This document shows positions 1 to 64,000 of a stretch of 64,000 bases of DNA, one piece after another. The notes under the pieces were generated by a model. The model did no database searches. It was not told where the DNA came from and saw only the letters and a list, made by a program, of their open reading frames with translations. Location of the stretch: contig NZ_CP063812.1 of the NCBI RefSeq assembly GCF_015277855.1, positions 930,001-994,000 on the forward strand. Direction: 5' to 3'. This stretch comes from Microbacterium cremeum (lineage in GTDB: Bacteria; Actinomycetota; Actinomycetes; Actinomycetales; Microbacteriaceae). Position 1 is the stretch's first letter. Every line of letters begins with the position of its first letter. The position numbers and the translations under genes were made by a program.

Positions 1-804
1 GATGCCGGTGCCCGCGAGGGGTTCGTGCCGCGGGTGCTCGCCGTGCCGGCGATCGTCGGGCTGGCGCTCCTGATCCTTCCGCTCGGCGCGCTCGTCGCGC
101 GCGTGGAATGGGCGACGCTGTGGAGCGACATCACCTCGCCCGAGGCGCTGTCGGCACTCAGTCTCTCACTGGCGACCGGCGCCGTCGCGACGCTCGCGTG
201 CATCGCGCTGGGAGTTCCGCTGGCGCTCCTGATCGCCCGCAGCCGCGTGCGCACGGCCGCGGTGCTGCGTGCCGCCGTCACCGTTCCGCTGGTGCTGCCG
301 CCGATGGTCGGGGGCGTGGCGATGCTGTTCCTCTTCGGACGCACGAGCCCGCTCGGCGGCGCGCTCGCCGAATGGGGCATCCGCATCCCCTTCACCACGA
401 CCGCCGTGGTGCTGGCGCAGACCTTCGTCGCCCTGCCGTTCCTCGTGCTCGCGCTCGAGGGCTCGCTGCGCGCGACCGGCGTGGGCTACGAGCAGGCGGC
501 CGCGGGCCTCGGCGCCGGTCGCTGGACGATCCTCCTGCGCGTCACGCTGCCGCTCGCGGCGCCCGGGCTGATCGCCGGCATCGTGCTGTGCTTCGCACGC
601 GCGATCGGCGAGTTCGGGGCGACGGCGCTGTTCGCCGGCAACGCGCCGGGGGTCACGCAGACGATGCCGCTCGCGATCTACACCGCGTTCAACGGCGCCG
701 GCGTCTCGCAGGGCACGGCCGTCGCACTGTCACTGCTGCTGCTGGTCACCGCGATCGGCGTGCTGCTGCTCGTGCGCGCGTGGCGGGCGGAGGCGCCGCG
801 GTGA
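1..804 (+). CDS. modB: molybdate ABC transporter permease (partial at window start)
   Basis: Inner-membrane channel subunit of the molybdate importer, working with ModC and a periplasmic ModA that is not in the window. The protein is strongly hydrophobic, with five or six membrane spans, and carries the permease loop around residues 160-185 (EQAAAGLGAG followed by a LRVTLPLAAPG stretch) that docks on the ATPase. The first start codon in the window is GTG at 25, but the frame is open to base 1 with no ribosome binding site before 25, so the true start may lie upstream. It overlaps modC by four bases (GTGA), which implies translational coupling. Length from 25 is 259 aa, close to the family norm. 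Confidence 0.88.
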   Translation, partial: DAGAREGFVPRVLAVPAIVGLALLILPLGALVARVEWATLWSDITSPEALSALSLSLATGAVATLACIALGVPLALLIARSRVRTAAVLRAAVTVPLVLPPMVGGVAMLFLFGRTSPLGGALAEWGIRIPFTTTAVVLAQTFVALPFLVLALEGSLRATGVGYEQAAAGLGAGRWTILLRVTLPLAAPGLIAGIVLCFARAIGEFGATALFAGNAPGVTQTMPLAIYTAFNGAGVSQGTAVALSLLLLVTAIGVLLLVRAWRAEAPR

Positions 805-1958
805 GCGCGCGTTCGGCGGCGCGTGCGGCGGTGGCTCGTGAGGGCACCGGGGCAGGGCTCGACGCCCGCGTGGCGGTCGATCGCCCGGGGTTCCGCCTCG
901 AGGCCTCGCTGCGGGCGGATGCCGGCGACGTCCTGGCCCTGATGGGGCCGAGCGGCGCGGGCAAGTCGACACTGCTGGCGGTGCTCGCGGGACTGCTGCG
1001 CCCGGGCGGCGGGCACGTGCGCTTCGGCGGACGCACGCTCAGCGCTCCGGGCGGGCCGAGCGTCGCGCCGGCGCGGCGCGGCATCGTCCTGCTCGGTCAG
1101 GATCCGCGGCTGTTCCCGCACCTCAGCGCGCTCGCGAACGTCGCATTCGGACTGCGGGCGCACGGGATGACGAAGACGGATGCCGCGTCCGCCGCGGCCG
1201 ACTGGCTGCGCCGCGTCGGACTCGCCGCGTTCGCCGAGCGTCGTCCGGCGCAGCTGTCGGGCGGTCAGCAGCAGCGCGTCGCGCTCGCACGGGCGCTCGC
1301 GACGACGCCCGACGTACTGCTCCTGGACGAACCGCTGACGTCGCTCGACGCCGAGACGGCGGGCGACGTGCGTGCCCTCGTGCACGAACAGCTGTCGGCG
1401 ACGCGCACGACCGCGATCGTCGCGACGCACGATGCCGTCGACGCCGTCGCCCTCGCGAGCGAGCTCGTCGTGCTCGAAGCCGGGCGCGTTACCCAGTCCG
1501 GACCCGTGCGCGACGTGCTCGCCGCACCGGCGACGCGCTTCGCCGCGGCCGTGGCCGGCCTCAACCGCGTTCCGGGCGTGGTGCGCGACGGGCACTGGCG
1601 CAGCGGCGGCCTCATTTTCGCGGTCGATGGCGCGGAAGGCGCAGCAGATCCGGGTGGCGCGGGTGGCGCGGCAGGCACGGCCGGCACGGGAGCCGCAGGC
1701 ACGGCCGGCACGGAGGAGCGCGCGGCCGTGTTCGCGCCGTCTGCCGTGCACCTCGGCCCGGCGGGGGCGGTGTCGGGGGACGGCGCCTGGACCGCCCGCA
1801 TCACGCGGCTCGAGCAGACGCCCGCTGGCGTGCGGGTGCGCACCGCCGATCCCGACGTGGCCGTCGACATCGCGGCCGATCGGGCGGCGGCGCTCGGCCT
1901 CGCCCCCGGAGTCGAGGTGGGCCTGCGGATCTCGCCCGGCGACGTGCGGTTCGCATGA
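801..1958 (+). CDS. modC: molybdate ABC transporter ATP-binding protein
   Basis: ATPase that powers molybdate uptake through ModB. Walker A (GPSGAGKST) is near residue 49, the signature LSGGQQQR near 152 and Walker B (LLLDEP) near 173. A C-terminal TOBE-like molybdate-binding domain covers roughly residues 315-385. GTG at 801 was chosen because it overlaps the modB stop as GTGA. Between the ATPase and TOBE parts (about residues 279-307) sits a low-complexity Gly/Ala/Thr run encoded by short GGC-rich direct repeats; this is unusual and probably a flexible linker. Length 385 aa. Molybdate imported here would serve molybdenum cofactor enzymes, which fits moaA and fdhD 8 kb downstream. Confidence 0.9.
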   Translation: MSARSAARAAVAREGTGAGLDARVAVDRPGFRLEASLRADAGDVLALMGPSGAGKSTLLAVLAGLLRPGGGHVRFGGRTLSAPGGPSVAPARRGIVLLGQDPRLFPHLSALANVAFGLRAHGMTKTDAASAAADWLRRVGLAAFAERRPAQLSGGQQQRVALARALATTPDVLLLDEPLTSLDAETAGDVRALVHEQLSATRTTAIVATHDAVDAVALASELVVLEAGRVTQSGPVRDVLAAPATRFAAAVAGLNRVPGVVRDGHWRSGGLIFAVDGAEGAADPGGAGGAAGTAGTGAAGTAGTEERAAVFAPSAVHLGPAGAVSGDGAWTARITRLEQTPAGVRVRTADPDVAVDIAADRAAALGLAPGVEVGLRISPGDVRFA

Positions 1959-1981
1959 GCATGCCGCACTAGACTCGCCCG

Positions 1982-2587
1982 GTGTCACGCATCCGAGCCT
2001 TCCGACCGGGGGACGAGCCCGCCCTCGCCGACATCTGCCTGAAGACGGCGGATGCCGGAGCCGACGCCACCGGAATCCTCCGGGACGACGATCTGTGGGC
2101 CGAGATCTTCGTGCTGCCGTACGCGGCACGGCACCCGGAGTTCGCGTTCGTCGTCGAGTCCGACGACGAACGGGTGGTCGGGTACATCGTGGGCGCCCCC
2201 GACACGGCGGCGTTCGAGGACTGGTTCGCGACCCAGTGGTGGCCGCGCCACGCCGAGCGGTGGCCAGAGCCGGGTCCCGAGGCCGAGGGCGAGACGCGGC
2301 AGGACGGCATCGTCCGCTACGCGTACGGGCGCCGGAGCGGCCCCCAGCCGTTCGGGGACGAGTATCCCGCCCACCTGCACATCGACCTGCTCCCCGAGGC
2401 ACAGGGCCAGGGACTCGGGCGCCGCCTCATCGAGACGCTCGAACACGCTCTCCGCGAGGCGGGAGTGCCCGGTCTGCACCTCGTGGCGACGGCCGGGAAC
2501 GCCGGCGCGATCGCCTTCTATCCGCGCGTGGGGTTCGCGCCCCTTCCCTCGCCGCGCGGCACCCAGGCGTTCGGCAAGCGCCTCTGA
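1982..2587 (+). CDS. GNAT family N-acetyltransferase
   Basis: Predicted cytoplasmic acetyl-CoA dependent acetyltransferase of unknown substrate, 201 aa. The acetyl-CoA pyrophosphate loop is visible as QGQGLGRRL (about residues 141-149), and the C-terminal half shows the usual GNAT pattern GNAGAIAFYPRVGF. The GTG start at 1982 has no ribosome binding site, but a TAGACT -10 box lies at 1970-1975, six bases before it, so the mRNA is probably leaderless. It converges on another GNAT gene with a gap of only 13 bases. The substrate cannot be told from the sequence. Confidence 0.82.
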   Translation: MSRIRAFRPGDEPALADICLKTADAGADATGILRDDDLWAEIFVLPYAARHPEFAFVVESDDERVVGYIVGAPDTAAFEDWFATQWWPRHAERWPEPGPEAEGETRQDGIVRYAYGRRSGPQPFGDEYPAHLHIDLLPEAQGQGLGRRLIETLEHALREAGVPGLHLVATAGNAGAIAFYPRVGFAPLPSPRGTQAFGKRL

Positions 2588-2600
2588 CGCGCAGGCCGGA

Positions 2601-3179
2601 TCAGTCCTGCCCGCCGGTGGAGTCTCGCTCGTCGGCGGCGGCCGCCGACAGGTCGCGCACGCGGCGCCGCTCGTGCAGCGTGTACGGCGTATGGCCGCCG
2701 ATGACGCGCTCGTCGACCATCACGGCGCCGTCCTCGCGCCAGCCGTGACGCTCGTAGAAGGCGGCGGCGCGATCGTTGCCCTCGAGCACCCAGAGGTGCG
2801 CGTGGCGGAAGCCCGAGGCGCGCAGCCGCTCCTCGACGGCGGTGATGAGCGCGTGACCGACGCCGCGCGACCACTCCGAAGGGACCGCATACAGCGCGAA
2901 CAACTGTCCGTTCCGCGGCAGCTCGCGATCGATCGACGGGCCGAACGCCGCCCACCCGACGGCGGCGCCGTCGCGCTCGGCGAGCACGTCGCGCGTGCGC
3001 GGGTCGGCGTGCATGTGGTCCCACCGCTCGGCGCGTCGTCGGCTCTCGGTGACGGGGTCGAACTGGGCGAGCACCTTGCCGTCGATCAGCCCGGCGTAGG
3101 CGGCGCGCCACGTCTCGATGCGGATGCGGGTGATGGCCGCGGCATCCTCCCGCGTCGCCTGCCGGATCGTGAGCGCCAC
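2601..3179 (-). CDS. GNAT family N-acetyltransferase
   Basis: 192-aa GNAT acetyltransferase. The N terminus MALTIRQATREDAAAITRI is typical of the family, the SRGVGHALITA loop (about residues 124-134) binds acetyl-CoA, and GNDRAAAFYERHGW marks the conserved C-terminal region. The substrate is unknown. The GTG start at 3179 is preceded by TAACGT (3192 to 3187) with a 7-base gap and no ribosome binding site, a second probable leaderless transcript. It is not closely similar to the neighbouring GNAT, so a recent duplication is unlikely. Confidence 0.84.
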   Translation of the reverse strand: MALTIRQATREDAAAITRIRIETWRAAYAGLIDGKVLAQFDPVTESRRRAERWDHMHADPRTRDVLAERDGAAVGWAAFGPSIDRELPRNGQLFALYAVPSEWSRGVGHALITAVEERLRASGFRHAHLWVLEGNDRAAAFYERHGWREDGAVMVDERVIGGHTPYTLHERRRVRDLSAAAADERDSTGGQD

Positions 3180-3209
3180 GCTCCCGACGTTAGCGGGCCG
3201 CGGGCGAGG

Positions 3210-4985
3210 TCACGAGGCGTCGCGCCGGCCGGTGCCGACGATGCGGCCGTCGTCGATCCGCACGGTGCGGTCGACGAGCCCGTCCGGCACGGCGACGTGC
3301 GAGATCAGCACGACCGCCTGGTCGTCGCGCACCGCGCCCAGCAGATCGACGAGCAGGCGATCGGATGCCGCGGGATCGACGCCCGCCGTCGGCTCGTCGA
3401 GCACGAGCACGGGGAAGCCGCGCAGCAGCGCCCGCGCGAGGGCGATGCGCTGCGCCTGTCCGCCTGAGACGAGGGCGCCGCGCTCGCCGACCCGCGCGTC
3501 GAGCCCGCCGCGCTCCCGCAGCCATCGGCCGAGCCCGACCCGCTCGAGCACCGCCTCGAGCTCGGCATCCGTCGCCGTGTCGCGGGCGAACAGCAGGTTC
3601 TGGCGCACGTCCTCGTCGAAGAGCATCGGATGCTGCTCGCACAGACCCACGGTGAGGCGCACGTCGTCGGGGGCGAGGGCGTGCACCGAGCGGCCGCCGA
3701 TGTCGTAGCCGCCGTCGGTCTCGAGGAACCGCACGAGCGCGTGCGCGAGCGTGGACTTGCCCGCTCCGCTCGGCCCGATGACCAGCAGGCGCTCGCCCGG
3801 AAGGACATCGAGGTCGACATCGCGCAGGGCGTCGGCCGTCGCACCCGGCCACCGGACGGACGCCCCCCGGACGCGCACGCCGTCGCCGAGCGGCGGGGCT
3901 TCTCCGGTCGGGGCGATCCGCTCGCGGACGAGCTCGCGGGGCGCCTCCGCGGGGAGCGCATCGGCGATGCGCTGGGCCGACGCGCGCACCTGACGCCACG
4001 AGGCTGCGGCCAGCGGCACAGTCGCGAACACGTCGAACACCGCCATCGGCACAAGCACGGCGACCGCGAACTCCGGCCCGCCGAGCGCACCAGAAGCCAG
4101 ACCCGGAGCGGCGGCCGCGATCGCGAAGACGGATGCCGCGCCGGCCAGCAGCGAGACGAGCGCGGTGGTTCCGGCCTGCGCGCCGGCGCGACGCACGACC
4201 GCGCGACGCAGGGCGGCGTCCGCGGCCGCGATGCGCGCACGGCTCTCGGCCTCGGCGCCGAACGCCGCGAGCACGTCGAGGCTGCCGAGATGGTCGAGGA
4301 TCGCGTCGGCGAGGCGGCCGCGCAGCGGCGCGATGTCGCGCTCGGCACGGGCACCCGACGCCCAGCCCCACAGCGCCGCGACCGCTGCAGCGACGAGGAG
4401 GCACGCGAGCAGGGCGAGCGCGGCCGGCCACCACACGATCGCGACGAGCACGACGGCGGCGAGGGCCACGAGCGCCGACGACACCAGCGGCTGGACCACG
4501 CGCAGGGGCAGGTTCTGCAGGTCATCGACGTCGTCGACGAGCGCGCCGAGCACGGATCCCCGGCGCGTCCGCGCGAGTCCGTCGGGGGCGAGCGGCACGA
4601 GGCGCCGCACCAGGTCGGCGCGCGTGGCCGCGAGCTGCCGCAGGGCCGCGTCGTGACCGGTGAGCCGTTCGAGGTAGCGGAACACCGCCCGGGAGATGGC
4701 GAAGAACCGCACGCCCACGACGGCAGCCGACAGGTAGAGCACGGGCGGCTGCTCGCTCGCCCGCACGATGAGCCACGCGCTCACGGCGAGCAGCGCGACG
4801 GCGGACGCCTCCGACGCGAACCCGGCTGCGAGCGACCACCAGAGCCGTCGCGCCGGCGGCAGCGCCCCCCGCAGCACGTGGTTCGCCGAGAGGGGAGGTC
4901 TCCCCTCGGTGCCCGTCGCTCCGGCGTGGTCCGGTCGTACGGCGACCTGACCTTTCGCGGTCCCCGGCGGGGATGCGGGGGTCAT
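3210..4985 (-). CDS. cydC: thiol reductant ABC exporter subunit CydC
   Basis: Half of the heterodimeric CydDC ABC exporter, which moves cysteine or glutathione out of the cytoplasm and is needed to assemble cytochrome bd. The membrane domain (about residues 35-310) includes the motif SRAVFRYLERLTGHDAAL seen in CydC. The ATPase part has Walker A GPSGAGKST, signature VSGGQAQR and Walker B VLVLDEP. ATG at 4985 was chosen because it overlaps the cydD stop as ATGA; the frame is open further upstream but there it lies inside cydD. Length 591 aa. It is the last gene of the cydABDC operon. Confidence 0.92.
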   Translation of the reverse strand: MTPASPPGTAKGQVAVRPDHAGATGTEGRPPLSANHVLRGALPPARRLWWSLAAGFASEASAVALLAVSAWLIVRASEQPPVLYLSAAVVGVRFFAISRAVFRYLERLTGHDAALRQLAATRADLVRRLVPLAPDGLARTRRGSVLGALVDDVDDLQNLPLRVVQPLVSSALVALAAVVLVAIVWWPAALALLACLLVAAAVAALWGWASGARAERDIAPLRGRLADAILDHLGSLDVLAAFGAEAESRARIAAADAALRRAVVRRAGAQAGTTALVSLLAGAASVFAIAAAAPGLASGALGGPEFAVAVLVPMAVFDVFATVPLAAASWRQVRASAQRIADALPAEAPRELVRERIAPTGEAPPLGDGVRVRGASVRWPGATADALRDVDLDVLPGERLLVIGPSGAGKSTLAHALVRFLETDGGYDIGGRSVHALAPDDVRLTVGLCEQHPMLFDEDVRQNLLFARDTATDAELEAVLERVGLGRWLRERGGLDARVGERGALVSGGQAQRIALARALLRGFPVLVLDEPTAGVDPAASDRLLVDLLGAVRDDQAVVLISHVAVPDGLVDRTVRIDDGRIVGTGRRDAS

Positions 4986-6868
4986 GCCGGGACCTCGGCC
5001 GTATCCAGGCGGAGCACGGCGTCGGCGACGTCCCGGGCCGACGTGCGGTGAGAGACCAGCAGCACCGTCGCGCCGTCGTCGGCGAGGCGACGGATGCCGC
5101 GCCACAGGCGCGCCTCCGTGTCGGGGTCGAGCGCCGAGCTGGGCTCGTCGAGTGCGATCACGGCGGCGCGCCCGCGCAGGTGCCGGTAGAACGCCCGCGC
5201 GACGGCGACGCGCTGCGCCTGGCCGCCCGACAGCCCGGCGCCCTGCACGCCGAGCTCCAGCGCCGGGTCGAGCATGCCGGCGCACGCGAGGTCGAGAGCC
5301 CGTCGCACGACGGCCGGAGCGGGGTCCGCATCGCCGAGCGACACGTTGGCCGCGATCGTGCCGGCGACGAGTCCGGGCCGCTGCCCGGCCCACGCGAGCC
5401 ACTCCGACGGGGCGAGCCCGCGCACGTCGGCGCCGCACCAGGTCGCGGTGCCCTCGAAGGCAGCGGCTCCGCGCAGTGCCGCGAACAGGCTCGATTTGCC
5501 GGCGCCGCTCGGGCCCTCGATGAGCGTGAGGGTGCGCGGGGGCGCGGCGAGGTCGACGGGGGGCAGGCGCCGGTCGCCGCGGTGCACCCGCACTCGCCGC
5601 AGCACGAGGGCGTCGTCGGCTGGGGGCGTTTCGTCTCGCTCGCTGGCGCTCGCTCGCTCAACGACCGGGGGGTGTGCCAGGGCGTGGTCGGCTCGGGGCG
5701 TTTCGTCTCGCTCGCTGGCGCTCGCTCGCTCAACGACCGGGGGGTGTGCCAGGGCGTGGTCGGCTCGGGGCGTTTCGTCTCGCTCGCTGGCGCTCGCTCG
5801 CTCAACGACCGGGGGGTGTGCGAGGGCGTGGCGGGGTGGGGGCGTTTCGTCTCGCTCAGCGACCGGGGGGAGCGCCGCGGCGGCGTCGAGCACTGCGAAG
5901 ACGTCGTCGGTCGCGGCCACGCCCTCCGCGGCGGCGTGGAACTGCACGCCGACCTGGCGGAGCGGCAGGTAGGCCTCGGGGGCGAGCAGCAGCACGAACA
6001 GCCCGACGGCGAGCGCCAACGACCCGTCGATCAGGCGGAACCCGATCGACACGGCGACGATCGCGACCGAGATGCTCGCGAGGAACTCCAGCGCGAACCC
6101 CGACAGGAACGACACCCGCAGCACGCGCATCGTCTCGCGCCGGTAGTCGTCGGTGACGTGCTCGATGGATGCCGCGGCCCGATGCTGACGGCCGAACACC
6201 TTGAGCGTGGCGAGCCCCTGCACGGTGTCGGCGAAGCGCGCGGCGAGGCGTTGCAGGGTGGTCCACTGGCGCCGCTGGACGGTGCGCGTGGCGAGACCGA
6301 TCAGCACCATGAAGATCGGGATGAGGGGGAGGGTGAGAAGCACCGTGAGCCCCGAGATCCAGTCCTGCCACCACATCACCGCGACGATGATCGGCGTCGC
6401 GATCACCGTCTGCACGAGCTGGGGCAGGTACCGGCCGAAGTACGCCTCGAGCGCGTCGAGCCCGCGCCCCGCCGTCACCGCCAGCCCCGCCGAGTTGCGC
6501 GCGCCGAGCCACTCGGGTCCGAGAGTCCCGAGCGCGTCGAACAGGCCCTCGCGCAGCTGCGTCTGCACGCGTGCGGCCGCCCGCGCGGCGACGGCATCGC
6601 GCGCCCACAGCAGCACGGCACGCAGCGCGACCACCGCCGCGAGCGCCCCGAGGGTCGGCGCAAGCGAGGTGAGAGGCATCCCGTCGATCGCGTCGGTGAC
6701 GGCGGTCGTCAGCAGCCATGCGAACGCGACGATGACGAGCGTCTGCGCGACCGAGATCGCGCCGATCGCGACGAAGAAGCCGCGCGACGCGGTCGCATAG
6801 CGCAGCAGCCGCGGATCGACGGGCTTGCCCGGCATGCGCTCGGGCCCGTCGTCCTGCGTCTCATCCAT
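4982..6868 (-). CDS. cydD: thiol reductant ABC exporter subunit CydD, with 24-residue tandem repeats
   Basis: Partner of CydC in the exporter required for cytochrome bd maturation. The membrane domain spans about residues 25-315. The ATPase domain has Walker A EGPSGAGKSS, signature LSGGQAQR and Walker B VIALDEP. The start at 6868 (MDETQDDGP) is preferred; 6835 is an alternative. Between the two domains (about residues 333-415) the protein carries a 24-residue unit, of type ERDETPRADHALAHPPVVE plus RASAS, repeated three times and begun a fourth time. This is foreign to the family and makes the protein 628 aa instead of about 550. The DNA is a 72-bp tandem repeat (see separate entry). The frame stays intact and the ATPase motifs are complete, so the protein is probably functional. 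Confidence 0.9.
   Translation of the reverse strand: MDETQDDGPERMPGKPVDPRLLRYATASRGFFVAIGAISVAQTLVIVAFAWLLTTAVTDAIDGMPLTSLAPTLGALAAVVALRAVLLWARDAVAARAAARVQTQLREGLFDALGTLGPEWLGARNSAGLAVTAGRGLDALEAYFGRYLPQLVQTVIATPIIVAVMWWQDWISGLTVLLTLPLIPIFMVLIGLATRTVQRRQWTTLQRLAARFADTVQGLATLKVFGRQHRAAASIEHVTDDYRRETMRVLRVSFLSGFALEFLASISVAIVAVSIGFRLIDGSLALAVGLFVLLLAPEAYLPLRQVGVQFHAAAEGVAATDDVFAVLDAAAALPPVAERDETPPPRHALAHPPVVERASASERDETPRADHALAHPPVVERASASERDETPRADHALAHPPVVERASASERDETPPADDALVLRRVRVHRGDRRLPPVDLAAPPRTLTLIEGPSGAGKSSLFAALRGAAAFEGTATWCGADVRGLAPSEWLAWAGQRPGLVAGTIAANVSLGDADPAPAVVRRALDLACAGMLDPALELGVQGAGLSGGQAQRVAVARAFYRHLRGRAAVIALDEPSSALDPDTEARLWRGIRRLADDGATVLLVSHRTSARDVADAVLRLDTAEVPA
5624..5872 (-). repeat. 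72-bp tandem repeat array inside cydD (interspersed repeat family)
   Basis: The motif GGCGTTTCG recurs at 5625, 5697, 5769 and 5841, exactly 72 bp apart. Read on the minus strand, each unit starts GGTCGTTGAGCGAG, continues through a GCGAGCGCCAGCGAGC core and ends GAGACGAAACGCC, followed by a spacer of about 30 bp coding for PRADHALAHPPV. The copy nearest 5872 has a short version lacking the core. The period is a multiple of three, so cydD stays open. The same head and tail occur between genes at 46157-46196, which shows that this is a dispersed element rather than a domain of CydD. Confidence 0.9.
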
Positions 6869-6951
6869 GGCGTGTCCGACCCTACCGATCCCGTCGCTCG
6901 GGCCGTTCCGTCTCCCTCTTCCGCGGGCGAAGCGAAGCGAAACGCATCCGC

Positions 6952-7983
6952 TCAGTGCGCGACCGTCGCGGCCGCCTCGATGTGCGAGCGGGTGATGCGC
7001 TTGCGGAAGACCCAGTACGTCCAGCCCTGGTAGGCGAGCACCAGGGGCAGGAAGATGAGCGCCGCCCACGACATGATCGTCAGCGTGTAGTCGGTGCTCG
7101 AGGCGTTCTCGATCGTGAGGCTGTAGGCCGGGTCGGTCGTCGAGGGCATGACGAACGGGAACAGCGCGAACCACACCGCGAGCACCGCCGACACGATGGT
7201 GAACGCGCCCAGACCGAAGGCCCAGCCCTCGCGTCCGCGTGCGTTCGCGATCCACGAGCCGAGGAGCAGCACGGCCGCGACGACCGAGAGCACCATCGTG
7301 ATCGCCGCGAACTCACGGCCCTGCCCGAACGCCATGACGACCGTCCACACGAGGAACGAGGCGGCGACGAGGATCGTCAGCGCTCCCGCCCGCGCGGCCA
7401 GCCGGCGGGCGTCGGCCGCCACCTGCCCGTCGGTCTTGAGCGCCACGAAGTACACGCCGTGGGTGAAGAACAGCAGCAGCGTCGTCGCGCCGCCGAGCAG
7501 GCCGTACGGGTTCAGCAGCGTCAGGAGCGACCCGGTGAACTCCATGCTCTGGTCGATCGGCACGCCCTGCACGATGTTCGCGACCGCGACGCCCCACAGG
7601 AACGCGGGCACCGCCGAGCCGATCACGATCATGCGGTCGAAGGACTTCTTCCACCGGAGGCCCTCGCGCTGGTGCCGGTACTCGAACGACACCCCGCGGG
7701 CGATGAGCGCCAGCAGGATCACCAGCAGCGCCAGGTAGAACCCGCTGAACAGGGTCGCGTACCAGTGCGGAAAGGCCGCGAACAAGCACGCACCGGCGAC
7801 GATGATCCACGTCTCGTTGAGATCCCACACGGGACCGATGGTGTTGATCACCTGACGCCGGCTGACGTCGTCCTTGCCGAGGAACGGCAGCGACATGCCG
7901 ACGCCGAAATCGAAGCCGTCCAGCACGAAGTAGCCGACGAACAGGAATCCGACGATCCAGAACCAGAGGTAGGCGAGATCCAT
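6952..7983 (-). CDS. cydB: cytochrome bd ubiquinol oxidase subunit II
   Basis: Membrane subunit II of the bd-type terminal quinol oxidase, which reduces oxygen at high affinity. It is 343 aa with about eight or nine hydrophobic spans, and the N terminus WFWIVGFLFVGYFVLDGFDF is the characteristic CydB opening. ATG at 7983 lies 18 bases after the cydA stop. It is followed after 83 bases by cydD, giving the order cydA-B-D-C common in actinobacteria. It is cotranscribed from the promoter in front of cydA. Confidence 0.95.
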   Translation of the reverse strand: MDLAYLWFWIVGFLFVGYFVLDGFDFGVGMSLPFLGKDDVSRRQVINTIGPVWDLNETWIIVAGACLFAAFPHWYATLFSGFYLALLVILLALIARGVSFEYRHQREGLRWKKSFDRMIVIGSAVPAFLWGVAVANIVQGVPIDQSMEFTGSLLTLLNPYGLLGGATTLLLFFTHGVYFVALKTDGQVAADARRLAARAGALTILVAASFLVWTVVMAFGQGREFAAITMVLSVVAAVLLLGSWIANARGREGWAFGLGAFTIVSAVLAVWFALFPFVMPSTTDPAYSLTIENASSTDYTLTIMSWAALIFLPLVLAYQGWTYWVFRKRITRSHIEAAATVAH

Positions 7984-8001
7984 GACGTTTCTCCGGTGCT
8001 C

Positions 8002-9447
8002 CTAGTAGATCGTGGTCGGGGTGTCGGCGACGGCGAGGTCGCGCGGATCGGGCTCGTCGGGCCCCGGCAGCGGGTCAGGACCCTTCTTGGCGGTCTTCAC
8101 GATGAGACCGAACTCCACGACGGCCAGTGCCGCGTAGATGAGGGTGAACGCCGTCAGCGAGATCAGCACCGTCCAGCCCGGCACGTTGGGCGAGACGCCG
8201 TCCTCGGTGAGCATCAGCCCGAAGACGATCCACGGCTGCCGGCCCATCTCGGTGAAGATCCATCCGACGAGGATCGCGAACAGCGACGCGGGCCACGCCC
8301 AGATCGCCAGCTTCCACGCCCACGCGGGAACCTCGCGCCGGGCCTTGCGCCGGGTCAGCCACAGGCCCGCCACCGCGGTGAGCGCGGCGACCCCGCCCAG
8401 GCCGATCATCCAGCGGAACGACCAGTAGGTGACCCAGAGGATGGGCGCGAAGTTGCCGTCGACGCGGTCGGCGAACTCGGGGAACATCTCGGTCGTGTAC
8501 GCCAGGTTGAGGTCGTTGATGCCTTCGACGCATCCGTCGATCGAATGGGTCGACAGGAGCGCCAGCAGATACGGCACGCGGATCGAGAACAGCTCGCTCG
8601 AGCCGTCGGGCGTGCCGAGCGTGAACAGCGAGAACGAGGCATCCGCCCCGCATGCGCTGTCGAACATGGCCTCGGCCGCCGCCATCTTCATCGGCTGCGT
8701 CGCGACCATGACGAGGCTGAGCTGGTCGCCCGACAGGGCGACACCGCCGAACGCGACGATCATGCCCCACAGGCCGTACTTCAGCGATGAGCGCATCATC
8801 TCGACGTTCTGCCCGCGCAGCAGATGCCAGGCCGAGATCGAGATGATGACGCCGGCGGTCATCATGAACGCCGCGAAGAGCGTGTGGGGGAGTGCCGCCA
8901 GCGCGACGGGGTTCGACAGCACGGCGAAGAAGTCGGTCATCTCGGCGCGCGAGCCGTCGTCGGCCATCCGGAAGCCGACCGGATTCTGCATGAAGGCGTT
9001 CGCCGCGAGGATGAAATAGGCCGAGAACCACGCGCCGATCGTCGCGATCCAGATGCTCGCGAGGTGGAGGGCCCTGGGCAGCTTGTCCCACCCGAAGATC
9101 CACAGGCCGATGAACGTCGCCTCGAAGAAGAACGCCATGAGCCCTTCGAAGGCGAGGGGAGCGCCGAACACGTCGCCGACGAAGCGCGAGTACGCCGACC
9201 AGTTCATGCCGAACTGGAACTCCTGCACGATGCCGGTGACGACGCCCATCGCGAAGTTGATCAGGAAGATCTTGCCGAAGAACCGCGTGAGATGCAGCCA
9301 CTTCACCGTGCCGGTGCGGAACCACGCCGTCTGGAAGATCGCCACCGTCAGCGCCATGCCGAGCGTGAGTGGAACGAACAGGAAGTGGTACAGCGTCGTG
9401 AGGCCGAACTGCCAGCGGGCGAGCAGCAGGGGGTCCAGCAGATCCAT
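8002..9447 (-). CDS. cydA: cytochrome bd ubiquinol oxidase subunit I
   Basis: Subunit I carries the haems b558, b595 and d and the quinol site. The N terminus MDLLDPLLLARWQFGLTTLY and the GRQPW motif (in EMGRQPWIVFG) are diagnostic. The short region after residue 300 suggests the short Q-loop class seen in actinobacteria; length 481 aa. The frame is open to 9489, but the start is placed at 9447 because GGAAG lies at proper spacing upstream and the family starts here; ATG at 9450 is equally possible. It is the first gene of the cyd operon, with an operator-bearing promoter just upstream. Confidence 0.94.
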   Translation of the reverse strand: MDLLDPLLLARWQFGLTTLYHFLFVPLTLGMALTVAIFQTAWFRTGTVKWLHLTRFFGKIFLINFAMGVVTGIVQEFQFGMNWSAYSRFVGDVFGAPLAFEGLMAFFFEATFIGLWIFGWDKLPRALHLASIWIATIGAWFSAYFILAANAFMQNPVGFRMADDGSRAEMTDFFAVLSNPVALAALPHTLFAAFMMTAGVIISISAWHLLRGQNVEMMRSSLKYGLWGMIVAFGGVALSGDQLSLVMVATQPMKMAAAEAMFDSACGADASFSLFTLGTPDGSSELFSIRVPYLLALLSTHSIDGCVEGINDLNLAYTTEMFPEFADRVDGNFAPILWVTYWSFRWMIGLGGVAALTAVAGLWLTRRKARREVPAWAWKLAIWAWPASLFAILVGWIFTEMGRQPWIVFGLMLTEDGVSPNVPGWTVLISLTAFTLIYAALAVVEFGLIVKTAKKGPDPLPGPDEPDPRDLAVADTPTTIY

Positions 9448-9489
9448 CATGCGCTTCCGATCGTTGCCGGGGGATCGTGGTGCGATCAC

Positions 9490-9518
9490 GATATCATGTG
9501 GTCAGACCACACAGTCAA
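9490..9518 (-). promoter_or_regulatory. cydA promoter with 15-bp palindromic operator in the spacer
   Basis: On the minus strand TTGACT (9518 to 9513) is followed after 17 bases by GATATC (9495 to 9490); TATCGT with a 19-base spacer is an alternative -10. The spacer contains the perfect palindrome TGTGGTCAGACCACA (9497-9511). The half-site TGGTC/GACCA resembles operators of the FadR branch of GntR regulators. A repressor bound there would cover the promoter. The predicted transcript start lies about 35 bases before cydA. moaA is divergent, so the site could affect it as well. Confidence 0.65.
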
Positions 9519-9565
9519 GCGCTCGTTCCGCGTCCGCCCGCCCGGCGCGGGGCTACCCTCGAAAC

Positions 9566-9604
9566 ATGGCGAACCGGGCACGGCGATCGGGGACGCCCGC
9601 GTGA
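9566..9604 (+). CDS. putative 12-codon leader ORF before moaA
   Basis: ATG at 9566 opens a 12-codon frame (MANRARRSGTPA) whose TGA at 9602-9604 overlaps the GTG start of moaA as GTGA. A TACCCT -10 box lies at 9554-9559, so the transcript would begin at or next to this ATG. That would make the ORF the leaderless first cistron, with moaA coupled to it. The peptide is not recognisable. Whether it is translated is unproven; another reading is that moaA simply has a 35-base untranslated leader. Confidence 0.35.
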   Translation: MANRARRSGTPA

Positions 9605-10758
9605 ACGCGATCCCGGTCACGATCGGGCGACGGATGCCGGCGCCCGCGGCACCCGCGGCGCCCGGGGCGGTCGGCGCCCCGCTCGTCGACACCCACGGCC
9701 GTGTGCACCGCGACCTGCGCATCTCGCTCACCGACCGCTGCTCGCTGCGCTGCACCTACTGCATGCCCGAGCAGGGCAACGAATGGCTCGCCAAGACCAG
9801 CATCCTCACCCTCGACGAGATCGAGCGCGTCGCGCGGGTCGCCGCAGCCGACGGCATCACCACGTTCCGGCTCACCGGCGGCGAACCGCTGCTGCGCACC
9901 GACATCGTCGAGGTCGTGCGCCGGCTCGCCGCGATCTCGGGCCCCGACGGGCGGCCCGTCGAGATCGCGATGACGACGAACGGCATCCGTCTGCCCGAGG
10001 TGCTGCCCGCGCTGATCGACGCGGGCCTCGCGCGGCTGAACATCTCGCTCGACACGCTGCGCCGCGACCGCTTCCGCGAACTCACCCGCCGCGATCGGCT
10101 CGACGACGTGCTCGCCGCGATCGCGGCGGCCTCGGCATCCCCGCTGCGCCCGCTCAAGCTCAATGCGGTCGCGATGCGCGACGTCAACGACGACGAGCTG
10201 GTGGACCTCGTCGAGTTCGCCATCGCGCACGACGCGCAGATGCGGTTCATCGAGCAGATGCCGCTCGACGCCGGGCACACGTGGGACCGCGCCCGCATGG
10301 TCACGCAGGACGAGATCCTCGCCGCGCTCGGCCGGCGATGGCGGCTCACCCCCGTGCCGGGCCGCGGGGGAGCGCCCGCCGCCCGCTGGATGCTCGACGA
10401 CGGCCCGCACTCCGTCGGCGTCATCGCCTCGGTCACGGCCCCGTTCTGCGGCGACTGCGACCGGCTGCGGCTCACCGCCGACGGGCAGCTGCGCAACTGC
10501 CTGTTCTCGACGACCGAGTACGACCTGCTGCCGGTGCTCCGCGAGGGCGCTGCGACCGCGCGTCTCGACTCGCACGCTCGCTCGCGGACCGAGGACCCCG
10601 CGGTCCTCGAGCGAGCGAGGAACGGGCAAGACGAAGCGCCCGAAGCGGGCGTCGACCGGATGCTGCGGGCCTGCGTCCGCGGCAAGCTCCCCGGTCACGC
10701 CATCAACGACCCCGCGTTCCTGCAGCCGGCGCGCGGCATGAACGCGATCGGGGGCTGA
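9601..10758 (+). CDS. moaA: GTP 3',8-cyclase MoaA with an in-frame repeat insertion
   Basis: Radical SAM enzyme for the first step of molybdenum cofactor synthesis (GTP to 3',8-cyclo-GTP). The N-terminal cluster motif is C47-x3-C51-x2-C54 (RCSLRCTYCMP), the C-terminal cluster uses C283, C286 and C300, and the C-terminal GG tail (MNAIGG) is present. GTG at 9601 is taken as the start; ATG at 9634 is possible. Around residues 320-347 there is an extra segment of roughly 28 residues (RLDSHARSRTEDPAVLERAR and on) not expected in MoaA, encoded by two facing copies of the interspersed repeat. The reading frame and all cysteines are intact. fdhD follows after 3 bases. Confidence 0.92.
   Translation: MNAIPVTIGRRMPAPAAPAAPGAVGAPLVDTHGRVHRDLRISLTDRCSLRCTYCMPEQGNEWLAKTSILTLDEIERVARVAAADGITTFRLTGGEPLLRTDIVEVVRRLAAISGPDGRPVEIAMTTNGIRLPEVLPALIDAGLARLNISLDTLRRDRFRELTRRDRLDDVLAAIAAASASPLRPLKLNAVAMRDVNDDELVDLVEFAIAHDAQMRFIEQMPLDAGHTWDRARMVTQDEILAALGRRWRLTPVPGRGGAPAARWMLDDGPHSVGVIASVTAPFCGDCDRLRLTADGQLRNCLFSTTEYDLLPVLREGAATARLDSHARSRTEDPAVLERARNGQDEAPEAGVDRMLRACVRGKLPGHAINDPAFLQPARGMNAIGG
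10559..10640. repeat. inverted pair of the interspersed repeat inside moaA
   Basis: Two divergent copies of the cydD/46-kb repeat face head to head. The right copy (10602-10640) reads GGTCCTCGAGCGAGCGAG and then AAGACGAAGCGCC on the plus strand. The left copy is the reverse complement type, reading GGTCCGCGAGCGAGCG and then GAGACGCGC on the minus strand. The centre is GAGGACCCCGC. The element replaces what should be a short loop of MoaA and keeps the frame open. It is more diverged than the cydD copies, which suggests an older insertion. Confidence 0.7.
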
Positions 10759-10761
10759 GCC

Positions 10762-11676
10762 ATGGGACGCATCACCGCGCGCAGTCCCGTCACCCGCATC
10801 TCGCTCGAGGGCGGGGCGCAGACGGCCCGCCGCCGCGCCGACACGCTCGTGGTCGAGGAGCCGCTCGAGATCCGCGTCGGCGGCGAGCCGCTCACCGTGA
10901 CGATGCGCACGCCCGGACACGACATCGAGCTGGCCGCCGGATTCCTCGTGTCGGAAGGGGTGATCGCCCGTGGCGGCGAGTTCCGCTCCGCGATCCACTG
11001 CGGCGGCCCCGGCACGGCGGCGGCAGGGGACGCGACCGTCGGACCGAGCCTGCTCGGCATCGGCGCGACCGAGAACACGTACAACATCCTCGACGTCTCG
11101 CTCGCCCCGGGCGTCGAGATGCCGCTCACCGACATCACGCGTAACTTCTACACGACGAGCTCGTGCGGCGTGTGCGGCACGGCGTCGATCGACGCGATCG
11201 AGAAGGCGTCGCGCTACGAGGTGGTGACGGATGCCGCGACCGTCGACGCGACGCTGCTCGCGGGGCTTCCCGACGCGCTGCGCGCCGGGCAGACGGTGTT
11301 CGAGAAGACCGGCGGCCTGCACGCGGCGGCCGTGTTCGACGCGGCGACCGGTGAGCTGCTGGTGCTGCGCGAGGACGTCGGGCGGCACAACGCCGTCGAC
11401 AAGGTCGTCGGCTGGGCACTGCTCGAAGACCGGCTGCCGCTGACCGGCACCGTGCTCCAGGTGTCGGGGCGAGCCAGCTTCGAGCTGGTGCAGAAGGCCG
11501 TGATGGCCGGCATCCCGATCCTGTCGGCGGTGTCGGCGCCGTCGTCGCTCGCGGTCGAGCTGGCCGCGGCATCCGGCCTCACCCTCGCGGGATTCGTGCG
11601 CGGCACCTCGCTCAACGTGTACTCACGCGCCGAGCGGGTGCTGGTCGGCACGGCCGTGGTGGATCAGAACACGTAG
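10762..11676 (+). CDS. fdhD: formate dehydrogenase accessory sulfurtransferase FdhD
   Basis: Transfers sulfur from a cysteine desulfurase to the molybdenum cofactor of formate dehydrogenase. The catalytic cysteine pair is C135-G-V-C138 in TTSSCGVCG, and the conserved [13 protein letters not shown] segment follows. Length 304 aa, usual for the family. It is separated from moaA by 3 bases and probably translated from the same mRNA. No formate dehydrogenase gene is in the window, so the client enzyme lies elsewhere. The 3' end overlaps the convergent small membrane protein gene by 13 bases. Confidence 0.94.
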
Positions 11677-12038
11677 AGGTGTCCGAGCACGATCGTCACG
11701 ACGAAGAACACGCCGACGATCACCGCGATGATCGCGAGGGTCTTGCCCGACAGCTTCGCGACGCCCCAGCCGACGAGGAACGGCAGCGCGATCAGGAAGA
11801 TCGCGACGATCCACCAGAACGCGACGTAGCCTCCGGTGGTCGCGTCCGACAGGCGCCCCGCGAACAGCTGCTGTGTGGCGGGATGCGTCGCGAATCGCAG
11901 CGCGGCGCCGATCGGGACGGCGACGAACGCGAACACGATGAGCCCGATGAGGGCTCCCCACAGTCCCGGGCTGCCGTTGCCGCTGAGGACTCCGCCGTGC
12001 ATCTCGGGTTCTGGGCGCTGCTGCTTGTGTGATGCCAT
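11664..12038 (-). CDS. small membrane protein of unknown function
   Basis: 124 aa with three clear membrane spans (about residues 28-50, 64-88 and 98-120) and a short hydrophilic N terminus, [17 protein letters not shown] do not recognise the family. ATG at 12038 has no ribosome binding site; TAAGGT (12051 to 12046) stands 7 bases before it, so a leaderless mRNA is likely. The frame is open further upstream, but that part has no membrane or coding character. It converges on fdhD with a short overlap. Confidence 0.75.
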
Positions 12039-12114
12039 GGCCCAGACCTTAGCGGTCCGGGGACGGCCCGCGCGTCGTGCGATCCGCATGAACCGATCCG
12101 CGGGGGCGCCACCA

Positions 12115-12156
12115 CGATCGGACGGCCGCGCCCCGGGGAGCACGGCCGTCCGATCG
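12115..12156. terminator. 14-bp perfect hairpin after the GH43 gene
   Basis: CGATCGGACGGCCG (12115-12128) pairs perfectly with 12143-12156 around a 14-base loop containing CCCCGGGG. It lies 15 bases past the stop of the large GH43 gene (minus strand) and before the promoter of the small membrane protein gene. No U tract follows, as is common for terminators in GC-rich actinobacteria. Confidence 0.7.
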
Positions 12157-12171
12157 CGGGAGGGACGGGCG

Positions 12172-15100
12172 TCAGCCGCACGCGTGCGCGGCGTAGGGCG
12201 CCTGCGTCTCCGACGTCACGGGCTGCCCGTCGATCGTGGCGGTCGCGGTCACGGCGACCGTGCCGCCTTCGATGCCCGCCAGGCGCGTCGCGAACGCGTG
12301 CGACGAGGCGTGACCGGGCTGCAGCACCGCCACCGTCTTGGATCCGTACGGCGTCTGCACGTCCAGCGCCACCGCCACGTCGTCGGTGTTCGACGTCCTC
12401 ACGACGAGCGTGACCTTGCCCGCGACGCAGCGCGTCGTCACCGCCACGTCGATGTCGGGACCGGTCTGCGGCAGCACGATCTCGTGCGCAGCCACACTCT
12501 CGAGCGTCGGCACGACCGGCTTGATCAGCCCGTCGGCGCCGAACTCGAGCCGATCGATCGTCGTCTCGCGGTGCGTGCCGTCGCCGCCGGGGATCGCGAA
12601 GCGGTGGTACGCGATGTACCAGTCGTCGGTGCCGGGCACGTTGACGATCGAGCTGTGGCCGGGGCCCTTGATGCCGAGCGACAGGTCCTTCTGCAGGATG
12701 ACGCCCCGGTAGGTCCACGGCCCGTTCATGCTCGTCGCCGTCGCGTAGCCGACACGGTAGTTCTCCGACCCGGTGTCGTCGATCGCGTAGGTGAGGTGGT
12801 ACAGACCCTCGCGGTAGTTGAAGAACACGCCCTCGCGGAAGTTCGTGAGGCCGCTGATCCGCTGGAACGTCCCCGCTCTGAGCGAGATCATGTCGTCATT
12901 CAGCTCCGCCAGCACCGCGCCGTTGCCGCCGTTGCCCCAGCCGAGGTACCACTTCCCCGAGACCGGATCGTGGAACGCCGCCGGATCGATCGCCTGACCG
13001 GAGGTGACCTCCTCGTTGTTGAGGATCATGGCGTTCGGCTGGGCGACGAAGGGCCCGACGGGCGTCTCGCCCACCGCGACGCCGATCGTCTTGCGGTTGA
13101 GGGCGGCGTTGTGGCCGCTGAAGTAGAAGTAGTACTTCCCGTCCCGCTCGATGATGGTGGGCGCCCACGCGTTGCCGGTCGCCCACGGCACATCTCCGTT
13201 CACCCCGTCGAGGGTCAGGAACGGCTCGGCCGAGCGCTCCCAGTCCACGAGGTTCTTCGAGCTCCAGACGTAGAAGTCCTTGCCGCCCCAGCCTGCGTAT
13301 CCGTCGGTGGTGGCGTAGATGTAGTACGTGTCGCCGAAGACCGCGATGTTCGGATCGGCGTAGAGCCCGGGCAGCACCGGGCTCTTCACCGGCCGGGCCT
13401 CCATCGTCCAGGTCGTCGTCGTGCCGTCGCGGGCCGTGAGCGTGTACGTCACAGGCTCGGTGAGATCGACCGTCGTGCCGGAGGCGGGCGACACGCTGAC
13501 GCCGTCGGCAGCCTGGAACGTCGGCGCCAGCTGGGTCAGGTCGGTGCCCTTGACGACCGGGAACACGACGGAGTGCGCCGAGCCGGTGACGATCGGCGCC
13601 ATCTTCAAGGCCGAGGCATCCGTCAGCGACACGTCGATGAGCTGGTCGGTCGCGCCCGCGTTCTCGAGCACCTCGGTCGCCGACAGCGCCCGGTTGTACA
13701 CGCGCACGTTGTCGAACCAGCCCTGGAAGTACCCGTCGGCCGAGTAGAACGACTTGCCGAGGTACCCGGCGAGGTTCGACCCGAGGTCGGCCACGGTCGC
13801 GGTGAGCGCGGCGTTCTCGTCGAGCTTCACGCCGTCGGAGTACACCGTCATCGTGCTGCCGTCGAAGACCACGTCGACGCGGTGCCACTCTCCTGGCGCG
13901 ACGCTGCCGGTGACCGCCGCCTCGTTCTGCCACGAGGTCTGCGTGATGGCGCTGCGCACGTCGCCGCCGCGCAGTCGCAGGAAGTAGTACTTGTTCGTGT
14001 CGGTGCCGAAGGCGAACGTGAAGAAGTTGCCGCTGGTCCTCTCGGACTTCACGTCCATCGAGACCGTCATCCTGCTTCGGCCGTCGAAGAAGCCGGCCGG
14101 GAACGAGGCGAACCCGTTCGCCGAGCCGTCCAGGCGCAGCGCCTTGCCCTGCACCGCGTCGGTCGCCACCGCCGCGGTGCCGCTCGCGGTGAGGTCGGCG
14201 TCGCCCGCCGAGTCGGCGAGCGTGCCGTCGTCGAACGTGTACTCGGCGATCGGCGCCTGCTGCGGCTCTTCAGGCTCTTCCGGCTCTTCGCCGGTGTCGC
14301 CGTACGCGGCGAGCAGGCGCTCCTCCTCGGCGGCCGACAGGCGCAGCACCGAGCCGTGACGGAAGCGCTGGTCGAACGAGTACTGGTTCGCGCCCGTGCC
14401 GACGCTCAGCTGGGTGAACTGCAGGCTCGCGAGGGTGTCGGCGGTGTGGGCGTAGTAGCCGCTCTGGTCGCCCATGGCCGCCCACCTGCCGTCCGGCAGC
14501 TCGTACACGGTGAGGCCCTCCATCGAGGCGCGAAGACCGTGGGCGGATGCCTCGCCCCGGCCGATCACGCGCGTCCACGGCCCGTCGAGGCTCGGTGCCG
14601 TGTCGACGACGGTGTGCCAGTCCGACGTCGAGAACCGGTAGTAGGTGTCGCCCTCCTTCGCGATGGTCGAGTCGATGATGTTCTGGCCGGCCTGACCGTC
14701 GCCCTTGTCATTGAGCGAGGTCCAGATCTCGGGCTCGGTGAAGGTCACGAAGTCGCGGGTCTTGGTGAGGTACATCCGCAGCGCCCAGTCCTCGGTGCCG
14801 TTGTCGGTCCGGTCGCGGGCGGCCCAGTACACGTAGTACTCGCCGGTGGCTTCGTTGTAGATCGCCTCGGGGGCCCACACGCAGCCGGCCTGGTCGAACC
14901 CTGCGAACACGATGCGTTGGTCGCTCCAGGTCACGAGGTCGGTGGACTCCCACACCACGATGTTCTGGCTGGCGTTCAGCTGGTCCCAGCCGGAGCCGCC
15001 GGCGCCGCCGCCCTCGGCGTGCAGGTCGGTGCCGATGATCCAGTACTTGTCGCCCTCGGGGGCGCGGACCAGGTGGGGGTCGCGGACGCCGAGGTCGCCG

Positions 15101-16530
15101 CCGAGGTTGGCGAGAATCGGCTCGTTCTCGTTGAGCTTCGACCAGTGGAGCCCGTCGTCGCTGTGGCCGAAGAAGATCTTCTCGTAGCCGCCGTGGGCAG
15201 CGAAGTGGGTCCACAGGTAGCCCGCGGTGTAGTCGCGGTCGAGATCGGCGGGGGCCGCCTTCACCGTCACCGCGATGTCGCGTGTCGCGGTCGTGCCGGG
15301 CACGGTGGCGGTCAGGGTGACGGCGGTGTCCGCCGTCCCGCGCGTCACGACGCCCGGCGCCTTCCCGTCGTGGGCGGCGGTCGTGATGACGCCCTCGGGT
15401 GAGGCCGTCCACGCGATGTCGCTGAGGTTGACGCTCCCCTCGGCGGGGAGGGTGATGTTGCCGCGGATGTCGTCGGGGTTCGGGATCGCGATCGCGTCGA
15501 GGTCCTGCTGGGCTAGCGCGGCGGAACCCGGCAGCGGCAGCACCGTCGCGGGGAACGAGCGGGTCTCGGATGCCGAGCCCCGCGTGAGGGTGGCCGTCAG
15601 GGTGACCGAGACGGGGTCGGCGCCCGCGGCGGGGCGCGTCACCGCTCCCGTGCCCGAGACGACCGTGTCGTCGCTGGAGGCCCACGTGATGGCCGATCCG
15701 TTCGCACCCTTCGAGGGGAGCGTCAGGTCAGACGACACGGCCGACAGGTCGCCGAGCGCGAGGGCTGCGGCGTCGCGCTGCACGCGGGCGTCGTCCCCGG
15801 GGACGAGAGCGGTGACCTCGGCGGCGCTCAGCGCGCTGTCGTAGATCCGCACATTCCGCAGGCTCCCCGCGAGACGCTTGTCTGCGTTGTACACCGATCG
15901 GCCCAGGTAGTTCGCGGTGGTCGCCCCGCCGCCGATCGCTCCCGGCGTGATCGTCACGTTCGTGTTCTCGCCGACCTGGACGCCGTCGAGGTAGACGCGC
16001 GCCGTGTCCGTGGCGTCGTCGAGCGTGTATGTGATCGTCTTCCACACGTCGCGCTCGAGGTTCGCGCCGCTGTTCGCTGTCTGCTCGGTGGTCCAGTTGC
16101 CGGTGGCGATCGAGGTCTTGTAGGCGTTGCCGGTCGAGTACAGGTAGCCGTTGCCGACGCCCGATGCGTCGGTGTTGCCGAAGCCGTAGATGAAGTACGG
16201 CGTGCCCTGAGCGCTGCGCACCAGCACTTCGGCGCTGACCGTGATCGAGGTCAGTCCCGCAAGGAGGTCGTCGGGGAGGTCGACGTGATCGTCGGTGCCG
16301 TCGAGACGTACGCCCTCTGATCCCGTGAGCGCGGGCGAGCCGATGTAGGCGCCGTCGCGTCCGGAACCCGAGGCGTCGACCGCGACGGTGCCCGCGATCT
16401 CGTCGAGGGGGTAGTGGGCGACCAGCTGCGCGGCGGCGGTGGCGGGCTGCGCGGTGGCGACGGCTCCGCCCAGGCCCAGGGCGATCGCGGTGAGTGCGGC
16501 GAGCGTGCGCCGGACGAGGGGCTGCTTCAT
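12172..16530 (-). CDS. secreted multidomain protein with two GH43 modules and two LamG-like domains
   Basis: 1452-residue exported glycoside hydrolase, probably acting on arabinan or arabinoxylan. Order: signal peptide (residues 1-33, ending near AQPATAAA); LamG-like lectin fold (about 35-240); two short bacterial Ig-like domains (about 250-430); first GH43 module (about 435-750, with VRDPHLVRAPEG and CVWAPEAIY); a short EEPEEPEEPQ linker; second LamG-like domain (about 765-970); a further Ig-like domain; second GH43 module (about 1085-1390, opening LPGLYADPNIAVFGDTYYIYA, with AIDPAAF and NFREGVFF as likely pKa-modulating and acid residues); C-terminal beta domain. There is no LPXTG or transmembrane anchor, so it is probably released. 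A LacI-type operator lies 54 bases upstream. Confidence 0.88.
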   Translation of the reverse strand: MKQPLVRRTLAALTAIALGLGGAVATAQPATAAAQLVAHYPLDEIAGTVAVDASGSGRDGAYIGSPALTGSEGVRLDGTDDHVDLPDDLLAGLTSITVSAEVLVRSAQGTPYFIYGFGNTDASGVGNGYLYSTGNAYKTSIATGNWTTEQTANSGANLERDVWKTITYTLDDATDTARVYLDGVQVGENTNVTITPGAIGGGATTANYLGRSVYNADKRLAGSLRNVRIYDSALSAAEVTALVPGDDARVQRDAAALALGDLSAVSSDLTLPSKGANGSAITWASSDDTVVSGTGAVTRPAAGADPVSVTLTATLTRGSASETRSFPATVLPLPGSAALAQQDLDAIAIPNPDDIRGNITLPAEGSVNLSDIAWTASPEGVITTAAHDGKAPGVVTRGTADTAVTLTATVPGTTATRDIAVTVKAAPADLDRDYTAGYLWTHFAAHGGYEKIFFGHSDDGLHWSKLNENEPILANLGGDLGVRDPHLVRAPEGDKYWIIGTDLHAEGGGAGGSGWDQLNASQNIVVWESTDLVTWSDQRIVFAGFDQAGCVWAPEAIYNEATGEYYVYWAARDRTDNGTEDWALRMYLTKTRDFVTFTEPEIWTSLNDKGDGQAGQNIIDSTIAKEGDTYYRFSTSDWHTVVDTAPSLDGPWTRVIGRGEASAHGLRASMEGLTVYELPDGRWAAMGDQSGYYAHTADTLASLQFTQLSVGTGANQYSFDQRFRHGSVLRLSAAEEERLLAAYGDTGEEPEEPEEPQQAPIAEYTFDDGTLADSAGDADLTASGTAAVATDAVQGKALRLDGSANGFASFPAGFFDGRSRMTVSMDVKSERTSGNFFTFAFGTDTNKYYFLRLRGGDVRSAITQTSWQNEAAVTGSVAPGEWHRVDVVFDGSTMTVYSDGVKLDENAALTATVADLGSNLAGYLGKSFYSADGYFQGWFDNVRVYNRALSATEVLENAGATDQLIDVSLTDASALKMAPIVTGSAHSVVFPVVKGTDLTQLAPTFQAADGVSVSPASGTTVDLTEPVTYTLTARDGTTTTWTMEARPVKSPVLPGLYADPNIAVFGDTYYIYATTDGYAGWGGKDFYVWSSKNLVDWERSAEPFLTLDGVNGDVPWATGNAWAPTIIERDGKYYFYFSGHNAALNRKTIGVAVGETPVGPFVAQPNAMILNNEEVTSGQAIDPAAFHDPVSGKWYLGWGNGGNGAVLAELNDDMISLRAGTFQRISGLTNFREGVFFNYREGLYHLTYAIDDTGSENYRVGYATATSMNGPWTYRGVILQKDLSLGIKGPGHSSIVNVPGTDDWYIAYHRFAIPGGDGTHRETTIDRLEFGADGLIKPVVPTLESVAAHEIVLPQTGPDIDVAVTTRCVAGKVTLVVRTSNTDDVAVALDVQTPYGSKTVAVLQPGHASSHAFATRLAGIEGGTVAVTATATIDGQPVTSETQAPYAAHACG

Positions 16531-16583
16531 TGCGCTTCCTTCGGGGGCCGCTTCGGTACGGCCGAGGTGGGGGCTCCCGCGAT

Positions 16584-16595
16584 GTTAGCGCTCAC
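16584..16595. promoter_or_regulatory. LacI-type operator upstream of the GH43 gene
   Basis: GTTAGCGCTCAC is an imperfect 12-bp palindrome centred on AGCGCT, the centre typical of LacI-family operators in actinobacterial carbohydrate genes. It sits 54-65 bases upstream of the GH43 start. It differs from the palindrome at the LacI gene in this window (CGTTCAACGTTGAACG), so a different, distant regulator is expected. Confidence 0.5.
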
Positions 16596-16683
16596 TTCCC
16601 GCTGCCGGCAACCACCTCGTGCTCCAGCCTCGGGCCACGCGCCGGCCCCTTGGCCGCGACGAACAGGCACTACCCGAACGCGG

Positions 16684-16721
16684 CGCTGCCCGCCGGTCCG
16701 GGGAGGAAGGGGCGGGCAGCG
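16684..16721. terminator. hairpin after dps
   Basis: GCTGCCCGCC (16685-16694) pairs with GGCGGGCAGC (16711-16720), plus one outer C-G pair. It lies just past the dps stop on the minus strand and before the GH43 promoter. A terminator is the most likely role. Confidence 0.55.
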
Positions 16722-16736
16722 TCAGGGCGCCTGGGA

Positions 16737-17327
16737 TCACCGCTTGGGGGTACGGTTCTCCGCGCTCACCATCCACGAGAGCTGCTCCATCCGTTCGAGG
16801 ACGGCGTGCAGGATGTCAGCGCTCGTGGGGTCTTCTTCGTCGACGGCGTCGTGCACCTTTCGGCACGTGCCGGCGACGGCGTCCAGTCGTGCGGTCATGA
16901 GGTCGACCACTTCCGTCGTCGCGATCTCGCCCCGCGGGAACTCCGGCAGGGTCGTCGTGTCGGCGACGACATCGCTGCGGCCGTCCGGGAGGGCGTGCAG
17001 CGAGCGCATGCGCTCGGCGACCGTGTCGGCGAACTCGCGCGCGGCCTCGATGATCTCGTCGAGCTGCAGATGGGTGTCGCGGAAGTTGCGGCCCACGACG
17101 TTCCAGTGCGCCTGCTTGCCCTGCAGCGACAGTTCGATGAGATCGATCAGCACCTTCTGAAGGTTCTCACTGAGTGTCTCGGACGCCGTGAATCCCTTCT
17201 CCGCGTTCTGCTCGGCGGTGAGTTCGGCACCTGTGCCGCCGCGTGCGGCGCGCCGCTTGCCGCCGGCCGCGCCGGCCGAGGTGGAACTGCTTCGCGAACT
17301 GGTCTTCTTCGCCGTCGTGGTGGCCAC
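16737..17327 (-). CDS. dps: Dps-type DNA-protecting ferritin
   Basis: Iron-storing, DNA-binding dodecamer that protects against peroxide. The ferroxidase pattern is H74 (AHWNVVGRNF), H86 and D90 (THLQLDEIIE), followed by the conserved helix region. Length 196 aa. The first 35 residues form a Ser/Thr/Lys/Arg-rich tail (AKKTSSRSS, GGKRRAARGG) suited to DNA contact. The GTG start at 17327 has AAGGAG five bases upstream. A TAGCGT box about 20 bases further up may be the -10. It stands alone between the GH43 and amidase genes. Confidence 0.92.
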   Translation of the reverse strand: MATTTAKKTSSRSSSTSAGAAGGKRRAARGGTGAELTAEQNAEKGFTASETLSENLQKVLIDLIELSLQGKQAHWNVVGRNFRDTHLQLDEIIEAAREFADTVAERMRSLHALPDGRSDVVADTTTLPEFPRGEIATTEVVDLMTARLDAVAGTCRKVHDAVDEEDPTSADILHAVLERMEQLSWMVSAENRTPKR

Positions 17328-17474
17328 TCCCGCTCCTTCGATGGGTTCGAGTAGACGCTAGCGAGCAGGCCTGATCCTCGCCGGGGGATTGCCCTCCCGC
17401 GGCGGTCGTGCTAGCGCCGGCGGCGGTGCCGGAGGATGCGGCGGCGAAGGCGCGCGTGGTGGGATGGGATCGCC

Positions 17475-18883
17475 ATGACCCCCTCGCCCGAAGCGTCGAC
17501 CGCCGTCGGCATCGCCACCGCCGTCCGCCGCCGCGAGATCACGGCGGTCGCCGTGACCGAGGCGCACCTCGAGCGCATCGGGCGGCTGAACCCCCGCCTG
17601 AACGCCCTCACCGTCGTGTTCGCCGAACGCGCCAGGCGCGAGGCGGCGGCGGTGGACGCAGCGCTCGCGGCCGGACGCGATCCGGGCCCGCTCGCGGGCG
17701 TCCCGGTGTCGGTGAAGGAGAACATCGATCTCACGTGGTCTGCCACGACGAACGGCTGGGCGGGGCTCGCCGACGCGATCCCCGCACGGGACGCGACCGT
17801 GGTGCGCCGCATCCGCGCAGCCGGGGCGATCCCCGTGGGCCGCGGCAACATGCCCGACTTCGGCATGCGCTGGGACACCGACAACGATCTGTTCGGACGC
17901 ACCCTGAACCCGTGGGACCCGGCTCGCAGCGCCGGCGGATCCAGCGGCGGCGACGCGGTCTCGGTGGCGACCGGGATGAGCGCGCTGGGTCTCGGCAACG
18001 ACTTCGGAGGCTCGCTCCGCCTCCCTGCCTACGCCGTGGGTGTGTGCGGCCTGCGCCCGTCGCACGGCAGGGTGCCGCGGGCGGCCGTGCAGCGGCATCC
18101 TGTCGCCCTCACCCTGCAGCAGTTCTCGGTGAACGGCCCGCTCGCACGGAGCGTCGACGATCTCTCGGTCGCCCTCGAGGTGTTGCAGGGGTGGGATGCC
18201 GACGACCCGGTCTCGCTCGGCGCCTCCGGTGCGGGGCGCCTCGCGGACGCGCCGCGCCGGGTCGGCGTCGTGCGCGACCCCGTCGGCGACGGCGTGGATC
18301 CCGACGTCGCCGCCGGCATCGACCGGGCTGCCGCTGCGCTGAGCCGCTCGGGCTGGGACGTGGTCGAGCTCGACGCGCCGATGCTCGAGGACGCGGCCGT
18401 GCTGTGGCGCCGGCTGTCGTGCACCGACATGCTGCTCTCGCTCGACCCCGTCGAGCTCGGCCGGCCGCTCGGCCGGTCGGCGACGGCGTTCCTGCGCGAC
18501 AGCACGGCGGCCGCGCAGCCGTACGCGTCGGCCGGCGAGTACGCCGCGGCCTGGGCGCGCCGCGCCGTGATCGCGGCTGCGTGGCGGCGACTGCAGGTCG
18601 ATTGCCGCTGGTGCTCGGGCCGGTCTCGGTCTCGCGCATGCGCGAGCCGGACTACGACCTCGGCGGCGCCGCCCCGGCCGACCGGGCATGGCGGGACCTG
18701 CGCCTGACGGTCGCGGCCAACTTCCTGGGGCTTCCGGCCCTCGCCCTTCCGGCGGGGCAGGGCGCGGACGGGATGCCGACGGGGGTGCAGCTCATCGGGC
18801 CGTTGCTCGGCGACGAGCTGCTGCTCGCCGCGGGCCGCGACATCGAGGCGGCGGTGCCGGCGGCCGGGGCGCCGCCGGTGTGA
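17475..18883 (+). pseudogene. amidase signature family protein, frameshifted
   Basis: Would hydrolyse amide bonds with a Ser-cisSer-Lys triad. Visible are K81 (VSVKEN), the GGSSGG loop at 154-159 and nucleophile S180 in GNDFGGSLRLPA, so the N-terminal 375 residues look intact. Near 18600-18607 the reading frame changes: the first frame runs into nonsense (DCRWCSGRSR), while the expected sequence LPLVLGPVSVSRMREPDYDL continues in the next frame to the stop at 18883. One missing base explains this. It may be a true recent mutation or a sequencing error. Joined, the protein would be about 469 aa, normal for the family. Confidence 0.75.
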
Positions 18884-18936
18884 CGGCGGTCGTGGTATCG
18901 CCCCCGCCGCGCCACCCGCGGAGCGCGGCCGCGGCG

Positions 18937-19164
18937 TCAGGGCAACGGCGTCTCGGGCGGTTGCGGGAATGTCGGCTCCTCGGGATGCGGTGCGAGCGGC
19001 TCGTCGGGATACGGCGCCATCGGCTCGTCCGGGCCTCCCGGGCGCTCGGGTGACGGCGCGCCCGGGTCGCCGGGCGGCATCTCGCCCGGGGCCTGCGGGC
19101 CGGGCTGGCCCGGTCCCGGCGGCATCTGGCCGGGTGCCGGCTCGGGCATGGTGGGATCGGTCAT
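18937..19164 (-). CDS. small proline-rich protein of unknown function
   Basis: 75 aa, about one third proline, rich in Glu, Gly and Asp, with repeats of the type PxEEP and PDEPxAP; no hydrophobic segment. The start at 19164 is supported by a strong GGAAGGAG site five bases upstream, which argues that it is a real gene despite its simple composition. Probably intrinsically disordered. Function unknown. Confidence 0.6.
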   Translation of the reverse strand: MTDPTMPEPAPGQMPPGPGQPGPQAPGEMPPGDPGAPSPERPGGPDEPMAPYPDEPLAPHPEEPTFPQPPETPLP

Positions 19165-19314
19165 GGCTGCTCCTTCCGCAGCGCCGGCGCATACCGGCAC
19201 GACCAGCCTCCGCGCGCGCGGCACCGCCGGACACCCCCTTGACCCTCGCGGTGGGGCGCAGTAGCGGACGGGGCCGGGTCGGCGGCGTGCCCGGGCGTCC
19301 GTAGGCTGAGGGGC

Positions 19315-20058
19315 GTGGCATCCGTTCTCAACATCTCGGCGTACCTGTTCACGCGCCTCGCCGATGCCCATGACCTCCGCCCTGTGCTGCGCGACCGGGC
19401 GCACGCGGCGGGGATCAAGGGCACGATCCTGCTCGCCGAGGAAGGCATCAACATGTTCCTCGCGGGCGAGGCGCAGGCCGTGCGGGACTTCGTGGCGACA
19501 CTGCGCGACGACCCCCGGTTCGCGCCGCTGACCACGAAGGAGAGCTGGTCGACCGCCCAGCCGTTCGGGCGCCTCCTGGTGAAGGTCAAGCGCGAGATCA
19601 TCCGCATGGATCACCCCACGATCCGGCCCGACGCGGGCCGCGCTCCCGCCGTCGCCCCCGAGACGCTGCGTCGCTGGCTCGACGCGGGCCGTGACGACGC
19701 GGGCCGCGAGGTCGTGCTCCTCGACACGCGCAACGCTTTCGAAGTGGGCTACGGCGCGTTCGAGGGCGCCAGGGATCTGCGCCTCGAGCGGTTCACGCAG
19801 TTCCCGGATGCCGCGGCCGCCGCCGCGGCGAGCCTGCGGGGCAAGACCGTCGTGAGCTACTGCACCGGTGGCATCCGCTGCGAGAAGGCCGCGATCCACC
19901 TGCGCGAGGTCGGGGTGGACGCGTACCAACTGGACGGCGGCATCCTCGGGTACTTCGAGCAGGTCGGCGGCGCCCACTGGCGGGGCGAGTGCTTCGTCTT
20001 CGACGAGCGCGAGGCGCTGACGCCCGATCTCGTACCGACGGCGGGAGCGAACCGATGA
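19315..20058 (+). CDS. trhO: tRNA uridine-34 hydroxylase TrhO, rhodanese-like
   Basis: Member of the YceA/TrhO group, which hydroxylates uridine 34 of tRNA on the way to 5-methoxy or carboxymethoxy uridine. An N-terminal acylphosphatase-like part is followed by a rhodanese domain with the signature C183-TGGIR-C189. Length 247 aa. The GTG start at 19315 has TAGGCT at 19302-19307, seven bases upstream, and no ribosome binding site, so it is probably leaderless. The stop overlaps the next gene by four bases (ATGA). Confidence 0.88.
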   Translation: MASVLNISAYLFTRLADAHDLRPVLRDRAHAAGIKGTILLAEEGINMFLAGEAQAVRDFVATLRDDPRFAPLTTKESWSTAQPFGRLLVKVKREIIRMDHPTIRPDAGRAPAVAPETLRRWLDAGRDDAGREVVLLDTRNAFEVGYGAFEGARDLRLERFTQFPDAAAAAAASLRGKTVVSYCTGGIRCEKAAIHLREVGVDAYQLDGGILGYFEQVGGAHWRGECFVFDEREALTPDLVPTAGANR

Positions 20059-20447
20059 GCCCGGCGCGCCGCCGGCCCGACACGAACGTCCGGATCGCCG
20101 TCGCGCTCGCGATCGACGTGTTCCTCGTGCTGGTGTTCGCCGCGATCGGACGCGCGAGCCACGGCGAGGAGCTGTCGGGGATCCTGGTGACGGCGTGGCC
20201 GTTCCTCGTGGGCCTCGCCGCCGGCTGGCTCGTCACGCTCGCGTGGCGAGCGCCCGCCGCGCCGGTGAGGACGGGGCTCGGCGTGTGGGCCGTGACGGTG
20301 GCGGGCGGGATGCTGCTGCGCGCGGCGACCGGTGAGGGCACGGCGTTCGCGTTCATCGTGGTCGCGACCGTCACGCTGCTGGTGCTGCTGGTGGGCTGGC
20401 GGATCGTCGCCGCGCTCCTGCGGCGCCGGCGCCGGCCGCGGCGCTGA
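20055..20447 (+). CDS. DUF3054-type membrane protein
   Basis: 130 aa with four membrane spans, ending in an Arg-rich tail (RRRRRPRR). The opening RRRPDTNVRIAVALAIDVFLVLVFAAIGR and the SHGEELSG loop resemble DUF3054 proteins common in actinobacteria; function unknown. ATG at 20055 overlaps the trhO stop, so translation is coupled. Confidence 0.7.
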   Translation: MSPARRRPDTNVRIAVALAIDVFLVLVFAAIGRASHGEELSGILVTAWPFLVGLAAGWLVTLAWRAPAAPVRTGLGVWAVTVAGGMLLRAATGEGTAFAFIVVATVTLLVLLVGWRIVAALLRRRRRPRR

Positions 20448-20468
20448 CTCCCGCGGGAGCGCGGACGG

Positions 20469-20783
20469 TCAGCGCACGGTCTTGCGCAGGCCGGTCTCGA
20501 TCACGATGCGATTGCCGTCGATCACGCCCGGGCCGTCGCCCGGCGTGGGTGCGGGGGCCGGCGTGATCTGCTCGGCCTCCCACACGGCGCGGGCTTCTTC
20601 GGCCGTCGGCTGGTAGAGGATGTCGATGCCGAGCAGTCCGCCCGACGAGTGTGCGACGCTCTCGCCGCGCCCACGCCGGCGGCGGGTGTCCCACGCCATC
20701 CACAGGAACGAGATCGGCAGCGCGACGAGCATCGTGAGGAACCCCCACGCCAGCACCGCTCCGATCACGCCCTCGACGTCCAC
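20469..20783 (-). CDS. hypothetical protein with one membrane span
   Basis: 104 aa: one hydrophobic segment (about residues 8-28), a basic stretch ([10 protein letters not shown]) that should stay inside, then a soluble part with [14 protein letters not shown] and a Pro-rich region. Not recognised. The GTG start at 20783 follows TACGAT (20795 to 20790) by six bases, another probable leaderless mRNA. Convergent with the DUF3054 gene. Confidence 0.65.
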
Positions 20784-20838
20784 GCTCTCATCGTAGGTCG
20801 GCGGCCCTCACGGTGAATCCGCCTTCAGACGGAGATCG

Positions 20839-21528
20839 TCAGCGGGGCGGGGGCTCGATTCCGGCATGCCAGTCGTCACGCAGCGCGGCGGCGCCGGCAT
20901 CCGTGATGCGAAGGCCACGGTCCTGCGGGCGCCGGACGACCCATCCGGCCTCGAGAAAGCGCGTCGCGATCGCCGCGCCCAGCGCACCGGCCAGGTGTGG
21001 GCGCCGTTCGGTCCAGTCCGGGCACGGCCGCGCGAGCTGGCGGCGGCCCGACCGCAGTGCGGCGACGTCGATGCCGAGCTCCGCGAGCCGCGTCTCGCCG
21101 AGCGAGGTCGGCGCCGCGAGCGCGGCATCCATCCATCCCGCCGCGACCATCGCCTCGGTCACGGCGATGCCGAGCCGCCCGGCGAGGTGGTCGTAGCACA
21201 GGCGGGCGTGCACCAGATCGCGCGCGGCGGCGCTCTGCCGGTACGTCGCGCTCGGGGCCGGCGGGCACAGGTGGCCGAGCTGTTCGAGGGCCGCCGCGAC
21301 CGCCTCGTCGGCGATCGCGTAGAACCGCTGCCGCCCCCGCGGCACGCACGTGACGAGCCCGACGTCGAGCAGCATGCCGAGGTGCTCGCTGGCGGTCGAT
21401 GCGCTCACGCCCGCCGCTGCGGCCAGCTCGCTCGCGGGCCGGGTGGAGCCGTCCATCAGCATGCCGAGGAAGGCGGAGCGCACGGGTGCCGCGAGCGCAT
21501 GTCCCACCATCGACAGATCGCGTGCCAT
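20839..21528 (-). CDS. ArsR-type winged-helix transcriptional regulator
   Basis: 229-aa DNA-binding protein. The N-terminal winged helix includes the recognition region ELAAAAGVSASTASEHLGML (about residues 34-53), typical of ArsR regulators. The longer C-terminal part (about 100-229) has no cysteine metal site and is of unknown ligand. ATG at 21528 is preceded by TACCGT (21540 to 21535) six bases upstream and is probably leaderless. It is divergent from an OsmC-like gene 64 bases away and may regulate it. The frame is open further upstream but runs into the divergent promoter. Confidence 0.78.
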   Translation of the reverse strand: MARDLSMVGHALAAPVRSAFLGMLMDGSTRPASELAAAAGVSASTASEHLGMLLDVGLVTCVPRGRQRFYAIADEAVAAALEQLGHLCPPAPSATYRQSAAARDLVHARLCYDHLAGRLGIAVTEAMVAAGWMDAALAAPTSLGETRLAELGIDVAALRSGRRQLARPCPDWTERRPHLAGALGAAIATRFLEAGWVVRRPQDRGLRITDAGAAALRDDWHAGIEPPPR

Positions 21529-21592
21529 GGGGCCACGGTACGCGACAACGCTTCGGCGCGGGCCGAACTGTCTGCGTCGTACTCTGACCGGC

Positions 21593-22051
21593 ATGACGAT
21601 CCACACGTATACGACGACCCTCGCCTGGGAGGGTTCCACGGGAGACGGCTACCGCGCCTACTCGCGCGCGCACACCGCCGCGGCACCGCCGGCCGCCGCG
21701 GAGCTGGCGCTGAGCGCCGACGCGGCGTTCCGCGGCGACGCGGAGCGTGCCAACCCCGAGCAGCTGCTCGTCATGGCCGTGAGCTCGTGTCAGCTGCTGT
21801 CGTTCCTCGGCGAAGCGGCACGGCAGGGCCTCGACGTGCGCGGCTACTCGGACCGGGCGGACGGGGTGATGGATGCCGCGGCACGGCCCGCGAGCATCTC
21901 GCACATCACGTTGCGGCCCGAGATCGTCGTGGCTCCGGGGGTCGACCGGGCAGCCGTGGTGGCAGCGGCGGAACGCGCTCACGAGGGCTGCTTCATCGCG
22001 AACTCCCTGCGTTCGACGATCCGCCTCGTGGTGACGGTGGTGGAAGCGTGA
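21593..22051 (+). CDS. OsmC family peroxiredoxin-like protein
   Basis: 152 aa. OsmC/Ohr proteins reduce organic hydroperoxides with two cysteines. Here one lies in AVSSCQLLSF and the second in HEGCFIANS, the expected pair. TACTCT at 21580-21585 stands seven bases before the ATG and no ribosome binding site is seen, so a leaderless mRNA is likely. The stop overlaps the next gene (GTGA). Divergent from an ArsR-type regulator, the usual arrangement for a redox-responsive pair; control by that regulator is inference. Confidence 0.8.
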   Translation: MTIHTYTTTLAWEGSTGDGYRAYSRAHTAAAPPAAAELALSADAAFRGDAERANPEQLLVMAVSSCQLLSFLGEAARQGLDVRGYSDRADGVMDAAARPASISHITLRPEIVVAPGVDRAAVVAAAERAHEGCFIANSLRSTIRLVVTVVEA

Positions 22052-22476
22052 GCGGCGGTCGCCTGCACGACATCGAAGTGCTGCTGCCGGACCGGGCCGG
22101 TGCGCTCGCCGAGTTCGGCGAGACGCTCGGCGCTGCCGGCGTGAGCCTCGAGGGCGGCGGCGTGTTCACCCATCGGGGCGTCGGAGTCGCGCACTACCTC
22201 GTCGACGATGCCGACCGCGCCCGCGCCGCCCTCGAGGCGCGCGGCATCGGGCCGGTGATCGTGCGCGAGGTGGTGACTCTGCGCCTCGACCAGGAGATCC
22301 CCGGTCAGCTCGGCACCCTCGCGCGGGCGATGGCGGACGCGGGCGTCGGCATCAGCGTCCAGTACAGCGATCACGACCACCGGCTCGTGATCGTCGTCAC
22401 GCCCGAGCAGCACGTCGCGGCCGGCCGCGTCGCCCGGGAGTGGGAGGCCGCCCGCGAGGCGCGGCGCGCCGGCTGA
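22048..22476 (+). CDS. ACT domain protein
   Basis: 142-aa cytoplasmic protein made of two ACT-like halves (LHDIEVLLPDRAGALAEFGE at the N terminus; LDQEIPGQLGTLARAMADAG from about residue 74). ACT domains bind amino acids and regulate metabolic enzymes; no catalytic domain is attached. The GTG start overlaps the OsmC stop as GTGA, so the two are made together. Ligand unknown. Confidence 0.78.
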   Translation: MSGGRLHDIEVLLPDRAGALAEFGETLGAAGVSLEGGGVFTHRGVGVAHYLVDDADRARAALEARGIGPVIVREVVTLRLDQEIPGQLGTLARAMADAGVGISVQYSDHDHRLVIVVTPEQHVAAGRVAREWEAAREARRAG

Positions 22477-22499
22477 CGGGCGGGCCCGGCGCGGCGGCC

Positions 22500-22964
22500 T
22501 CAGCGCTCGACGTCGCCGCGCCACGCACCGGTCTCGCGACCGCTGCGCTCGATGAACTCCTTGAAGTTCTGGAGGTCCTTCTTCACGGCATGACCGCCGG
22601 CGCCGACCAGCGACCCGAGATGCTCGAGCGCGTCGCTCGGCTCCCAGTCGATCTGCACCGTGACCCGCGAGCTGGTGTCGCTGAGCTTGTGGAACGTCAC
22701 CACGCCCGCGTGCGCGGTGTCGCCTCCGATGCTGCGCCACGCCACCCGCTCGTCGGGGTGCTGCTCGGTGATCTCGGCGTCGAACTCGCGCGTGAACATG
22801 CCCACCCGCACCTTCCAGTGCGTGTGCGTGTCGTCGAGCTGCGTGATCGACTCGACCTCGTCGAGGAAGCTGGGGAAGCTCTCGAACTGGGTCCACTGGT
22901 TGTACGCCGTCGTCACCGGGACGTCGACGTCGATGCTCTCGATGATCTGGGTCATGTCCTCCAT
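22500..22964 (-). CDS. SRPBCC family (polyketide cyclase/dehydrase-like) protein
   Basis: 154-aa START-fold protein; the opening IESIDVDVPVTTAYNQWTQF and the WKVRVGMFTREFDAEITEQ stretch are typical. Members bind hydrophobic ligands; the ligand is unknown here. M1 at 22964 or M4 at 22955 could be the start. It converges on the ACT gene and is divergent from the PadR gene. Confidence 0.8.
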   Translation of the reverse strand: MEDMTQIIESIDVDVPVTTAYNQWTQFESFPSFLDEVESITQLDDTHTHWKVRVGMFTREFDAEITEQHPDERVAWRSIGGDTAHAGVVTFHKLSDTSSRVTVQIDWEPSDALEHLGSLVGAGGHAVKKDLQNFKEFIERSGRETGAWRGDVER

Positions 22965-23036
22965 GTCACCGCAGCGGATCCGCTGCGCCCACCCCCTTGA
23001 CCCGGCCGGGGTGGGCGGGGTATCGCGGCGTCGCCC

Positions 23037-23065
23037 TTGCCGAACGATATATCGCTATGTATCGT
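23037..23065 (+). promoter_or_regulatory. padR promoter overlapped by an inverted-repeat operator
   Basis: TTGCCG (23037-23042) and TATCGT (23060-23065) are 17 bases apart. The spacer and -10 are covered by a 22-bp inverted repeat (23044-23065) with outer arms ACGATA and TATCGT and an inner CGATATATCG. This fits autoregulation by the PadR protein that follows. A second candidate promoter, TTGACC at 22997-23002 with TATCGC 18 bases later, lies upstream. Confidence 0.6.
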
Positions 23066-23098
23066 CGGCATATCGGCAACGATCGTCAGGAGGTCGTC

Positions 23099-23665
23099 AT
23101 GAGCGGTTCATTCATGGGGGAGGGCTTCGGTCCGAAGCACCGTGGACAGGGTCCCGGGTTCCCGGGCGGGCTGTGGGACGCGATGGACCAGCTGCGCGAC
23201 GTGTTCGAGCAGCGCTTCTCGCCCCGCGTCGGACGCGGTGACGTGCGCGCCGCCGTGCTCGCGATCCTCGCTGAGAAGCCCATGCACGGGTACCAGATCA
23301 TCCAGGAGATCGAAGCCCGCAGCGACGGCGCGTGGAAGCCCAGCCCGGGCTCGGTCTACCCCACGCTGCAGATGCTCGCCGACGAAGGGCTGATCACGGC
23401 GGAGGAGTCCGGCGGCAAGAAGACCTACTCGCTCACCGAGGCGGGTCGCGCCGAAGCCGAGGCGAGCACCGAGCGATCGACGCCGTGGGAGTCCTTCGGC
23501 GCCCGCGACACCGGGCGCGGCACCGCGCTGCCCAAGGCCGGCATGAAGCTCGCCCAGGCCGCGGCGCAGGTCGGCCGCACCGGCACGCCCGAGCAGGTGG
23601 CTCAAGCGGTCGAAGTGCTCGACGAGGCCCGGCGTAGGCTCTACTCCATCCTCGCCCAGGACTGA
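23099..23665 (+). CDS. PadR family transcriptional regulator
   Basis: 188-aa winged-helix regulator. The signature LAILAEKPMHGYQIIQEIE (about residues 58-76) and SPGSVYPTLQMLADEGLI are the PadR recognition helix and wing. The long C-terminal helices serve dimerisation. ATG at 23099 has a strong AGGAGG site. An inverted repeat overlaps its promoter, so it probably represses itself. The next gene (AarF-type kinase) follows 56 bases downstream on the same strand and may share the transcript. Confidence 0.88.
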   Translation: MSGSFMGEGFGPKHRGQGPGFPGGLWDAMDQLRDVFEQRFSPRVGRGDVRAAVLAILAEKPMHGYQIIQEIEARSDGAWKPSPGSVYPTLQMLADEGLITAEESGGKKTYSLTEAGRAEAEASTERSTPWESFGARDTGRGTALPKAGMKLAQAAAQVGRTGTPEQVAQAVEVLDEARRRLYSILAQD

Positions 23666-23721
23666 CCGTCCGGATGCCGTCGAACGTCGGCGCCGCGAGC
23701 ACGCCGTCAAGGGGGAATCCG

Positions 23722-25416
23722 ATGGCCGACGCCACCGGTTCGCGCGCCCGGTATCGCCGCATCCTGCGATTCGCCGCGCGGTACATGGTGCAGGCATGGT
23801 GGTACGAGCTCGTCCTGCCGCACGTGGGACTCGGCCGGCTCGCCGCACGCGGACGCGCGCGGCGACTGCGCAACATCGCCCGCCACTTCCACGGGCTGGC
23901 CGTGAGCCTGGGCGGACTCATGATCAAGGTCGGCCAGTTCATGTCGTCTCGGCTCGACGTGCTGCCGCCCGAGATCACGAAGGAGCTCGAAGGGCTGCAG
24001 GACGAGGTGCCGCCGGTGGACTTCCCGGCGATCCGCGCCCTCGCCGAGGCCGAGCTCGGCGTCTCCCTCGAGCGCGCGTACGAATGGGTCGACGAGGTGC
24101 CGGTGGCTGCGGCATCCCTCGGCCAGGCGCACCGCGCCCGGCTCACGCCCGCCGACGCGGCGGACACCGGGTTCGCGGACGTCGTCGTCAAGGTGCAGCG
24201 CCCCGGCATCGACGCGATCGTCGACACCGACCTCGCGGCGCTCCGGCGCGTCGCCGGCTGGCTCAGCCGCGTCAGGGTCGTGCGCGACCACGTCGACCTG
24301 CCCGAGCTCATCGAGGAGTTCGCGCACACCAGCAGGGAGGAGATCGACTACCTCCACGAGGCGCAGAACGCCGAACGGTTCGCGGCCGGTTTCGAGGGCG
24401 ATGCGCGCGTCGCCGCGCCCGACATCGCCTGGGAGCGGACGACCCGGCGCGTCCTCACGCTCGCCGACGTGACCGCGATCAAGATCAACGACGTCGACGG
24501 GCTGCGCGCGGCCGGCATCGACCCGGCGGCCGTCGCGAAGGAGTTCGCGAACGTCATGTTCGACCAGCTCTTCGTCGACGGGTTCTTCCACGCCGACCCG
24601 CACCCGGGGAACATCTTCGTCACGCCGATCGAGCCGGACGGCAGCGGGCGCGCGTGGCGGCTGACGTTCGTCGACTTCGGGATGATGGGCGAGGTCCCCG
24701 ACGGCCTGCGTCACGGGCTGCAGCGCCTGATCATCGCGGTCGCCTCGCGCAACAGCAGCCAGATGATCGACAGCATCCGCGATGTCGGGATGCTGCTGCC
24801 CTCCGCCGACACCGCAGAGCTCGAGCGGGCGATGACCGCGCTGTTCGCGCGATTCGGCGGCATGGGATTCGCCGAGCTGCAGCAGGTCGACCCGCGCGAG
24901 TTCCGCGACTTCGCGGTGGAGTTCGGCGACGTCGTGCGCTCGCTGCCGTTCCAGCTGCCCGAGAACTTCCTGCTCATCGTGCGGGCGATCTCGCTGACCT
25001 CCGGCATGTGCAGTTCGCTGGACCCCCAGTTCAACATCTGGAACGCGGTCGAGCCGTATGCCGGTCAGCTCCTCCGCGACGAGCGCGGCAACCTGACGCA
25101 GGCCGTCGCGCGCGAGGCGGTGTCGACCGCCGGCGTGCTCGCGCGGCTGCCGCGCCGGCTCGACGACCTGGCCACGCGCATTGAGGAGGGGCGCGTGTCG
25201 GTCGAGGCGCCGCGCGTCGATGCGCGCCTGCGGGTGCTCGAGCGGCTCGGCCGGCGCGTGGTGTCGGCCGTCCTCTTCGCGGGACTGCTCGTCGCCGGTG
25301 CCGTGCTCCGGCCCGACGAGCCGATGTTCGGCACCGTGCTCATGGCGCTGTCGGTGATTCCGCTGCTGCACGCGCTGTTCGCCGGCCTGGGCGGGCGCCG
25401 GGGTCCGCGCAGCTGA
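23722..25416 (+). CDS. AarF/UbiB/ABC1 atypical kinase family protein
   Basis: 564 aa with the UbiB-type kinase-like fold: KVGQFMSSR motif near residue 73 (Ala/Lys-rich nucleotide loop replacement), FHADPHPGN near 290 as catalytic loop and VDFGMMG near 318 as metal site. Two hydrophobic segments at the C terminus (about 515-560) anchor it in the membrane. Relatives support isoprenoid quinone synthesis or lipid homeostasis by ATPase activity; the exact role in actinobacteria is unclear. ATG at 23722 is chosen for its GGGGGAA site; the frame is open from 23674. Confidence 0.87.
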
Positions 25417-25514
25417 TCCCGCGATCGCGGGGGATGCCGCATCCGCCGCGGCCCGCGAACCGGGCGGCACCCGATACGGTGGCAATCGACGGACGAACTC
25501 TCGAGGGGGTGCAC

Positions 25515-26177
25515 GTGGTCGGAGCGGTCATCGTGCGGATCGCGGATCTGCTCGTGCAGCTCGCGATGATCTGGCTGGGGCTGTCCCTCATCTTCGTCGA
25601 GGACGACGAAGAAGACGACGGCACGCTGATGGTCGCCCTCCTCGCGCTGTGGTGCGTGGTCGCCGCGGTGTACTGGATCGCGTCGGTGATCGCCATGAGC
25701 ATCGCGGTGCGCCGGCCGGCCGGCCGCCCGCCGACGCGGATGGACGACCTCGACCGGAGTCCCGCGGTGGCCGCGGTCACGACGATCGCGACCTTCGTCA
25801 CGAGCATCGTGGGGGTGGTCGCCGCCACGACGATGCTGCTGCTGCGGCACGACCCCGAGTGGGCGGGGTGGGTCGAGCCGGTGGCGATCGCCGCGATGCT
25901 GCTGTCGTGGGCGCTGTTCCACTGGGGCTTCGCGCGCATCTACGACCGCCGCTACCGTCGCTCGAGCGTCCCGCCGCTGCGGTTCCCCGGCACCGAGAGT
26001 CCGCGCCTCGCGGACTTCGTGTACTTCTCGTTCACGAATGCCACGACGTTCTCGGTGTCGGATGTGCAGGTGATGACGACGCGCATGCGGTGGACGGTGG
26101 TGTGGCACACGACGATGAGCTTCTTCCTGAACGCGCTCATCATCGTGCTGGCGTTCAGCACGATCATCAATTCTTAG
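25515..26177 (+). CDS. DUF1345 family membrane protein
   Basis: 220 aa with about five membrane spans. The end [20 protein letters not shown] followed by [20 protein letters not shown] is the hallmark of DUF1345; function unknown. GTG at 25515 has AGGGGG five bases upstream; GTG at 25509 is also possible. Followed after 26 bases by the 6-phosphogluconate dehydrogenase gene on the same strand. Confidence 0.78.
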
Positions 26178-26203
26178 GATCGCCGACGAACGAAGGAGCG
26201 AGG

Positions 26204-27295
26204 ATGCAGCTGGGAATGGTGGGCCTCGGCCGGATGGGCGGCAACATCGTCCGGCGCCTGATGCGGGACGACCACGAATGCGTCGTCTTCGACGTGAACG
26301 CGGATGCCGTGTCGGCCCTCGCCGCGGAAGGCGCGGTCGGCGCCGGCAGCCTGGCCGACCTCGTCTCGAAGCTCGAGGCTCCGCGGGCGATCTGGCTGAT
26401 GATCCCGGCGGGCCTCACCGGCACCGTCGTGGACGAGCTGACGCCGCTGCTCCAGCCGGGCGACATCATCATCGACGGCGGCAACTCGAACTACCGAGAC
26501 GACGTGCGGCGTGCCGCGGCGCTCGCGGGCACCGGCATCCACTACGTCGACGTCGGCACGAGCGGCGGCGTGTTCGGGCTCGAGCGCGGGTACTGCCTCA
26601 TGGTCGGCGGACCCGACGAGGCGTTCCGGCGCCTCGAGCCGATCCTCACGACCATCTCCCCCGGGAGCGGCGAGGCGTCACGCACCCCGGGACGCTCGGG
26701 CGATCTCGCGCCCGAGGAGCTCGGATACCTGCACTGCGGCCCGTCCGGCGCCGGGCACTTCGTCAAGATGGTCCACAACGGCATCGAGTACGGCGTGATG
26801 GCCGCGCTCGCCGAGGGGCTCAACATCCTCGAGCACGCCGATGCGGGCGTCGTGGAGGCCGAGCACTCGGCCGAGGTCGCGCCGCTCGAGGAGCCGGAGT
26901 TCTACCAGTTCACGATCGACACCCCGAAGGTCGCCGAGCTGTGGCGGCGCGGATCCGTGATCTCGTCGTGGCTCCTCGACCTGACCGCGGCGGCTCTGCA
27001 CCAGAACCCCACGCTGGACGGGCTCGCCGGCCGCGTCTCGGACTCGGGCGAAGGTCGCTGGACGGTCAAGGCCGCGGTCGACACGGGCGTCCCGGCGCCG
27101 GTGCTGGCGGCATCCCTGTTCGAGCGATTCGCCTCGCGCGGCGAGGACCAGTTCGCCAACCAGGTGCTCTCGGCGATGCGACTGCAGTTCGGCGGCCACC
27201 AGGAGCTCCCCGCCGGCGACGTGCTCGAGGCGGGCGGGCGCAAGTCGGAGTCGTCGTCGGGCGGCCAGTCCCGCACCGCCGAGAGTGCGGAGTAG
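26204..27295 (+). CDS. gnd: 6-phosphogluconate dehydrogenase, decarboxylating (YqeC/GndA type)
   Basis: Oxidises 6-phosphogluconate to ribulose 5-phosphate and CO2. The N-terminal Rossmann loop is GLGRMGGNI (residues 6-14). [10 protein letters not shown] and the substrate motif [20 protein letters not shown] follow, and [14 protein letters not shown] carries the catalytic lysine and asparagine. Length 363 aa, matching the short bacterial branch rather than the 470-aa Gnd. ATG at 26204 has GAAGGAG upstream. The enzyme belongs to the pentose phosphate pathway and supplies NAD(P)H. Confidence 0.9.
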
Positions 27296-27337
27296 CCCTG
27301 ATCGGACGGTGCCGCGGCGGTCACACCGCCGGTCGGG

Positions 27338-28336
27338 TCACGCCCTGCGCAGCGTCGCGCCGGTGGGGCAGTCGAACGGGTCGCGGGCAGCGAGGCCGAC
27401 GCGGTTGAGGTAGGCGATCACGATGCCGTAGGACTGCAGCAGCGTCGTCTCGGTGTACGGGACGCCGAGCGCGCGGCAGTGGTCGATGACGATGGCGCGT
27501 GCCTTCGCGAGCTGAGGGCGCGCCATGCTCGGGAAGAGGTGGTGCTCGATCTGGTAGTTGAGGCCGCCCATGAGGCTCGTCGCCCACCAGCCGCCCGAGA
27601 CGTTGCGCGAGGTGCGCACCTGCTTGCTGAAGAAGTCGAGCTTCGCGTCCTTGGCGATCACCGGCATGCCCTTGTGGTTGGGGGCGAACGAGGCTCCCAT
27701 GTACACGCCGAAGACCGCGAGCTGGACGGCGAGGAACGCGAACGCCATGCCGAGCGGCAGGAACACGAACACCGGGGTCCACACCACGGCGAACCGCAGC
27801 GCCAGCAGGCCCAGCTCGGTGTAGCGGTCCTTCGCCCCGTCGGGTCCGAAGAGGTGGCGGATCGCGAGGAAGTGCAGGTTCACGCCCTCGAGAGTCAGGA
27901 GCGGGAAGAACAGCCACCCCTGGCGGCGCGTGATGAACCGTCGCAGACCACGTGCCTCCGCGGCATCCGTCTCGAGGAATGAGACCGTGTCGACCTCGAT
28001 GTCGGGATCCTTGCCGACGCGGTTGGGGTTGCCGTGGTGGCGCGTGTGCTTGGTGGTCCACCACGAGAAGCTGATGCCGACGATGCCGCCGGCGAGGATG
28101 CGGGCGAGCCGGTCGTTCGCGGGGCCGGACGAGAGGATCTGCCGGTGCCCGGCCTCGTGCGCCAGGAACGCGACCTGCGTGAAGAGGATGCCCAGCGCCG
28201 CTGCGATGAGGAGCTGGAACCAGGAGTCGCCCAGCAGGATGAAGCCCGTGATGGCCCCGCCGAAGCCGAGGGCGATGGCTGTGGCGACCATGCCGTAGAA
28301 CCACGGCGCGCGGCGCATGAGGCCGGTCTCGCGCAC
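27338..28336 (-). CDS. fatty acid desaturase (acyl-lipid type)
   Basis: Membrane di-iron enzyme inserting a double bond into acyl chains. Three histidine boxes are clear: HEAGH, HTRHHGN and QIEHHLFP. At least four membrane spans; 332 aa from the first canonical start, GTG at 28336. The same frame is open up to 28516 and reads like genuine protein from about 28444 (SATALESRLGPIRQTYAG, then DEFPPLTRAYTDIAQVV) with codon use like the rest of the gene, but contains no ATG, GTG or TTG. The real start may be the ATC at 28442-28444, or a start codon was lost. Related enzymes usually have this N-terminal part. Confidence 0.88.
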   Translation of the reverse strand: MRETGLMRRAPWFYGMVATAIALGFGGAITGFILLGDSWFQLLIAAALGILFTQVAFLAHEAGHRQILSSGPANDRLARILAGGIVGISFSWWTTKHTRHHGNPNRVGKDPDIEVDTVSFLETDAAEARGLRRFITRRQGWLFFPLLTLEGVNLHFLAIRHLFGPDGAKDRYTELGLLALRFAVVWTPVFVFLPLGMAFAFLAVQLAVFGVYMGASFAPNHKGMPVIAKDAKLDFFSKQVRTSRNVSGGWWATSLMGGLNYQIEHHLFPSMARPQLAKARAIVIDHCRALGVPYTETTLLQSYGIVIAYLNRVGLAARDPFDCPTGATLRRA

Positions 28337-28566
28337 GACCTGGGCGATGTCGGTGTAGGCGCGGGTGAGGGGCGGGAACTCGTCGGTGCCGGCGTAGGTC
28401 TGTCGAATGGGACCGAGACGCGACTCGAGGGCGGTGGCAGAGATGGGAGCACCCGGTTTCGATCGTGACCGCTGTGGCCGTTGAGCCAGAGGCGGTTGCC
28501 CATCGCTTCTGCCAGGCTACGCGCACCGGTATGACGCAGGCGGTATACGACCGGACTCCCAGACAT

Positions 28567-28606
28567 CAGTCAGCCGGGGGCGCCTTTCGGCACCCCCGGC
28601 TGACTG
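28567..28606. terminator. 18-bp hairpin terminator between csp and the desaturase
   Basis: Arms 28567-28584 and 28589-28606 (CAGTCAGCCGGGGG and its complement, one G-U pair) close a TTTC tetraloop. It is the most stable hairpin I saw in the window. It starts 7 bases beyond the csp stop on the minus strand, so it ends the very abundant csp mRNA before the desaturase gene. No U tract follows. Confidence 0.85.
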
Positions 28607-28613
28607 TGGGAGA

Positions 28614-28817
28614 TCAGAGGGGGCGGATGTTCGCCGCCTGCAGACCCTTGGGGCCGCGCTCGGTGTCGAACTCGACCTTCTGGTCCTCGCGGAGCTCCTT
28701 GAACCCGTCGCCCGAGATCGCGCTGAAGTGCGCGAAGAGGTCGGCGGTGCCGTCATCGGGGGCGATGAAGCCGTAGCCCTTCTCGGAGTTGAACCATTTC
28801 ACGGTGCCAGTGGCCAT
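28614..28817 (-). CDS. cspA: cold shock protein, CspA family
   Basis: 67-aa single-stranded nucleic acid chaperone of the five-stranded OB fold. RNP1 is KGYGFIAP and RNP2 is LFAHFSAI; the N terminus [18 protein letters not shown] is standard. AAAGGAAAG lies upstream of the ATG at 28817. The 5' region holds two small hairpins (GGCCGT around TCAC; GCTCCG around CACACTT), as expected for temperature-regulated csp leaders. Unusually, the same frame is open without a stop for over 400 bases upstream (see next entry). Confidence 0.95.
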
Positions 28818-29138
28818 CGTGTCTTTCCTTTTTCTTCGTGGGCCGTGTGAACGGCCGTGGGTGCCGCTCCGAAGTGTGCGGAGCGGACGTGTGAGGCGCA
28901 TGTGGTGCGCGGGTGCGGGGGCGAGCGAGGCGACGGATGCCGCCACCGCGGTCGATGCGAGGTCGCGGGTGGCGTAGTCGCCGAGGTGGGCGCCGTGGGC
29001 GCTGTGCGCCTCGAAGCCGTGGGACGTGACCGCGACGAATCCGGCGTACTCGCCGGCGAGGGTCGCGACGAACACGTCGTCGTCGGCCTGTCGCCAGCCG
29101 AGCGCCTGCCGAGGTGCGGCGGCGGAAGAGAGAATCAA
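28818..29138 (-). CDS. possible upstream ORF open in frame into cspA
   Basis: From TTG at 29138 (AAGG at the right distance) the frame reads about 107 residues and enters cspA with no stop. Residues about 10-70 ([20 protein letters not shown], then [18 protein letters not shown]) look like a real small protein and have almost only G or C at third codon positions. The last 30 residues before cspA are basic and unstructured and coincide with the csp leader hairpins. It may be a small conserved protein that lost its stop, or a rare N-terminally extended Csp. Not recognised as a known family. Confidence 0.4.
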
Positions 29139-29355
29139 GAGTGCCTTATGAGGATGCGCTGCAGGCGATGTCGTGTGCGGCGCGGGGAAGTGGATGGTGT
29201 GACCGCAGGTGGCGGTGGTGTCGGAAGCTCTGCGTATCCTCGTTGAGGCAGGAGGTCGACGAAAAGCCCGATGGGGCATCGTCACTGTAGCACGCCCGCC
29301 TGGACAACCGCGCCGGCGGGCACCCCGACGAGTCGCAGATCGTGGAGACCGAGCA

Positions 29356-29976
29356 ATGAAAGTCGACCTGAAGAAGCAGATCGCCGCCTACACCGCGCCG
29401 CGCGGATCGTTCGAGATCGTCGAGGTGCCGCCGCTGCGGTATCTGATGGTCGACGGTCACGGCGACCCCAACACGTCAGAGCTCTACCGAGACGCGGTCT
29501 CGGCGATCTTCGGCGTCGCGTACAAGCTGAAGTTCCTCAGCAAGGTCGACCTCGGCCGGGACTACGTGGTGATGCCGCTCGAGGGGCTGTGGTGGTCGGA
29601 CGACATGGCGTCGTTCACGACGCAGCGCGACAAGTCGCGGTGGAGCTGGACGATGATGAGCCTCGTCCCCGACTGGATCGAGCCCTCGCATGTCGAGCGG
29701 GCGCGGGAGGCCGTGAGCGAGAAGGGGGGATCGCCCGCCGTCGCGGCGCTCCGGTTCGAGGAGCTCGCCGAGGGCCGGTGCGTCCAGACCCTGCACGTCG
29801 GCTCGTACGACGACGAGGCGCCTGTGCTCGAGGAGATGCACCACCGGTTCCTCCCCGACGCGGGACTGCGCATGACCGGCCGTCATCACGAGATCTACCT
29901 GACCGACCCGCGGCGGTCCGCGCCCGAGCGTCTGCGGACGATCCTCCGTCAACCCGTGGAGCCGGTGGGGGAGTAG
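29356..29976 (+). CDS. GyrI-like small-molecule binding domain protein
   Basis: 206 aa, cytoplasmic. The pattern [20 protein letters not shown], then [17 protein letters not shown] and the end [13 protein letters not shown] match the stand-alone GyrI-like proteins related to the SbmC and AraC-effector fold. Members bind diverse drugs or hydrolyse small ligands; the ligand here is unknown. ATG at 29356 has GGAG eight bases upstream. It converges on the GH2 gene. Confidence 0.8.
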
Positions 29977-29983
29977 CGGGCGT

Positions 29984-31786
29984 TCACTCCCGCCCGAGCA
30001 CGGCAGCGCGGATGCGCTCGACGGGGATTTTGGGCGTCCGGCTCGCGGCGAGGAGTCCGTTCGTCTCCTGCCCGGTGTCGGTGAGTTGCGTGTAGCAGAA
30101 TCCGGCGAGCGGCGCGGCGGTCGCGATCGCCCGGACGATCGCCGTCACGCTGCGCTCGAAGGCGGCAGGGTCGTTGGCGGTCGAGTATCCCCAGTCGGCG
30201 TCGTTCCCGGTACGCAGGCTCACACCGCCGAACTCCGTGACCATGACCGGGAGCTCGCCCGCTCCGTCGGCGAGCGACAGGCGGCGGCCGGCAGGCCCGA
30301 ACCCCTCGGTCATCCGGCGGAGCCGCTCGTCGTCGCCGTACCGCGCGGCGAGGACGGCGGGGTCGGACTCGTAGTCGTGGATGGTCAGGATGTCGGACGC
30401 CGCGTGCTCCCAGCCGTCGTTCGAGATGACCGGCCGGGTGCCGTCGAGCGCCCGCGTGAGGTCGGCGATCGAACGGCTGAACGCCTGCTGGCGAGGGTCG
30501 TGCGAGATGTGCTGTACGCCCCAGCTCTCGTTGAGCGGCACCCACACGACGATCGACGGGTGGGACTGGTCGCGCGCGACGATCGCGGTCCACTCTTCGA
30601 CGAGGCTCGTCATCGCCCGTTCGTCGAACGAGTAGGCGCTCGCGGTCTCGGCCCACACCATGAGCCCGAGCCGGTCGGCCCAGTACAGGAATCGAGGGTC
30701 TTCGGCCTTCTGATGCACGCGTGCGGTGTTGAAGCCCAGTTCGAGGATGAGCTCCACCTCGCGCCGCAGCGCATCCGCGGTCGCGGCGAGGTGGGTCTCG
30801 GGCCAGTAGTTCTGGGCGAGCACCGCACGAACCGTCGTGGGCCGGTCGTTGAGCAGGAAGGCGTCGCGCGACACGGCGACGCTGCGAAGCCCGACGTAGC
30901 TCGAGACGCGGTCGATCTCGGATCCGTCCGCCGTCTCGAGTGCGACCGATGCCGGCAGGAGGGTCGGACGGCCGGGTGTCCACAGCAGCTCTTCGTACTG
31001 CTGGCCGTTGAGCTGGTGCGGGATGACGAGCCGCACGCTCGCCGTGTCGCGGCCGAGCGTGCGCACCCGGCCTTCCGCGATCGTCTGCCCTTCGTGCGAG
31101 ACGGCGACCCGCACCCACGCGTCGGCAGGCGGAGTGGGACCGGCGAGCTGCACCTCGACGTCGATGCTCGCATTGGGGAGGTCGGAGCGCAGCGAGATCG
31201 CGCCGATCGAGGTGGCCGGGACGCACTCGAGCCACACGGGCTGCCAGATGCCCGTCGTGCGGTGATACCAGATCGAGTGCGGCTCCTCGAGCCAGTCCTG
31301 CTTGCCCCGCAGCACCGACACGTCCGCCGGCAGATCGACGGCGCGCACCACGATGACGTTGTCGCCGTCGACGTCGACGGCATCGGTGATGTCGGCCGTG
31401 AACGGCGACTGCCCGCCGGTGTGGGTGGCCACGAGGCGCTCGTTCACCCACACGGTCGCGGTGTGGTCGACAGCGCCGAAGTGGAGGAGCACCCGGGACG
31501 CCTCTTCTCCGAGTCCGGCGGCGAGGAGCTCCCGCCTGCCGACTCGGCGGCGGTACCACACGCACGGTGTGAAACCCGTCTCGTGGATGCCGGATGCCGG
31601 CGACTCGGGCGGGAACGGAACGATGATGGTGCGGTCGAACCGGACGTCGCCGACACGCGCGGTGAGATCGTCGTCGCGCGCGAAGTCCCATTCGCCCGAC
31701 AGGTCGCACCACGAGGGGCGCACGAGTTGCGGGCGTGGGTACGATCCGTCGAGCGCGGTCGCATCCAGTCCGGCGGAGTCGGTCAT
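29984..31786 (-). CDS. glycoside hydrolase family 2 (beta-glucuronidase/beta-galactosidase-like)
   Basis: 600 aa, no signal peptide, so it acts on imported oligosaccharides in the cytoplasm. Order: jelly-roll sugar-binding domain (about 1-180), Ig-like domain (180-280), TIM barrel. The catalytic acid is the Glu in VWVPLNESWG and the nucleophile the Glu in VMVTEFGGVS. Without a calcium or D5 domain it is closest in size to beta-glucuronidases, but exact specificity is uncertain. ATG at 31786 overlaps the lacI stop as ATGA, so enzyme and regulator are one operon, divergent from the ABC transporter and GH1 gene. Confidence 0.85.
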   Translation of the reverse strand: MTDSAGLDATALDGSYPRPQLVRPSWCDLSGEWDFARDDDLTARVGDVRFDRTIIVPFPPESPASGIHETGFTPCVWYRRRVGRRELLAAGLGEEASRVLLHFGAVDHTATVWVNERLVATHTGGQSPFTADITDAVDVDGDNVIVVRAVDLPADVSVLRGKQDWLEEPHSIWYHRTTGIWQPVWLECVPATSIGAISLRSDLPNASIDVEVQLAGPTPPADAWVRVAVSHEGQTIAEGRVRTLGRDTASVRLVIPHQLNGQQYEELLWTPGRPTLLPASVALETADGSEIDRVSSYVGLRSVAVSRDAFLLNDRPTTVRAVLAQNYWPETHLAATADALRREVELILELGFNTARVHQKAEDPRFLYWADRLGLMVWAETASAYSFDERAMTSLVEEWTAIVARDQSHPSIVVWVPLNESWGVQHISHDPRQQAFSRSIADLTRALDGTRPVISNDGWEHAASDILTIHDYESDPAVLAARYGDDERLRRMTEGFGPAGRRLSLADGAGELPVMVTEFGGVSLRTGNDADWGYSTANDPAAFERSVTAIVRAIATAAPLAGFCYTQLTDTGQETNGLLAASRTPKIPVERIRAAVLGRE

Positions 31787-32787
31787 TCGATCGGTCCTTT
31801 CGTGCTCGCGCGGTGCGCGATGGTGAACCCGACGGTGTGGATGCCCGGCTTGCCGGGCGATTCGAACAGCAGGTCGATGGCCGTGCGCGCGAGCGCAGCG
31901 GTGTCCGGTGACACCGACGTCAGCGCCGGAGTGCTGTATCGCGACTCCTCGATGTCGTCGAAGCCGATGATCGCGAGGTCGTCGGGAACCGAGACGCCTG
32001 CCGTGACGAAGACGTGGAGCGCGCCGAGGGCGAGGAGGTCGTTGAACGCGAACACCCCGTCGGGTTCGAGCCCGGAGTCGAGGATCGCCCGGGCGGCCGC
32101 CGCACCATCGGCACGGTGGAACTCGTCCACCGGCAGGATCAGCCGTTCGTCGACGTCGATTCCCGCCTCGTGCAGCGCCTCGCGGTAGCCGGCGAGGCGC
32201 AGCTCGGACGTCTCGTTCGGACCGGAGTCCTGGACGCCGATCGCCGCGATCCTGCGGCGTCCGAGCGAGAGGAGGTGCTCGGTGGCCGCCTTCGCCGCAG
32301 CGGTGTTGTCGACCGTCACGTGAGGGAACGTGCTCGCGCCGATGTGCTCGCCCAGCAGCACCAGCGGCGTCGTGTCGAGCCGGCCCTCGAGATCCTTCGC
32401 TCCCAGCGCCAGCGGGCTCAGGATGAGCCCGTCGACCGCGGGGGCGTCGAGGCCGTCACTGATCCGTCGCTCGGATTCGGCGCGCCCGTCGGTCTGATTG
32501 ACGAGCACCGTGATGGAGCGCTCCTGCGCCGCCCGGACCAGCTCCGCGGCCAGTTCCGCGAAGTACGGCTGGCTGAGTTCCGGCAGGGCGAGCGCGATCA
32601 TGCCGCTGCGGCCGCTTCGCAACTGGCGCGCCGCCGTGTTCGGGCGATAGCCGAGTTCGACGAGCGCCGCGCGGACCCGGGCGGCGAGATCCTCGGTGAC
32701 CCATCCCGTGCCGTTGACGACGTTGGAAACGGTCTTGGCCGACACGCCGACGTGTGCGGCGACGTCCTTGAGTGTTGTGCGAGGCAT
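31783..32787 (-). CDS. LacI family transcriptional regulator
   Basis: 334 aa. Helix-turn-helix at residues 4-23 (TLKDVAAHVGVSAKTVSNVV) with the hinge helix near 46-58 (RPNTAARQLRSGRSG), then a periplasmic-binding-protein-like sensor domain. It probably represses its own operon with the GH2 enzyme and the divergent binding-protein operon by binding the palindrome at 32888-32903. A TTATAC -10 with TTGAAC -35 lies on the minus strand upstream. The inducer is presumably the transported beta-glycoside. Confidence 0.9.
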   Translation of the reverse strand: MPRTTLKDVAAHVGVSAKTVSNVVNGTGWVTEDLAARVRAALVELGYRPNTAARQLRSGRSGMIALALPELSQPYFAELAAELVRAAQERSITVLVNQTDGRAESERRISDGLDAPAVDGLILSPLALGAKDLEGRLDTTPLVLLGEHIGASTFPHVTVDNTAAAKAATEHLLSLGRRRIAAIGVQDSGPNETSELRLAGYREALHEAGIDVDERLILPVDEFHRADGAAAARAILDSGLEPDGVFAFNDLLALGALHVFVTAGVSVPDDLAIIGFDDIEESRYSTPALTSVSPDTAALARTAIDLLFESPGKPGIHTVGFTIAHRASTKGPIE

Positions 32788-32843
32788 CCGTCCCCCATCC
32801 CTTCTGCGTCGTCGCGTCGATCACATTGGCACAGCATCGAGTC

Positions 32844-32903
32844 TTGTTCAACGATTACCGGTCATGTATAACAGTTCTCGATCCGTTCGTTCAACGTTGA
32901 ACG
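32844..32903. promoter_or_regulatory. interlocked divergent promoters with LacI operator
   Basis: Plus strand: TTGTTC (32844-32849), 17 bases, TATAAC (32867-32872) for the ABC operon. Minus strand: TTGAAC (32894 to 32889), 17 bases, TTATAC (32871 to 32866) for lacI-GH2. The two -10 boxes use the same bases on opposite strands. The perfect 16-bp palindrome CGTTCAACGTTGAACG (32888-32903) covers the lacI -35 and sits just after the plus-strand start. A half-site GTTCAACG (32847-32854) overlaps the plus-strand -35. Confidence 0.75.
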
Positions 32904-32926
32904 GTACTCGAAGGGGAAATTGACCG

Positions 32927-34249
32927 ATGAACACACAGCACGGCATCTCGCGCGGCCGGTCACGACGGGTCGCCGTCGCGACCGCAGCAGTGTCAGCATT
33001 CGCCCTCGCCCTGAGCGGGTGCGCCGGGCAGGGTTCCGGCGGCGGCGATGAGAACACGTCCGACGGAAAGATCGTTCTGGACTTCTGGAACGGCTTCACC
33101 GGGCCCGACGGCCCAGCACTCGAGCAGGTGATCGACGACTTCAACGCCTCGCAGGACGAGATCGAGGTGAAGGCGAACATCATGCCGTGGGACACCTTGT
33201 ACCAGAAGGTGCTCACCTCGGTCGCGAGCAACAGCGGCCCCGACATCATCGCGATGTCGGCGTCGCGCATCCCGCAGTTCGCGGACGAAGGGCTGTTCAT
33301 GCCCGTCGACGACTTCTACGAGGATGCCGCGAATGAGACGGATGCCATCACTCCGGCGGCCGTCGAGGCGTCGATCTACGACGGTGCCAACTACGGCGTC
33401 CCGGTGAACTACGCGCCCATGATGATGTACTACAACAAGGCGCTGTTCACGGCCGCGGGCCTCGATCCCGAGGCCCCGCCGACCACGTGGGACGAGTTCG
33501 CCGCGATCGTGCCCCAGCTGACCGTCGACGAGAACGGGGACGGCAAGCCGGAGCAGTACGCGATCGCGTTGGCAGACCACGAGACGGTGCCGATCTTCCC
33601 GTCCCTGCTGTGGGGCACGGACGGCGCGATCGTCTCGGACGATGGCACGACCTCGGAACTCGACAGCCCCGAGTCGCTCGAGGCTCTCGAATTCTGGATC
33701 GATCTGGTCCGCAACCAGCAGGCGAGCCCCGTCGGGCTCTCCGGCGCGGACGCCGACAAGCTGTTCCAGACCGGCAAGGCGGCGATCGAGATCGTCGGCC
33801 CCTGGATGACGACGGGGTTCGAGGAGTCGGGGATCGACTTCGGTCTGGCCAAGCCGTTCGCGGGCCCCTCGAGTGACGCCATCCTGGCGGACGTCGTGTC
33901 GATGGGCATCCCGTCCAACGCGAGCGACGAAGTGAAGCAGGCCGCGTACGAGTTCTTCGCGTACTGGAACTCGCCCGAGGGGCAGATCACGTGGGCCAAC
34001 GGATCGGGCTTCCCGCCCACGCGGCCGGACGTCGCCGACCAGATCACCGAGAGCCCCTACCCGGCGATCTTCGGCGCACCGGACGTCGCCGAGAGCTCCC
34101 GCGTGCTGCTGCCGGGCATCGCGGCCGGCGGCCCGATCATCGAGACGATCTTCAATCCCTCGGTGCAGCGAGCGCTGAACGGCGAGGGCACCGTGCAGGA
34201 GATCTTCACGGACGCCTCTGCACAGGTGCAGGCCGAACTCGACAAGTAA
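32927..34249 (+). CDS. sugar ABC transporter substrate-binding lipoprotein
   Basis: 440 aa. A signal peptide with Arg-rich start and lipobox LSGC gives a lipid-anchored protein after Cys 31 or so, followed by a Gly/Ser linker. The body is a type-1 extracellular solute-binding fold (FWNGFTGPDGPALEQVIDDF, GVPVNYAPMMMYYNKALF). It captures an oligosaccharide and delivers it to the two permeases that follow. Control by the divergent LacI protein is likely. No ATPase is encoded here, so a shared MsiK-type ATPase is probably used. Confidence 0.9.
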   Translation: MNTQHGISRGRSRRVAVATAAVSAFALALSGCAGQGSGGGDENTSDGKIVLDFWNGFTGPDGPALEQVIDDFNASQDEIEVKANIMPWDTLYQKVLTSVASNSGPDIIAMSASRIPQFADEGLFMPVDDFYEDAANETDAITPAAVEASIYDGANYGVPVNYAPMMMYYNKALFTAAGLDPEAPPTTWDEFAAIVPQLTVDENGDGKPEQYAIALADHETVPIFPSLLWGTDGAIVSDDGTTSELDSPESLEALEFWIDLVRNQQASPVGLSGADADKLFQTGKAAIEIVGPWMTTGFEESGIDFGLAKPFAGPSSDAILADVVSMGIPSNASDEVKQAAYEFFAYWNSPEGQITWANGSGFPPTRPDVADQITESPYPAIFGAPDVAESSRVLLPGIAAGGPIIETIFNPSVQRALNGEGTVQEIFTDASAQVQAELDK

Positions 34250-34259
34250 ACCCCACGAA

Positions 34260-34289
34260 GAGGCGGGCGGCGGCGATGCCGCCCGCCTC
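34260..34289 (+). promoter_or_regulatory. intercistronic hairpin between binding protein and permease
   Basis: GAGGCGGGCGGC (34260-34271) pairs perfectly with 34278-34289 around a 6-base loop. It lies 10 bases after the binding-protein stop and before the permease ribosome binding site. Such hairpins stabilise the upstream mRNA or stop part of the transcripts, which gives excess binding protein over permease. Confidence 0.6.
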
Positions 34290-34302
34290 CGGAAGGCTCC
34301 CC

Positions 34303-35247
34303 ATGACGACGACCGTCGCCCCGCCGGCGCCGCCCGCCGAGCGGGCACCCGAACCGCGCCGGAGGCGCATCAGCGCCGAGGGCCGCCGCGCCCGCACCGC
34401 GTGGCTGTTCCTCTCCCCTGCGATCATCATCCTCGCGGCGTTCACGCTGTACCCGATGGCGCAGGCGGTGTACCTCTCGTTCACCGAGTACAACCTCATC
34501 CGCGCGGCCGAGTGGATCGGCCTCGACAACTACATCGAGCTGCTGCAGGACGGCGCCTTCTGGAACGCCTTCGGCAACACGATCGTGTACGCGCTCGTGG
34601 TGACGCCCGTCACGGTGATCCTCGCGCTCGTGTTCGCGGTCATGCTCAACCAGCGGTTCGCGGGCCGGGCGTTCTCCCGCACCGCGATCTTCCTCCCGTT
34701 CATCGTCTCGCTCGGCATCATCGCGATCGCGTGGGCGTTCCTGCTCGACCCGAACATCGGCCTGCTGTCGTACTGGCTGGGCTTCATCGGCATCGTGCCC
34801 GAGCAGGGCTGGCTCAGCGATCCGCGGTACGCGATGGCGGCTGTCATGATCGTCGGCGTCTGGAAGAACGTCGGGTTCTACATGGTGATCTACCTCGCCG
34901 GACTCCAGTCGATCCCGGTGGACATGTATGAGGCCGCGCGGCTCGACGGTGCCGGCGCGTGGCAGCGATTCCGGAGGATCACCCTCCCGCTGCTTTCGAA
35001 CCAGACGCTTCTCGTCTCGGTGCTCGCTCTGATCGCGACCCTGCAGGCATTCGATCAGATCTACGTGATGACGCGCGGAGGGCCGTTCTTCCGCACCGAG
35101 ACGCTCGTGATGCTGATCTACCGCGAAGGATTCCAGGAGCTGCGCTTCGGATACGCATCGGCGATCTCGTTCGTGCTGCTCATCTTCGTCTTCGTCCTGT
35201 CCATGATCCAGTTCGGATATCTCCGCCGTAAGCAGGTGACCTACTGA
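34303..35247 (+). CDS. sugar ABC transporter permease (MalF-like)
   Basis: 314 aa with six membrane spans. The coupling loop near residues 205-225 (DMYEAARLDGAGAWQRFRRI) is the EAA motif that contacts the ATPase. ATG at 34303 is chosen for GGAAGG upstream; an in-frame ATG at 34273 is less likely because it lies in the hairpin. It pairs with the next permease to form the channel; the stop overlaps the next start (TGATG). Confidence 0.92.
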   Translation: MTTTVAPPAPPAERAPEPRRRRISAEGRRARTAWLFLSPAIIILAAFTLYPMAQAVYLSFTEYNLIRAAEWIGLDNYIELLQDGAFWNAFGNTIVYALVVTPVTVILALVFAVMLNQRFAGRAFSRTAIFLPFIVSLGIIAIAWAFLLDPNIGLLSYWLGFIGIVPEQGWLSDPRYAMAAVMIVGVWKNVGFYMVIYLAGLQSIPVDMYEAARLDGAGAWQRFRRITLPLLSNQTLLVSVLALIATLQAFDQIYVMTRGGPFFRTETLVMLIYREGFQELRFGYASAISFVLLIFVFVLSMIQFGYLRRKQVTY

Positions 35248-36137
35248 TGGCCGTGACCACGCTTCCGACCTCGGAGACCGCGATCGCCGACCCGACGATC
35301 ACGCGTCGTCGCGGATCGAGCACGTCGCGCGCAGCCACGTGGCTGCTCGCGATCACGTCGATCCTCGTGGGTCTCCTGATGCTGCTGCCGATCATCTGGA
35401 TGGTCTTCACCGCGTTCAAGCCCGAAGCCGACATCGTGACGTACCCGCCGACGCTGTGGCCGCGCGAACTCACCCTCGATCACTTCGTGGCCGTGTGGGA
35501 GCGCATCCCGTTCGCGCAGCTGTACGTCAACACGATCATCTTCGCCGGCGGCGTGACGCTCATCTCGCTGCTGTTCGACTCGATGGCGGCTTATGCGCTG
35601 GCCCGCATCCCGTTCCGCGGTCGCGGATTCGTGTTCGTCGGCATCCTGCTGCTCCTGATGCTGCCGTTCCAGGTGACGCTCATCCCGCTGTACGACATGC
35701 TCAACGGCATGGGGCTGACGAACACGCTGCCCGGCATGATCATCCCGCGCATGACGAACGCGTTCGGCATCTTCTTCCTGACGCAGTTCTTCCTCTCGCT
35801 CCCGAAGGACCTCGAGGAGGCCGCGCGCGTCGACGGCGCGTCGGAGTGGCGGATCTACTGGGGCATCATCATGCCGCTCGCGCGGCCGGCGCTGCTGACG
35901 CTGGGCCTGTTCCACTTCCAGTACAACTGGAACGACCTGCTGTGGCCCCTCGTCATGTCGTCGTCGGTCGAGTCGTCGACGCTGCCCGCCGGTCTCGCGC
36001 TGTTCATGGGACAGCACGTCGTCGAGTACGGGCTGCTGATGGCGGGATCGCTGCTGGCGCTGCTGCCCGTCGTGATCTTCTTCCTGCTGATCCAGCGCAG
36101 CTTCGTCGCGGGCATCGCGACGACCGGCCTGAAGTGA
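35247..36137 (+). CDS. sugar ABC transporter permease (MalG-like)
   Basis: 296 aa, six membrane spans, EAA loop DLEEAARVDGASEWRIYWGI near residues 190-210. It forms the heterodimeric channel with the preceding permease. Start at 35247 shares a base with the previous stop. The hydrolase gene that follows 47 bases later suggests that the imported sugar is cleaved inside the cell. Confidence 0.92.
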   Translation: MAVTTLPTSETAIADPTITRRRGSSTSRAATWLLAITSILVGLLMLLPIIWMVFTAFKPEADIVTYPPTLWPRELTLDHFVAVWERIPFAQLYVNTIIFAGGVTLISLLFDSMAAYALARIPFRGRGFVFVGILLLLMLPFQVTLIPLYDMLNGMGLTNTLPGMIIPRMTNAFGIFFLTQFFLSLPKDLEEAARVDGASEWRIYWGIIMPLARPALLTLGLFHFQYNWNDLLWPLVMSSSVESSTLPAGLALFMGQHVVEYGLLMAGSLLALLPVVIFFLLIQRSFVAGIATTGLK

Positions 36138-36183
36138 CCACCCGCACGCCTGTGAACCTCCACCGAACGAGAAAGGATGCCGC

Positions 36184-37401
36184 GTGAGCGACACCCCCTG
36201 GTACCGTGACGACCGCCTCCTCTACGGCGTCGGCATCGAAGACACCTTCATCCCGCAGGAGAAGCCCGGGCATCGCAAGCTCGACGAGTACGAGCTGACC
36301 CAGCACTACGCGAGATGGCGCGAGGACCTCGAACTGGTCGCCGAGAGCGGCGCGGAGTTCCTGCGGTGGGGTGTGCCGTGGTACCTGGTCGAGCCGCGAC
36401 CGGGCGAGTTCGACTGGTCGTGGACCGACCAGGTCGCCGCGAGAATGCGCGAGCTCGGCATCCGCTGCGTCGTCGACCTCATGCACTACGGCACGCCGTT
36501 GTGGCTGGAGAACTCGTTCCTGAACGCGTCGTACCCCGAGCGCGTCGCCTCGTACGGCCGTGCCGTGGCGGAGCGGTACCGGGACGTGTGGACGGACTAC
36601 ACGCCGCTGAACGAGCCCGTCGTGAATGCCGAGTGGTGCGGACAGAACGGCTCGTGGCCTCCCTACCTCACCGGGCAGGACGGCTTCGTCAAGATGGTGC
36701 TGCAGCTCGCACGCGGCATGGTGCGCACGCAGCAGGAGATCGCGGCCGTGCATCCCGGCGCGACCTTCGTGCACGTGGACGCCGGATTCCTGTTCGACGG
36801 CGACACGTCTCCGCTGCCGCGCGACCTTCTCGAGGAACGGCGGTTCGTCGCCCTCGACCTCATCACGGGCCGTGTCGGCGGGGAGTCGCCGATCCGGCCG
36901 TACCTCGAGGAGCACGGCGTGACCGACGCGGACCTGGAGTGGTTCCGTGAGAACGCCGTCACCCCTGACGTCGTCGGCGTGAACTACTACCCCCACTTCT
37001 CGACGGGGCAGGTCGACGACGGCGTGTGGACGCCGGTGGACGCGGGTACCCGCGGTCTGCGCGCCCTGCTGGAGGCCTATGCCGACCGGTACGACGCGCC
37101 CATCATCGTCACCGAGACGTCGCTGGTCGGCACTCCGGCGGAGAAGATCGCGTGGCTGCGCGACTCCGCGGCCGAACTGGGGGCGATGCGTGCGGAGGGG
37201 CGAGACATCGTCGGGTACACCTGGTTCCCGTTCTTCACCATGGTCGACTGGCTGTACCGGTTCGATCAGACGACGCCCGACGACTGGTTCATGGAGTTCG
37301 GTCTCGTCGACCTCCGCCGCGGCGGTGACCAGGGCCTCGAGCGCGTGCGCAACGAGGCGTTCGACGTCTTCCACGAGCTGGCTCGCGGGGCGCGGGGATG
37401 A
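36184..37401 (+). CDS. glycoside hydrolase family 1-like beta-glycosidase
   Basis: 405 aa, cytoplasmic. It shows the clan A barrel with acid/base Glu in PLNEPVVNA and nucleophile Glu in IIVTETSLV. Family 1 enzymes remove beta-linked glucose or galactose. It is shorter than typical GH1 (about 450 aa) and diverged in the first third, so family 1 versus a related clan A group is not fully settled. Last gene of the operon; GTG start with AAAGGA upstream. A perfect hairpin follows the stop. Confidence 0.82.
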   Translation: MSDTPWYRDDRLLYGVGIEDTFIPQEKPGHRKLDEYELTQHYARWREDLELVAESGAEFLRWGVPWYLVEPRPGEFDWSWTDQVAARMRELGIRCVVDLMHYGTPLWLENSFLNASYPERVASYGRAVAERYRDVWTDYTPLNEPVVNAEWCGQNGSWPPYLTGQDGFVKMVLQLARGMVRTQQEIAAVHPGATFVHVDAGFLFDGDTSPLPRDLLEERRFVALDLITGRVGGESPIRPYLEEHGVTDADLEWFRENAVTPDVVGVNYYPHFSTGQVDDGVWTPVDAGTRGLRALLEAYADRYDAPIIVTETSLVGTPAEKIAWLRDSAAELGAMRAEGRDIVGYTWFPFFTMVDWLYRFDQTTPDDWFMEFGLVDLRRGGDQGLERVRNEAFDVFHELARGARG

Positions 37402-37405
37402 GACG

Positions 37406-37441
37406 ACGGATGCCGCGACCCGGCGGGGTCGCGGCATCCGT
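37406..37441. terminator. bidirectional terminator, 16-bp perfect stem
   Basis: ACGGATGCCGCGACCC (37406-37421) pairs perfectly with 37426-37441 around GGCG. It sits between the convergent GH1 gene (4 bases after its stop) and msrA, so it can end transcription from both sides. The stem includes one GGATGCCG motif on each strand. Confidence 0.85.
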
Positions 37442-37452
37442 GCCGTTCGCTC

Positions 37453-38007
37453 CTACGCGGTGGCGTCGGCGCGCTTGGGCAGCACCCATCCCGCACGCGG
37501 GAAGTGGCAGGTGTAGCCGTTGGGATACTTGATCAGGTAGTCCTGATGCTCGGGCTCGGCCTCCCAGAACGGACCCGCGGGCTCGATCGTGGTGACGGCC
37601 TCGCCCGGCCACAGGCCCGACGCGTCGACGTCGGCGATGGTGTCGCGTGCGACCTGCTCCTGCTCGGGGGTGAGCGGGAAGATCGCGGAGCGGTAGCTGG
37701 AGCCGATGTCGTTGCCCTGCCGGTTCAGGGTCGACGGGTCGTGGATCTGGAAGAAGAACGCCAGGATGTCGCGGTACGACGTCTGGGTCGGGTCGAACAC
37801 GATCTCGACCGCCTCGGCGTGACCCGGGTGCTTGCGGTAGGTCGCGTGGGCGTTCTCGCCGCCGGTGTAGCCCACGCGCGTCGACAGGACGCCGGGCTGA
37901 CGGCGGATGAGGTCTTCCATGCCCCAGAAGCAGCCGCCGGCGAGGACGGCCGTCTCGGTGCCGGGGGTGCGGGTGATCTCACCCGTGTCGAAGGGTCCGC
38001 TGGTCAT
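37453..38007 (-). CDS. msrA: peptide-methionine (S)-S-oxide reductase
   Basis: Repairs the S form of oxidised methionine in proteins. Catalytic C26 lies in GGCFWGMED; the downstream [19 protein letters not shown] with a recycling cysteine is typical. 184 aa. ATG at 38007 overlaps the msrB stop as ATGA; the frame is open further but that part is msrB. Thioredoxin supplies the electrons. Confidence 0.94.
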
Positions 38008-38495
38008 GAGGTGTGCTCCTGGTTCTGGGTGTCGTCGCGGTCGTTGAGCTCGTCGAAACGGTGCCGGTACTCGCCGTAGCCCTCGGCCTCGAGCGAGGCG
38101 GCGGGCACGAAGCGCAGCGCGGCCGAATTCATGCAGTATCTCAGGCCTCCGGCATCCCGTGGCCCGTCGGGGAAGACATGGCCCAGATGGCTGTCGGCGC
38201 CCGATGACCGCACCTCGGTGCGCGGGAGGATCAGCTTCCAGTCCTTCTTCGTCGTCACGGCAGCCGGATCGATGGGCTTGGTGAAGCTCGGCCATCCGGT
38301 GCCGCTGTCGTACTTGTCGGCTGACGAGAACAGGGGCTGCCCCGAGACGACGTCGACATAGATGCCGGGGTCGTGAGTGTTCCAGTACTCGTTGCGGAAG
38401 GCGGGCTCGGTGCCGTCCTCCTGGGTGACGCGGTACTGCGCGTCGGTGAGGCGGCTGAGCGCCTCGGGGGTCTTGCGGTAGTCGGTGGGATTCAC
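38004..38495 (-). CDS. msrB: peptide-methionine (R)-S-oxide reductase
   Basis: Repairs the R form of methionine sulfoxide. Catalytic C121 is in [11 protein letters not shown], and SGTGWPSF (64-71) and [10 protein letters not shown] (103-112) are conserved. The two CxxC pairs that bind structural zinc in many MsrB proteins are absent (VVSGQPLF and [11 protein letters not shown] have no Cys), so this is the zinc-free form. 163 aa. GTG start with GAGGAGGAA upstream. First gene of the msrB-msrA operon. Confidence 0.93.
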
Positions 38496-38614
38496 GTGGT
38501 TCCTCCTCGGGCGACGTCGCTGGCTGCGGCGTCATACAAGAGAACGGATGCCTCGTCCCATTTGGTCCCGCGAACCTGTGAGCGCGCTTTGAGTTCGTGA
38601 ACCGGACTGACGTC

Positions 38615-40117
38615 CTAGCCGGCCGAGCCGAGCCCGCCGCTCAGCCGCCCGTGGAACTCGGCGGCGGCGTCGGTCATGCCCTCGAGCTCGACGCTCGTGC
38701 CGCGCTGCTCGTACTTCGTGACGATCGCGTCGAGCGCGGCGACCGTCGAGGCATCCCACACGTGCGTGCGCGAGAGGTCGATGACAACGCGTGAGGGGTC
38801 GGCCGCATACTCGAACTGGGTTGTGAGGTCGTTGCTCGACGCGAAGAACAGCTCGCCGTCGACGCGGTAGCGCGCGACCTCGCCGTCGACCGTGCGGGTG
38901 ACGGTGGTGAAGTGCGCGACCCGCCGAGCGAACAGCACCATCGCCGCGAGCACGCCGAGGGTCACGCCGATGGCCAGGTTGTGGGTCCACACGGTGGCGG
39001 CGACGGTGATGAGCATCACGACGGTCTCGCTCAAGGGCATCCGCTTCAATGTCGACGGACGGATGCTGTGCCAGTCGAACGTCGCCACCGAGACCAGGAT
39101 CATGACGGCCACGAGCGCCGCCATCGGGATGATCGCGACGATGTCGCCCAGCACGACGACGAGGATCAGCAGGAACACCCCGGCGAGGAATGTCGAGATG
39201 CGCGTGCGGGCGCCGGACGCTTTGACGTTGATCATCGTCTGGCCGATCATCGCGCAGCCGCCCATGCCCCCGAAAAGTCCCGAGGCGATGTTCGCAACGC
39301 CCTGCCCCCACGCCTCGCGGGTCTTGCGGGAATGGGTGTCGGTGATGTCGTCGACCAGCTTCGCGGTCATGAGCGACTCGAGCAGCCCGACGACGGCGAC
39401 CGCGAGCGCGAACGGCGCGATGATCTGCAGCGTCTCCCACGTGAAGGGGACGTTCGGGATGAACAGCTCCGGCAGGCTGCGCGGCAGCTCACCCTGGTCG
39501 CCCACGGTCGGCACCGAGATTCCGAACACGACGACCGCGCCGGTGAGCAGCACGATCGCGATGAGGGGCGCGGGCACCGCGCGGGTCAGCTTCGGCCACA
39601 GGAAGAGGATCGCCAGCCCCACGGCCACCAGGGGGTACACCGCCCACGGCACGCCGATCAGCTGCGGCACCTGCGAGGCGAAGATGAGGATCGCCAGCGC
39701 GTTCACGAACCCCACCATCACCGAGCGCGGGATGAAGCGCATGAGCTTCGCCACGCCGAGCACCGCGAGCACGATCTGGATGACGCCGGCCAGCAGCACG
39801 GTCGCGATGAAGTAGTCGAGTCCGTACTCGCGAGCGACGGGCGCGATGACGAGGGCGACCGCGCCGGTCGCCGCGGTGATCATGGCGGGGCGGCCGCCCG
39901 TGAACGCGATGACGACGGCCATCACGAACGACGAGAACAGCCCGACGCGCGGGTCGACGCCGGCGATGATCGAGAACGCGATCGCCTCGGGGATGAGCGC
40001 GATGGCGACGACGAGTCCTGCGAGCACCTCGCGGGTGAGCAGGCGCGGCGATCGCAGGGCCTGCAGCACGGTGGGCTCGATGCGGTAGCGGCCGGCGGTG
40101 TCTGCAGTGGTCACCAT
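38615..40117 (-). CDS. SulP family anion transporter with STAS domain
   Basis: About 500 aa: 10-12 membrane spans (residues 25-410) and a C-terminal STAS domain (about 420-490, with [20 protein letters not shown]). The stretch [20 protein letters not shown] is the family start. Substrate may be sulfate or bicarbonate; the sequence does not decide. The start at 40117 (MVTTADTAG) is preferred over 40156; GTG at 40114 has better spacing to GAGGAG. Divergent from an oxidoreductase gene. Confidence 0.88.
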
Positions 40118-40275
40118 GCTCCTCAGTGCGGTCGTCGTGGGTGCGCGCCGTTGCACGCCGGTGGTCCGGCGGTGGAAGGGAAGGATGCCGCGGCACGCGG
40201 CGCGACCCTTCGACTCTAGCCGGGGGCGCCTCGGGGCCTCGCCCGAGCGAACCGGGGCTTGCGTAGGGTGATGCC

Positions 40276-41238
40276 GTGCGAGCTGTGGTGTACGAGGAGT
40301 ACGGCGGGACCGACGTGCTCGAGATGCGCGAGGTGCCGACGCCGGTGCCGGGGCCGGGTGAGGTGCTCGTCGAGGTCGTGGCGACGTCGATCAACCTGTC
40401 GGACTGGGAGAACCTCCGCGGCACTCCCGCGTACGCCCGCGTCGGCGGTATGCGCCGCCCGCGCCACACCATCCTCGGGTCCGACATCGCCGGCCGGGTC
40501 GCCGCGGTCGGCGACGGTGCGACGCGGTTCGGTGCGGGCGACGCCGTGTTCGGCGACAACCTGTCGCACGGCAACGGGGGCTTCGCGGAGTTCGCCGTCA
40601 TGCCCGAGTCGGCGCTGGCGCCGAAGCCTGCGCGGCTGTCGTTCGTCGAGGCATCCGCCCTTCCCCAGGCGGGCGCGATCGCCGCGCAGGCGGTCGCACT
40701 CGCCGCGCCGGGATCACGGATGCTGATCAACGGCGCGGGCGGAGGCTCGGGCTCGCTCGCCATCCAGCTCGCCGTGGCGGAGGGCGTGCACGTCACGGCG
40801 GTCGACAACGAACGCAAGCTCGACTACCTCCGGACGCTCGGAGCCGAGGAGGCCATCGACTACCGGAGCGATGACTTCACCCGCACCGGCCGGTACGACC
40901 TCATCGTCGACCTCGTGGCGCATCGCTCGATCTTCGCGTACCGGCGTGCGCTCGCCCGAGGCGGGAGGTGCGTCGTGGTGGGCGGCACCGCGCGGGCGCT
41001 GCTGCGGATGACGACGGTCGGCCCGCTGCTCGGTCTGCTGACCGGTGCGCGCCTCGGCGTGCTCTTCGTGCGCCAGGGCCCGAGGCAGTTCGAGCAGGTC
41101 GCGCAGCGATGTGCGAGCGGAGAGATCGAGGTGCGGATCGACCGCGTGTTCGCGCTCGACGAGGTCCCTGAAGCCCTGGCGTGGCATGGCGAAGGCCGGG
41201 CGCTCGGCAAGGTCGTCGTCGCGGTCCGGGAGGCCTGA
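40276..41238 (+). CDS. zinc-free MDR family NAD(P)-dependent oxidoreductase
   Basis: 320 aa, medium-chain dehydrogenase/reductase fold. The NAD(P) loop is INGAGGGSGSLAIQLA (about residues 151-166). The zinc ligands of alcohol dehydrogenases are missing, as in quinone reductases. Substrate unknown. The GTG start at 40276 follows TAGGGT (40264-40269) by six bases, a probable leaderless mRNA. Confidence 0.85.
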   Translation: MRAVVYEEYGGTDVLEMREVPTPVPGPGEVLVEVVATSINLSDWENLRGTPAYARVGGMRRPRHTILGSDIAGRVAAVGDGATRFGAGDAVFGDNLSHGNGGFAEFAVMPESALAPKPARLSFVEASALPQAGAIAAQAVALAAPGSRMLINGAGGGSGSLAIQLAVAEGVHVTAVDNERKLDYLRTLGAEEAIDYRSDDFTRTGRYDLIVDLVAHRSIFAYRRALARGGRCVVVGGTARALLRMTTVGPLLGLLTGARLGVLFVRQGPRQFEQVAQRCASGEIEVRIDRVFALDEVPEALAWHGEGRALGKVVVAVREA

Positions 41239-41339
41239 TCGCAGCGCGGATCCACTCGCGCCCGCCGCAAAACAGGGTGGTTCTGCCGCCGGAGTCAAGG
41301 GCATGCCGCAGTTCACCGTGGCCTCCTAGACTTCCGTCC

Positions 41340-43376
41340 GTGGTAGACCGAGCCCGCGCGCAAGCCGACCGGACGACGGGCTTTCGTGCCGACATCCAGG
41401 GGCTGCGTGCGATCGCAGTCGGCGCGGTGCTGCTCTACCATGCGGGACTGCCGTTCCTCCCGGGCGGGTATGTCGGCGTCGACGTCTTCTTCGTGATCTC
41501 GGGCTTCCTCATCACGACACACCTGCTCGATCAGCTCGAGCGCCACGGAAGACTGCGGTTCGGCGAGTTCTACGCGCGTCGAGCCCGCCGCATCCTTCCC
41601 GCCGCGTTCGCGGTGCTGGTGCTCTCAGTGATCGCCGCGCTCATCTGGTACCCGCCGCTGCTCATGCGCGACGTGTGGGCGGGCGCCGTCGCGACCGCGC
41701 TGTACGTGCCGAACTACTTCTTCGCCGCGGCCGACGCGGACTATCTCGCCGAGGCCTCGACCCCGTCGCTGTTCCAGCACTACTGGTCGCTCGGCGTCGA
41801 GGAGCAGTTCTACCTGCTCTGGCCGGCGCTGCTCGCCCTCGCGTGGGCGCTGGCGCGCACGCGGCGCGCCGTGGTCGTCGTCCTGGCGACGGTGGTGGCG
41901 ACCTCGTTCGCGCTGTGCGTGTGGCTGACGTTCCAGTCGCAGCCGTGGGCCTTCTTCTCGCTGCCGTCGCGTGCGTGGGAGCTGGGCGTCGGCGGCCTCG
42001 TCGCGGTGGTGCTGCAGCACCGGGCGCGCGCGATACCGGAGCGCCTCGCCCCGATGCTGGGGTGGGCCGGGATCGCGGCGGTCGCGGCATCCGTCGTCTT
42101 CTTCTCGTCCGAGACGCTCTTCCCCGGCGCGGCCGCCGCGCTTCCGGTGCTGGGCACGGCCGCCGTGATCGCTGCGGGGGAGACCCGCGGCGGCCCCACC
42201 CGGATGCTCTCGCTGCGCGCGATGACGTTCCTCGGGCTGATCTCGTACTCGCTGTACCTCGTGCACTGGCCGGCGCTCGTGCTGCCGGAGGCCGGGATGC
42301 CGGGGCGCCTGCCGTTGTGGGCGACGCTGCTCGTCGCGGTCGCGTGCGTGCCGGTGGCGTGGCTGCTGTACCGATACGTCGAAGACCCCGTGCGCAAGGC
42401 GCCGGTGCTCACGCGGGCGCGGGCGCGTTTCACCCTCACCGGGGCGGCCGCGGGCTCGGTCGCGTGCCTGGCGGTGGCGACCGGGGCGTTCGCCCTGGCC
42501 GACACGCGGGAGCTCAACGTCGAGCGCGCGGCACCCGAGACCGTCGTCACCGAATCACCGCGCGGCACCGGCTTCGTGCCGGCGAACCTCGCTCCCGAGC
42601 TGCGCGAGGCGCGTGGGAGCCTTCCCGAGATCTACGACGACGGCTGCAACCGCGGCACGGGCGTGACGGATGCCGACGGCTGCGTCTACGGCGACCCCGA
42701 GGCCCCGCGCATCGTGCTCTTCGGCGACTCGCACGCGGCGCACTGGTTCCCCGCAGTCGAGGCCTTCGCGACCTCGGCCGGGTACGCCGTCGAGGTGCAC
42801 ACCAAGAGCTCATGCCCGGCCGCCGACATCGAGACGCTGCGCCAGGGGAGCCCGTACCCGCAGTGCCCGCAGTGGCGCGACGCCGTGATCGAGCGGGTCG
42901 ACGAGTCGCAGCCGGTGCTCGTGCTGCTCGCGAGCTTCTCAGACGCGGAGCTCGCCCCCGACGTCGAGGACTCGCCCGACATGTGGGACGCCGCGCTCGG
43001 CCGCACCCTCGACGCGGTGGACGTGCCGGTGGCGGTGCTCGCGGACACCCCCGACATGCGCGAGGATCCGGCGCCGTGCCTGTCGGCGAACCTGTCGCAG
43101 GCCGAGGCGTGCGGGCAGCCGCGCGACGTTGCTCTCGAGGGTGCTGCGCGCGAGGCCCAGGTGTCGGCGACAGCGGACCGCGGCATCCCGCTCATCGACC
43201 TCAACGAGTACCTGTGCGATGAGGAGTGGTGCCCCCCGATCATCGGCAACACGCTGGTGTATCGCGACTCGCATCACCTGACCGCCGAGATCAGCGCCGA
43301 CCTCACGAGCGTGCTGAGCGAACGCCTGCGGCCGCTCCTCCCGCCCGCCGACCCGGCCGCCGACCCGGCCGGCTGA
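41340..43376 (+). CDS. OafA-like acyltransferase with C-terminal SGNH domain
   Basis: 678 aa. The N-terminal acyltransferase-3 membrane domain (about residues 10-375) opens FRADIQGLRAIAVGAVLLYH and contains GVDVFFVISGFLI, the usual first motifs; about ten membrane spans. The extracytoplasmic SGNH-type domain (about 430-675) has FGDSHAAHW as the catalytic serine block and DSHHLT near the end as Asp/His block. It probably O-acetylates a cell-surface polysaccharide. The GTG at 41340 follows TAGACT (41327-41332) by seven bases and seems leaderless. Confidence 0.9.
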   Translation: MVDRARAQADRTTGFRADIQGLRAIAVGAVLLYHAGLPFLPGGYVGVDVFFVISGFLITTHLLDQLERHGRLRFGEFYARRARRILPAAFAVLVLSVIAALIWYPPLLMRDVWAGAVATALYVPNYFFAAADADYLAEASTPSLFQHYWSLGVEEQFYLLWPALLALAWALARTRRAVVVVLATVVATSFALCVWLTFQSQPWAFFSLPSRAWELGVGGLVAVVLQHRARAIPERLAPMLGWAGIAAVAASVVFFSSETLFPGAAAALPVLGTAAVIAAGETRGGPTRMLSLRAMTFLGLISYSLYLVHWPALVLPEAGMPGRLPLWATLLVAVACVPVAWLLYRYVEDPVRKAPVLTRARARFTLTGAAAGSVACLAVATGAFALADTRELNVERAAPETVVTESPRGTGFVPANLAPELREARGSLPEIYDDGCNRGTGVTDADGCVYGDPEAPRIVLFGDSHAAHWFPAVEAFATSAGYAVEVHTKSSCPAADIETLRQGSPYPQCPQWRDAVIERVDESQPVLVLLASFSDAELAPDVEDSPDMWDAALGRTLDAVDVPVAVLADTPDMREDPAPCLSANLSQAEACGQPRDVALEGAAREAQVSATADRGIPLIDLNEYLCDEEWCPPIIGNTLVYRDSHHLTAEISADLTSVLSERLRPLLPPADPAADPAG

Positions 43377-43486
43377 ACCCGGCGCGGTCGCCGATCCGTC
43401 CCGGCCCGCCGCGGGGCCCTCGTGCTCGTCGCTCGCGGCCCCTCGCCCGAGGCCGAGCCCGAGACCGGTGCCGAGGCTGAGGCCGA

Positions 43487-43571
43487 TGCGAAAACACCGG
43501 TCGGTGACGCGACACGCCGGGGTGCGGCATCCGTCATCGGCGTGTCGTCGTTGCGGACTGGTGTTTTCGCA
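43487..43571. repeat. 85-bp imperfect palindrome
   Basis: The left arm starts TGCGAAAACACCGGTC (43487-) and the right arm ends GACTGGTGTTTTCGCA (-43571). Arms of about 33 bp match at most positions, around an 18-base loop (43520-43537). The AAAACACC stretch stands out in this GC-rich DNA. It lies 110 bases after the acyltransferase gene and could act as its terminator, but the size suggests a mobile or REP-like element. Confidence 0.7.
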
Positions 43572-43595
43572 CGGGACGACGGTGACGGATGCCGC

Positions 43596-43705
43596 GACCC
43601 CGCGCCGAGGGACCGACACCGTGCCGAGGGACCGACCCCGCGCCGAGGGACCGACCCCGCGCCGAGGGATCGAGACCGTGCCGAGGGACCGACCCCGCGC
43701 CGAAC
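43596..43705. repeat. 19-bp tandem repeat, about 5.5 copies
   Basis: The unit ccgagggaccgaccccgcg recurs at 43605, 43624, 43643, 43662, 43681 and 43700, exactly 19 bp apart. Versions with gacaccgtg or gagaccgtg alternate with gaccccgcg. The period is not a multiple of three. It lies in the 416-base gap between the acyltransferase and VanZ-like genes, which otherwise holds only the palindrome. Confidence 0.85.
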
Positions 43706-43792
43706 GGCCGGCGGTCGCATACGCTCGCGCAACATCGGCCGACGTGGACTGGGGCGTGCCGGCTCACCCGAGGGCCGGCGGAAGGGCGACCC

Positions 43793-44275
43793 ATGACCGA
43801 CCTCTCGACCCCGCGCGGCAGCGGCATCCGTGTCTTCGCCGCCGCGATCGTGCTCGCCGTCGTCGTCGGGCTGACCCTCGCGCCGCCGTGGATCGCCGCG
43901 CCCGTGCGGCGGCTGTTCGTGCAGGCCATGACGGCGCTCGCCGAGCCGCTCGTGCTGTGGATCCCCGGCGGACTCACCGAGCGCTCGCTCAACACGCTGC
44001 TGTTCGTTCCGCTCGGCGCGACCGTCGCACTGCTGCTGAGCCGGCGCCGGTGGCCTGTCGCGATCTTCGCCGGGTTCGCGTTGTCGGCGACGGTCGAGTT
44101 CGTGCAGGACTCGATCCCGGGGCGCGTTCCCGATCCGGCGGACGTGCTGTGGAACACGGTCGGCGCCGCGATCGGCGTGCTGCTGGTCACGCTTCCGCGC
44201 GCGCTCGTGGCCGTGGTGCGCCGGGCCGGGCAGCGGGCCGCGGCCCCAGCCGAGCGGGTCAGCGTCCGAGGGTGA
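43793..44275 (+). CDS. VanZ family membrane protein
   Basis: 160 aa with four membrane spans; ERSLNTLLFVPLG and FAGFALSATVEFVQDSIPGR with PDPADVLWNTVGAAIG are the VanZ signature. VanZ gives low-level teicoplanin resistance in enterococci; in actinobacteria the role is unknown. ATG at 43793 has GAAGGG upstream. Its 3' end overlaps the convergent sensor kinase gene by 17 bases. Its place next to a VanR/S-like system and a VanY-like gene suggests a common cell-wall function. Confidence 0.85.
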   Translation: MTDLSTPRGSGIRVFAAAIVLAVVVGLTLAPPWIAAPVRRLFVQAMTALAEPLVLWIPGGLTERSLNTLLFVPLGATVALLLSRRRWPVAIFAGFALSATVEFVQDSIPGRVPDPADVLWNTVGAAIGVLLVTLPRALVAVVRRAGQRAAAPAERVSVRG

Positions 44276-45367
44276 CGCGCGAGAACTCGCCCGGCAGCGT
44301 CACCCGCACCTGCAGCCCGCCCTCGCGCAGCGCGGTGACGTCGAGCGCACCGCCGTGGGCACGCACGATCGAGGCGACGATCGCGAGGCCCAGGCCCGCG
44401 CCGCCGTCGGCGGGACGCGTGCGCCCGGCCGCGCGCACGAAGGGCTCGGTGAGCGTCGCGACCATCATCGGATCGATCTGGGGGCCGCCGTTCGAGATCA
44501 CCAGCTCGGCGGGAGGCGTCGTCACCGACGCCTGCACCCAGCCGCCATCGACGTTGTGCACCACCGCGTTGTGCACGAGGTTGGTCGCCAGCTGAGCGAG
44601 CAACGCGCGATTGCCGTTCACGACTGCGGGCGAGAGGGCGGTTTCGAAACGGATGCCGCGGGCCTCGGCATCCGCCCGCTCCTCGTCGACCGCATCGCCG
44701 ACGAGAGAGGCGAGGTCGACCGGGACCCGTTCGAGCTCGGTGCCGCGCCCGGCGCGGGCGAGGGAGAGCAGCGCCTCGGTCGTCGCGATGGCACGTTCGT
44801 TCGTCGTGCCGATGCGCTGGAGCAGGACGTCGATGTCGCGTCCGGCGGGATCGGCCTGCGCGACCTCGACCATCGTGCGGATGATCGCGTGCGGCGTGCG
44901 CAGCTCATGCGAGGCGTTCGCGGCGAAGCGGCGCTCCTCGTCGATCGTGCGCTGGACGCGGTCGAGCATGGCGTCGAGCGTGTCGGAGAGGTCGGTGAGC
45001 TCGTCGCGGGGCCCGGGCAGGGCGACGCGCTGCGAGAGCTGCCCATCCCGGGCGCGGCGGGCGACCTCGGTGATGCGGCCGAGGGGGCGGAGCATGACAC
45101 CGGCGAGCAGCCACCCCCCGACGAGCCCGAATACGACGAGACCGGCCATCGCCCACCACGCGTACCGCACGAAGACCTCGATGAGATCGTTGCGGTTCGG
45201 CGCCCACCCGCCGCCCTCGACGAAGAGCGCGCCGGTCGGCACGAAACGCAGCAGCAGAAAGCCGACGACGAACAGTGCGATGCCGGCGACCACGAGGAAT
45301 CCGGCGTAGCTGACGGCGAGCTTGATCCGCACCGACAGCCCGGCCGGGCGTTCGGGCGCGCGCGAGG

Positions 45368-45371
<4 letters not shown>
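44259..45371 (-). CDS. sensor histidine kinase (VanS-like, HAMP)
   Basis: 370 aa. Two membrane spans (about 17-42 and 71-93) enclose a short outer loop of about 30 residues; HAMP at about 94-146. Phospho-acceptor H155 lies in ASHELRTPHAII. The ATP lid region is HNAVVHN and GGAGLGLAIVASIVRAHGG. The small sensor loop suggests that it detects a membrane or cell-wall signal. ATG at 45371 overlaps the regulator stop as ATGA. Confidence 0.9.
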
Positions 45372-46027
<656 letters not shown>

Positions 46028-46049
46028 GCGCCCAGCCTAGGCGCGGCGA

Positions 46050-46070
46050 CATATCGCCGGCATATGCTCC
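46050..46070. promoter_or_regulatory. 11-bp direct repeat upstream of the response regulator
   Basis: CATATCGCCGG (46050-46060) is followed at once by CATATGCTCCC (46061-): CATAT repeats at an 11-bp distance. This is one helical turn, the layout bound by OmpR-type dimers. It occupies the -35 position of the regulator gene. Confidence 0.6.
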
Positions 46071-46079
46071 CCAGTCGCT

Positions 46080-46196
46080 GGGCGAGGCCGGACTGCTCTT
46101 CCGGCCGCTGGGCGAGGGGCTCCCCGGTCGTTGAGCGCGGCCGGACTGCTCCCTCCGGTCGTTGAGCGAGGAGCGCCGGCGACGAGACGAAACGCC
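46080..46196 (+). repeat. intergenic cluster of the interspersed repeat
   Basis: The copy at 46157-46196 starts GGTCGTTGAGCGAG and ends GAGACGAAACGCC, the same family as in cydD. Before it are three shorter head-type copies (CAGTCGCTGGGCGAG, GGCCGCTGGGCGAG, GGTCGTTGAGCGCG), two of them followed by GCCGGACTGCTC, which points to a local duplication. It lies between the regulator and the VanY-like gene and separates their operator sites. Confidence 0.8.
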
Positions 46197-46199
46197 CGC

Positions 46200-46221
46200 A
46201 CCTATCGCCGACCTATGCGGA
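46200..46221. promoter_or_regulatory. 11-bp direct repeat upstream of the VanY-like gene
   Basis: ACCTATCGCCG (46200-46210) is followed by ACCTATGCGGA (46211-46221): CCTAT recurs at 11 bp. It resembles the repeat at 46050 (ATATCGCCGG versus CTATCGCCGA), so the same response regulator probably binds both and controls this gene. Confidence 0.55.
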
Positions 46222-46265
46222 TTCCCGTACGCCCTCGCAACACGCGCCCGCGTGAGATCGAGAGC

Positions 46266-46955
46266 ATGCAGCACTCCGTCTTCTCTCCCACCACCGTCAC
46301 CCCGGCGCAGGGGCGCACGCGCCGGCTCGTGGCGCTCGCCGTCGCCGCCGGCATCGCCGCGTTGCTCGCCCTCGTCGCCGTCTTCGCCGTGCAGGCCAAC
46401 TTCGCGGCGTTCGCGCTTCCGGCCCCGCCGCCGGCGGGCGCTGCGACGACGGGCGCGGAGCCCGACGGTCAGGGCTCGGGGCTCGCCCCCTCGGGCGACC
46501 AGCCGTTCCTCCCTACCGCAGAGGACGGCCTCATCTCCGAAGGCACGGTCGTCACACCCGACGACGAGGATGTCCCGGCGATCGCGCGCATGGATCCGGC
46601 ACTGCGAGACGCGCTGCGTGAGGCCCAGACGGATGCCGCGGCCGACGGCATCCCGTTCTTCCCGGTGACGAGCGGCTGGCGCAACGAGGCCTACCAGCGC
46701 TGGCTGTTCGACGACGCGATCGGGCGGTACGGGAGCGAGGAGGTCGCGCGCCGGTACGTGGCGACGCCCGAGAAGTCGCCGCACGTGACGGGCGACGCCG
46801 TCGACATCGGGTCGCTCGACGCGCAGCTGTGGCTCATCGAGCACGGCTCGCGCTACGGCATCTGCCAGACCTACGCGAACGAGCGCTGGCACTTCGAGCT
46901 GGCCACCGAGCCCGGCGGAGCGTGCCCCGAGATGAAGGCGGATGCCACGGCGTGA
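46266..46955 (+). CDS. M15B D-alanyl-D-alanine carboxypeptidase (VanY-like)
   Basis: 229 aa. One N-terminal membrane span (about 20-42) anchors the protein outside the cell. Metal and catalytic residues are visible: H173 and D180 in SPHVTGDAVD, and E206 and H209 in NERWHFEL. It trims the terminal D-Ala from peptidoglycan stems. ATG at 46266 has GAGAUCGAGAG just upstream; the frame is open from 46131 but that DNA is the repeat cluster. Probably regulated by the adjacent VanR/S-like pair. Confidence 0.88.
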   Translation: MQHSVFSPTTVTPAQGRTRRLVALAVAAGIAALLALVAVFAVQANFAAFALPAPPPAGAATTGAEPDGQGSGLAPSGDQPFLPTAEDGLISEGTVVTPDDEDVPAIARMDPALRDALREAQTDAAADGIPFFPVTSGWRNEAYQRWLFDDAIGRYGSEEVARRYVATPEKSPHVTGDAVDIGSLDAQLWLIEHGSRYGICQTYANERWHFELATEPGGACPEMKADATA

Positions 46956-47386
46956 CAGCGGGAGGTCTCGGATTCCCGCGCGGAGGAACCGCGTGGCGGC
47001 GCCACCACGCGCAGCCGAAGGGATTCGTCGACCTCCACCATGTGCTCGGCGCCGAGTCAGGCGGCGATGGCTCTGGTCCGTGTAACCGAGATCGTCCGCA
47101 CCTGCTCGCCCCGCACATTCGAGTCGCGCGGCGGGCCGACGCGGCGGCGCCCCGGACCACCTGGATCTCGTGGACGGTCCGGGTGTTCGATGTGATCGGC
47201 ACCACGGCGACGGCTCGCCTCGTCACGCGGCCGAGATACCGTCAGCGGTTGCCGCGACAGCGCCTCGGAGTCGGGAGAACCGATGTCGCCGTCAGGCTGA
47301 GGCTCACTTGCGCGTTCCCCATGGTGCGATGCCATTCCCGTGGCAATGTCATGCCGCCGTTGGAGGAACGGATGCGAACGGGCCCT
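46956..47386. other. 431-base gap with no recognisable gene
   Basis: Short frames on both strands lack a good start, known motifs or the strong third-position GC bias of real genes here. Base composition is slightly less GC-rich near 47040-47120 and 47320. It may be decayed coding DNA. I see no hairpin or repeat of note. Confidence 0.5.
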
Positions 47387-47971
47387 TCAAGCCCCACGCC
47401 GTAGATCGACGTGATCGTCAGGCTGGCCTCGGCGTCCGGCCGGGGCGGGCGCGCGGCCGGGAATGGGCTGCGCGAAGGTACGCAGCTGCAGCTCCTGCGG
47501 GAGATCCCATTCCGTCCGGAACCGTTGGCGAAGCCTCCGGAGCTTGTGGTTGTAGCTCCGCGCCGGAACTGTCGCGGCAGTCAGGAGCACAGCCGCGACC
47601 CCCGTCATAGCCAGAGACATCATCGTCGCCGCTGGTGCCGGTTGTTCTCGGAGCGTGGCGATGACGCCGAGAAGCGTCGGCACCAAGGCGATGAGCGACA
47701 GCGCGATCGAGGCGCCGAGGAGCAAGAACGTCAGCGCTCGAGCCGCGGACCACGGCGTGACCGCGGTTCGGACGGCCCAGCTGACCACCAGGTCGTCTCG
47801 AGCGGCGGTGGCGAAGGACGCGACTGGTGAGGCGGCATCCATCCGCTCGATCTCAGCGGAGAGCTGCTGTGCGTGGCGGAGCTCGCGCGGTCCCGCGTGC
47901 TGGATGCGTACCCCGGCGTACGTGCCGATTGCGGTAATTGCCGCTGCGCCGAGCGTGGCGACCCAATCCAT
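47387..47971 (-). CDS. membrane protein of unknown function
   Basis: 194 aa with three hydrophobic segments (near residues 4-22, 80-105 and 115-140). A charged stretch RELRHAQQLSAEIERMD lies after the first, and a basic end RSYNHKLRRLRQRFRTEW follows the last. Not recognised. The start at 47971 is well supported by GAAGGAG six bases upstream; the open frame before it has no coding character. It stands between a gene-poor gap and the HNH protein and has lower GC than its neighbours. Confidence 0.65.
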   Translation of the reverse strand: MDWVATLGAAAITAIGTYAGVRIQHAGPRELRHAQQLSAEIERMDAASPVASFATAARDDLVVSWAVRTAVTPWSAARALTFLLLGASIALSLIALVPTLLGVIATLREQPAPAATMMSLAMTGVAAVLLTAATVPARSYNHKLRRLRQRFRTEWDLPQELQLRTFAQPIPGRAPAPAGRRGQPDDHVDLRRGA

Positions 47972-48210
47972 TCCGTGCTCCTTCACTCGTGGCTGTCGAA
48001 GCGATGCTGGCGTGTGGCTCCGACATCGTGGAGCTCTGTTCGCCACGGTTGCGTGTCCTGGGCGGCGAGACGAGTGCAGGCCCGGCGCGATAGTCCACGT
48101 GAAGCCGAAGCGCTGGGACTCGTGCCATAGCGACCGCTTGGCCGCACCACAGCCCGCACCATCGTTGGCGCCCGAGATCGGGAACACGCGCGCGCAGCGG
48201 CGCGCCTCGC

Positions 48211-49740
48211 TCAGGCCGCGCGCCATGTCGAACGTTCGGGAGGCGGTGGGGGATCCCACGCCCACTTCCAGGTCGACTTGGACTCGAGGACGATGGGCGC
48301 GCCATCCCCGGGTGGCGGGTGGAGGACGAATGGACTCGTGCCGTCACGGGTGATCCGCCAGCCGCGGTTGTGGAGCAGCATGTGGTGGAATCTGCAGAGC
48401 AGCACGCCGCGGTCGATGTCGGTGCGGCCGTCGTGTTCGGCGTAGTGGTCGCAATGGTGGGCCTCGCAGTACGAGGGTGGTCGGTTGCAGCCGGGCCAGA
48501 GGCATCCGCCGTCGCGAATGGCGAGCGTGAGACGTTGGCGTGACGAGTACAGGCGAGCCTCGCGGCCCAGATCGAGCGGATTGCCGTACGCATCGACGAT
48601 CACGTCGAGGGACCCGTTCGCGCAGCTGTTGCGGTCGACGACCGAACACGGGAGCGGCGCGCCGCCGTCCTCGGCGTGGCCGGTCGCGACGAGGCGGCCG
48701 AACGCGTCGCGAGGGCCGCCGGCGTCTTTGATGACGACCATGCGCACACCCGGTTGCCGGGCGCCGAAGACCTCGGCCGCGTCGGCGAGAGCTCCGGCGC
48801 GGAGCACGTCGGCGAACAGGTCGTACGCGAGCTGGTCGTTGGTGCGAGGGTCGGCGATCAGCTCGTCGGCCTGCTGACGCTCCTGTTCGGTGACGAAGCG
48901 CGGTCCGCCGCGGCGCGGCCGGAGGGCTGCGTCGAGCATCGCCTGCACCCACAGGCCCATCTCGTCGTCGAGCGCGATGCTGGCGCGGTGCTGACCGTCG
49001 GCGTCGACCCACATCCGGAAGGAGCGGTTCTCGAAGCGGCGCGCGTATCGCTCTTCGGCTCCGACGGGGTCGAGCAGATCGCGCACCGTCCGCGCTCGCT
49101 TCTGAAGCTCCTCGGCGGGCATCGTCGATGACTCGGCGATGAGTCCCTCCGCGGCGAGCGACCACGCCTCGCGAACCGCAGCCCCGGCCGGGTCGGTCGT
49201 TCCCTCGACACGCGGCTCGCCGAGCCCCCGACGGATCGCGTCGTGCTGCGCCGAGGTGATCCGTCCGTCGAGCAGCGCCGCCCTCAGCGGCGCGTGCCAC
49301 GACGCCGGCGCGACGGTCGCGACTCCTCCGTCGCCGCCACCGGCATCGGGCCCGTCGTCTTCGGTCGCGGAGGGTGCGGCATCCGTCGTCATCCCGGCGT
49401 CTTCCAGCAGAGCGGTTCCCACGCGGACGTGCCGATTCGCCTCGGCCTTCGTGCCGCCGGTGATCGCCTGGATGAGCGATGCCGGCGTCGCGTGCCCCTG
49501 CACGGCGGCGAGTCCCGAGTGTCCGCGATCGCGCTGCGACCGCTGCGCCGCGACGCCGGCCAGCACGGTCTGCAGTCGCTCCGCGTCGTTCGCGATCGCG
49601 GCGACATCGGCCAGCAGGGCCATGAGAGAGGCATCGCTCAGCTGCAGCGCACTCGGCAGCAGCTCCACCGCGTTGACATCCAGCTCCTCACACTCCGAGA
49701 GACGGTCGAGCCGCTCCCGCATGTCGGTGAGGATGTTCAT
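48211..49740 (-). CDS. DUF222 protein with C-terminal HNH nuclease domain
   Basis: 509 aa. A long helical DUF222 (13E12 repeat) region (about residues 1-390) is followed by an HNH domain with CLWPGCNRPPSYCEAHH and VLLCRFHHMLLHN as zinc and catalytic parts. The family is multicopy in actinobacteria and often considered a selfish nuclease; the biological role is unclear. The AT-rich upstream DNA (49741-49790) holds candidate promoter boxes such as TAGAAT on the minus strand. Confidence 0.88.
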   Translation of the reverse strand: MNILTDMRERLDRLSECEELDVNAVELLPSALQLSDASLMALLADVAAIANDAERLQTVLAGVAAQRSQRDRGHSGLAAVQGHATPASLIQAITGGTKAEANRHVRVGTALLEDAGMTTDAAPSATEDDGPDAGGGDGGVATVAPASWHAPLRAALLDGRITSAQHDAIRRGLGEPRVEGTTDPAGAAVREAWSLAAEGLIAESSTMPAEELQKRARTVRDLLDPVGAEERYARRFENRSFRMWVDADGQHRASIALDDEMGLWVQAMLDAALRPRRGGPRFVTEQERQQADELIADPRTNDQLAYDLFADVLRAGALADAAEVFGARQPGVRMVVIKDAGGPRDAFGRLVATGHAEDGGAPLPCSVVDRNSCANGSLDVIVDAYGNPLDLGREARLYSSRQRLTLAIRDGGCLWPGCNRPPSYCEAHHCDHYAEHDGRTDIDRGVLLCRFHHMLLHNRGWRITRDGTSPFVLHPPPGDGAPIVLESKSTWKWAWDPPPPPERSTWRAA

Positions 49741-49861
49741 ATCTCTATGATGCCAAGTGCTTCCGACATTCGAACAGAAATTCTAGGACGTTTGGACAAC
49801 TCGCCGAGAGAACCCCGCGCGTCGCGGAAATGCCCGCCGCGACCGACGCGTTGGCCCTGGC

Positions 49862-50890
49862 ATGCGCTCGATCGTCTACTCCCGCACCGGCAGTTCGTCC
49901 GTCCTCTCGCTCGAGGAGCGTGAGCCGTCCCCTCCCGGGCCGGGCGAGGTCCGGGTGAAGGTCACCGTCTCGGGCGTCAACCCGACGGACTGGAAGGCGC
50001 GCGCCGGCAGCGGAGCGATGCCGGAGTTCGGCGAGATCGTGCCGAATCAGGACGGTGCAGGCGTGGTCGACGCGGTCGGCGAGGGTGTGGCGGAGCTGGC
50101 TGTCGGCGATCGCGTGTGGCTCTACCTGGCGCAGCATCAGCGCCCCACCGGCACCGCGCAGGAGTACACGGTCGTCCCGGCGGAGCGGGCCGTGAAACTG
50201 CCCGACAGGATCGGCTTCGACGTCGCCGCGAGCCTCGGCGTGCCCGCGATGACGGCGCACCGGGCTCTCACGGTGCACGAGTTCGGGCCTGCACGGCTGT
50301 CGCCGGGATCGCTCGACGGACGCGTCGTGCTGGTCGCCGGAGGAGCGGGTGCCGTCGGGCACGCCGCCATCCAGCTGGCGGGGTGGGCCGGTGCGACCGT
50401 GATCACGACCGTCTCGAGCGGCGAGAAGGCCGCCCTCGCGCGTGCGGCGGGCGCCCACCACGCCGTGAACTACCGCGACGGCGACGCCGCCGAGCAGATC
50501 GCCGCGCTCGCGCCCGAGGGCGTCGACCACATCGTCGAGGTGTCGATCGCCCAGAACGCCGCCCTCGACGCGCAGGTCGTCGCCAACCACGGTTCGATCG
50601 CGTACTACGCCACCGATGGTGGCGCGGAGGCCGCGATCCCGGTGTGGCCGACCTTCGCGAAGAACGTCCGGATCCAAGGACTGCTCATGTACACAGTGGG
50701 GGATGCCGCGCTCTCGGCCGCTGCCGACGACATCACGGCCGCGCTGCGCGACGGCGCGCTCCCCGTCGGAGACGCGGCCGGGCTGCCGCTGACGTGGTTC
50801 CCTCTCGAACAGACGGCAGCGGCCCACGACGCGGTCGAGCAAGGTGCGGTGGGCAAGGTGCTGATCGACGTCTCCGGTGACAACAGCTAG
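49862..50890 (+). CDS. MDR family NADP-dependent quinone oxidoreductase
   Basis: 342 aa, zeta-crystallin type. The nucleotide loop is VLVAGGAGAVGHAAIQLAGW (about residues 156-175), and no catalytic zinc ligands are seen. It probably reduces quinones or enals. I see neither a clear ribosome binding site nor a TANNNT box before the ATG, so the start is the least certain part. It is only distantly similar to the MDR protein at 40.3 kb. Confidence 0.86.
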   Translation: MRSIVYSRTGSSSVLSLEEREPSPPGPGEVRVKVTVSGVNPTDWKARAGSGAMPEFGEIVPNQDGAGVVDAVGEGVAELAVGDRVWLYLAQHQRPTGTAQEYTVVPAERAVKLPDRIGFDVAASLGVPAMTAHRALTVHEFGPARLSPGSLDGRVVLVAGGAGAVGHAAIQLAGWAGATVITTVSSGEKAALARAAGAHHAVNYRDGDAAEQIAALAPEGVDHIVEVSIAQNAALDAQVVANHGSIAYYATDGGAEAAIPVWPTFAKNVRIQGLLMYTVGDAALSAAADDITAALRDGALPVGDAAGLPLTWFPLEQTAAAHDAVEQGAVGKVLIDVSGDNS

Positions 50891-50972
50891 GTGAAGAAGG
50901 CGATCGTCCGCCTCTCGGCTGCGCCTCTCGGCTGCGCATTCAGGTCGCGGACGGCGATGATGAGGACTTTCG

Positions 50973-51545
50973 TCACGCGCTGCCGCTGCTGAGGGGGCCG
51001 TCGAGCAGCCGCGGTCGGTAGTCGAGCAGCTGACTGCGCCCGTCGAACGTGCGGGACTCGATGAGGTCGAGGGCGACGTCGGGCCAGCCGTCGTAGACGT
51101 GCTCGCGACCTGTGACACCGGTGACGACGGGGAACACGACGACCCGGTACCTGTCGACCAGCCCCGCGGTCAGCAACGACCGGCAGAGCGAGAGGCTCCC
51201 GAGCGTCGACAGCCTCACGTCGCTCTCTGCCTTCATCGCGCGAACCGCCTCGACGGCGTCCCCGCGCACCAGCGTCGTGTTCTCCCACTCCAGCGGTTCG
51301 TCGAGGGTCGACGAGAACACGACCTTCGAGGCGGCGTTCAGCTCATCGACGCCCTCGGTGGACGCCGAGAAGCCGTACATGAGTCGGTAGGTGGTCGCGC
51401 CCATGAGCAACGTGCGCTCGATCTTGCCGTCCTCCTCGAGCCACGCGAAGTACTCCGGGCCTTCCAGCCCCCACCAGCCTGGCCACCCCTCGGCCGCCGC
51501 ATACCCGTCGAGTGACGTGATCATGTCGATCATCAGCTCTGCCAT
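50973..51545 (-). CDS. RibD C-terminal/dihydrofolate reductase-like protein
   Basis: 190 aa, stand-alone RibD_C fold (MIDMITSLDGYAA at the start, LMGATTYRLMYGF, LGSLSLCRSLLTAGLVDRYR). Such proteins reduce unknown pterin- or riboflavin-like substrates with NADPH. ATG at 51545 has GGGAAGA upstream and is preferred to 51572. It is divergent from the MocR-type regulator 94 bases away, which may control it. Confidence 0.82.
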   Translation of the reverse strand: MAELMIDMITSLDGYAAAEGWPGWWGLEGPEYFAWLEEDGKIERTLLMGATTYRLMYGFSASTEGVDELNAASKVVFSSTLDEPLEWENTTLVRGDAVEAVRAMKAESDVRLSTLGSLSLCRSLLTAGLVDRYRVVVFPVVTGVTGREHVYDGWPDVALDLIESRTFDGRSQLLDYRPRLLDGPLSSGSA

Positions 51546-51639
51546 GAGTCTTCCCTCACATTCGGTCTTCAATCGGACGTTCGAGCGTGAACGGTCTCAG
51601 CGTAGGAACCCGTCGTCGAAACGAGTAAGGTCCAATCCG

Positions 51640-53046
51640 ATGGCGGAGTTTTGGACCACTTCGGGACTGGACCTGCTCGTCGCGACGCAACGGAGCCGGC
51701 GACGGGCGAGCCTCGAAGACGGCCTGCGCCAGGCGATCGAGAGCGGTCGGCTCGCCTACGGCACGCGACTGCCATCGTCCCGGTCGCTCGCCGACGACCT
51801 GGGCTGGTCCCGTGGCACCGTGACGGCGGCCTACGACCAACTGATCTCAGACGGCTATCTGCATGCCCGCCAGGGCTCGGCGACCGTCGTCGGCTTCCGG
51901 CCCGACCGTTCGAACACCGTGGCTGAGGCGACACCGAGCGGAACCCCGTGGCGCTACGACTTGCGCCCAGGAACGACCCCGATCGGCTCGTTCCCCGTGG
52001 AGGAATGGCTTCGGCACCAGGGATCCGCCCTGCGCGACGCCCCTCCGACCGCGTTCGGCTACGGCGACCCGGCGGGGACCATCGAGCTTCGCACCGCCCT
52101 CGCCGCCTACCTCGGCCGGGTCCGTGGCATCCGCGCGAGCCCAGAGACCATCGTGATCACGGCAGGGATCACGCAGGCGCTCTCGCTTCTCGCAGCCGTC
52201 CTCCGACAGACGCACCCCGGCCGCACGATCGCGACGGAGGACCCCGGGTTCTGGTTCCATCGCGATGCGCTCGCTCGTTCGGGCCTCCCGATCGTGCCGC
52301 TTCCCGTGGATCAGGAAGGAGCTGACCCGCAGGGCCTCGACGTCGCCGCCGTGCTGGTGACCCCGGCGCACCAGTACCCGACGGGAGTCACGATGAGTCC
52401 CGCACGGCGCCGGAGCCTCGTCGCGTGGGCGCGCGGCAACGACGCCCTGATCATCGAGGACGACTACGACGGCGAGCTTCGTCACGACCGACGACCAGTG
52501 CCTGCCCTGCAGGCGGATGCCCCCGACCGCGTGATCTTCGCAGGCACCGCGTCGAAGGCCCTGAGCCCCGCCGTCCGTGTCGGGTGGCTCGTCGTCCCCG
52601 AGGCGCTCGTCGACACAGTCGGACAGACCCAGCGCCACCTGCTGCACAACGTCGACATCACCACGCAACTCGGTCTCGCCCACGTGATCTCCCATCACGC
52701 GTACGACCAGCGCGTCCGCGCGATTCGCGTCGCGTACCGGCGTCGCTACCAGCAGCTGTCGGCGCTCGTGTCCACTCTGACGGAGAGCTTTCCCGGGATG
52801 AGGCTGGTCGGCGTGCGCGCGGGCGGCCAGGCGCCGCTGCTCCTCCCGCCCGCCGGCCCGTCCGAGCAAGACATCGTCGCTTCGGCCGCGAGCGAAGGTC
52901 TCGCCCTGGAGGAGCTGGCCGCGAGCTCCCACACGCCCGGCAGTCACCCTCCGGGCCTGCTCCTCGGCTACGCACACCCGGCAGATCACCGCTATCACGC
53001 GACCCTTCAGGCGCTGGGGCGCGTCCTGCGGCGTGAGTTCGCGTAG
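51640..53046 (+). CDS. MocR-type (GntR/aminotransferase) transcriptional regulator
   Basis: 468 aa. N-terminal GntR winged helix (about 20-90; LPSSRSLADDLGWSRGTVTA) joined to a class I aminotransferase-like domain (about 110-465). The PLP lysine lies in FAGTASKALSPAVRVGWLV, and IIEDDYDGE is conserved. Best known members (PdxR, GabR) control vitamin B6 or GABA genes, but no such gene lies beside it. ATG at 51640 has TAAGGT (51626-51631) eight bases before it and is probably leaderless. Confidence 0.88.
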   Translation: MAEFWTTSGLDLLVATQRSRRRASLEDGLRQAIESGRLAYGTRLPSSRSLADDLGWSRGTVTAAYDQLISDGYLHARQGSATVVGFRPDRSNTVAEATPSGTPWRYDLRPGTTPIGSFPVEEWLRHQGSALRDAPPTAFGYGDPAGTIELRTALAAYLGRVRGIRASPETIVITAGITQALSLLAAVLRQTHPGRTIATEDPGFWFHRDALARSGLPIVPLPVDQEGADPQGLDVAAVLVTPAHQYPTGVTMSPARRRSLVAWARGNDALIIEDDYDGELRHDRRPVPALQADAPDRVIFAGTASKALSPAVRVGWLVVPEALVDTVGQTQRHLLHNVDITTQLGLAHVISHHAYDQRVRAIRVAYRRRYQQLSALVSTLTESFPGMRLVGVRAGGQAPLLLPPAGPSEQDIVASAASEGLALEELAASSHTPGSHPPGLLLGYAHPADHRYHATLQALGRVLRREFA

Positions 53047-53120
53047 CGGGCGGATGCCGCAGGACCGGTGATTCCCGGCGCTCGAGGGTGGACGGGCGGA
53101 GGAGGACGCGGCCTGAGACC

Positions 53121-54362
53121 TCACCGGAGCTTCTCGGCCTTGTCGCGCAGCACCTTCTGCTGCGCGACGTTCGCCGTCAGGCCGGCCGCAGTCAGCAGCT
53201 CCGACCGCGCCTCGTCGGCGCGACCGAGCTGTGCCAAAAGCTCACCCCGCACGCTCGGCACCAGGTGCGAACCGCGCAGCGCTCCCGACGCCTCGAGGCG
53301 GTCGACGATCGGCAGCGCGTCGGCGGGGCCGGAGGCCATCGACACCGCCACCGCGCGATTGAGCTCGACGATCGGGCTCGGGGCGATCCGCCCGAGCACC
53401 TCGTAGTGCAGCACGATGCGGGGCCAGTCGGTCTCCTCGACGCTCGGCGCGGTCGCATGGCACTGCGCGATCGCGGCCTGCAGTGCGTACGAACCCCGGC
53501 CGATCCCGCGGGCGGCGGCCAAGGCATCCGCCTTCTTCAGGACTTCCACGCCGCGCAGGATCTGCCCGCGATCCCAGCGGGAGCGGTCCTGGTCGGCGAG
53601 CAGCACGGGCTCGCCGGTGCGCGACTCGCGCGCCGCGAACCGTGACCGCTGGAACTCCATCAGCGCCACCAGCGCGAGCGGCTCGGGTTCACGCGGCAGC
53701 AGGCCCGCCACGATGCGGCCGAGCCGCAGCGCCTCGTCGGCGAGGTCGGGGCGCACCCAGCGGTCGCCGGAGGTGGCGGCATAGCCTTCGGTTAACACGA
53801 GGTAGACCACGCCCAGCACGGCCGACAGGCGCGCCTTCCACTCCGACGGATCGGGTGTCTCGAACGGCACGCGCGCGGCCGCCAGCGACTTCTTGGCCCG
53901 GGTGATGCGCGCCTGCACAGTCGGGACCGTGGTCAGCAGCATCCGGGCGATCTCTTCCGTCGACAGGCCCGCCACCACCCGCAGTGTCAGCGCCACCTGC
54001 GATTCGCGCGACAGCGCGGGGTGGCATGCCGTGAAGATGAGGCGCATCACGTCGTCGTCGATCGGCTGCCACTGGTCGTCGGTCGCCTCGTCCAGCGTGT
54101 GCGCGATCGCCGCGTACCGCTCGTCGAGGCGCTCGCGCCGGCGCCACGCGTCGATTGCACGACGCTTCGCGACGGCGGTCAGCCACGCGCCGGGATTCGA
54201 CGGGATGCCGTCCCTCGGCCAGGAGCCGAGGGCTTCGAGCAGCGCCTCCTGGGCGACATCCTCGGCGAGGCCGAGGTCGCCGGTCATCTTGGCGACGGAT
54301 GCCACGATCCGAAGTCCTTCGATGCGCCAGACGGCCTCGACCGTGCGCCGGGTGTCGTTCAT
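53121..54362 (-). CDS. ECF42-type RNA polymerase sigma factor with TPR-like extension
   Basis: 413 aa. Sigma region 2 (GLAEDVAQEALLEALGSW) and region 4 (LSTEEIARMLLTTVPTVQAR) are followed by a long helical C-terminal half (about 190-413) typical of group ECF42, which has no anti-sigma factor. These sigma factors are encoded with DGPF/YciI-type proteins, as here: the YciI gene lies 25 bases upstream in the same operon. ATG at 54362. The C-terminal extension probably regulates activity. Confidence 0.9.
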   Translation of the reverse strand: MNDTRRTVEAVWRIEGLRIVASVAKMTGDLGLAEDVAQEALLEALGSWPRDGIPSNPGAWLTAVAKRRAIDAWRRRERLDERYAAIAHTLDEATDDQWQPIDDDVMRLIFTACHPALSRESQVALTLRVVAGLSTEEIARMLLTTVPTVQARITRAKKSLAAARVPFETPDPSEWKARLSAVLGVVYLVLTEGYAATSGDRWVRPDLADEALRLGRIVAGLLPREPEPLALVALMEFQRSRFAARESRTGEPVLLADQDRSRWDRGQILRGVEVLKKADALAAARGIGRGSYALQAAIAQCHATAPSVEETDWPRIVLHYEVLGRIAPSPIVELNRAVAVSMASGPADALPIVDRLEASGALRGSHLVPSVRGELLAQLGRADEARSELLTAAGLTANVAQQKVLRDKAEKLR

Positions 54363-54387
54363 GCTCGGTTCGTTCTCGGTCGCGGGA

Positions 54388-54807
54388 TCACTCGGTGCCG
54401 AGCTCGGCCCGCCAGCCCTTCTCCTTCTCGAGGTACTCGTTGCCCTCGAAGCCGGCGAAGTCCGTCTCGTCGGTCACGCGGCGCACCTCGAGCTTGTTGC
54501 CGGGCGTGAGCGGTGCGCGCTTGGCCCATTCGAGGGCCTCCTCGGCCGTGCCGGTCTGGATGATCCAGAAGCCGTTGAACAGCTCGTGCACCTCGCCGTA
54601 CGGACCGTCGCTCACGATCGGTGCCTCGCCGGCGAAGTCCACGACATAGCCGGGCTCCTGCGCCAGGCCCTCGCCGGCGACCAGGACGCCGGCCTTGATC
54701 ATCGACTCGTTGTAGGCGCCCATCGCGTTGATGATGGCCTCGAAGTCCATGTTCTCGTAGTCCTCGACGGCCTGCTCGGTGGCCCGCATGATCAGCATGT
54801 GCTTCAT
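54388..54807 (-). CDS. YciI/DGPF-domain protein
   Basis: 139 aa, ferredoxin-like fold. KHMLIMRATEQAVEDYENM at the N terminus and VSDGPYGEVHELFNGFWII (the DGPF-type signature) in the middle are typical. These proteins accompany ECF42 sigma factors and are often their targets; catalytic function is unknown. ATG at 54807 has AAGGAG upstream. First gene of the operon, transcribed from a TGTCGA-type promoter. Confidence 0.88.
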   Translation of the reverse strand: MKHMLIMRATEQAVEDYENMDFEAIINAMGAYNESMIKAGVLVAGEGLAQEPGYVVDFAGEAPIVSDGPYGEVHELFNGFWIIQTGTAEEALEWAKRAPLTPGNKLEVRRVTDETDFAGFEGNEYLEKEKGWRAELGTE

Positions 54808-54862
54808 TTCCCGCTCCTTGTTCCAGTTCCTCGGAGTGACCGTTCGTCCCTCTCACTATCGC

Positions 54863-54889
54863 GTCGAACGGGCGCGGAGGAAATCGACA
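54863..54889 (-). promoter_or_regulatory. ECF42-type promoter of the YciI-sigma operon
   Basis: On the minus strand TGTCGA (54889 to 54884) is followed after 17 bases by CGAC (54866 to 54863), about 55 bases before the YciI gene. As I recall, ECF42 sigma factors of Streptomyces use a TGTCGA -35 with a CGA/TC -10. The match implies that the sigma factor drives its own operon. Confidence 0.65.
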
Positions 54890-54950
54890 TGAGGGTCGAG
54901 AACTTCTTGCGGGTCCGGCGTGACAGCCGGAGGGTGGCCGCCGGCACGCA

Positions 54951-56159
54951 TCAGCCGCGCGCCGCCGCCGTCCGGAAGTCGAGGGCTCGGTCGCGCGCCA
55001 TGACGCTCGCCGCAGCGATGGCGCCCGTCACCACGACGTCGGCGCCGAGGCGTGAGATGACCAGCTCCGGTGCGGGCAGATCCAGGTCGGTCGGCAATGA
55101 GCGCCGGGCGGCGGCCACGACCTCGTCGACACCTGCCGAGATCGCGCCCGAGACCACGACCCGCTCGGGATCGAACATGCTTCCGAGCACGCTCACGATC
55201 CGCGCGAGCACGCCGCCGACCCGCTCCACGACCGCGCGGGCGTCCGCGTCACCGTGCGCGGCGAGTTCCAGCACGGCGCGGCCGTCGAGTTCTGTCGGTG
55301 GGACAGCCGCGAGCGCGCCACCGGGCGACAGTTCGCCGCCGGCCACCGCGGCAAGGGCCCACGCCGCTGCGCGCGTGCCGAGGCCGTCCGCCGAACCCAC
55401 GCCTTCCACGTGGTCGAACGCCACCATCTCGCCCACGCCCCCGTGGGCGCCACGGAGCACGTTGCCATCGACGACGACCCCGGCCCCGAGCCGTGCCCCT
55501 GCGAGCAGCGCGATGTAGTCGCGGCATCCCGCGGCTGCGCCGATCGTCCCTTCGGCCACGGCGGCGAGCGAGGCGTCGTTGTCGACGCGCACGAGCGGCG
55601 CCCATGCGAGGGCATCGATCAGATCCGGGTTCATCCGCGCCCAGAAACCCGTGGGATGCCGCGGCGAACGCCCGAGGGAGTTCACGGGAGCCGGCACCCC
55701 GATGCACACGGCGAGGACGTCGGCGCGGTCCTTGTGAGCGGTGCCGAGGGCATCGTCGATGGCTGCGAGGATCAGCGCGCGTCGTGTCGCCCCGTCGTCC
55801 CGGTCGAGTTCGAGAGTCCGCCGCTGAGTTGCGAGCGGCCGTGAACGAAGGTCGGTGACGACGACCGTGACATGAACGTGGCCGGCGTCGACGCCCACCA
55901 GGACTGCGGCGTCGTCGCGCAGTTCGAATCGACGGGCGGGCCGGCCCTTGCGATACGAGCCCGCCTCACGTGCGTTGGGGAGCTCGCGCAGCAGGCCGAG
56001 CTCGACGAGGGCATCCATCGCGTCGATCGCGGTCGTTCGCGTCAGGCCGGTCGCCTCCATCGCGTCGGTGGCGGTGAAGTCGGCAGCATCCCAGGCGTAG
56101 GCGAGCACGGCATCGAGGCTCGCCGGCCGCGGTGCCGCTGTCGGAATCAATGTCGTCAC
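54951..56159 (-). CDS. ROK family transcriptional regulator
   Basis: 402 aa. N-terminal winged helix (about 25-75; DAMEATGLTRTTAIDAMDAL) and a sugar-kinase-like ROK domain (VLVGVDAGHVHVTVVV for the phosphate-1 region; LGAGVVVDGNVLRGAHGGVGE). The usual CxCGxxGC zinc motif after this region is absent, so it is a regulator with altered metal site and probably no kinase activity. GTG at 56159 is chosen; the open frame above it lies in the promoter region. It is divergent from the second sugar operon and probably controls it. Confidence 0.87.
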   Translation of the reverse strand: MTTLIPTAAPRPASLDAVLAYAWDAADFTATDAMEATGLTRTTAIDAMDALVELGLLRELPNAREAGSYRKGRPARRFELRDDAAVLVGVDAGHVHVTVVVTDLRSRPLATQRRTLELDRDDGATRRALILAAIDDALGTAHKDRADVLAVCIGVPAPVNSLGRSPRHPTGFWARMNPDLIDALAWAPLVRVDNDASLAAVAEGTIGAAAGCRDYIALLAGARLGAGVVVDGNVLRGAHGGVGEMVAFDHVEGVGSADGLGTRAAAWALAAVAGGELSPGGALAAVPPTELDGRAVLELAAHGDADARAVVERVGGVLARIVSVLGSMFDPERVVVSGAISAGVDEVVAAARRSLPTDLDLPAPELVISRLGADVVVTGAIAAASVMARDRALDFRTAAARG

Positions 56160-56164
56160 AGGTC

Positions 56165-56240
56165 TTGACCCTCTCTGTCCCGCCCTGCAATACTGCCCTG
56201 CATAGATTGATTTAGCGAGTAGATTTATCCATTGGCTATT
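56165..56240. promoter_or_regulatory. AT-rich divergent promoter/operator region of the ROK locus
   Basis: On the plus strand TTGACC (56165-56170), 18 bases, then AATACT (56189-56194) can serve the transporter operon. From 56200 to 56240 the DNA is AT-rich and contains, on the minus strand, two AAATCT/A direct repeats 13 bp apart, a plausible ROK-protein site. No ribosome binding or coding signal interferes. Confidence 0.5.
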
Positions 56241-56271
56241 CCATCGCGACGATGCGAGACGGAGGACGAGG

Positions 56272-57576
56272 ATGTCGGGAAGAGGAAGACGGACGCGACG
56301 CGTCGCGGCAGCAGGGGCGGTGATCGCGCTCGGCGGCGCGCTGCTCGCCGGTTGCTCGGCGGACGGACGTGAGACGATCCGGTTCACCTTCAGCAAGCGG
56401 GAGGCGCTCGAGTTCATGAACGAGGTCGTCGCCGAGTACAACGCGTCGCAGGACGATGTCCGCGTCGAGATGGACACCTCGGGCGTCGACGTGGTGTCGG
56501 CGAGCTTCGTCCGCGGCAATCCGCCCGACCTCATGCTCGCCAACTACAACTACGAGGTCGCCCGATTCGTGCAGCGGTGCGCACTGAGCGATCTGTCCGG
56601 AACGGATGCCGCCGCCCGCATTCGCGCCGACCTGCAGCCGCTGATGGATCAGTACGGCGCATGCGAGGGCCGCACCAGCGCGCTGCCGTACTCGGTGATG
56701 GCGGCGTCCGTGATCTACAACAAGGAGATCTTCGCCGAGAACGGCGTGGACGTGCCGCAGACGTGGAGCGAGCTGCTCGAGGTGTGCGAGACGTTGCAGG
56801 CCGCGGGCGTCACTCCGTTCTACGCCACCTTCAAGGACGACTGGACGATCGGGCAGGGCTGGTACGACTATTCCGTCGGCGGCTCGCTCGACGTCGTCGA
56901 CTTCTTCGATCGCCTCGCCGCCGAGGGGGCGCAGGTCGGCCCCGAATCGGATGCCTCGTTCCAGAAGGACTTCGCCGAGCCGGTGGACAGGATGCTGCAG
57001 CTCACCGGCACGTACGTCAACGCCGACGCCGCGAGCCGGGGATACGGCGACGGCAACCTGGCCTTCGCGAACGGCGAGGCCGCGATGTACCTGCAAGGGC
57101 CGTGGGCATTCAGCGAGATCGCGAAGACCGCGCCCGATCTCGAGCTCGGCACGTTCCCGCTGCCGGTGACCGACGATCCGGGCGATCTTGCCGTCCGCGT
57201 CAACATGGACCTCGCGGCCATGATCCCCGAGGCGTCACGCCACAAGGACGCCGCGCGAGACTTCCTCGAGTACCTCTACGAACCCGAGCGCATCGAGGCC
57301 TACAACGCCTCGCAGCTCGGATTCACGCCGACGACGGATGCCGCACCCCCCGACGACCCGCGGATCGAGGGCATGCAGGACTACTACGACGACGGTCAGG
57401 TCTATCAGGGTCCCTCCGTACTGGTGCCCAAGACGATCCCGGTCTTCAACTACACGCAGGCGATGGTGTTCGGGGCGGATCCGGCATCCGTGCTGCGCAC
57501 GATGGATCAGGACTGGGCGCGTCTGGCGTTCCGTCAGCCTGCGCCCTCCAGTGAGACGAAGGAGTCCGCGCAATGA
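56272..57576 (+). CDS. sugar ABC transporter substrate-binding lipoprotein
   Basis: 434 aa; lipobox LLAGC near residue 28 gives a lipoprotein. The body is a type-1 solute-binding fold (SALPYSVMAASVIYNKEIFA, GNLAFANGEAAMYLQGPWAF). The neighbouring GH13 enzyme suggests an alpha-glucoside such as maltose, isomaltose or sucrose. ATG at 56272 has GGAGGAC upstream. The stop overlaps the first permease start (ATGA). Confidence 0.9.
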   Translation: MSGRGRRTRRVAAAGAVIALGGALLAGCSADGRETIRFTFSKREALEFMNEVVAEYNASQDDVRVEMDTSGVDVVSASFVRGNPPDLMLANYNYEVARFVQRCALSDLSGTDAAARIRADLQPLMDQYGACEGRTSALPYSVMAASVIYNKEIFAENGVDVPQTWSELLEVCETLQAAGVTPFYATFKDDWTIGQGWYDYSVGGSLDVVDFFDRLAAEGAQVGPESDASFQKDFAEPVDRMLQLTGTYVNADAASRGYGDGNLAFANGEAAMYLQGPWAFSEIAKTAPDLELGTFPLPVTDDPGDLAVRVNMDLAAMIPEASRHKDAARDFLEYLYEPERIEAYNASQLGFTPTTDAAPPDDPRIEGMQDYYDDGQVYQGPSVLVPKTIPVFNYTQAMVFGADPASVLRTMDQDWARLAFRQPAPSSETKESAQ

Positions 57577-58487
57577 GCACGACCACGACGATCGTCACCC
57601 AGGGCGATCCGACGACCAGGCGCAGCAGCCGCCGGGTGGAGCCGATCTACTACCTCTTCCTGCTCCCCAGCCTCGTGCTGTTCACGCTGGCGATCACAGT
57701 GCCCGGGGTCATCGGCATCTTCTTCAGCTTCACCGACTCGATCGGCATCGGCGACTGGAACTTCGTCGGCCTGACGAACTACATCGCGCTCCTCAGCGAC
57801 CCGGCCATCCTGCAGAGCTACCTGTTCACGTTCGGCTTCGCGGTCGCCACCGTGATCGTCGTCAACGTGGTGGCGTTCCTGCTGGCGGTCGGACTGACCT
57901 CCCGCATCCGGCTCAAGACGGGCTTGCGCACGATCTTCGTGATCCCCATGGTGATCTCGGGCATCATCATCGCCTACGTCTTCAACTTCCTGTTCTCGAA
58001 CTCCCTCCCGGCGGCCGGCGGTGCGCTCGGCATCCCGTGGCTGGCGACCAGCCTCCTGGCCAACCCCGACCTGGCCTGGGTGGCGATCGTGATCGTCACG
58101 GCCTGGCAGGCGATCCCCGGCACTCTCCTCATCTACATCGCTGGACTCCTCTCGGTGCCGGGCGATGTCTACGAGGCCGCCGACCTCGACGGCGCGTCCA
58201 AGACGCAGCAACTGTTCCGGATCACCGTGCCTCTGGTCGCCGGGTACGTCGTGATCAACGTCATCCTCGGATTCAAGGGCTTCCTCAACGCCTACGACAT
58301 CATCGTCGGCCTCACCAACGGCGGCCCCGGAACGGCGACCCGCAGCATCGCCATGACGATCATCGCGGGATTCAACGGCGGCGACTACGCCTACCAGATG
58401 GCGAACGCCACCATCTTCTTCATCGTCGCTGTCGTCATTTCCCTCCTCCAGCTCTCGCTCACGCGTGGAAGGAACCAGCTCTCATGA
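57573..58487 (+). CDS. sugar ABC transporter permease (MalF-like)
   Basis: 304 aa, six membrane spans; EAA loop DVYEAADLDGASKTQQLFRI near residues 195-215. Start overlaps the binding-protein stop and its own stop overlaps the next permease, so the three are translationally coupled. No ATPase gene follows; a shared ATPase elsewhere is expected. Confidence 0.92.
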   Translation: MSTTTTIVTQGDPTTRRSSRRVEPIYYLFLLPSLVLFTLAITVPGVIGIFFSFTDSIGIGDWNFVGLTNYIALLSDPAILQSYLFTFGFAVATVIVVNVVAFLLAVGLTSRIRLKTGLRTIFVIPMVISGIIIAYVFNFLFSNSLPAAGGALGIPWLATSLLANPDLAWVAIVIVTAWQAIPGTLLIYIAGLLSVPGDVYEAADLDGASKTQQLFRITVPLVAGYVVINVILGFKGFLNAYDIIVGLTNGGPGTATRSIAMTIIAGFNGGDYAYQMANATIFFIVAVVISLLQLSLTRGRNQLS

Positions 58488-59395
58488 CCACCAGTCAGCC
58501 CGCCCTCGCCTTCGAACAGGCGGATGTCTCCGTCGGCCTGCAGCGCGTCTCGCCGGACAAGCGCCCCAAGCTCACCGAGCGTGTGAACGTGTCGGGCACG
58601 ATCGTGCTCATCCTGTGCGCCGTCACCGTGCTGCTGCCCCTCTACGTGACGATCTCCATGGCGTTCAAGACGACCGGGCAGGCCGTCGACGGCAACGCCT
58701 TCTCGCTTCCCGCGCCGTTCAGCGTCGAAGGCTTCGTGGAGGCGTGGACCCTCACGAAGTTCCCGGTGGGCGCGGCGATCTCGTTGCTCGTGACCGCCGG
58801 CACCGTCATCGCGACGATCGTCCTCGCCGCGTTCGCGTCCTACGCGATCGTTCGCAATTGGGACCGGCGGCTGTTCCGGTACTCGTTCTTCTACCTGCTC
58901 GCCGCGATGTTCATCCCGTTCCCGGTGGTGGCGCTGCCGCAGATCCAGCTCACCGGCCGAGTCGGGCTCGACAACCCGGTGGGAGTCGTCGTGCTGGCGA
59001 CCATGTTCCAGCTGAGCTTCAGCGTGCTCCTGTTCACGGCATTCCTGCGCTCGATCCCGCTCGAGCTCGAGGAGAGCGCACGCATCGACGGCGCCTCCAC
59101 GTGGCAGACGTTCTGGCACATGATCTTCCCGCTCCTCGCTCCGATGAGCGCCACGGTCGGCATCTTCGCGTTCCTGTACGCCTGGAACGACTTCATGATG
59201 CCGTCGCTGATCATCTCCGACCCGGCGCTGCAGACGCTCCCGGTGCGGCAGAACCTGTTCCAGACGCAGTTCAGCAACAACTACAACGTCTCGTTCGCCT
59301 CTTACCTCATGGCCATGGCGCCCGCCATCATCGCCTACCTGTTCACGCAGCGCTGGGTCATGGAGGGCGTCACCCAGGGCGCCGTCAAGGGCTGA
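58484..59395 (+). CDS. sugar ABC transporter permease (MalG-like)
   Basis: 303 aa, six membrane spans; EAA loop LELEESARIDGASTWQTFWH near residues 196-216. ATG at 58484 overlaps the previous stop (ATGA) and is preceded by GGAAGGAA. Together with the first permease it forms the channel. The frame is open far upstream, but only in shadow of the other permease. Confidence 0.92.
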   Translation: MTTSQPALAFEQADVSVGLQRVSPDKRPKLTERVNVSGTIVLILCAVTVLLPLYVTISMAFKTTGQAVDGNAFSLPAPFSVEGFVEAWTLTKFPVGAAISLLVTAGTVIATIVLAAFASYAIVRNWDRRLFRYSFFYLLAAMFIPFPVVALPQIQLTGRVGLDNPVGVVVLATMFQLSFSVLLFTAFLRSIPLELEESARIDGASTWQTFWHMIFPLLAPMSATVGIFAFLYAWNDFMMPSLIISDPALQTLPVRQNLFQTQFSNNYNVSFASYLMAMAPAIIAYLFTQRWVMEGVTQGAVKG

Positions 59396-59455
59396 GGCCC
59401 GTCCGTCGCCCTCCTGCACCCCGTCCGTCACCACCCCCGAAAGGATCTCTCAGCT

Positions 59456-61159
59456 GTGACAGCAGATCTCGAACTCACCCTCGACCACGCACTCGACGCC
59501 GGCCTCGCACCGTGGTGGCGTCAGGCCGTGGTCTACCAGATCTATCCCCGCAGCTTCGTCGACTCGAACGGCGACGGCCTGGGTGACATCCGCGGCATCA
59601 CTTCGCGCGTCGACTACCTCGGCGAACTCGGCGTCGACGCGGTATGGCTGAGCCCGTTCTATCCGTCCGAGCTCGCCGACGGCGGCTACGACGTCGCCGA
59701 CTACCGCAACGTCGACCCGCGCCTGGGCACGCTCGACGACTTCGACGCGATGCTCGCCGCGCTGCATGCCCGTGGCATCAAGATCGTCGTGGATATCGTG
59801 CCGAACCACACCTCCGATCAGCACGCGTGGTTCCAGGAGGCACTCGCCGCCGGCCGGGGATCCGCGGCCCGCGAGCGCTACATCTTTCGCGAGGGCAACG
59901 GCCCGGACGGCGCAGAGCCGCCTACGGACTGGCTCTCGGTCTTCGGCGGATCGGCGTGGGAGCGCGTCGAGGACGGTCAGTGGTATCTCCACAACTTCGC
60001 CAAGGAGCAACCCGATCTCAACTGGGACCACCCCGACGTTCACGAGGACTTCCTCACGACGCTGCGGTTCTGGTCGGACCGGGGTGTCGACGGCTTCCGC
60101 ATCGACGTCGCGCACATGCTCACGAAGGACCTCACCGAGCCGCTTCCCTCGCGCGACCAGCTGGCGCTCATCCCGCAGGACGGCAACCACCCGCTGATCG
60201 ACCGCGACGACGTGCACGACATCTACGCCGAGTGGCGCACCGTGTTCGACTCGTACGATCCGCCGCGCACCGCGGTGGCGGAGGCGTGGGTGCACCCCGC
60301 CCGCATCCACCTCTACTCGCGGCCTGAAAGCCTCGGCCAGGCGTTCAACTTCGATCTGCTCGTCGCAGACTTCGACGCCGACCAGTTCCGCCGCGTCATC
60401 TCGGACAACCTGGCGCTCGCAGCGCAGTCGGGATCGTCGAGCACGTGGGTGCTGTCGAACCACGACGTCGTCCGGCACGCGACGCGGTACGGCCTGCCGA
60501 ACGCCGCCGGCCGTGACGGCTGGCGTCATGACGACGAGCGTCCCGGCAACGCCTGGCTGGTGTCGCACGGCACGGAACCGGAACTCGACCGCGACAAGGG
60601 TGCACGACGGGCGATGGCCGCGACGCTGTTCATCCTGGGCCTCCCGGGGTCGACCTATCTCTATCAAGGCGAGGAGCTCGGGCTGCACGAGGTGCACGAT
60701 ATTCCGGCATCCGATCGACAAGACCCGACGTTCTTCCGCACGGCGGGTGCCGAGATCGGGCGGGACGGATGCCGTGTGCCCTTGCCCTGGCATGCCCACG
60801 GGCGGTCGTTCGGCTTCGGCGAGGACGGCGCGCACCTGCCGCAGCCGGCGTGGTTCGCGCGTCACGCCGTCGACGTCCAGGAGGCCGACCCGTCGTCGTC
60901 TCTCAACCTCTACCGCAAGGCCCTGCGACTGCGGCACATGCTGCAGACGGCCGAGGGGCTGGAATGGTTGCCGACCGGACGCGATGACGTGCTGCGGTTC
61001 ACGCGCCCCAACGGGTGGCAGGTGGTGACGAACTTCGGCGCCGCGCCGTACGCGCTCGATGACGGCGACGTCGTGCTCGCCAGCGGCAAGACCCCGGCCG
61101 GGTCCGTCGCGCCGGAGACGACCGTGTGGATCGCTCCTGCGGCACTCGGCCTCGCGTGA
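59456..61159 (+). CDS. glycoside hydrolase family 13 alpha-glucosidase
   Basis: 567 aa, cytoplasmic. Barrel motifs: DIVPNHTSDQHAW (region I), DGFRIDVAHML with nucleophile Asp near 213, EAWVH with acid Glu near 275, and SNHDVVRH near 335. The opening WWRQAVVYQIYPRSFVDSNG is typical of oligo-1,6-glucosidase/alpha-glucosidase enzymes. It probably hydrolyses the sugar imported by the three preceding genes. GTG start with GAAAGGA upstream. Last gene of the ROK-controlled operon. Confidence 0.9.
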   Translation: MTADLELTLDHALDAGLAPWWRQAVVYQIYPRSFVDSNGDGLGDIRGITSRVDYLGELGVDAVWLSPFYPSELADGGYDVADYRNVDPRLGTLDDFDAMLAALHARGIKIVVDIVPNHTSDQHAWFQEALAAGRGSAARERYIFREGNGPDGAEPPTDWLSVFGGSAWERVEDGQWYLHNFAKEQPDLNWDHPDVHEDFLTTLRFWSDRGVDGFRIDVAHMLTKDLTEPLPSRDQLALIPQDGNHPLIDRDDVHDIYAEWRTVFDSYDPPRTAVAEAWVHPARIHLYSRPESLGQAFNFDLLVADFDADQFRRVISDNLALAAQSGSSSTWVLSNHDVVRHATRYGLPNAAGRDGWRHDDERPGNAWLVSHGTEPELDRDKGARRAMAATLFILGLPGSTYLYQGEELGLHEVHDIPASDRQDPTFFRTAGAEIGRDGCRVPLPWHAHGRSFGFGEDGAHLPQPAWFARHAVDVQEADPSSSLNLYRKALRLRHMLQTAEGLEWLPTGRDDVLRFTRPNGWQVVTNFGAAPYALDDGDVVLASGKTPAGSVAPETTVWIAPAALGLA

Positions 61160-61174
61160 CTGCTCGCGGTGACC

Positions 61175-61261
61175 GTCGCTGCCGGACTCAGCGACCCGGG
61201 ACGCGACGGTCCCCGCAGTCCAGTTGCCCTGGATGTACGCCTCGGCGGGCCTGCGGCGTAC
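61175..61261. terminator. two hairpins between convergent genes
   Basis: GTCGCTG (61175-61181) pairs with CAGCGAC (61189-61195), and GTACGCC (61235-61241) with GGCGTAC (61255-61261). The first would end the GH13 operon; the second lies just past the stop of the aminotransferase fusion on the minus strand. Confidence 0.45.
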
Positions 61262-61263
61262 GT

Positions 61264-64000
61264 TCAGGCGGTGGCGCGCGAGAGGCAGCGGTCGAGGGCG
61301 CCCACTACGTACTCCACCGACTCGCGCGCGATGCACAGCGGCGGCTTGATCTTGAGCACGTTCTTGTGGTCGCCCGTCGGCTGGACGATGCATCCCTCCG
61401 CGAGCAGCAGGTCGCACACGCGCCCGGCGAGGGCAGCATCCGGCGTGAAGGCGGCGCCGGCCACGAGCTCCACTCCGAGATAGAGGCCCATGCCGTGAAC
61501 GGCGCCGATGGCGGGATGCCGCTCAGCGAGGCCGCGCAGCGCTTCGGCGAACTCCGTGCCCACCTCGCGGGCGTTGGCCTGCAGGCCTTCGGTCTCGAGC
61601 GCGTCGAGCACCGCGAGACCGACCCGCGAGCTCACCGGGCTCCCGCCCGCGGACGAGAAGAAGCTGCCCTCCTGTTCGAAGGCCTCAGCGATCGCGGCGG
61701 TCGTGATGACGGCGCCCAAGGGCTGCCCGTTGCCCATCGCCTTGGCCACGGCGATCACGTCGGGCACGGCATCCTGCTGCTCGAATCCCCAGAAGAACTC
61801 GCCGAGGCGGCCATAGCCGACCTGCACCTCGTCAGAGATGCAGATGCCGCCGAGCGCACGCACGCGCTCGTACACGCCGGCGAGGTACCCCTGTGGCAGC
61901 AGTACGCCGCCGCCGTTGCCGAAGATCGGCTCGATGATCACGCCGGCGAGCTCGGCGCGGCCCTCGGCTTCGAGGTCGTCGAGCAGCCGGTCGAGGTCGG
62001 CGAGGTATGCCGCCGCCGCGTCGGGGCCGCGATGCGTTCCGCGCACGGGATTCGGGGCGTCGATCAGCTCGACCCACGACGGACGTGTCGTGAGCGCGCG
62101 CGGGTTGTCGCCGAGTGACGTCGACACCGAGTCGGCGCCCAGCGTCCACCCGTGGTACGCCTCGCGCGCGGCGAGCATGCGCGAGCGACCGGTCGCGGTG
62201 AACGCCAGCCGCAGCGCGAGATCCACCGCCTCGCTGCCGCTGTTCACCAAGAACACGCGGTCGAGTCCCTCCGGCGCGAGCGCCGCGAGGCGCTCGGACA
62301 GCTCGGCGACGGCGGCGTAGTGGAAGCGCGAGTTCGTGTTGAGCAGCGACCACTGGCGCGAGGCCGCGGCGACCACACCGGGGTGGGCGTGACCGGCGAT
62401 CGTGACGTTGTTGACCACGTCGACATAGGTCTGCGCCTCGGTGTCGATCAGGAACTCGCGCCACCCGCGCTCGATCTGCGGCGGCTGCCCGTAGTAATGC
62501 TCCTGCGCCGACGCAAAGGCGGCATCGCGGCGCTGCAGCGTCTGCGCGGGTGAGACCTCGGGCGCGGTGATGTCGGTGCCGAAGAGCGGCGACGGGTCAG
62601 GGGCCACGCGCCGCCAGTGCGCCGCGAGCAGCGGGCGCACGCAGTGCGGGGGACGGATGCCGTCACCCGCGGTGAGCTGCACGGTCGCCGCCGTGCCGGC
62701 CCGAACCAGCGCGAGACGCTCGCCTCGGCGGACCGAACGCGGTTCTGCGATCCGGAGTGCGCCCGGGACGTCAACGGCGACCGCGCTCCCTTCTCCCCCC
62801 ACCCACAGCGACCAGCCGCCGCCCATGAGGACGAATCCTCCGGGCCTCGCAGCGAGTGTGCCGTCGAAAGGAGCCGTGAGCGGGGTGTCGACCGCGACCG
62901 CGACGTCGACGCCGACGGCGAAGGTCGCCGCCGCCCCGCGCGGCGCGCGGGGGTGCGTGCGGGTCAGCCGGTACTCGCCCCAGCAGGTGACGGCGGGCCG
63001 ACCCGGTGCCGCGCGGCGGAGCAGGATCCGCGTTTCGGCACCGGACTCGAGCCAGCTGCCGGCGTCGTACTCGTCGCTCAGCACAGAGAGGTCGACGACC
63101 TCCACGGGTCCATCGATCAACCGACCGGCAGGCAGCTCGCGCGGCGCGAAGCCGCCGCGCGCGGCGGCGCGCACGAGCACGTCCATCTCATCCGGGTCGC
63201 GTTCCACCGCCTGCGCGAACGCGCGCCACTCCGCGGTACGCCGGAGATCGGCGTAGTCGTTGTCGCCGTCGACCATCACCTGATGCTCACCGCTGACGAC
63301 CAGCACGGCCGCCCGCAGCACCGTGAGAGGCCAGAGTGCGGCGAGCTCGGCATCCGTCGACTCGACGTGCTCGGCGAACGCGGCGACGGTCTCGAAGAGA
63401 AGGGCGTCGGGCTCGTCGCGCATGTAGCAGCTGGCCGCCATGGGCACGAGCTCGCCGATGCGCCAGCTGCGCATGAGATCGCCGAAGTCGATGATGCCCA
63501 GGCCCGAAGCGTCGTCGTGCACGACGTTGTCGTCGGTGATGTCGGCGTGGATCACCTGCGTGACGAGCCCGTCGCGCAGCGGCTCGAGCCGAGCGGCGAT
63601 CCATTCGGCGGCCTCGAGGATCTGTGCGCGACGGACAGGGGAGGGAACGGATGCCGCGAGCGCGGCCACGACGTCGAGCCCGGTCCGCACATCCCATTGC
63701 GAGAGTCGGTCGGTGCCGGGGTGCTCGAAATGCTCGAGCGCGCGAGCCACGCGACCGGCCGTGTCGCCCAGCCAGCGCGCCTGCTCGGGCCCGAGGTCAT
63801 CGTGGGCGAGCAGGGGAGTGCCCTCGACGAAGGTCAGGAGCCGGGCGGGCAACTGCTCGCCGCGGATCGTGAGGGGCGCCACCTCGCGCCCGTCGCGGGC
63901 CGGGACGGGCGCCGGAACCCGCAGCCCGGCAGCCGCGAGCCGCTGCAGCGCGAGGTGCTGTGCCTCGAGCTCGGCCGTGGTCGTGGCGCTGTTCGCGAGC
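61264..64000 (-). CDS. kinase-M23-aminotransferase class III fusion (N terminus outside window)
   Basis: At least 910 residues; the frame is open to base 64000, so the N terminus is missing. Order: APH-type phosphotransferase domain (catalytic HADITDDNVVHDD and GIIDFGDLM); beta-rich M23-peptidase-like domain (LTAPFDGTLAARPGGFVLMG) without evident zinc ligands; class III aminotransferase domain with IISDEVQVGYGR-like block (ISDEVQVGYGRLGEFFWG) and the PLP lysine in AVAKAMGNGQPLG. The same three-part layout is known in proteobacteria and actinobacteria. By analogy with the AGXT2L phospholyases, the kinase may phosphorylate an amino alcohol and the PLP domain eliminate phosphate; this is inference. 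Confidence 0.85.
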   Translation of the reverse strand, partial: LANSATTTAELEAQHLALQRLAAAGLRVPAPVPARDGREVAPLTIRGEQLPARLLTFVEGTPLLAHDDLGPEQARWLGDTAGRVARALEHFEHPGTDRLSQWDVRTGLDVVAALAASVPSPVRRAQILEAAEWIAARLEPLRDGLVTQVIHADITDDNVVHDDASGLGIIDFGDLMRSWRIGELVPMAASCYMRDEPDALLFETVAAFAEHVESTDAELAALWPLTVLRAAVLVVSGEHQVMVDGDNDYADLRRTAEWRAFAQAVERDPDEMDVLVRAAARGGFAPRELPAGRLIDGPVEVVDLSVLSDEYDAGSWLESGAETRILLRRAAPGRPAVTCWGEYRLTRTHPRAPRGAAATFAVGVDVAVAVDTPLTAPFDGTLAARPGGFVLMGGGWSLWVGGEGSAVAVDVPGALRIAEPRSVRRGERLALVRAGTAATVQLTAGDGIRPPHCVRPLLAAHWRRVAPDPSPLFGTDITAPEVSPAQTLQRRDAAFASAQEHYYGQPPQIERGWREFLIDTEAQTYVDVVNNVTIAGHAHPGVVAAASRQWSLLNTNSRFHYAAVAELSERLAALAPEGLDRVFLVNSGSEAVDLALRLAFTATGRSRMLAAREAYHGWTLGADSVSTSLGDNPRALTTRPSWVELIDAPNPVRGTHRGPDAAAAYLADLDRLLDDLEAEGRAELAGVIIEPIFGNGGGVLLPQGYLAGVYERVRALGGICISDEVQVGYGRLGEFFWGFEQQDAVPDVIAVAKAMGNGQPLGAVITTAAIAEAFEQEGSFFSSAGGSPVSSRVGLAVLDALETEGLQANAREVGTEFAEALRGLAERHPAIGAVHGMGLYLGVELVAGAAFTPDAALAGRVCDLLLAEGCIVQPTGDHKNVLKIKPPLCIARESVEYVVGALDRCLSRATA

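Follow-up and report, generated by a model that had tools for sequence, protein, structure and literature searches.

The cydD gene of Microbacterium cremeum, encoding the thiol reductant ABC exporter subunit CydD, lies on the reverse strand at 4985–6868 (628 codons, with the stop codon at 4982–4984) of the 64,000-nucleotide stretch analysed here, hereafter the window, which covers positions 930001–994000 of a 3.98-Mb, single-contig genome that is 99.98% complete. Downstream, on the same strand, lies cydC (3210–4985; putative start), the gene for the partner subunit, whose product scores 517 bits against TIGR02868 (cut-off 329). The CydDC exporter supports cytochrome bd assembly. Within cydD, 240 bp (5625–5864, reverse strand) form an in-frame array of 80 codons, built from copies of an element that we call F1. 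In gene order, the array begins with a shortened F1 element (5841–5864; 24 bp, without the 18-bp core) and a 30-bp spacer (5811–5840), continues with two 72-bp units, each a full 42-bp element of variant E followed by its spacer (5769–5810 with 5739–5768 in unit 1, 5697–5738 with 5667–5696 in unit 2), and closes with a third full 42-bp variant E element (5625–5666), after which the spacer has diverged. Units 1 and 2 are identical at 72/72 bases, and after the third element the spacer grades into the normal coding sequence of cydD, with 6 differences over 66 bases. An earlier, sequence-only reading of this DNA had seen three near-identical 72-bp units plus a shortened fourth; the array stands, but its units are better counted as two identical ones and a third with a diverged end. 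Exact heads of the element (GGTCGTTGAGCGAG) start at 5653, 5725 and 5797, with a one-mismatch head at 5851, and exact tails (GAGACGAAACGCC) at 5625, 5697, 5769 and 5841; Tandem Repeats Finder (TRF) reports a period of 72 bp, 3.5 copies and 96% matches over 5607–5857.

All unit lengths in the array are multiples of 3, the 72-bp unit being read as 24 codons (VVERASASERDETP). The array had been proposed to insert about 75–80 residues into CydD, between its membrane domain and its ATPase domain, while leaving the ATPase motifs intact, and both statements hold: the 80 in-frame codons lie between ABC_membrane (residues 34–295) and ABC_tran (residues 438–577), and the translation contains the Walker A motif GPSGAGKS together with LSGGQ, ALDEP and SHR. 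With the array included, the protein scores 528 bits against TIGR02857, above the curated cut-off of 435. An AlphaFold model built on 40 aligned CydD sequences (mean pLDDT 82.8, pTM 0.64) is confident in most of the two domains (pLDDT mostly 76–98) and falls below 50 at residues 345–353 and 355–413, so that the linker holding the array is predicted to be disordered.

F1 also occurs outside cydD. A non-coding copy at 46157–46196, noted already in the sequence-only reading, is present on the forward strand, has head and tail matches and belongs to the variant D type; a short way upstream, at 46126–46139 and inside a 53-bp tandem repeat (46066–46171), is a head with one mismatch. Heads at up to two mismatches number 15 in the window, against a shuffle mean of 1.67 and a shuffle maximum of 5; the tail alone, at the same tolerance, does not stand out clearly from the shuffles (8 matches against 3.99, with 6 of 100 shuffles reaching 8). 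A search of the window with Rfam at the gathering score returned no match. For the genome-wide search, F1 was defined as GGTCGTTGAGCGAG followed by GAGACGAAACG within 25 bases. This pattern matches the M. cremeum chromosome 191 times and its reversed control not once, which bears out the enrichment of the head/tail pair outside cydD that had been set beforehand as a test. A strand bias along the chromosome was considered as well and is ruled out by the totals (93 and 98 matches on the two strands, a few of them overlapping). The cydD element has a 40-bp core that recurs exactly elsewhere in the genome, and the core variants A to E differ in their middle.

Among the places listed up to 870 kb of the genome, 57 F1 elements fall into 26 clusters (300-bp limit), with tandem periods of, for example, 44, 54 and 55 bp; the cydD array is thus one of several F1 tandem arrays in the genome. 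Neighbouring elements less than 300 bp apart in these places are inverted in 14 of 31 cases and direct in 17. Each of three inverted pairs that were folded forms one long hairpin, at –64 to –73 kcal/mol (values that stand without a shuffle control), and two of the three start with GGTCGTTGAGCGAG and finish in its reverse complement, the third having its tails outside. A single cydD copy folds no better than its shuffles (z –0.95). As a separate observation, a convergent spacer at chromosome positions 2753484–2754027 holds four copies of a 145-bp unit that is itself an inverted F1 pair.

Among the 58 genomes searched with the pattern, F1 occurs in 15 of 34 other Microbacterium genomes – five of the 15 with a single match – and in none of 23 from other genera; viral contigs yielded no match. 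In a further set of 19 genomes of interest it was found in 16, most abundantly in G072 (249 matches), G124 (185), G200 (171) and G075 (166), and was absent from G129, G151 and G091. Copy number does not predict insertion into cydD: G200 and G068, with 171 and 79 matches, both have a cydD free of F1, and G129 carries a decayed F1 in cydD, yet no exact match in its genome. REPINs – inverted pairs of REP sequences that form one hairpin and are mobilised by RAYT transposases – offer the closest architectural parallel, since F1 likewise forms inverted pairs with one long hairpin and reaches tens to hundreds of copies. The RAYT half of that system differs: none of 35 Microbacterium genomes, M. cremeum included, has a match to Y1_Tnp (PF01797), while the same search found one in two of 23 genomes of other genera and in five of 14 control genomes. 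As no RAYT mobiliser was found in these 35 genomes, it is from its distribution that we infer the mobility of F1, which on sequence grounds appears to be a Microbacterium family of dispersed, REPIN-like palindromes that are non-autonomous. The inverted pairs also have the terminal inverted repeats expected of miniature inverted-repeat transposable elements (MITEs).

The placement of F1 relative to genes was assessed for 136 elements in 50 stretches around listed places, a part of the 191 from which the window was left out, with genes called by a simple finder that had learnt codon usage from the window. F1 is mostly intergenic and rare in divergent spacers: 62 elements lie in spacers between genes of the same direction, 58 in convergent and 5 in divergent spacers, 9 inside genes and 2 across a gene end. 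Counted by stretch, because tandem copies are not independent, 20 have convergent and 3 divergent placement. Those inside genes are in frame and include four elements in the acidic C-terminal tail of an ABC ATPase, with F1 also in the tail of a second ABC ATPase and at the C-terminal end of an ATP-grasp protein. In the ArgC protein of M. cremeum, a 31-residue in-frame insert (residues 223–253) reads like an inverted F1 pair, one copy of which matches the pattern (chromosome 2326477–2326507; L306:1478–1508). The insert is absent from 7nnq, the solved ArgC of M. tuberculosis, in which the two matched stretches end at 221 and resume at 223.

A DUF993 protein offers another example. This family was found in 66 of 119 genomes, the 30 best of which were read; the corresponding segment is 84 residues long in M. 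cremeum (L255), 29–40 in 25 of 29 relatives and 62–89 in the other four, among them G075 (L256), whose 62 residues read like an inverted F1 pair, so that this variable loop has F1 inserts in two species. Longer inserts unrelated to F1 occupy the loop in three other species (L257–L259). The five F1 variants checked have no stop codon in five of the six frames, so that F1, inserted at a suitable length where a gene tolerates additions, would lengthen the protein rather than destroy it. Of the 146 cydD linkers, 11 were labelled as carrying F1: that of M. cremeum and those of ten further genomes. In these the element is read in both orientations and in two of its forward frames, and never in the forward one that has a stop.

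The linker between the two CydD domains was compared across the genus in 150 genomes taken from the best matches listed among 198 searched, of which 146 could be read (L036, L139, L145 and L156 being dropped). It ranges from 47 to 124 residues, with a median of 61.5, and is longest in M. cremeum. A uniform scan for four dispersed families, termed F1 to F4, found one or more of their arms in 39 of the 146 linkers and in none of 146 equal-length control segments from the same genes; codon-shuffled linkers contained such an arm in 0.8 cases on average. The other 107 linkers are free of F1–F4 arms. Perfect inverted repeats of at least 12 bp occur in 18 linkers and one control, and those of at least 10 bp in 34 and four. 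Under a slightly looser rule, 22 linkers were labelled F4, 11 F1, 4 F3 and 3 F2, and the linkers with a label have a median length of 70 residues, against 56 for the others, as expected from insertion. Insert positions inside the linker differ between families and species. In a loose control, allowing up to two mismatches, 39 of 58 cydD loci have some match in 535 kb of flanks, and one of 20 readable CydC linkers has a match, against 11 of 58 CydD linkers (6.9 kb). With strict motifs, 20 of 22 matches, in 11 of 59 loci, lie inside the linker, which makes up 2.1% of the sequence – a count that is partly circular, as the motifs for F3 to F5 were first read from linkers and two of the 20 matches are to F5. 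The CydD linker is a recurrent landing site for unrelated palindromes whose mobility is suggested by their distribution, most likely because it tolerates them.

The standing of F1 to F4 as families, and the view that in linkers they represent dispersed repeats rather than local inventions, depends on dispersal searches in genomes. F2 has 18 matches in M. cremeum, 15 in G028, 21 in G088, 14 in G122, 30 in G227 and one in G200. With one mismatch allowed, the search for F3 (GTGTCCANGACACGCCG) finds 48 arms in G200, 16 in G221 and none in M. cremeum, G019, G122 or G153, and gives one control match in G166. F3 is secure in two species only (L045, which equals L080, and L079): three of the four F3 labels (L038, L138 and L221) come from the loose rule, the strict one finding it in 1 of 146 linkers, and the genome with the F3-like linker of L038, G019, has no dispersed copies. 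F4 (YCACAACTCCKSA) has 27 matches in G166, 34 in G194 and 19 in G224, 8, 4 and 1 in three more genomes, one in M. cremeum and none in G200; the arm alone is found in seven of eight genomes, and the arm pair with its gap limited to 30 in none of the eight. A subtype of F4 has 42 matches in G111, 18 in G106, 9 in G148 and 0–4 in the other seven genomes. F5 (CTCGGGAGGAGAT), a candidate fifth family present in two linkers, reaches just 4 matches in one genome and 1 in each of two others, and was not counted.

In most carriers, the F4 hairpin sits at a similar offset in the linker, with 40–64 nt between its 16-nt arms, and these arms covary inside the coding sequence of many species (the cydD linkers L177, L178, L184, L201, L234 and others). 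Among 25 distinct arm pairs, core columns 8, 9 and 10 form standard pairs in 21, 24 and 25 cases while changing identity – C–G in 11 and A–T in 10 at column 8, G–C in 18 and T–A in 6 at column 9, C–G in 13 and G–C in 11 at column 10 – whereas columns 1 and 2 pair poorly (10/25 and 18/25). The mean number of core pairs, of 12, is 10.4 within and 8.8 between species, in a set of related species that was chosen by peptide anchors and in which two mis-anchored rows (L206 and L225) were left. In G166, G194, G111 and G106, the arm type in cydD is also dispersed in the same genome, so re-insertion or gene conversion would account for the covariation with no need of selection; the cydD arms of G224 (M. 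hydrocarbonoxydans) belong to a minority type of its genome. Our preferred reading of the covariation is concerted evolution or re-insertion, ahead of selection on the hairpin.

F1 in the CydD linker is not unique to M. cremeum; the array is, among the 146 linkers read. That related CydD proteins would lack the same repeats, on which the earlier interpretation depended, is confirmed by the nearest comparisons: L061, the row most like M. cremeum CydD outside the linker (85%), and its tree neighbour L041 are both free of F1. L115, 82% identical over the whole of CydD, has a single F1, and the CydD search of 198 genomes gave a nearest protein 78% identical over its length. In a quick, linker-free tree of 87 rows with long branches, M. 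cremeum pairs with L041 (a grouping marked 95) and lies away from every other carrier of F1. Four of those carriers, one of them present in duplicate, belong to a group of six rows (97), L044 and L115 fall in a separate group of five (99), and F1-bearing L034 stands beside the F4 carriers L084 and L086 (97). On a rough FastTree tree from about 200 residues, the minimum number of changes is 8 for F1, 2 for F2, 4 for F3 and 9 for F4, a pattern that favours repeated gain and leaves room for losses. The linker of L032/L061 (Microbacterium ureisolvens), itself F1-free, contains the palindrome GCGGGATCCCGC twice. Other linkers have features of their own: those of L198, L199, L208, L210 and L214 are of the type M(Q/R)E or MQD ... 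V(L/M)(Q/H)V and also contain a short inverted repeat, and that of L187, the cydD linker of G203, has a 25-bp perfect inverted repeat.

The account that we favour, to which we give a probability of roughly 0.84, is that a REPIN-like F1 element entered a tolerant, disordered linker of CydD and was then duplicated in tandem, in frame. F1 copies would stand alone or in inverted pairs, chiefly in the spacers that follow genes, often amplified in tandem along with some flanking DNA, and would probably be transposed by an enzyme other than RAYT. In the lineage of M. cremeum, one such element may have landed between the sequences for the membrane and ATPase domains, after which the element and 30 bp of flank – 72 bp, or 24 codons – would have been duplicated locally, probably by slippage or unequal recombination, into the present array. 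The same tolerance would have allowed unrelated palindromic families into this linker in other species and, where a linker tolerates an array, selection would not remove it. The earlier proposal that a dispersed element had become coding sequence and then multiplied in frame agrees with the 191 dispersed copies, the 80 in-frame codons and the restriction of the array, among the linkers read, to M. cremeum; the order of the events, the transposition itself, the neutrality of the insert and the preference for tolerance over targeting are what the account would add to these observations.

Targeting is an unlikely but not negligible competitor. An enzyme with a preference for the linker sequence, or a first palindrome that attracted later ones, would make the linker a mutational hot spot, and this would suit both the presence of four dispersed families at one place and the three F4 arms in the single linker of L086. 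Tolerance fits better, given that insert positions in the linker vary among families and species, that F1 is also found at unrelated sites in DUF993, ArgC and further genes, and that the DUF993 loop holds it in two species. Slightly less probable still is that the linker is kept as a hairpin-coding site, a coding hairpin being useful there, so that the genus recruits, replaces and keeps whichever palindrome is abundant, with the peptide as a by-product. The similar offset and covarying arms of F4 would be expected under such selection, the position of L034 beside L084 and L086 looks as if one filling had replaced another, and the concentration of strict motifs in the linker, partly circular as it is, points the same way. 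Against this stand the 107 linkers without any F1–F4 arm, the poor pairing of F4 core columns 1 and 2, the direct repeats with a weak fold that make up the M. cremeum cydD copies and the choice of the arm set by peptide anchors among related species; moreover, in the four genomes whose cydD arms match their dispersed type, re-insertion or gene conversion suffices. Were that reading true, the selection would act on nucleic-acid structure in mRNA or DNA, for example through co-translational pausing between the two CydD domains, the covarying F4 arms would be its trace and F1 would be one interchangeable filling. Finally, since the region is repetitive, an assembly artefact or a chance resemblance of GA-rich, low-complexity sequence to F1 might be suspected, but this is very improbable in view of the exact 40-bp core elsewhere in the genome, the controls (0/146 segments and 0.8 expected in codon shuffles), units in multiples of three, a single-contig genome and F1 in the cydD of ten other genomes.

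In-frame palindromic repeats are already known; for several families meeting at one protein linker, no precedent was found in the literature searched. The Rickettsia palindromic elements (RPEs), a parallel drawn already in the sequence-only reading, are described as dispersed palindromic repeats of 105–146 bp that add residues in frame to conserved proteins (PMC2229807). F1, too, is dispersed, palindromic and read through in frame in conserved proteins – here CydD, DUF993 and ArgC – and differs, as far as descriptions can be compared, in its size (31–42 bp single, roughly 100 bp paired) and its actinobacterial host. ERIC/RU-1 and NEMIS are presented as non-autonomous MITEs of enterobacteria and Neisseria, in units of about 100–200 bp, that are fused in frame to genes (Delihas; PMC2229807), with target-site duplications given for several; F1 shares with them the character of a small non-autonomous repeat in frame in genes, and differs in lineage and unit size.

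A further likeness is to the GTAG and CGTC REPs, described as small palindromes that occur in pairs or groups, for the most part between genes that converge or run in the same direction, and in some cases intragenic (Di Nocera et al. 2013, PMC3733652), with clusters reiterated together with flanking DNA, a link to RAYT stated for the GTAG type and a REP at about the same site in recB of two Xanthomonas species. These authors suggest that flexible linkers or loops make REP insertions neutral. F1 has the same small size, palindromic nature, spacer bias, occasional intragenic position and reiteration with flank. It belongs to neither type: variants A to E have no GTAG at either end, and the CGTC definition – a terminal CGTC, a stem of 8–9 bp opening with A–T pairs, a loop of 4–5 nt and a CCA tail (PMC3733652) – fails for stem, loop and tail, variant C having on its reverse strand a CGTC two bases from the stem, a stem that opens with G–C, a longer loop and no CCA tail. 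Nowhere in the parts of that paper drawn on here do several unrelated families share a linker throughout a genus, and actinobacteria are absent from its main text. Neither the 23-base core of F1 nor a Microbacterium or actinobacterial REP of its kind was found in the literature searched, subscription journals lying largely outside it.

What one conserved transporter gene provides, across 146 genomes, is a view of small mobile palindromes turning into protein: unrelated families have apparently entered the same disordered linker again and again, F1 doing so in either orientation and in two of its forward frames. The question of which protein regions accept new coding sequence thereby becomes countable, and the genus supplies a natural set of linker-length variants of the CydD exporter. 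It also exposes a REPIN-like family without RAYT, for which a different mobiliser is to be sought. Elsewhere in the window, a 19-bp/57-bp tandem array (CGACCCCGCGCCGAGGGAC) of 5.7 copies occupies 43595–43703.
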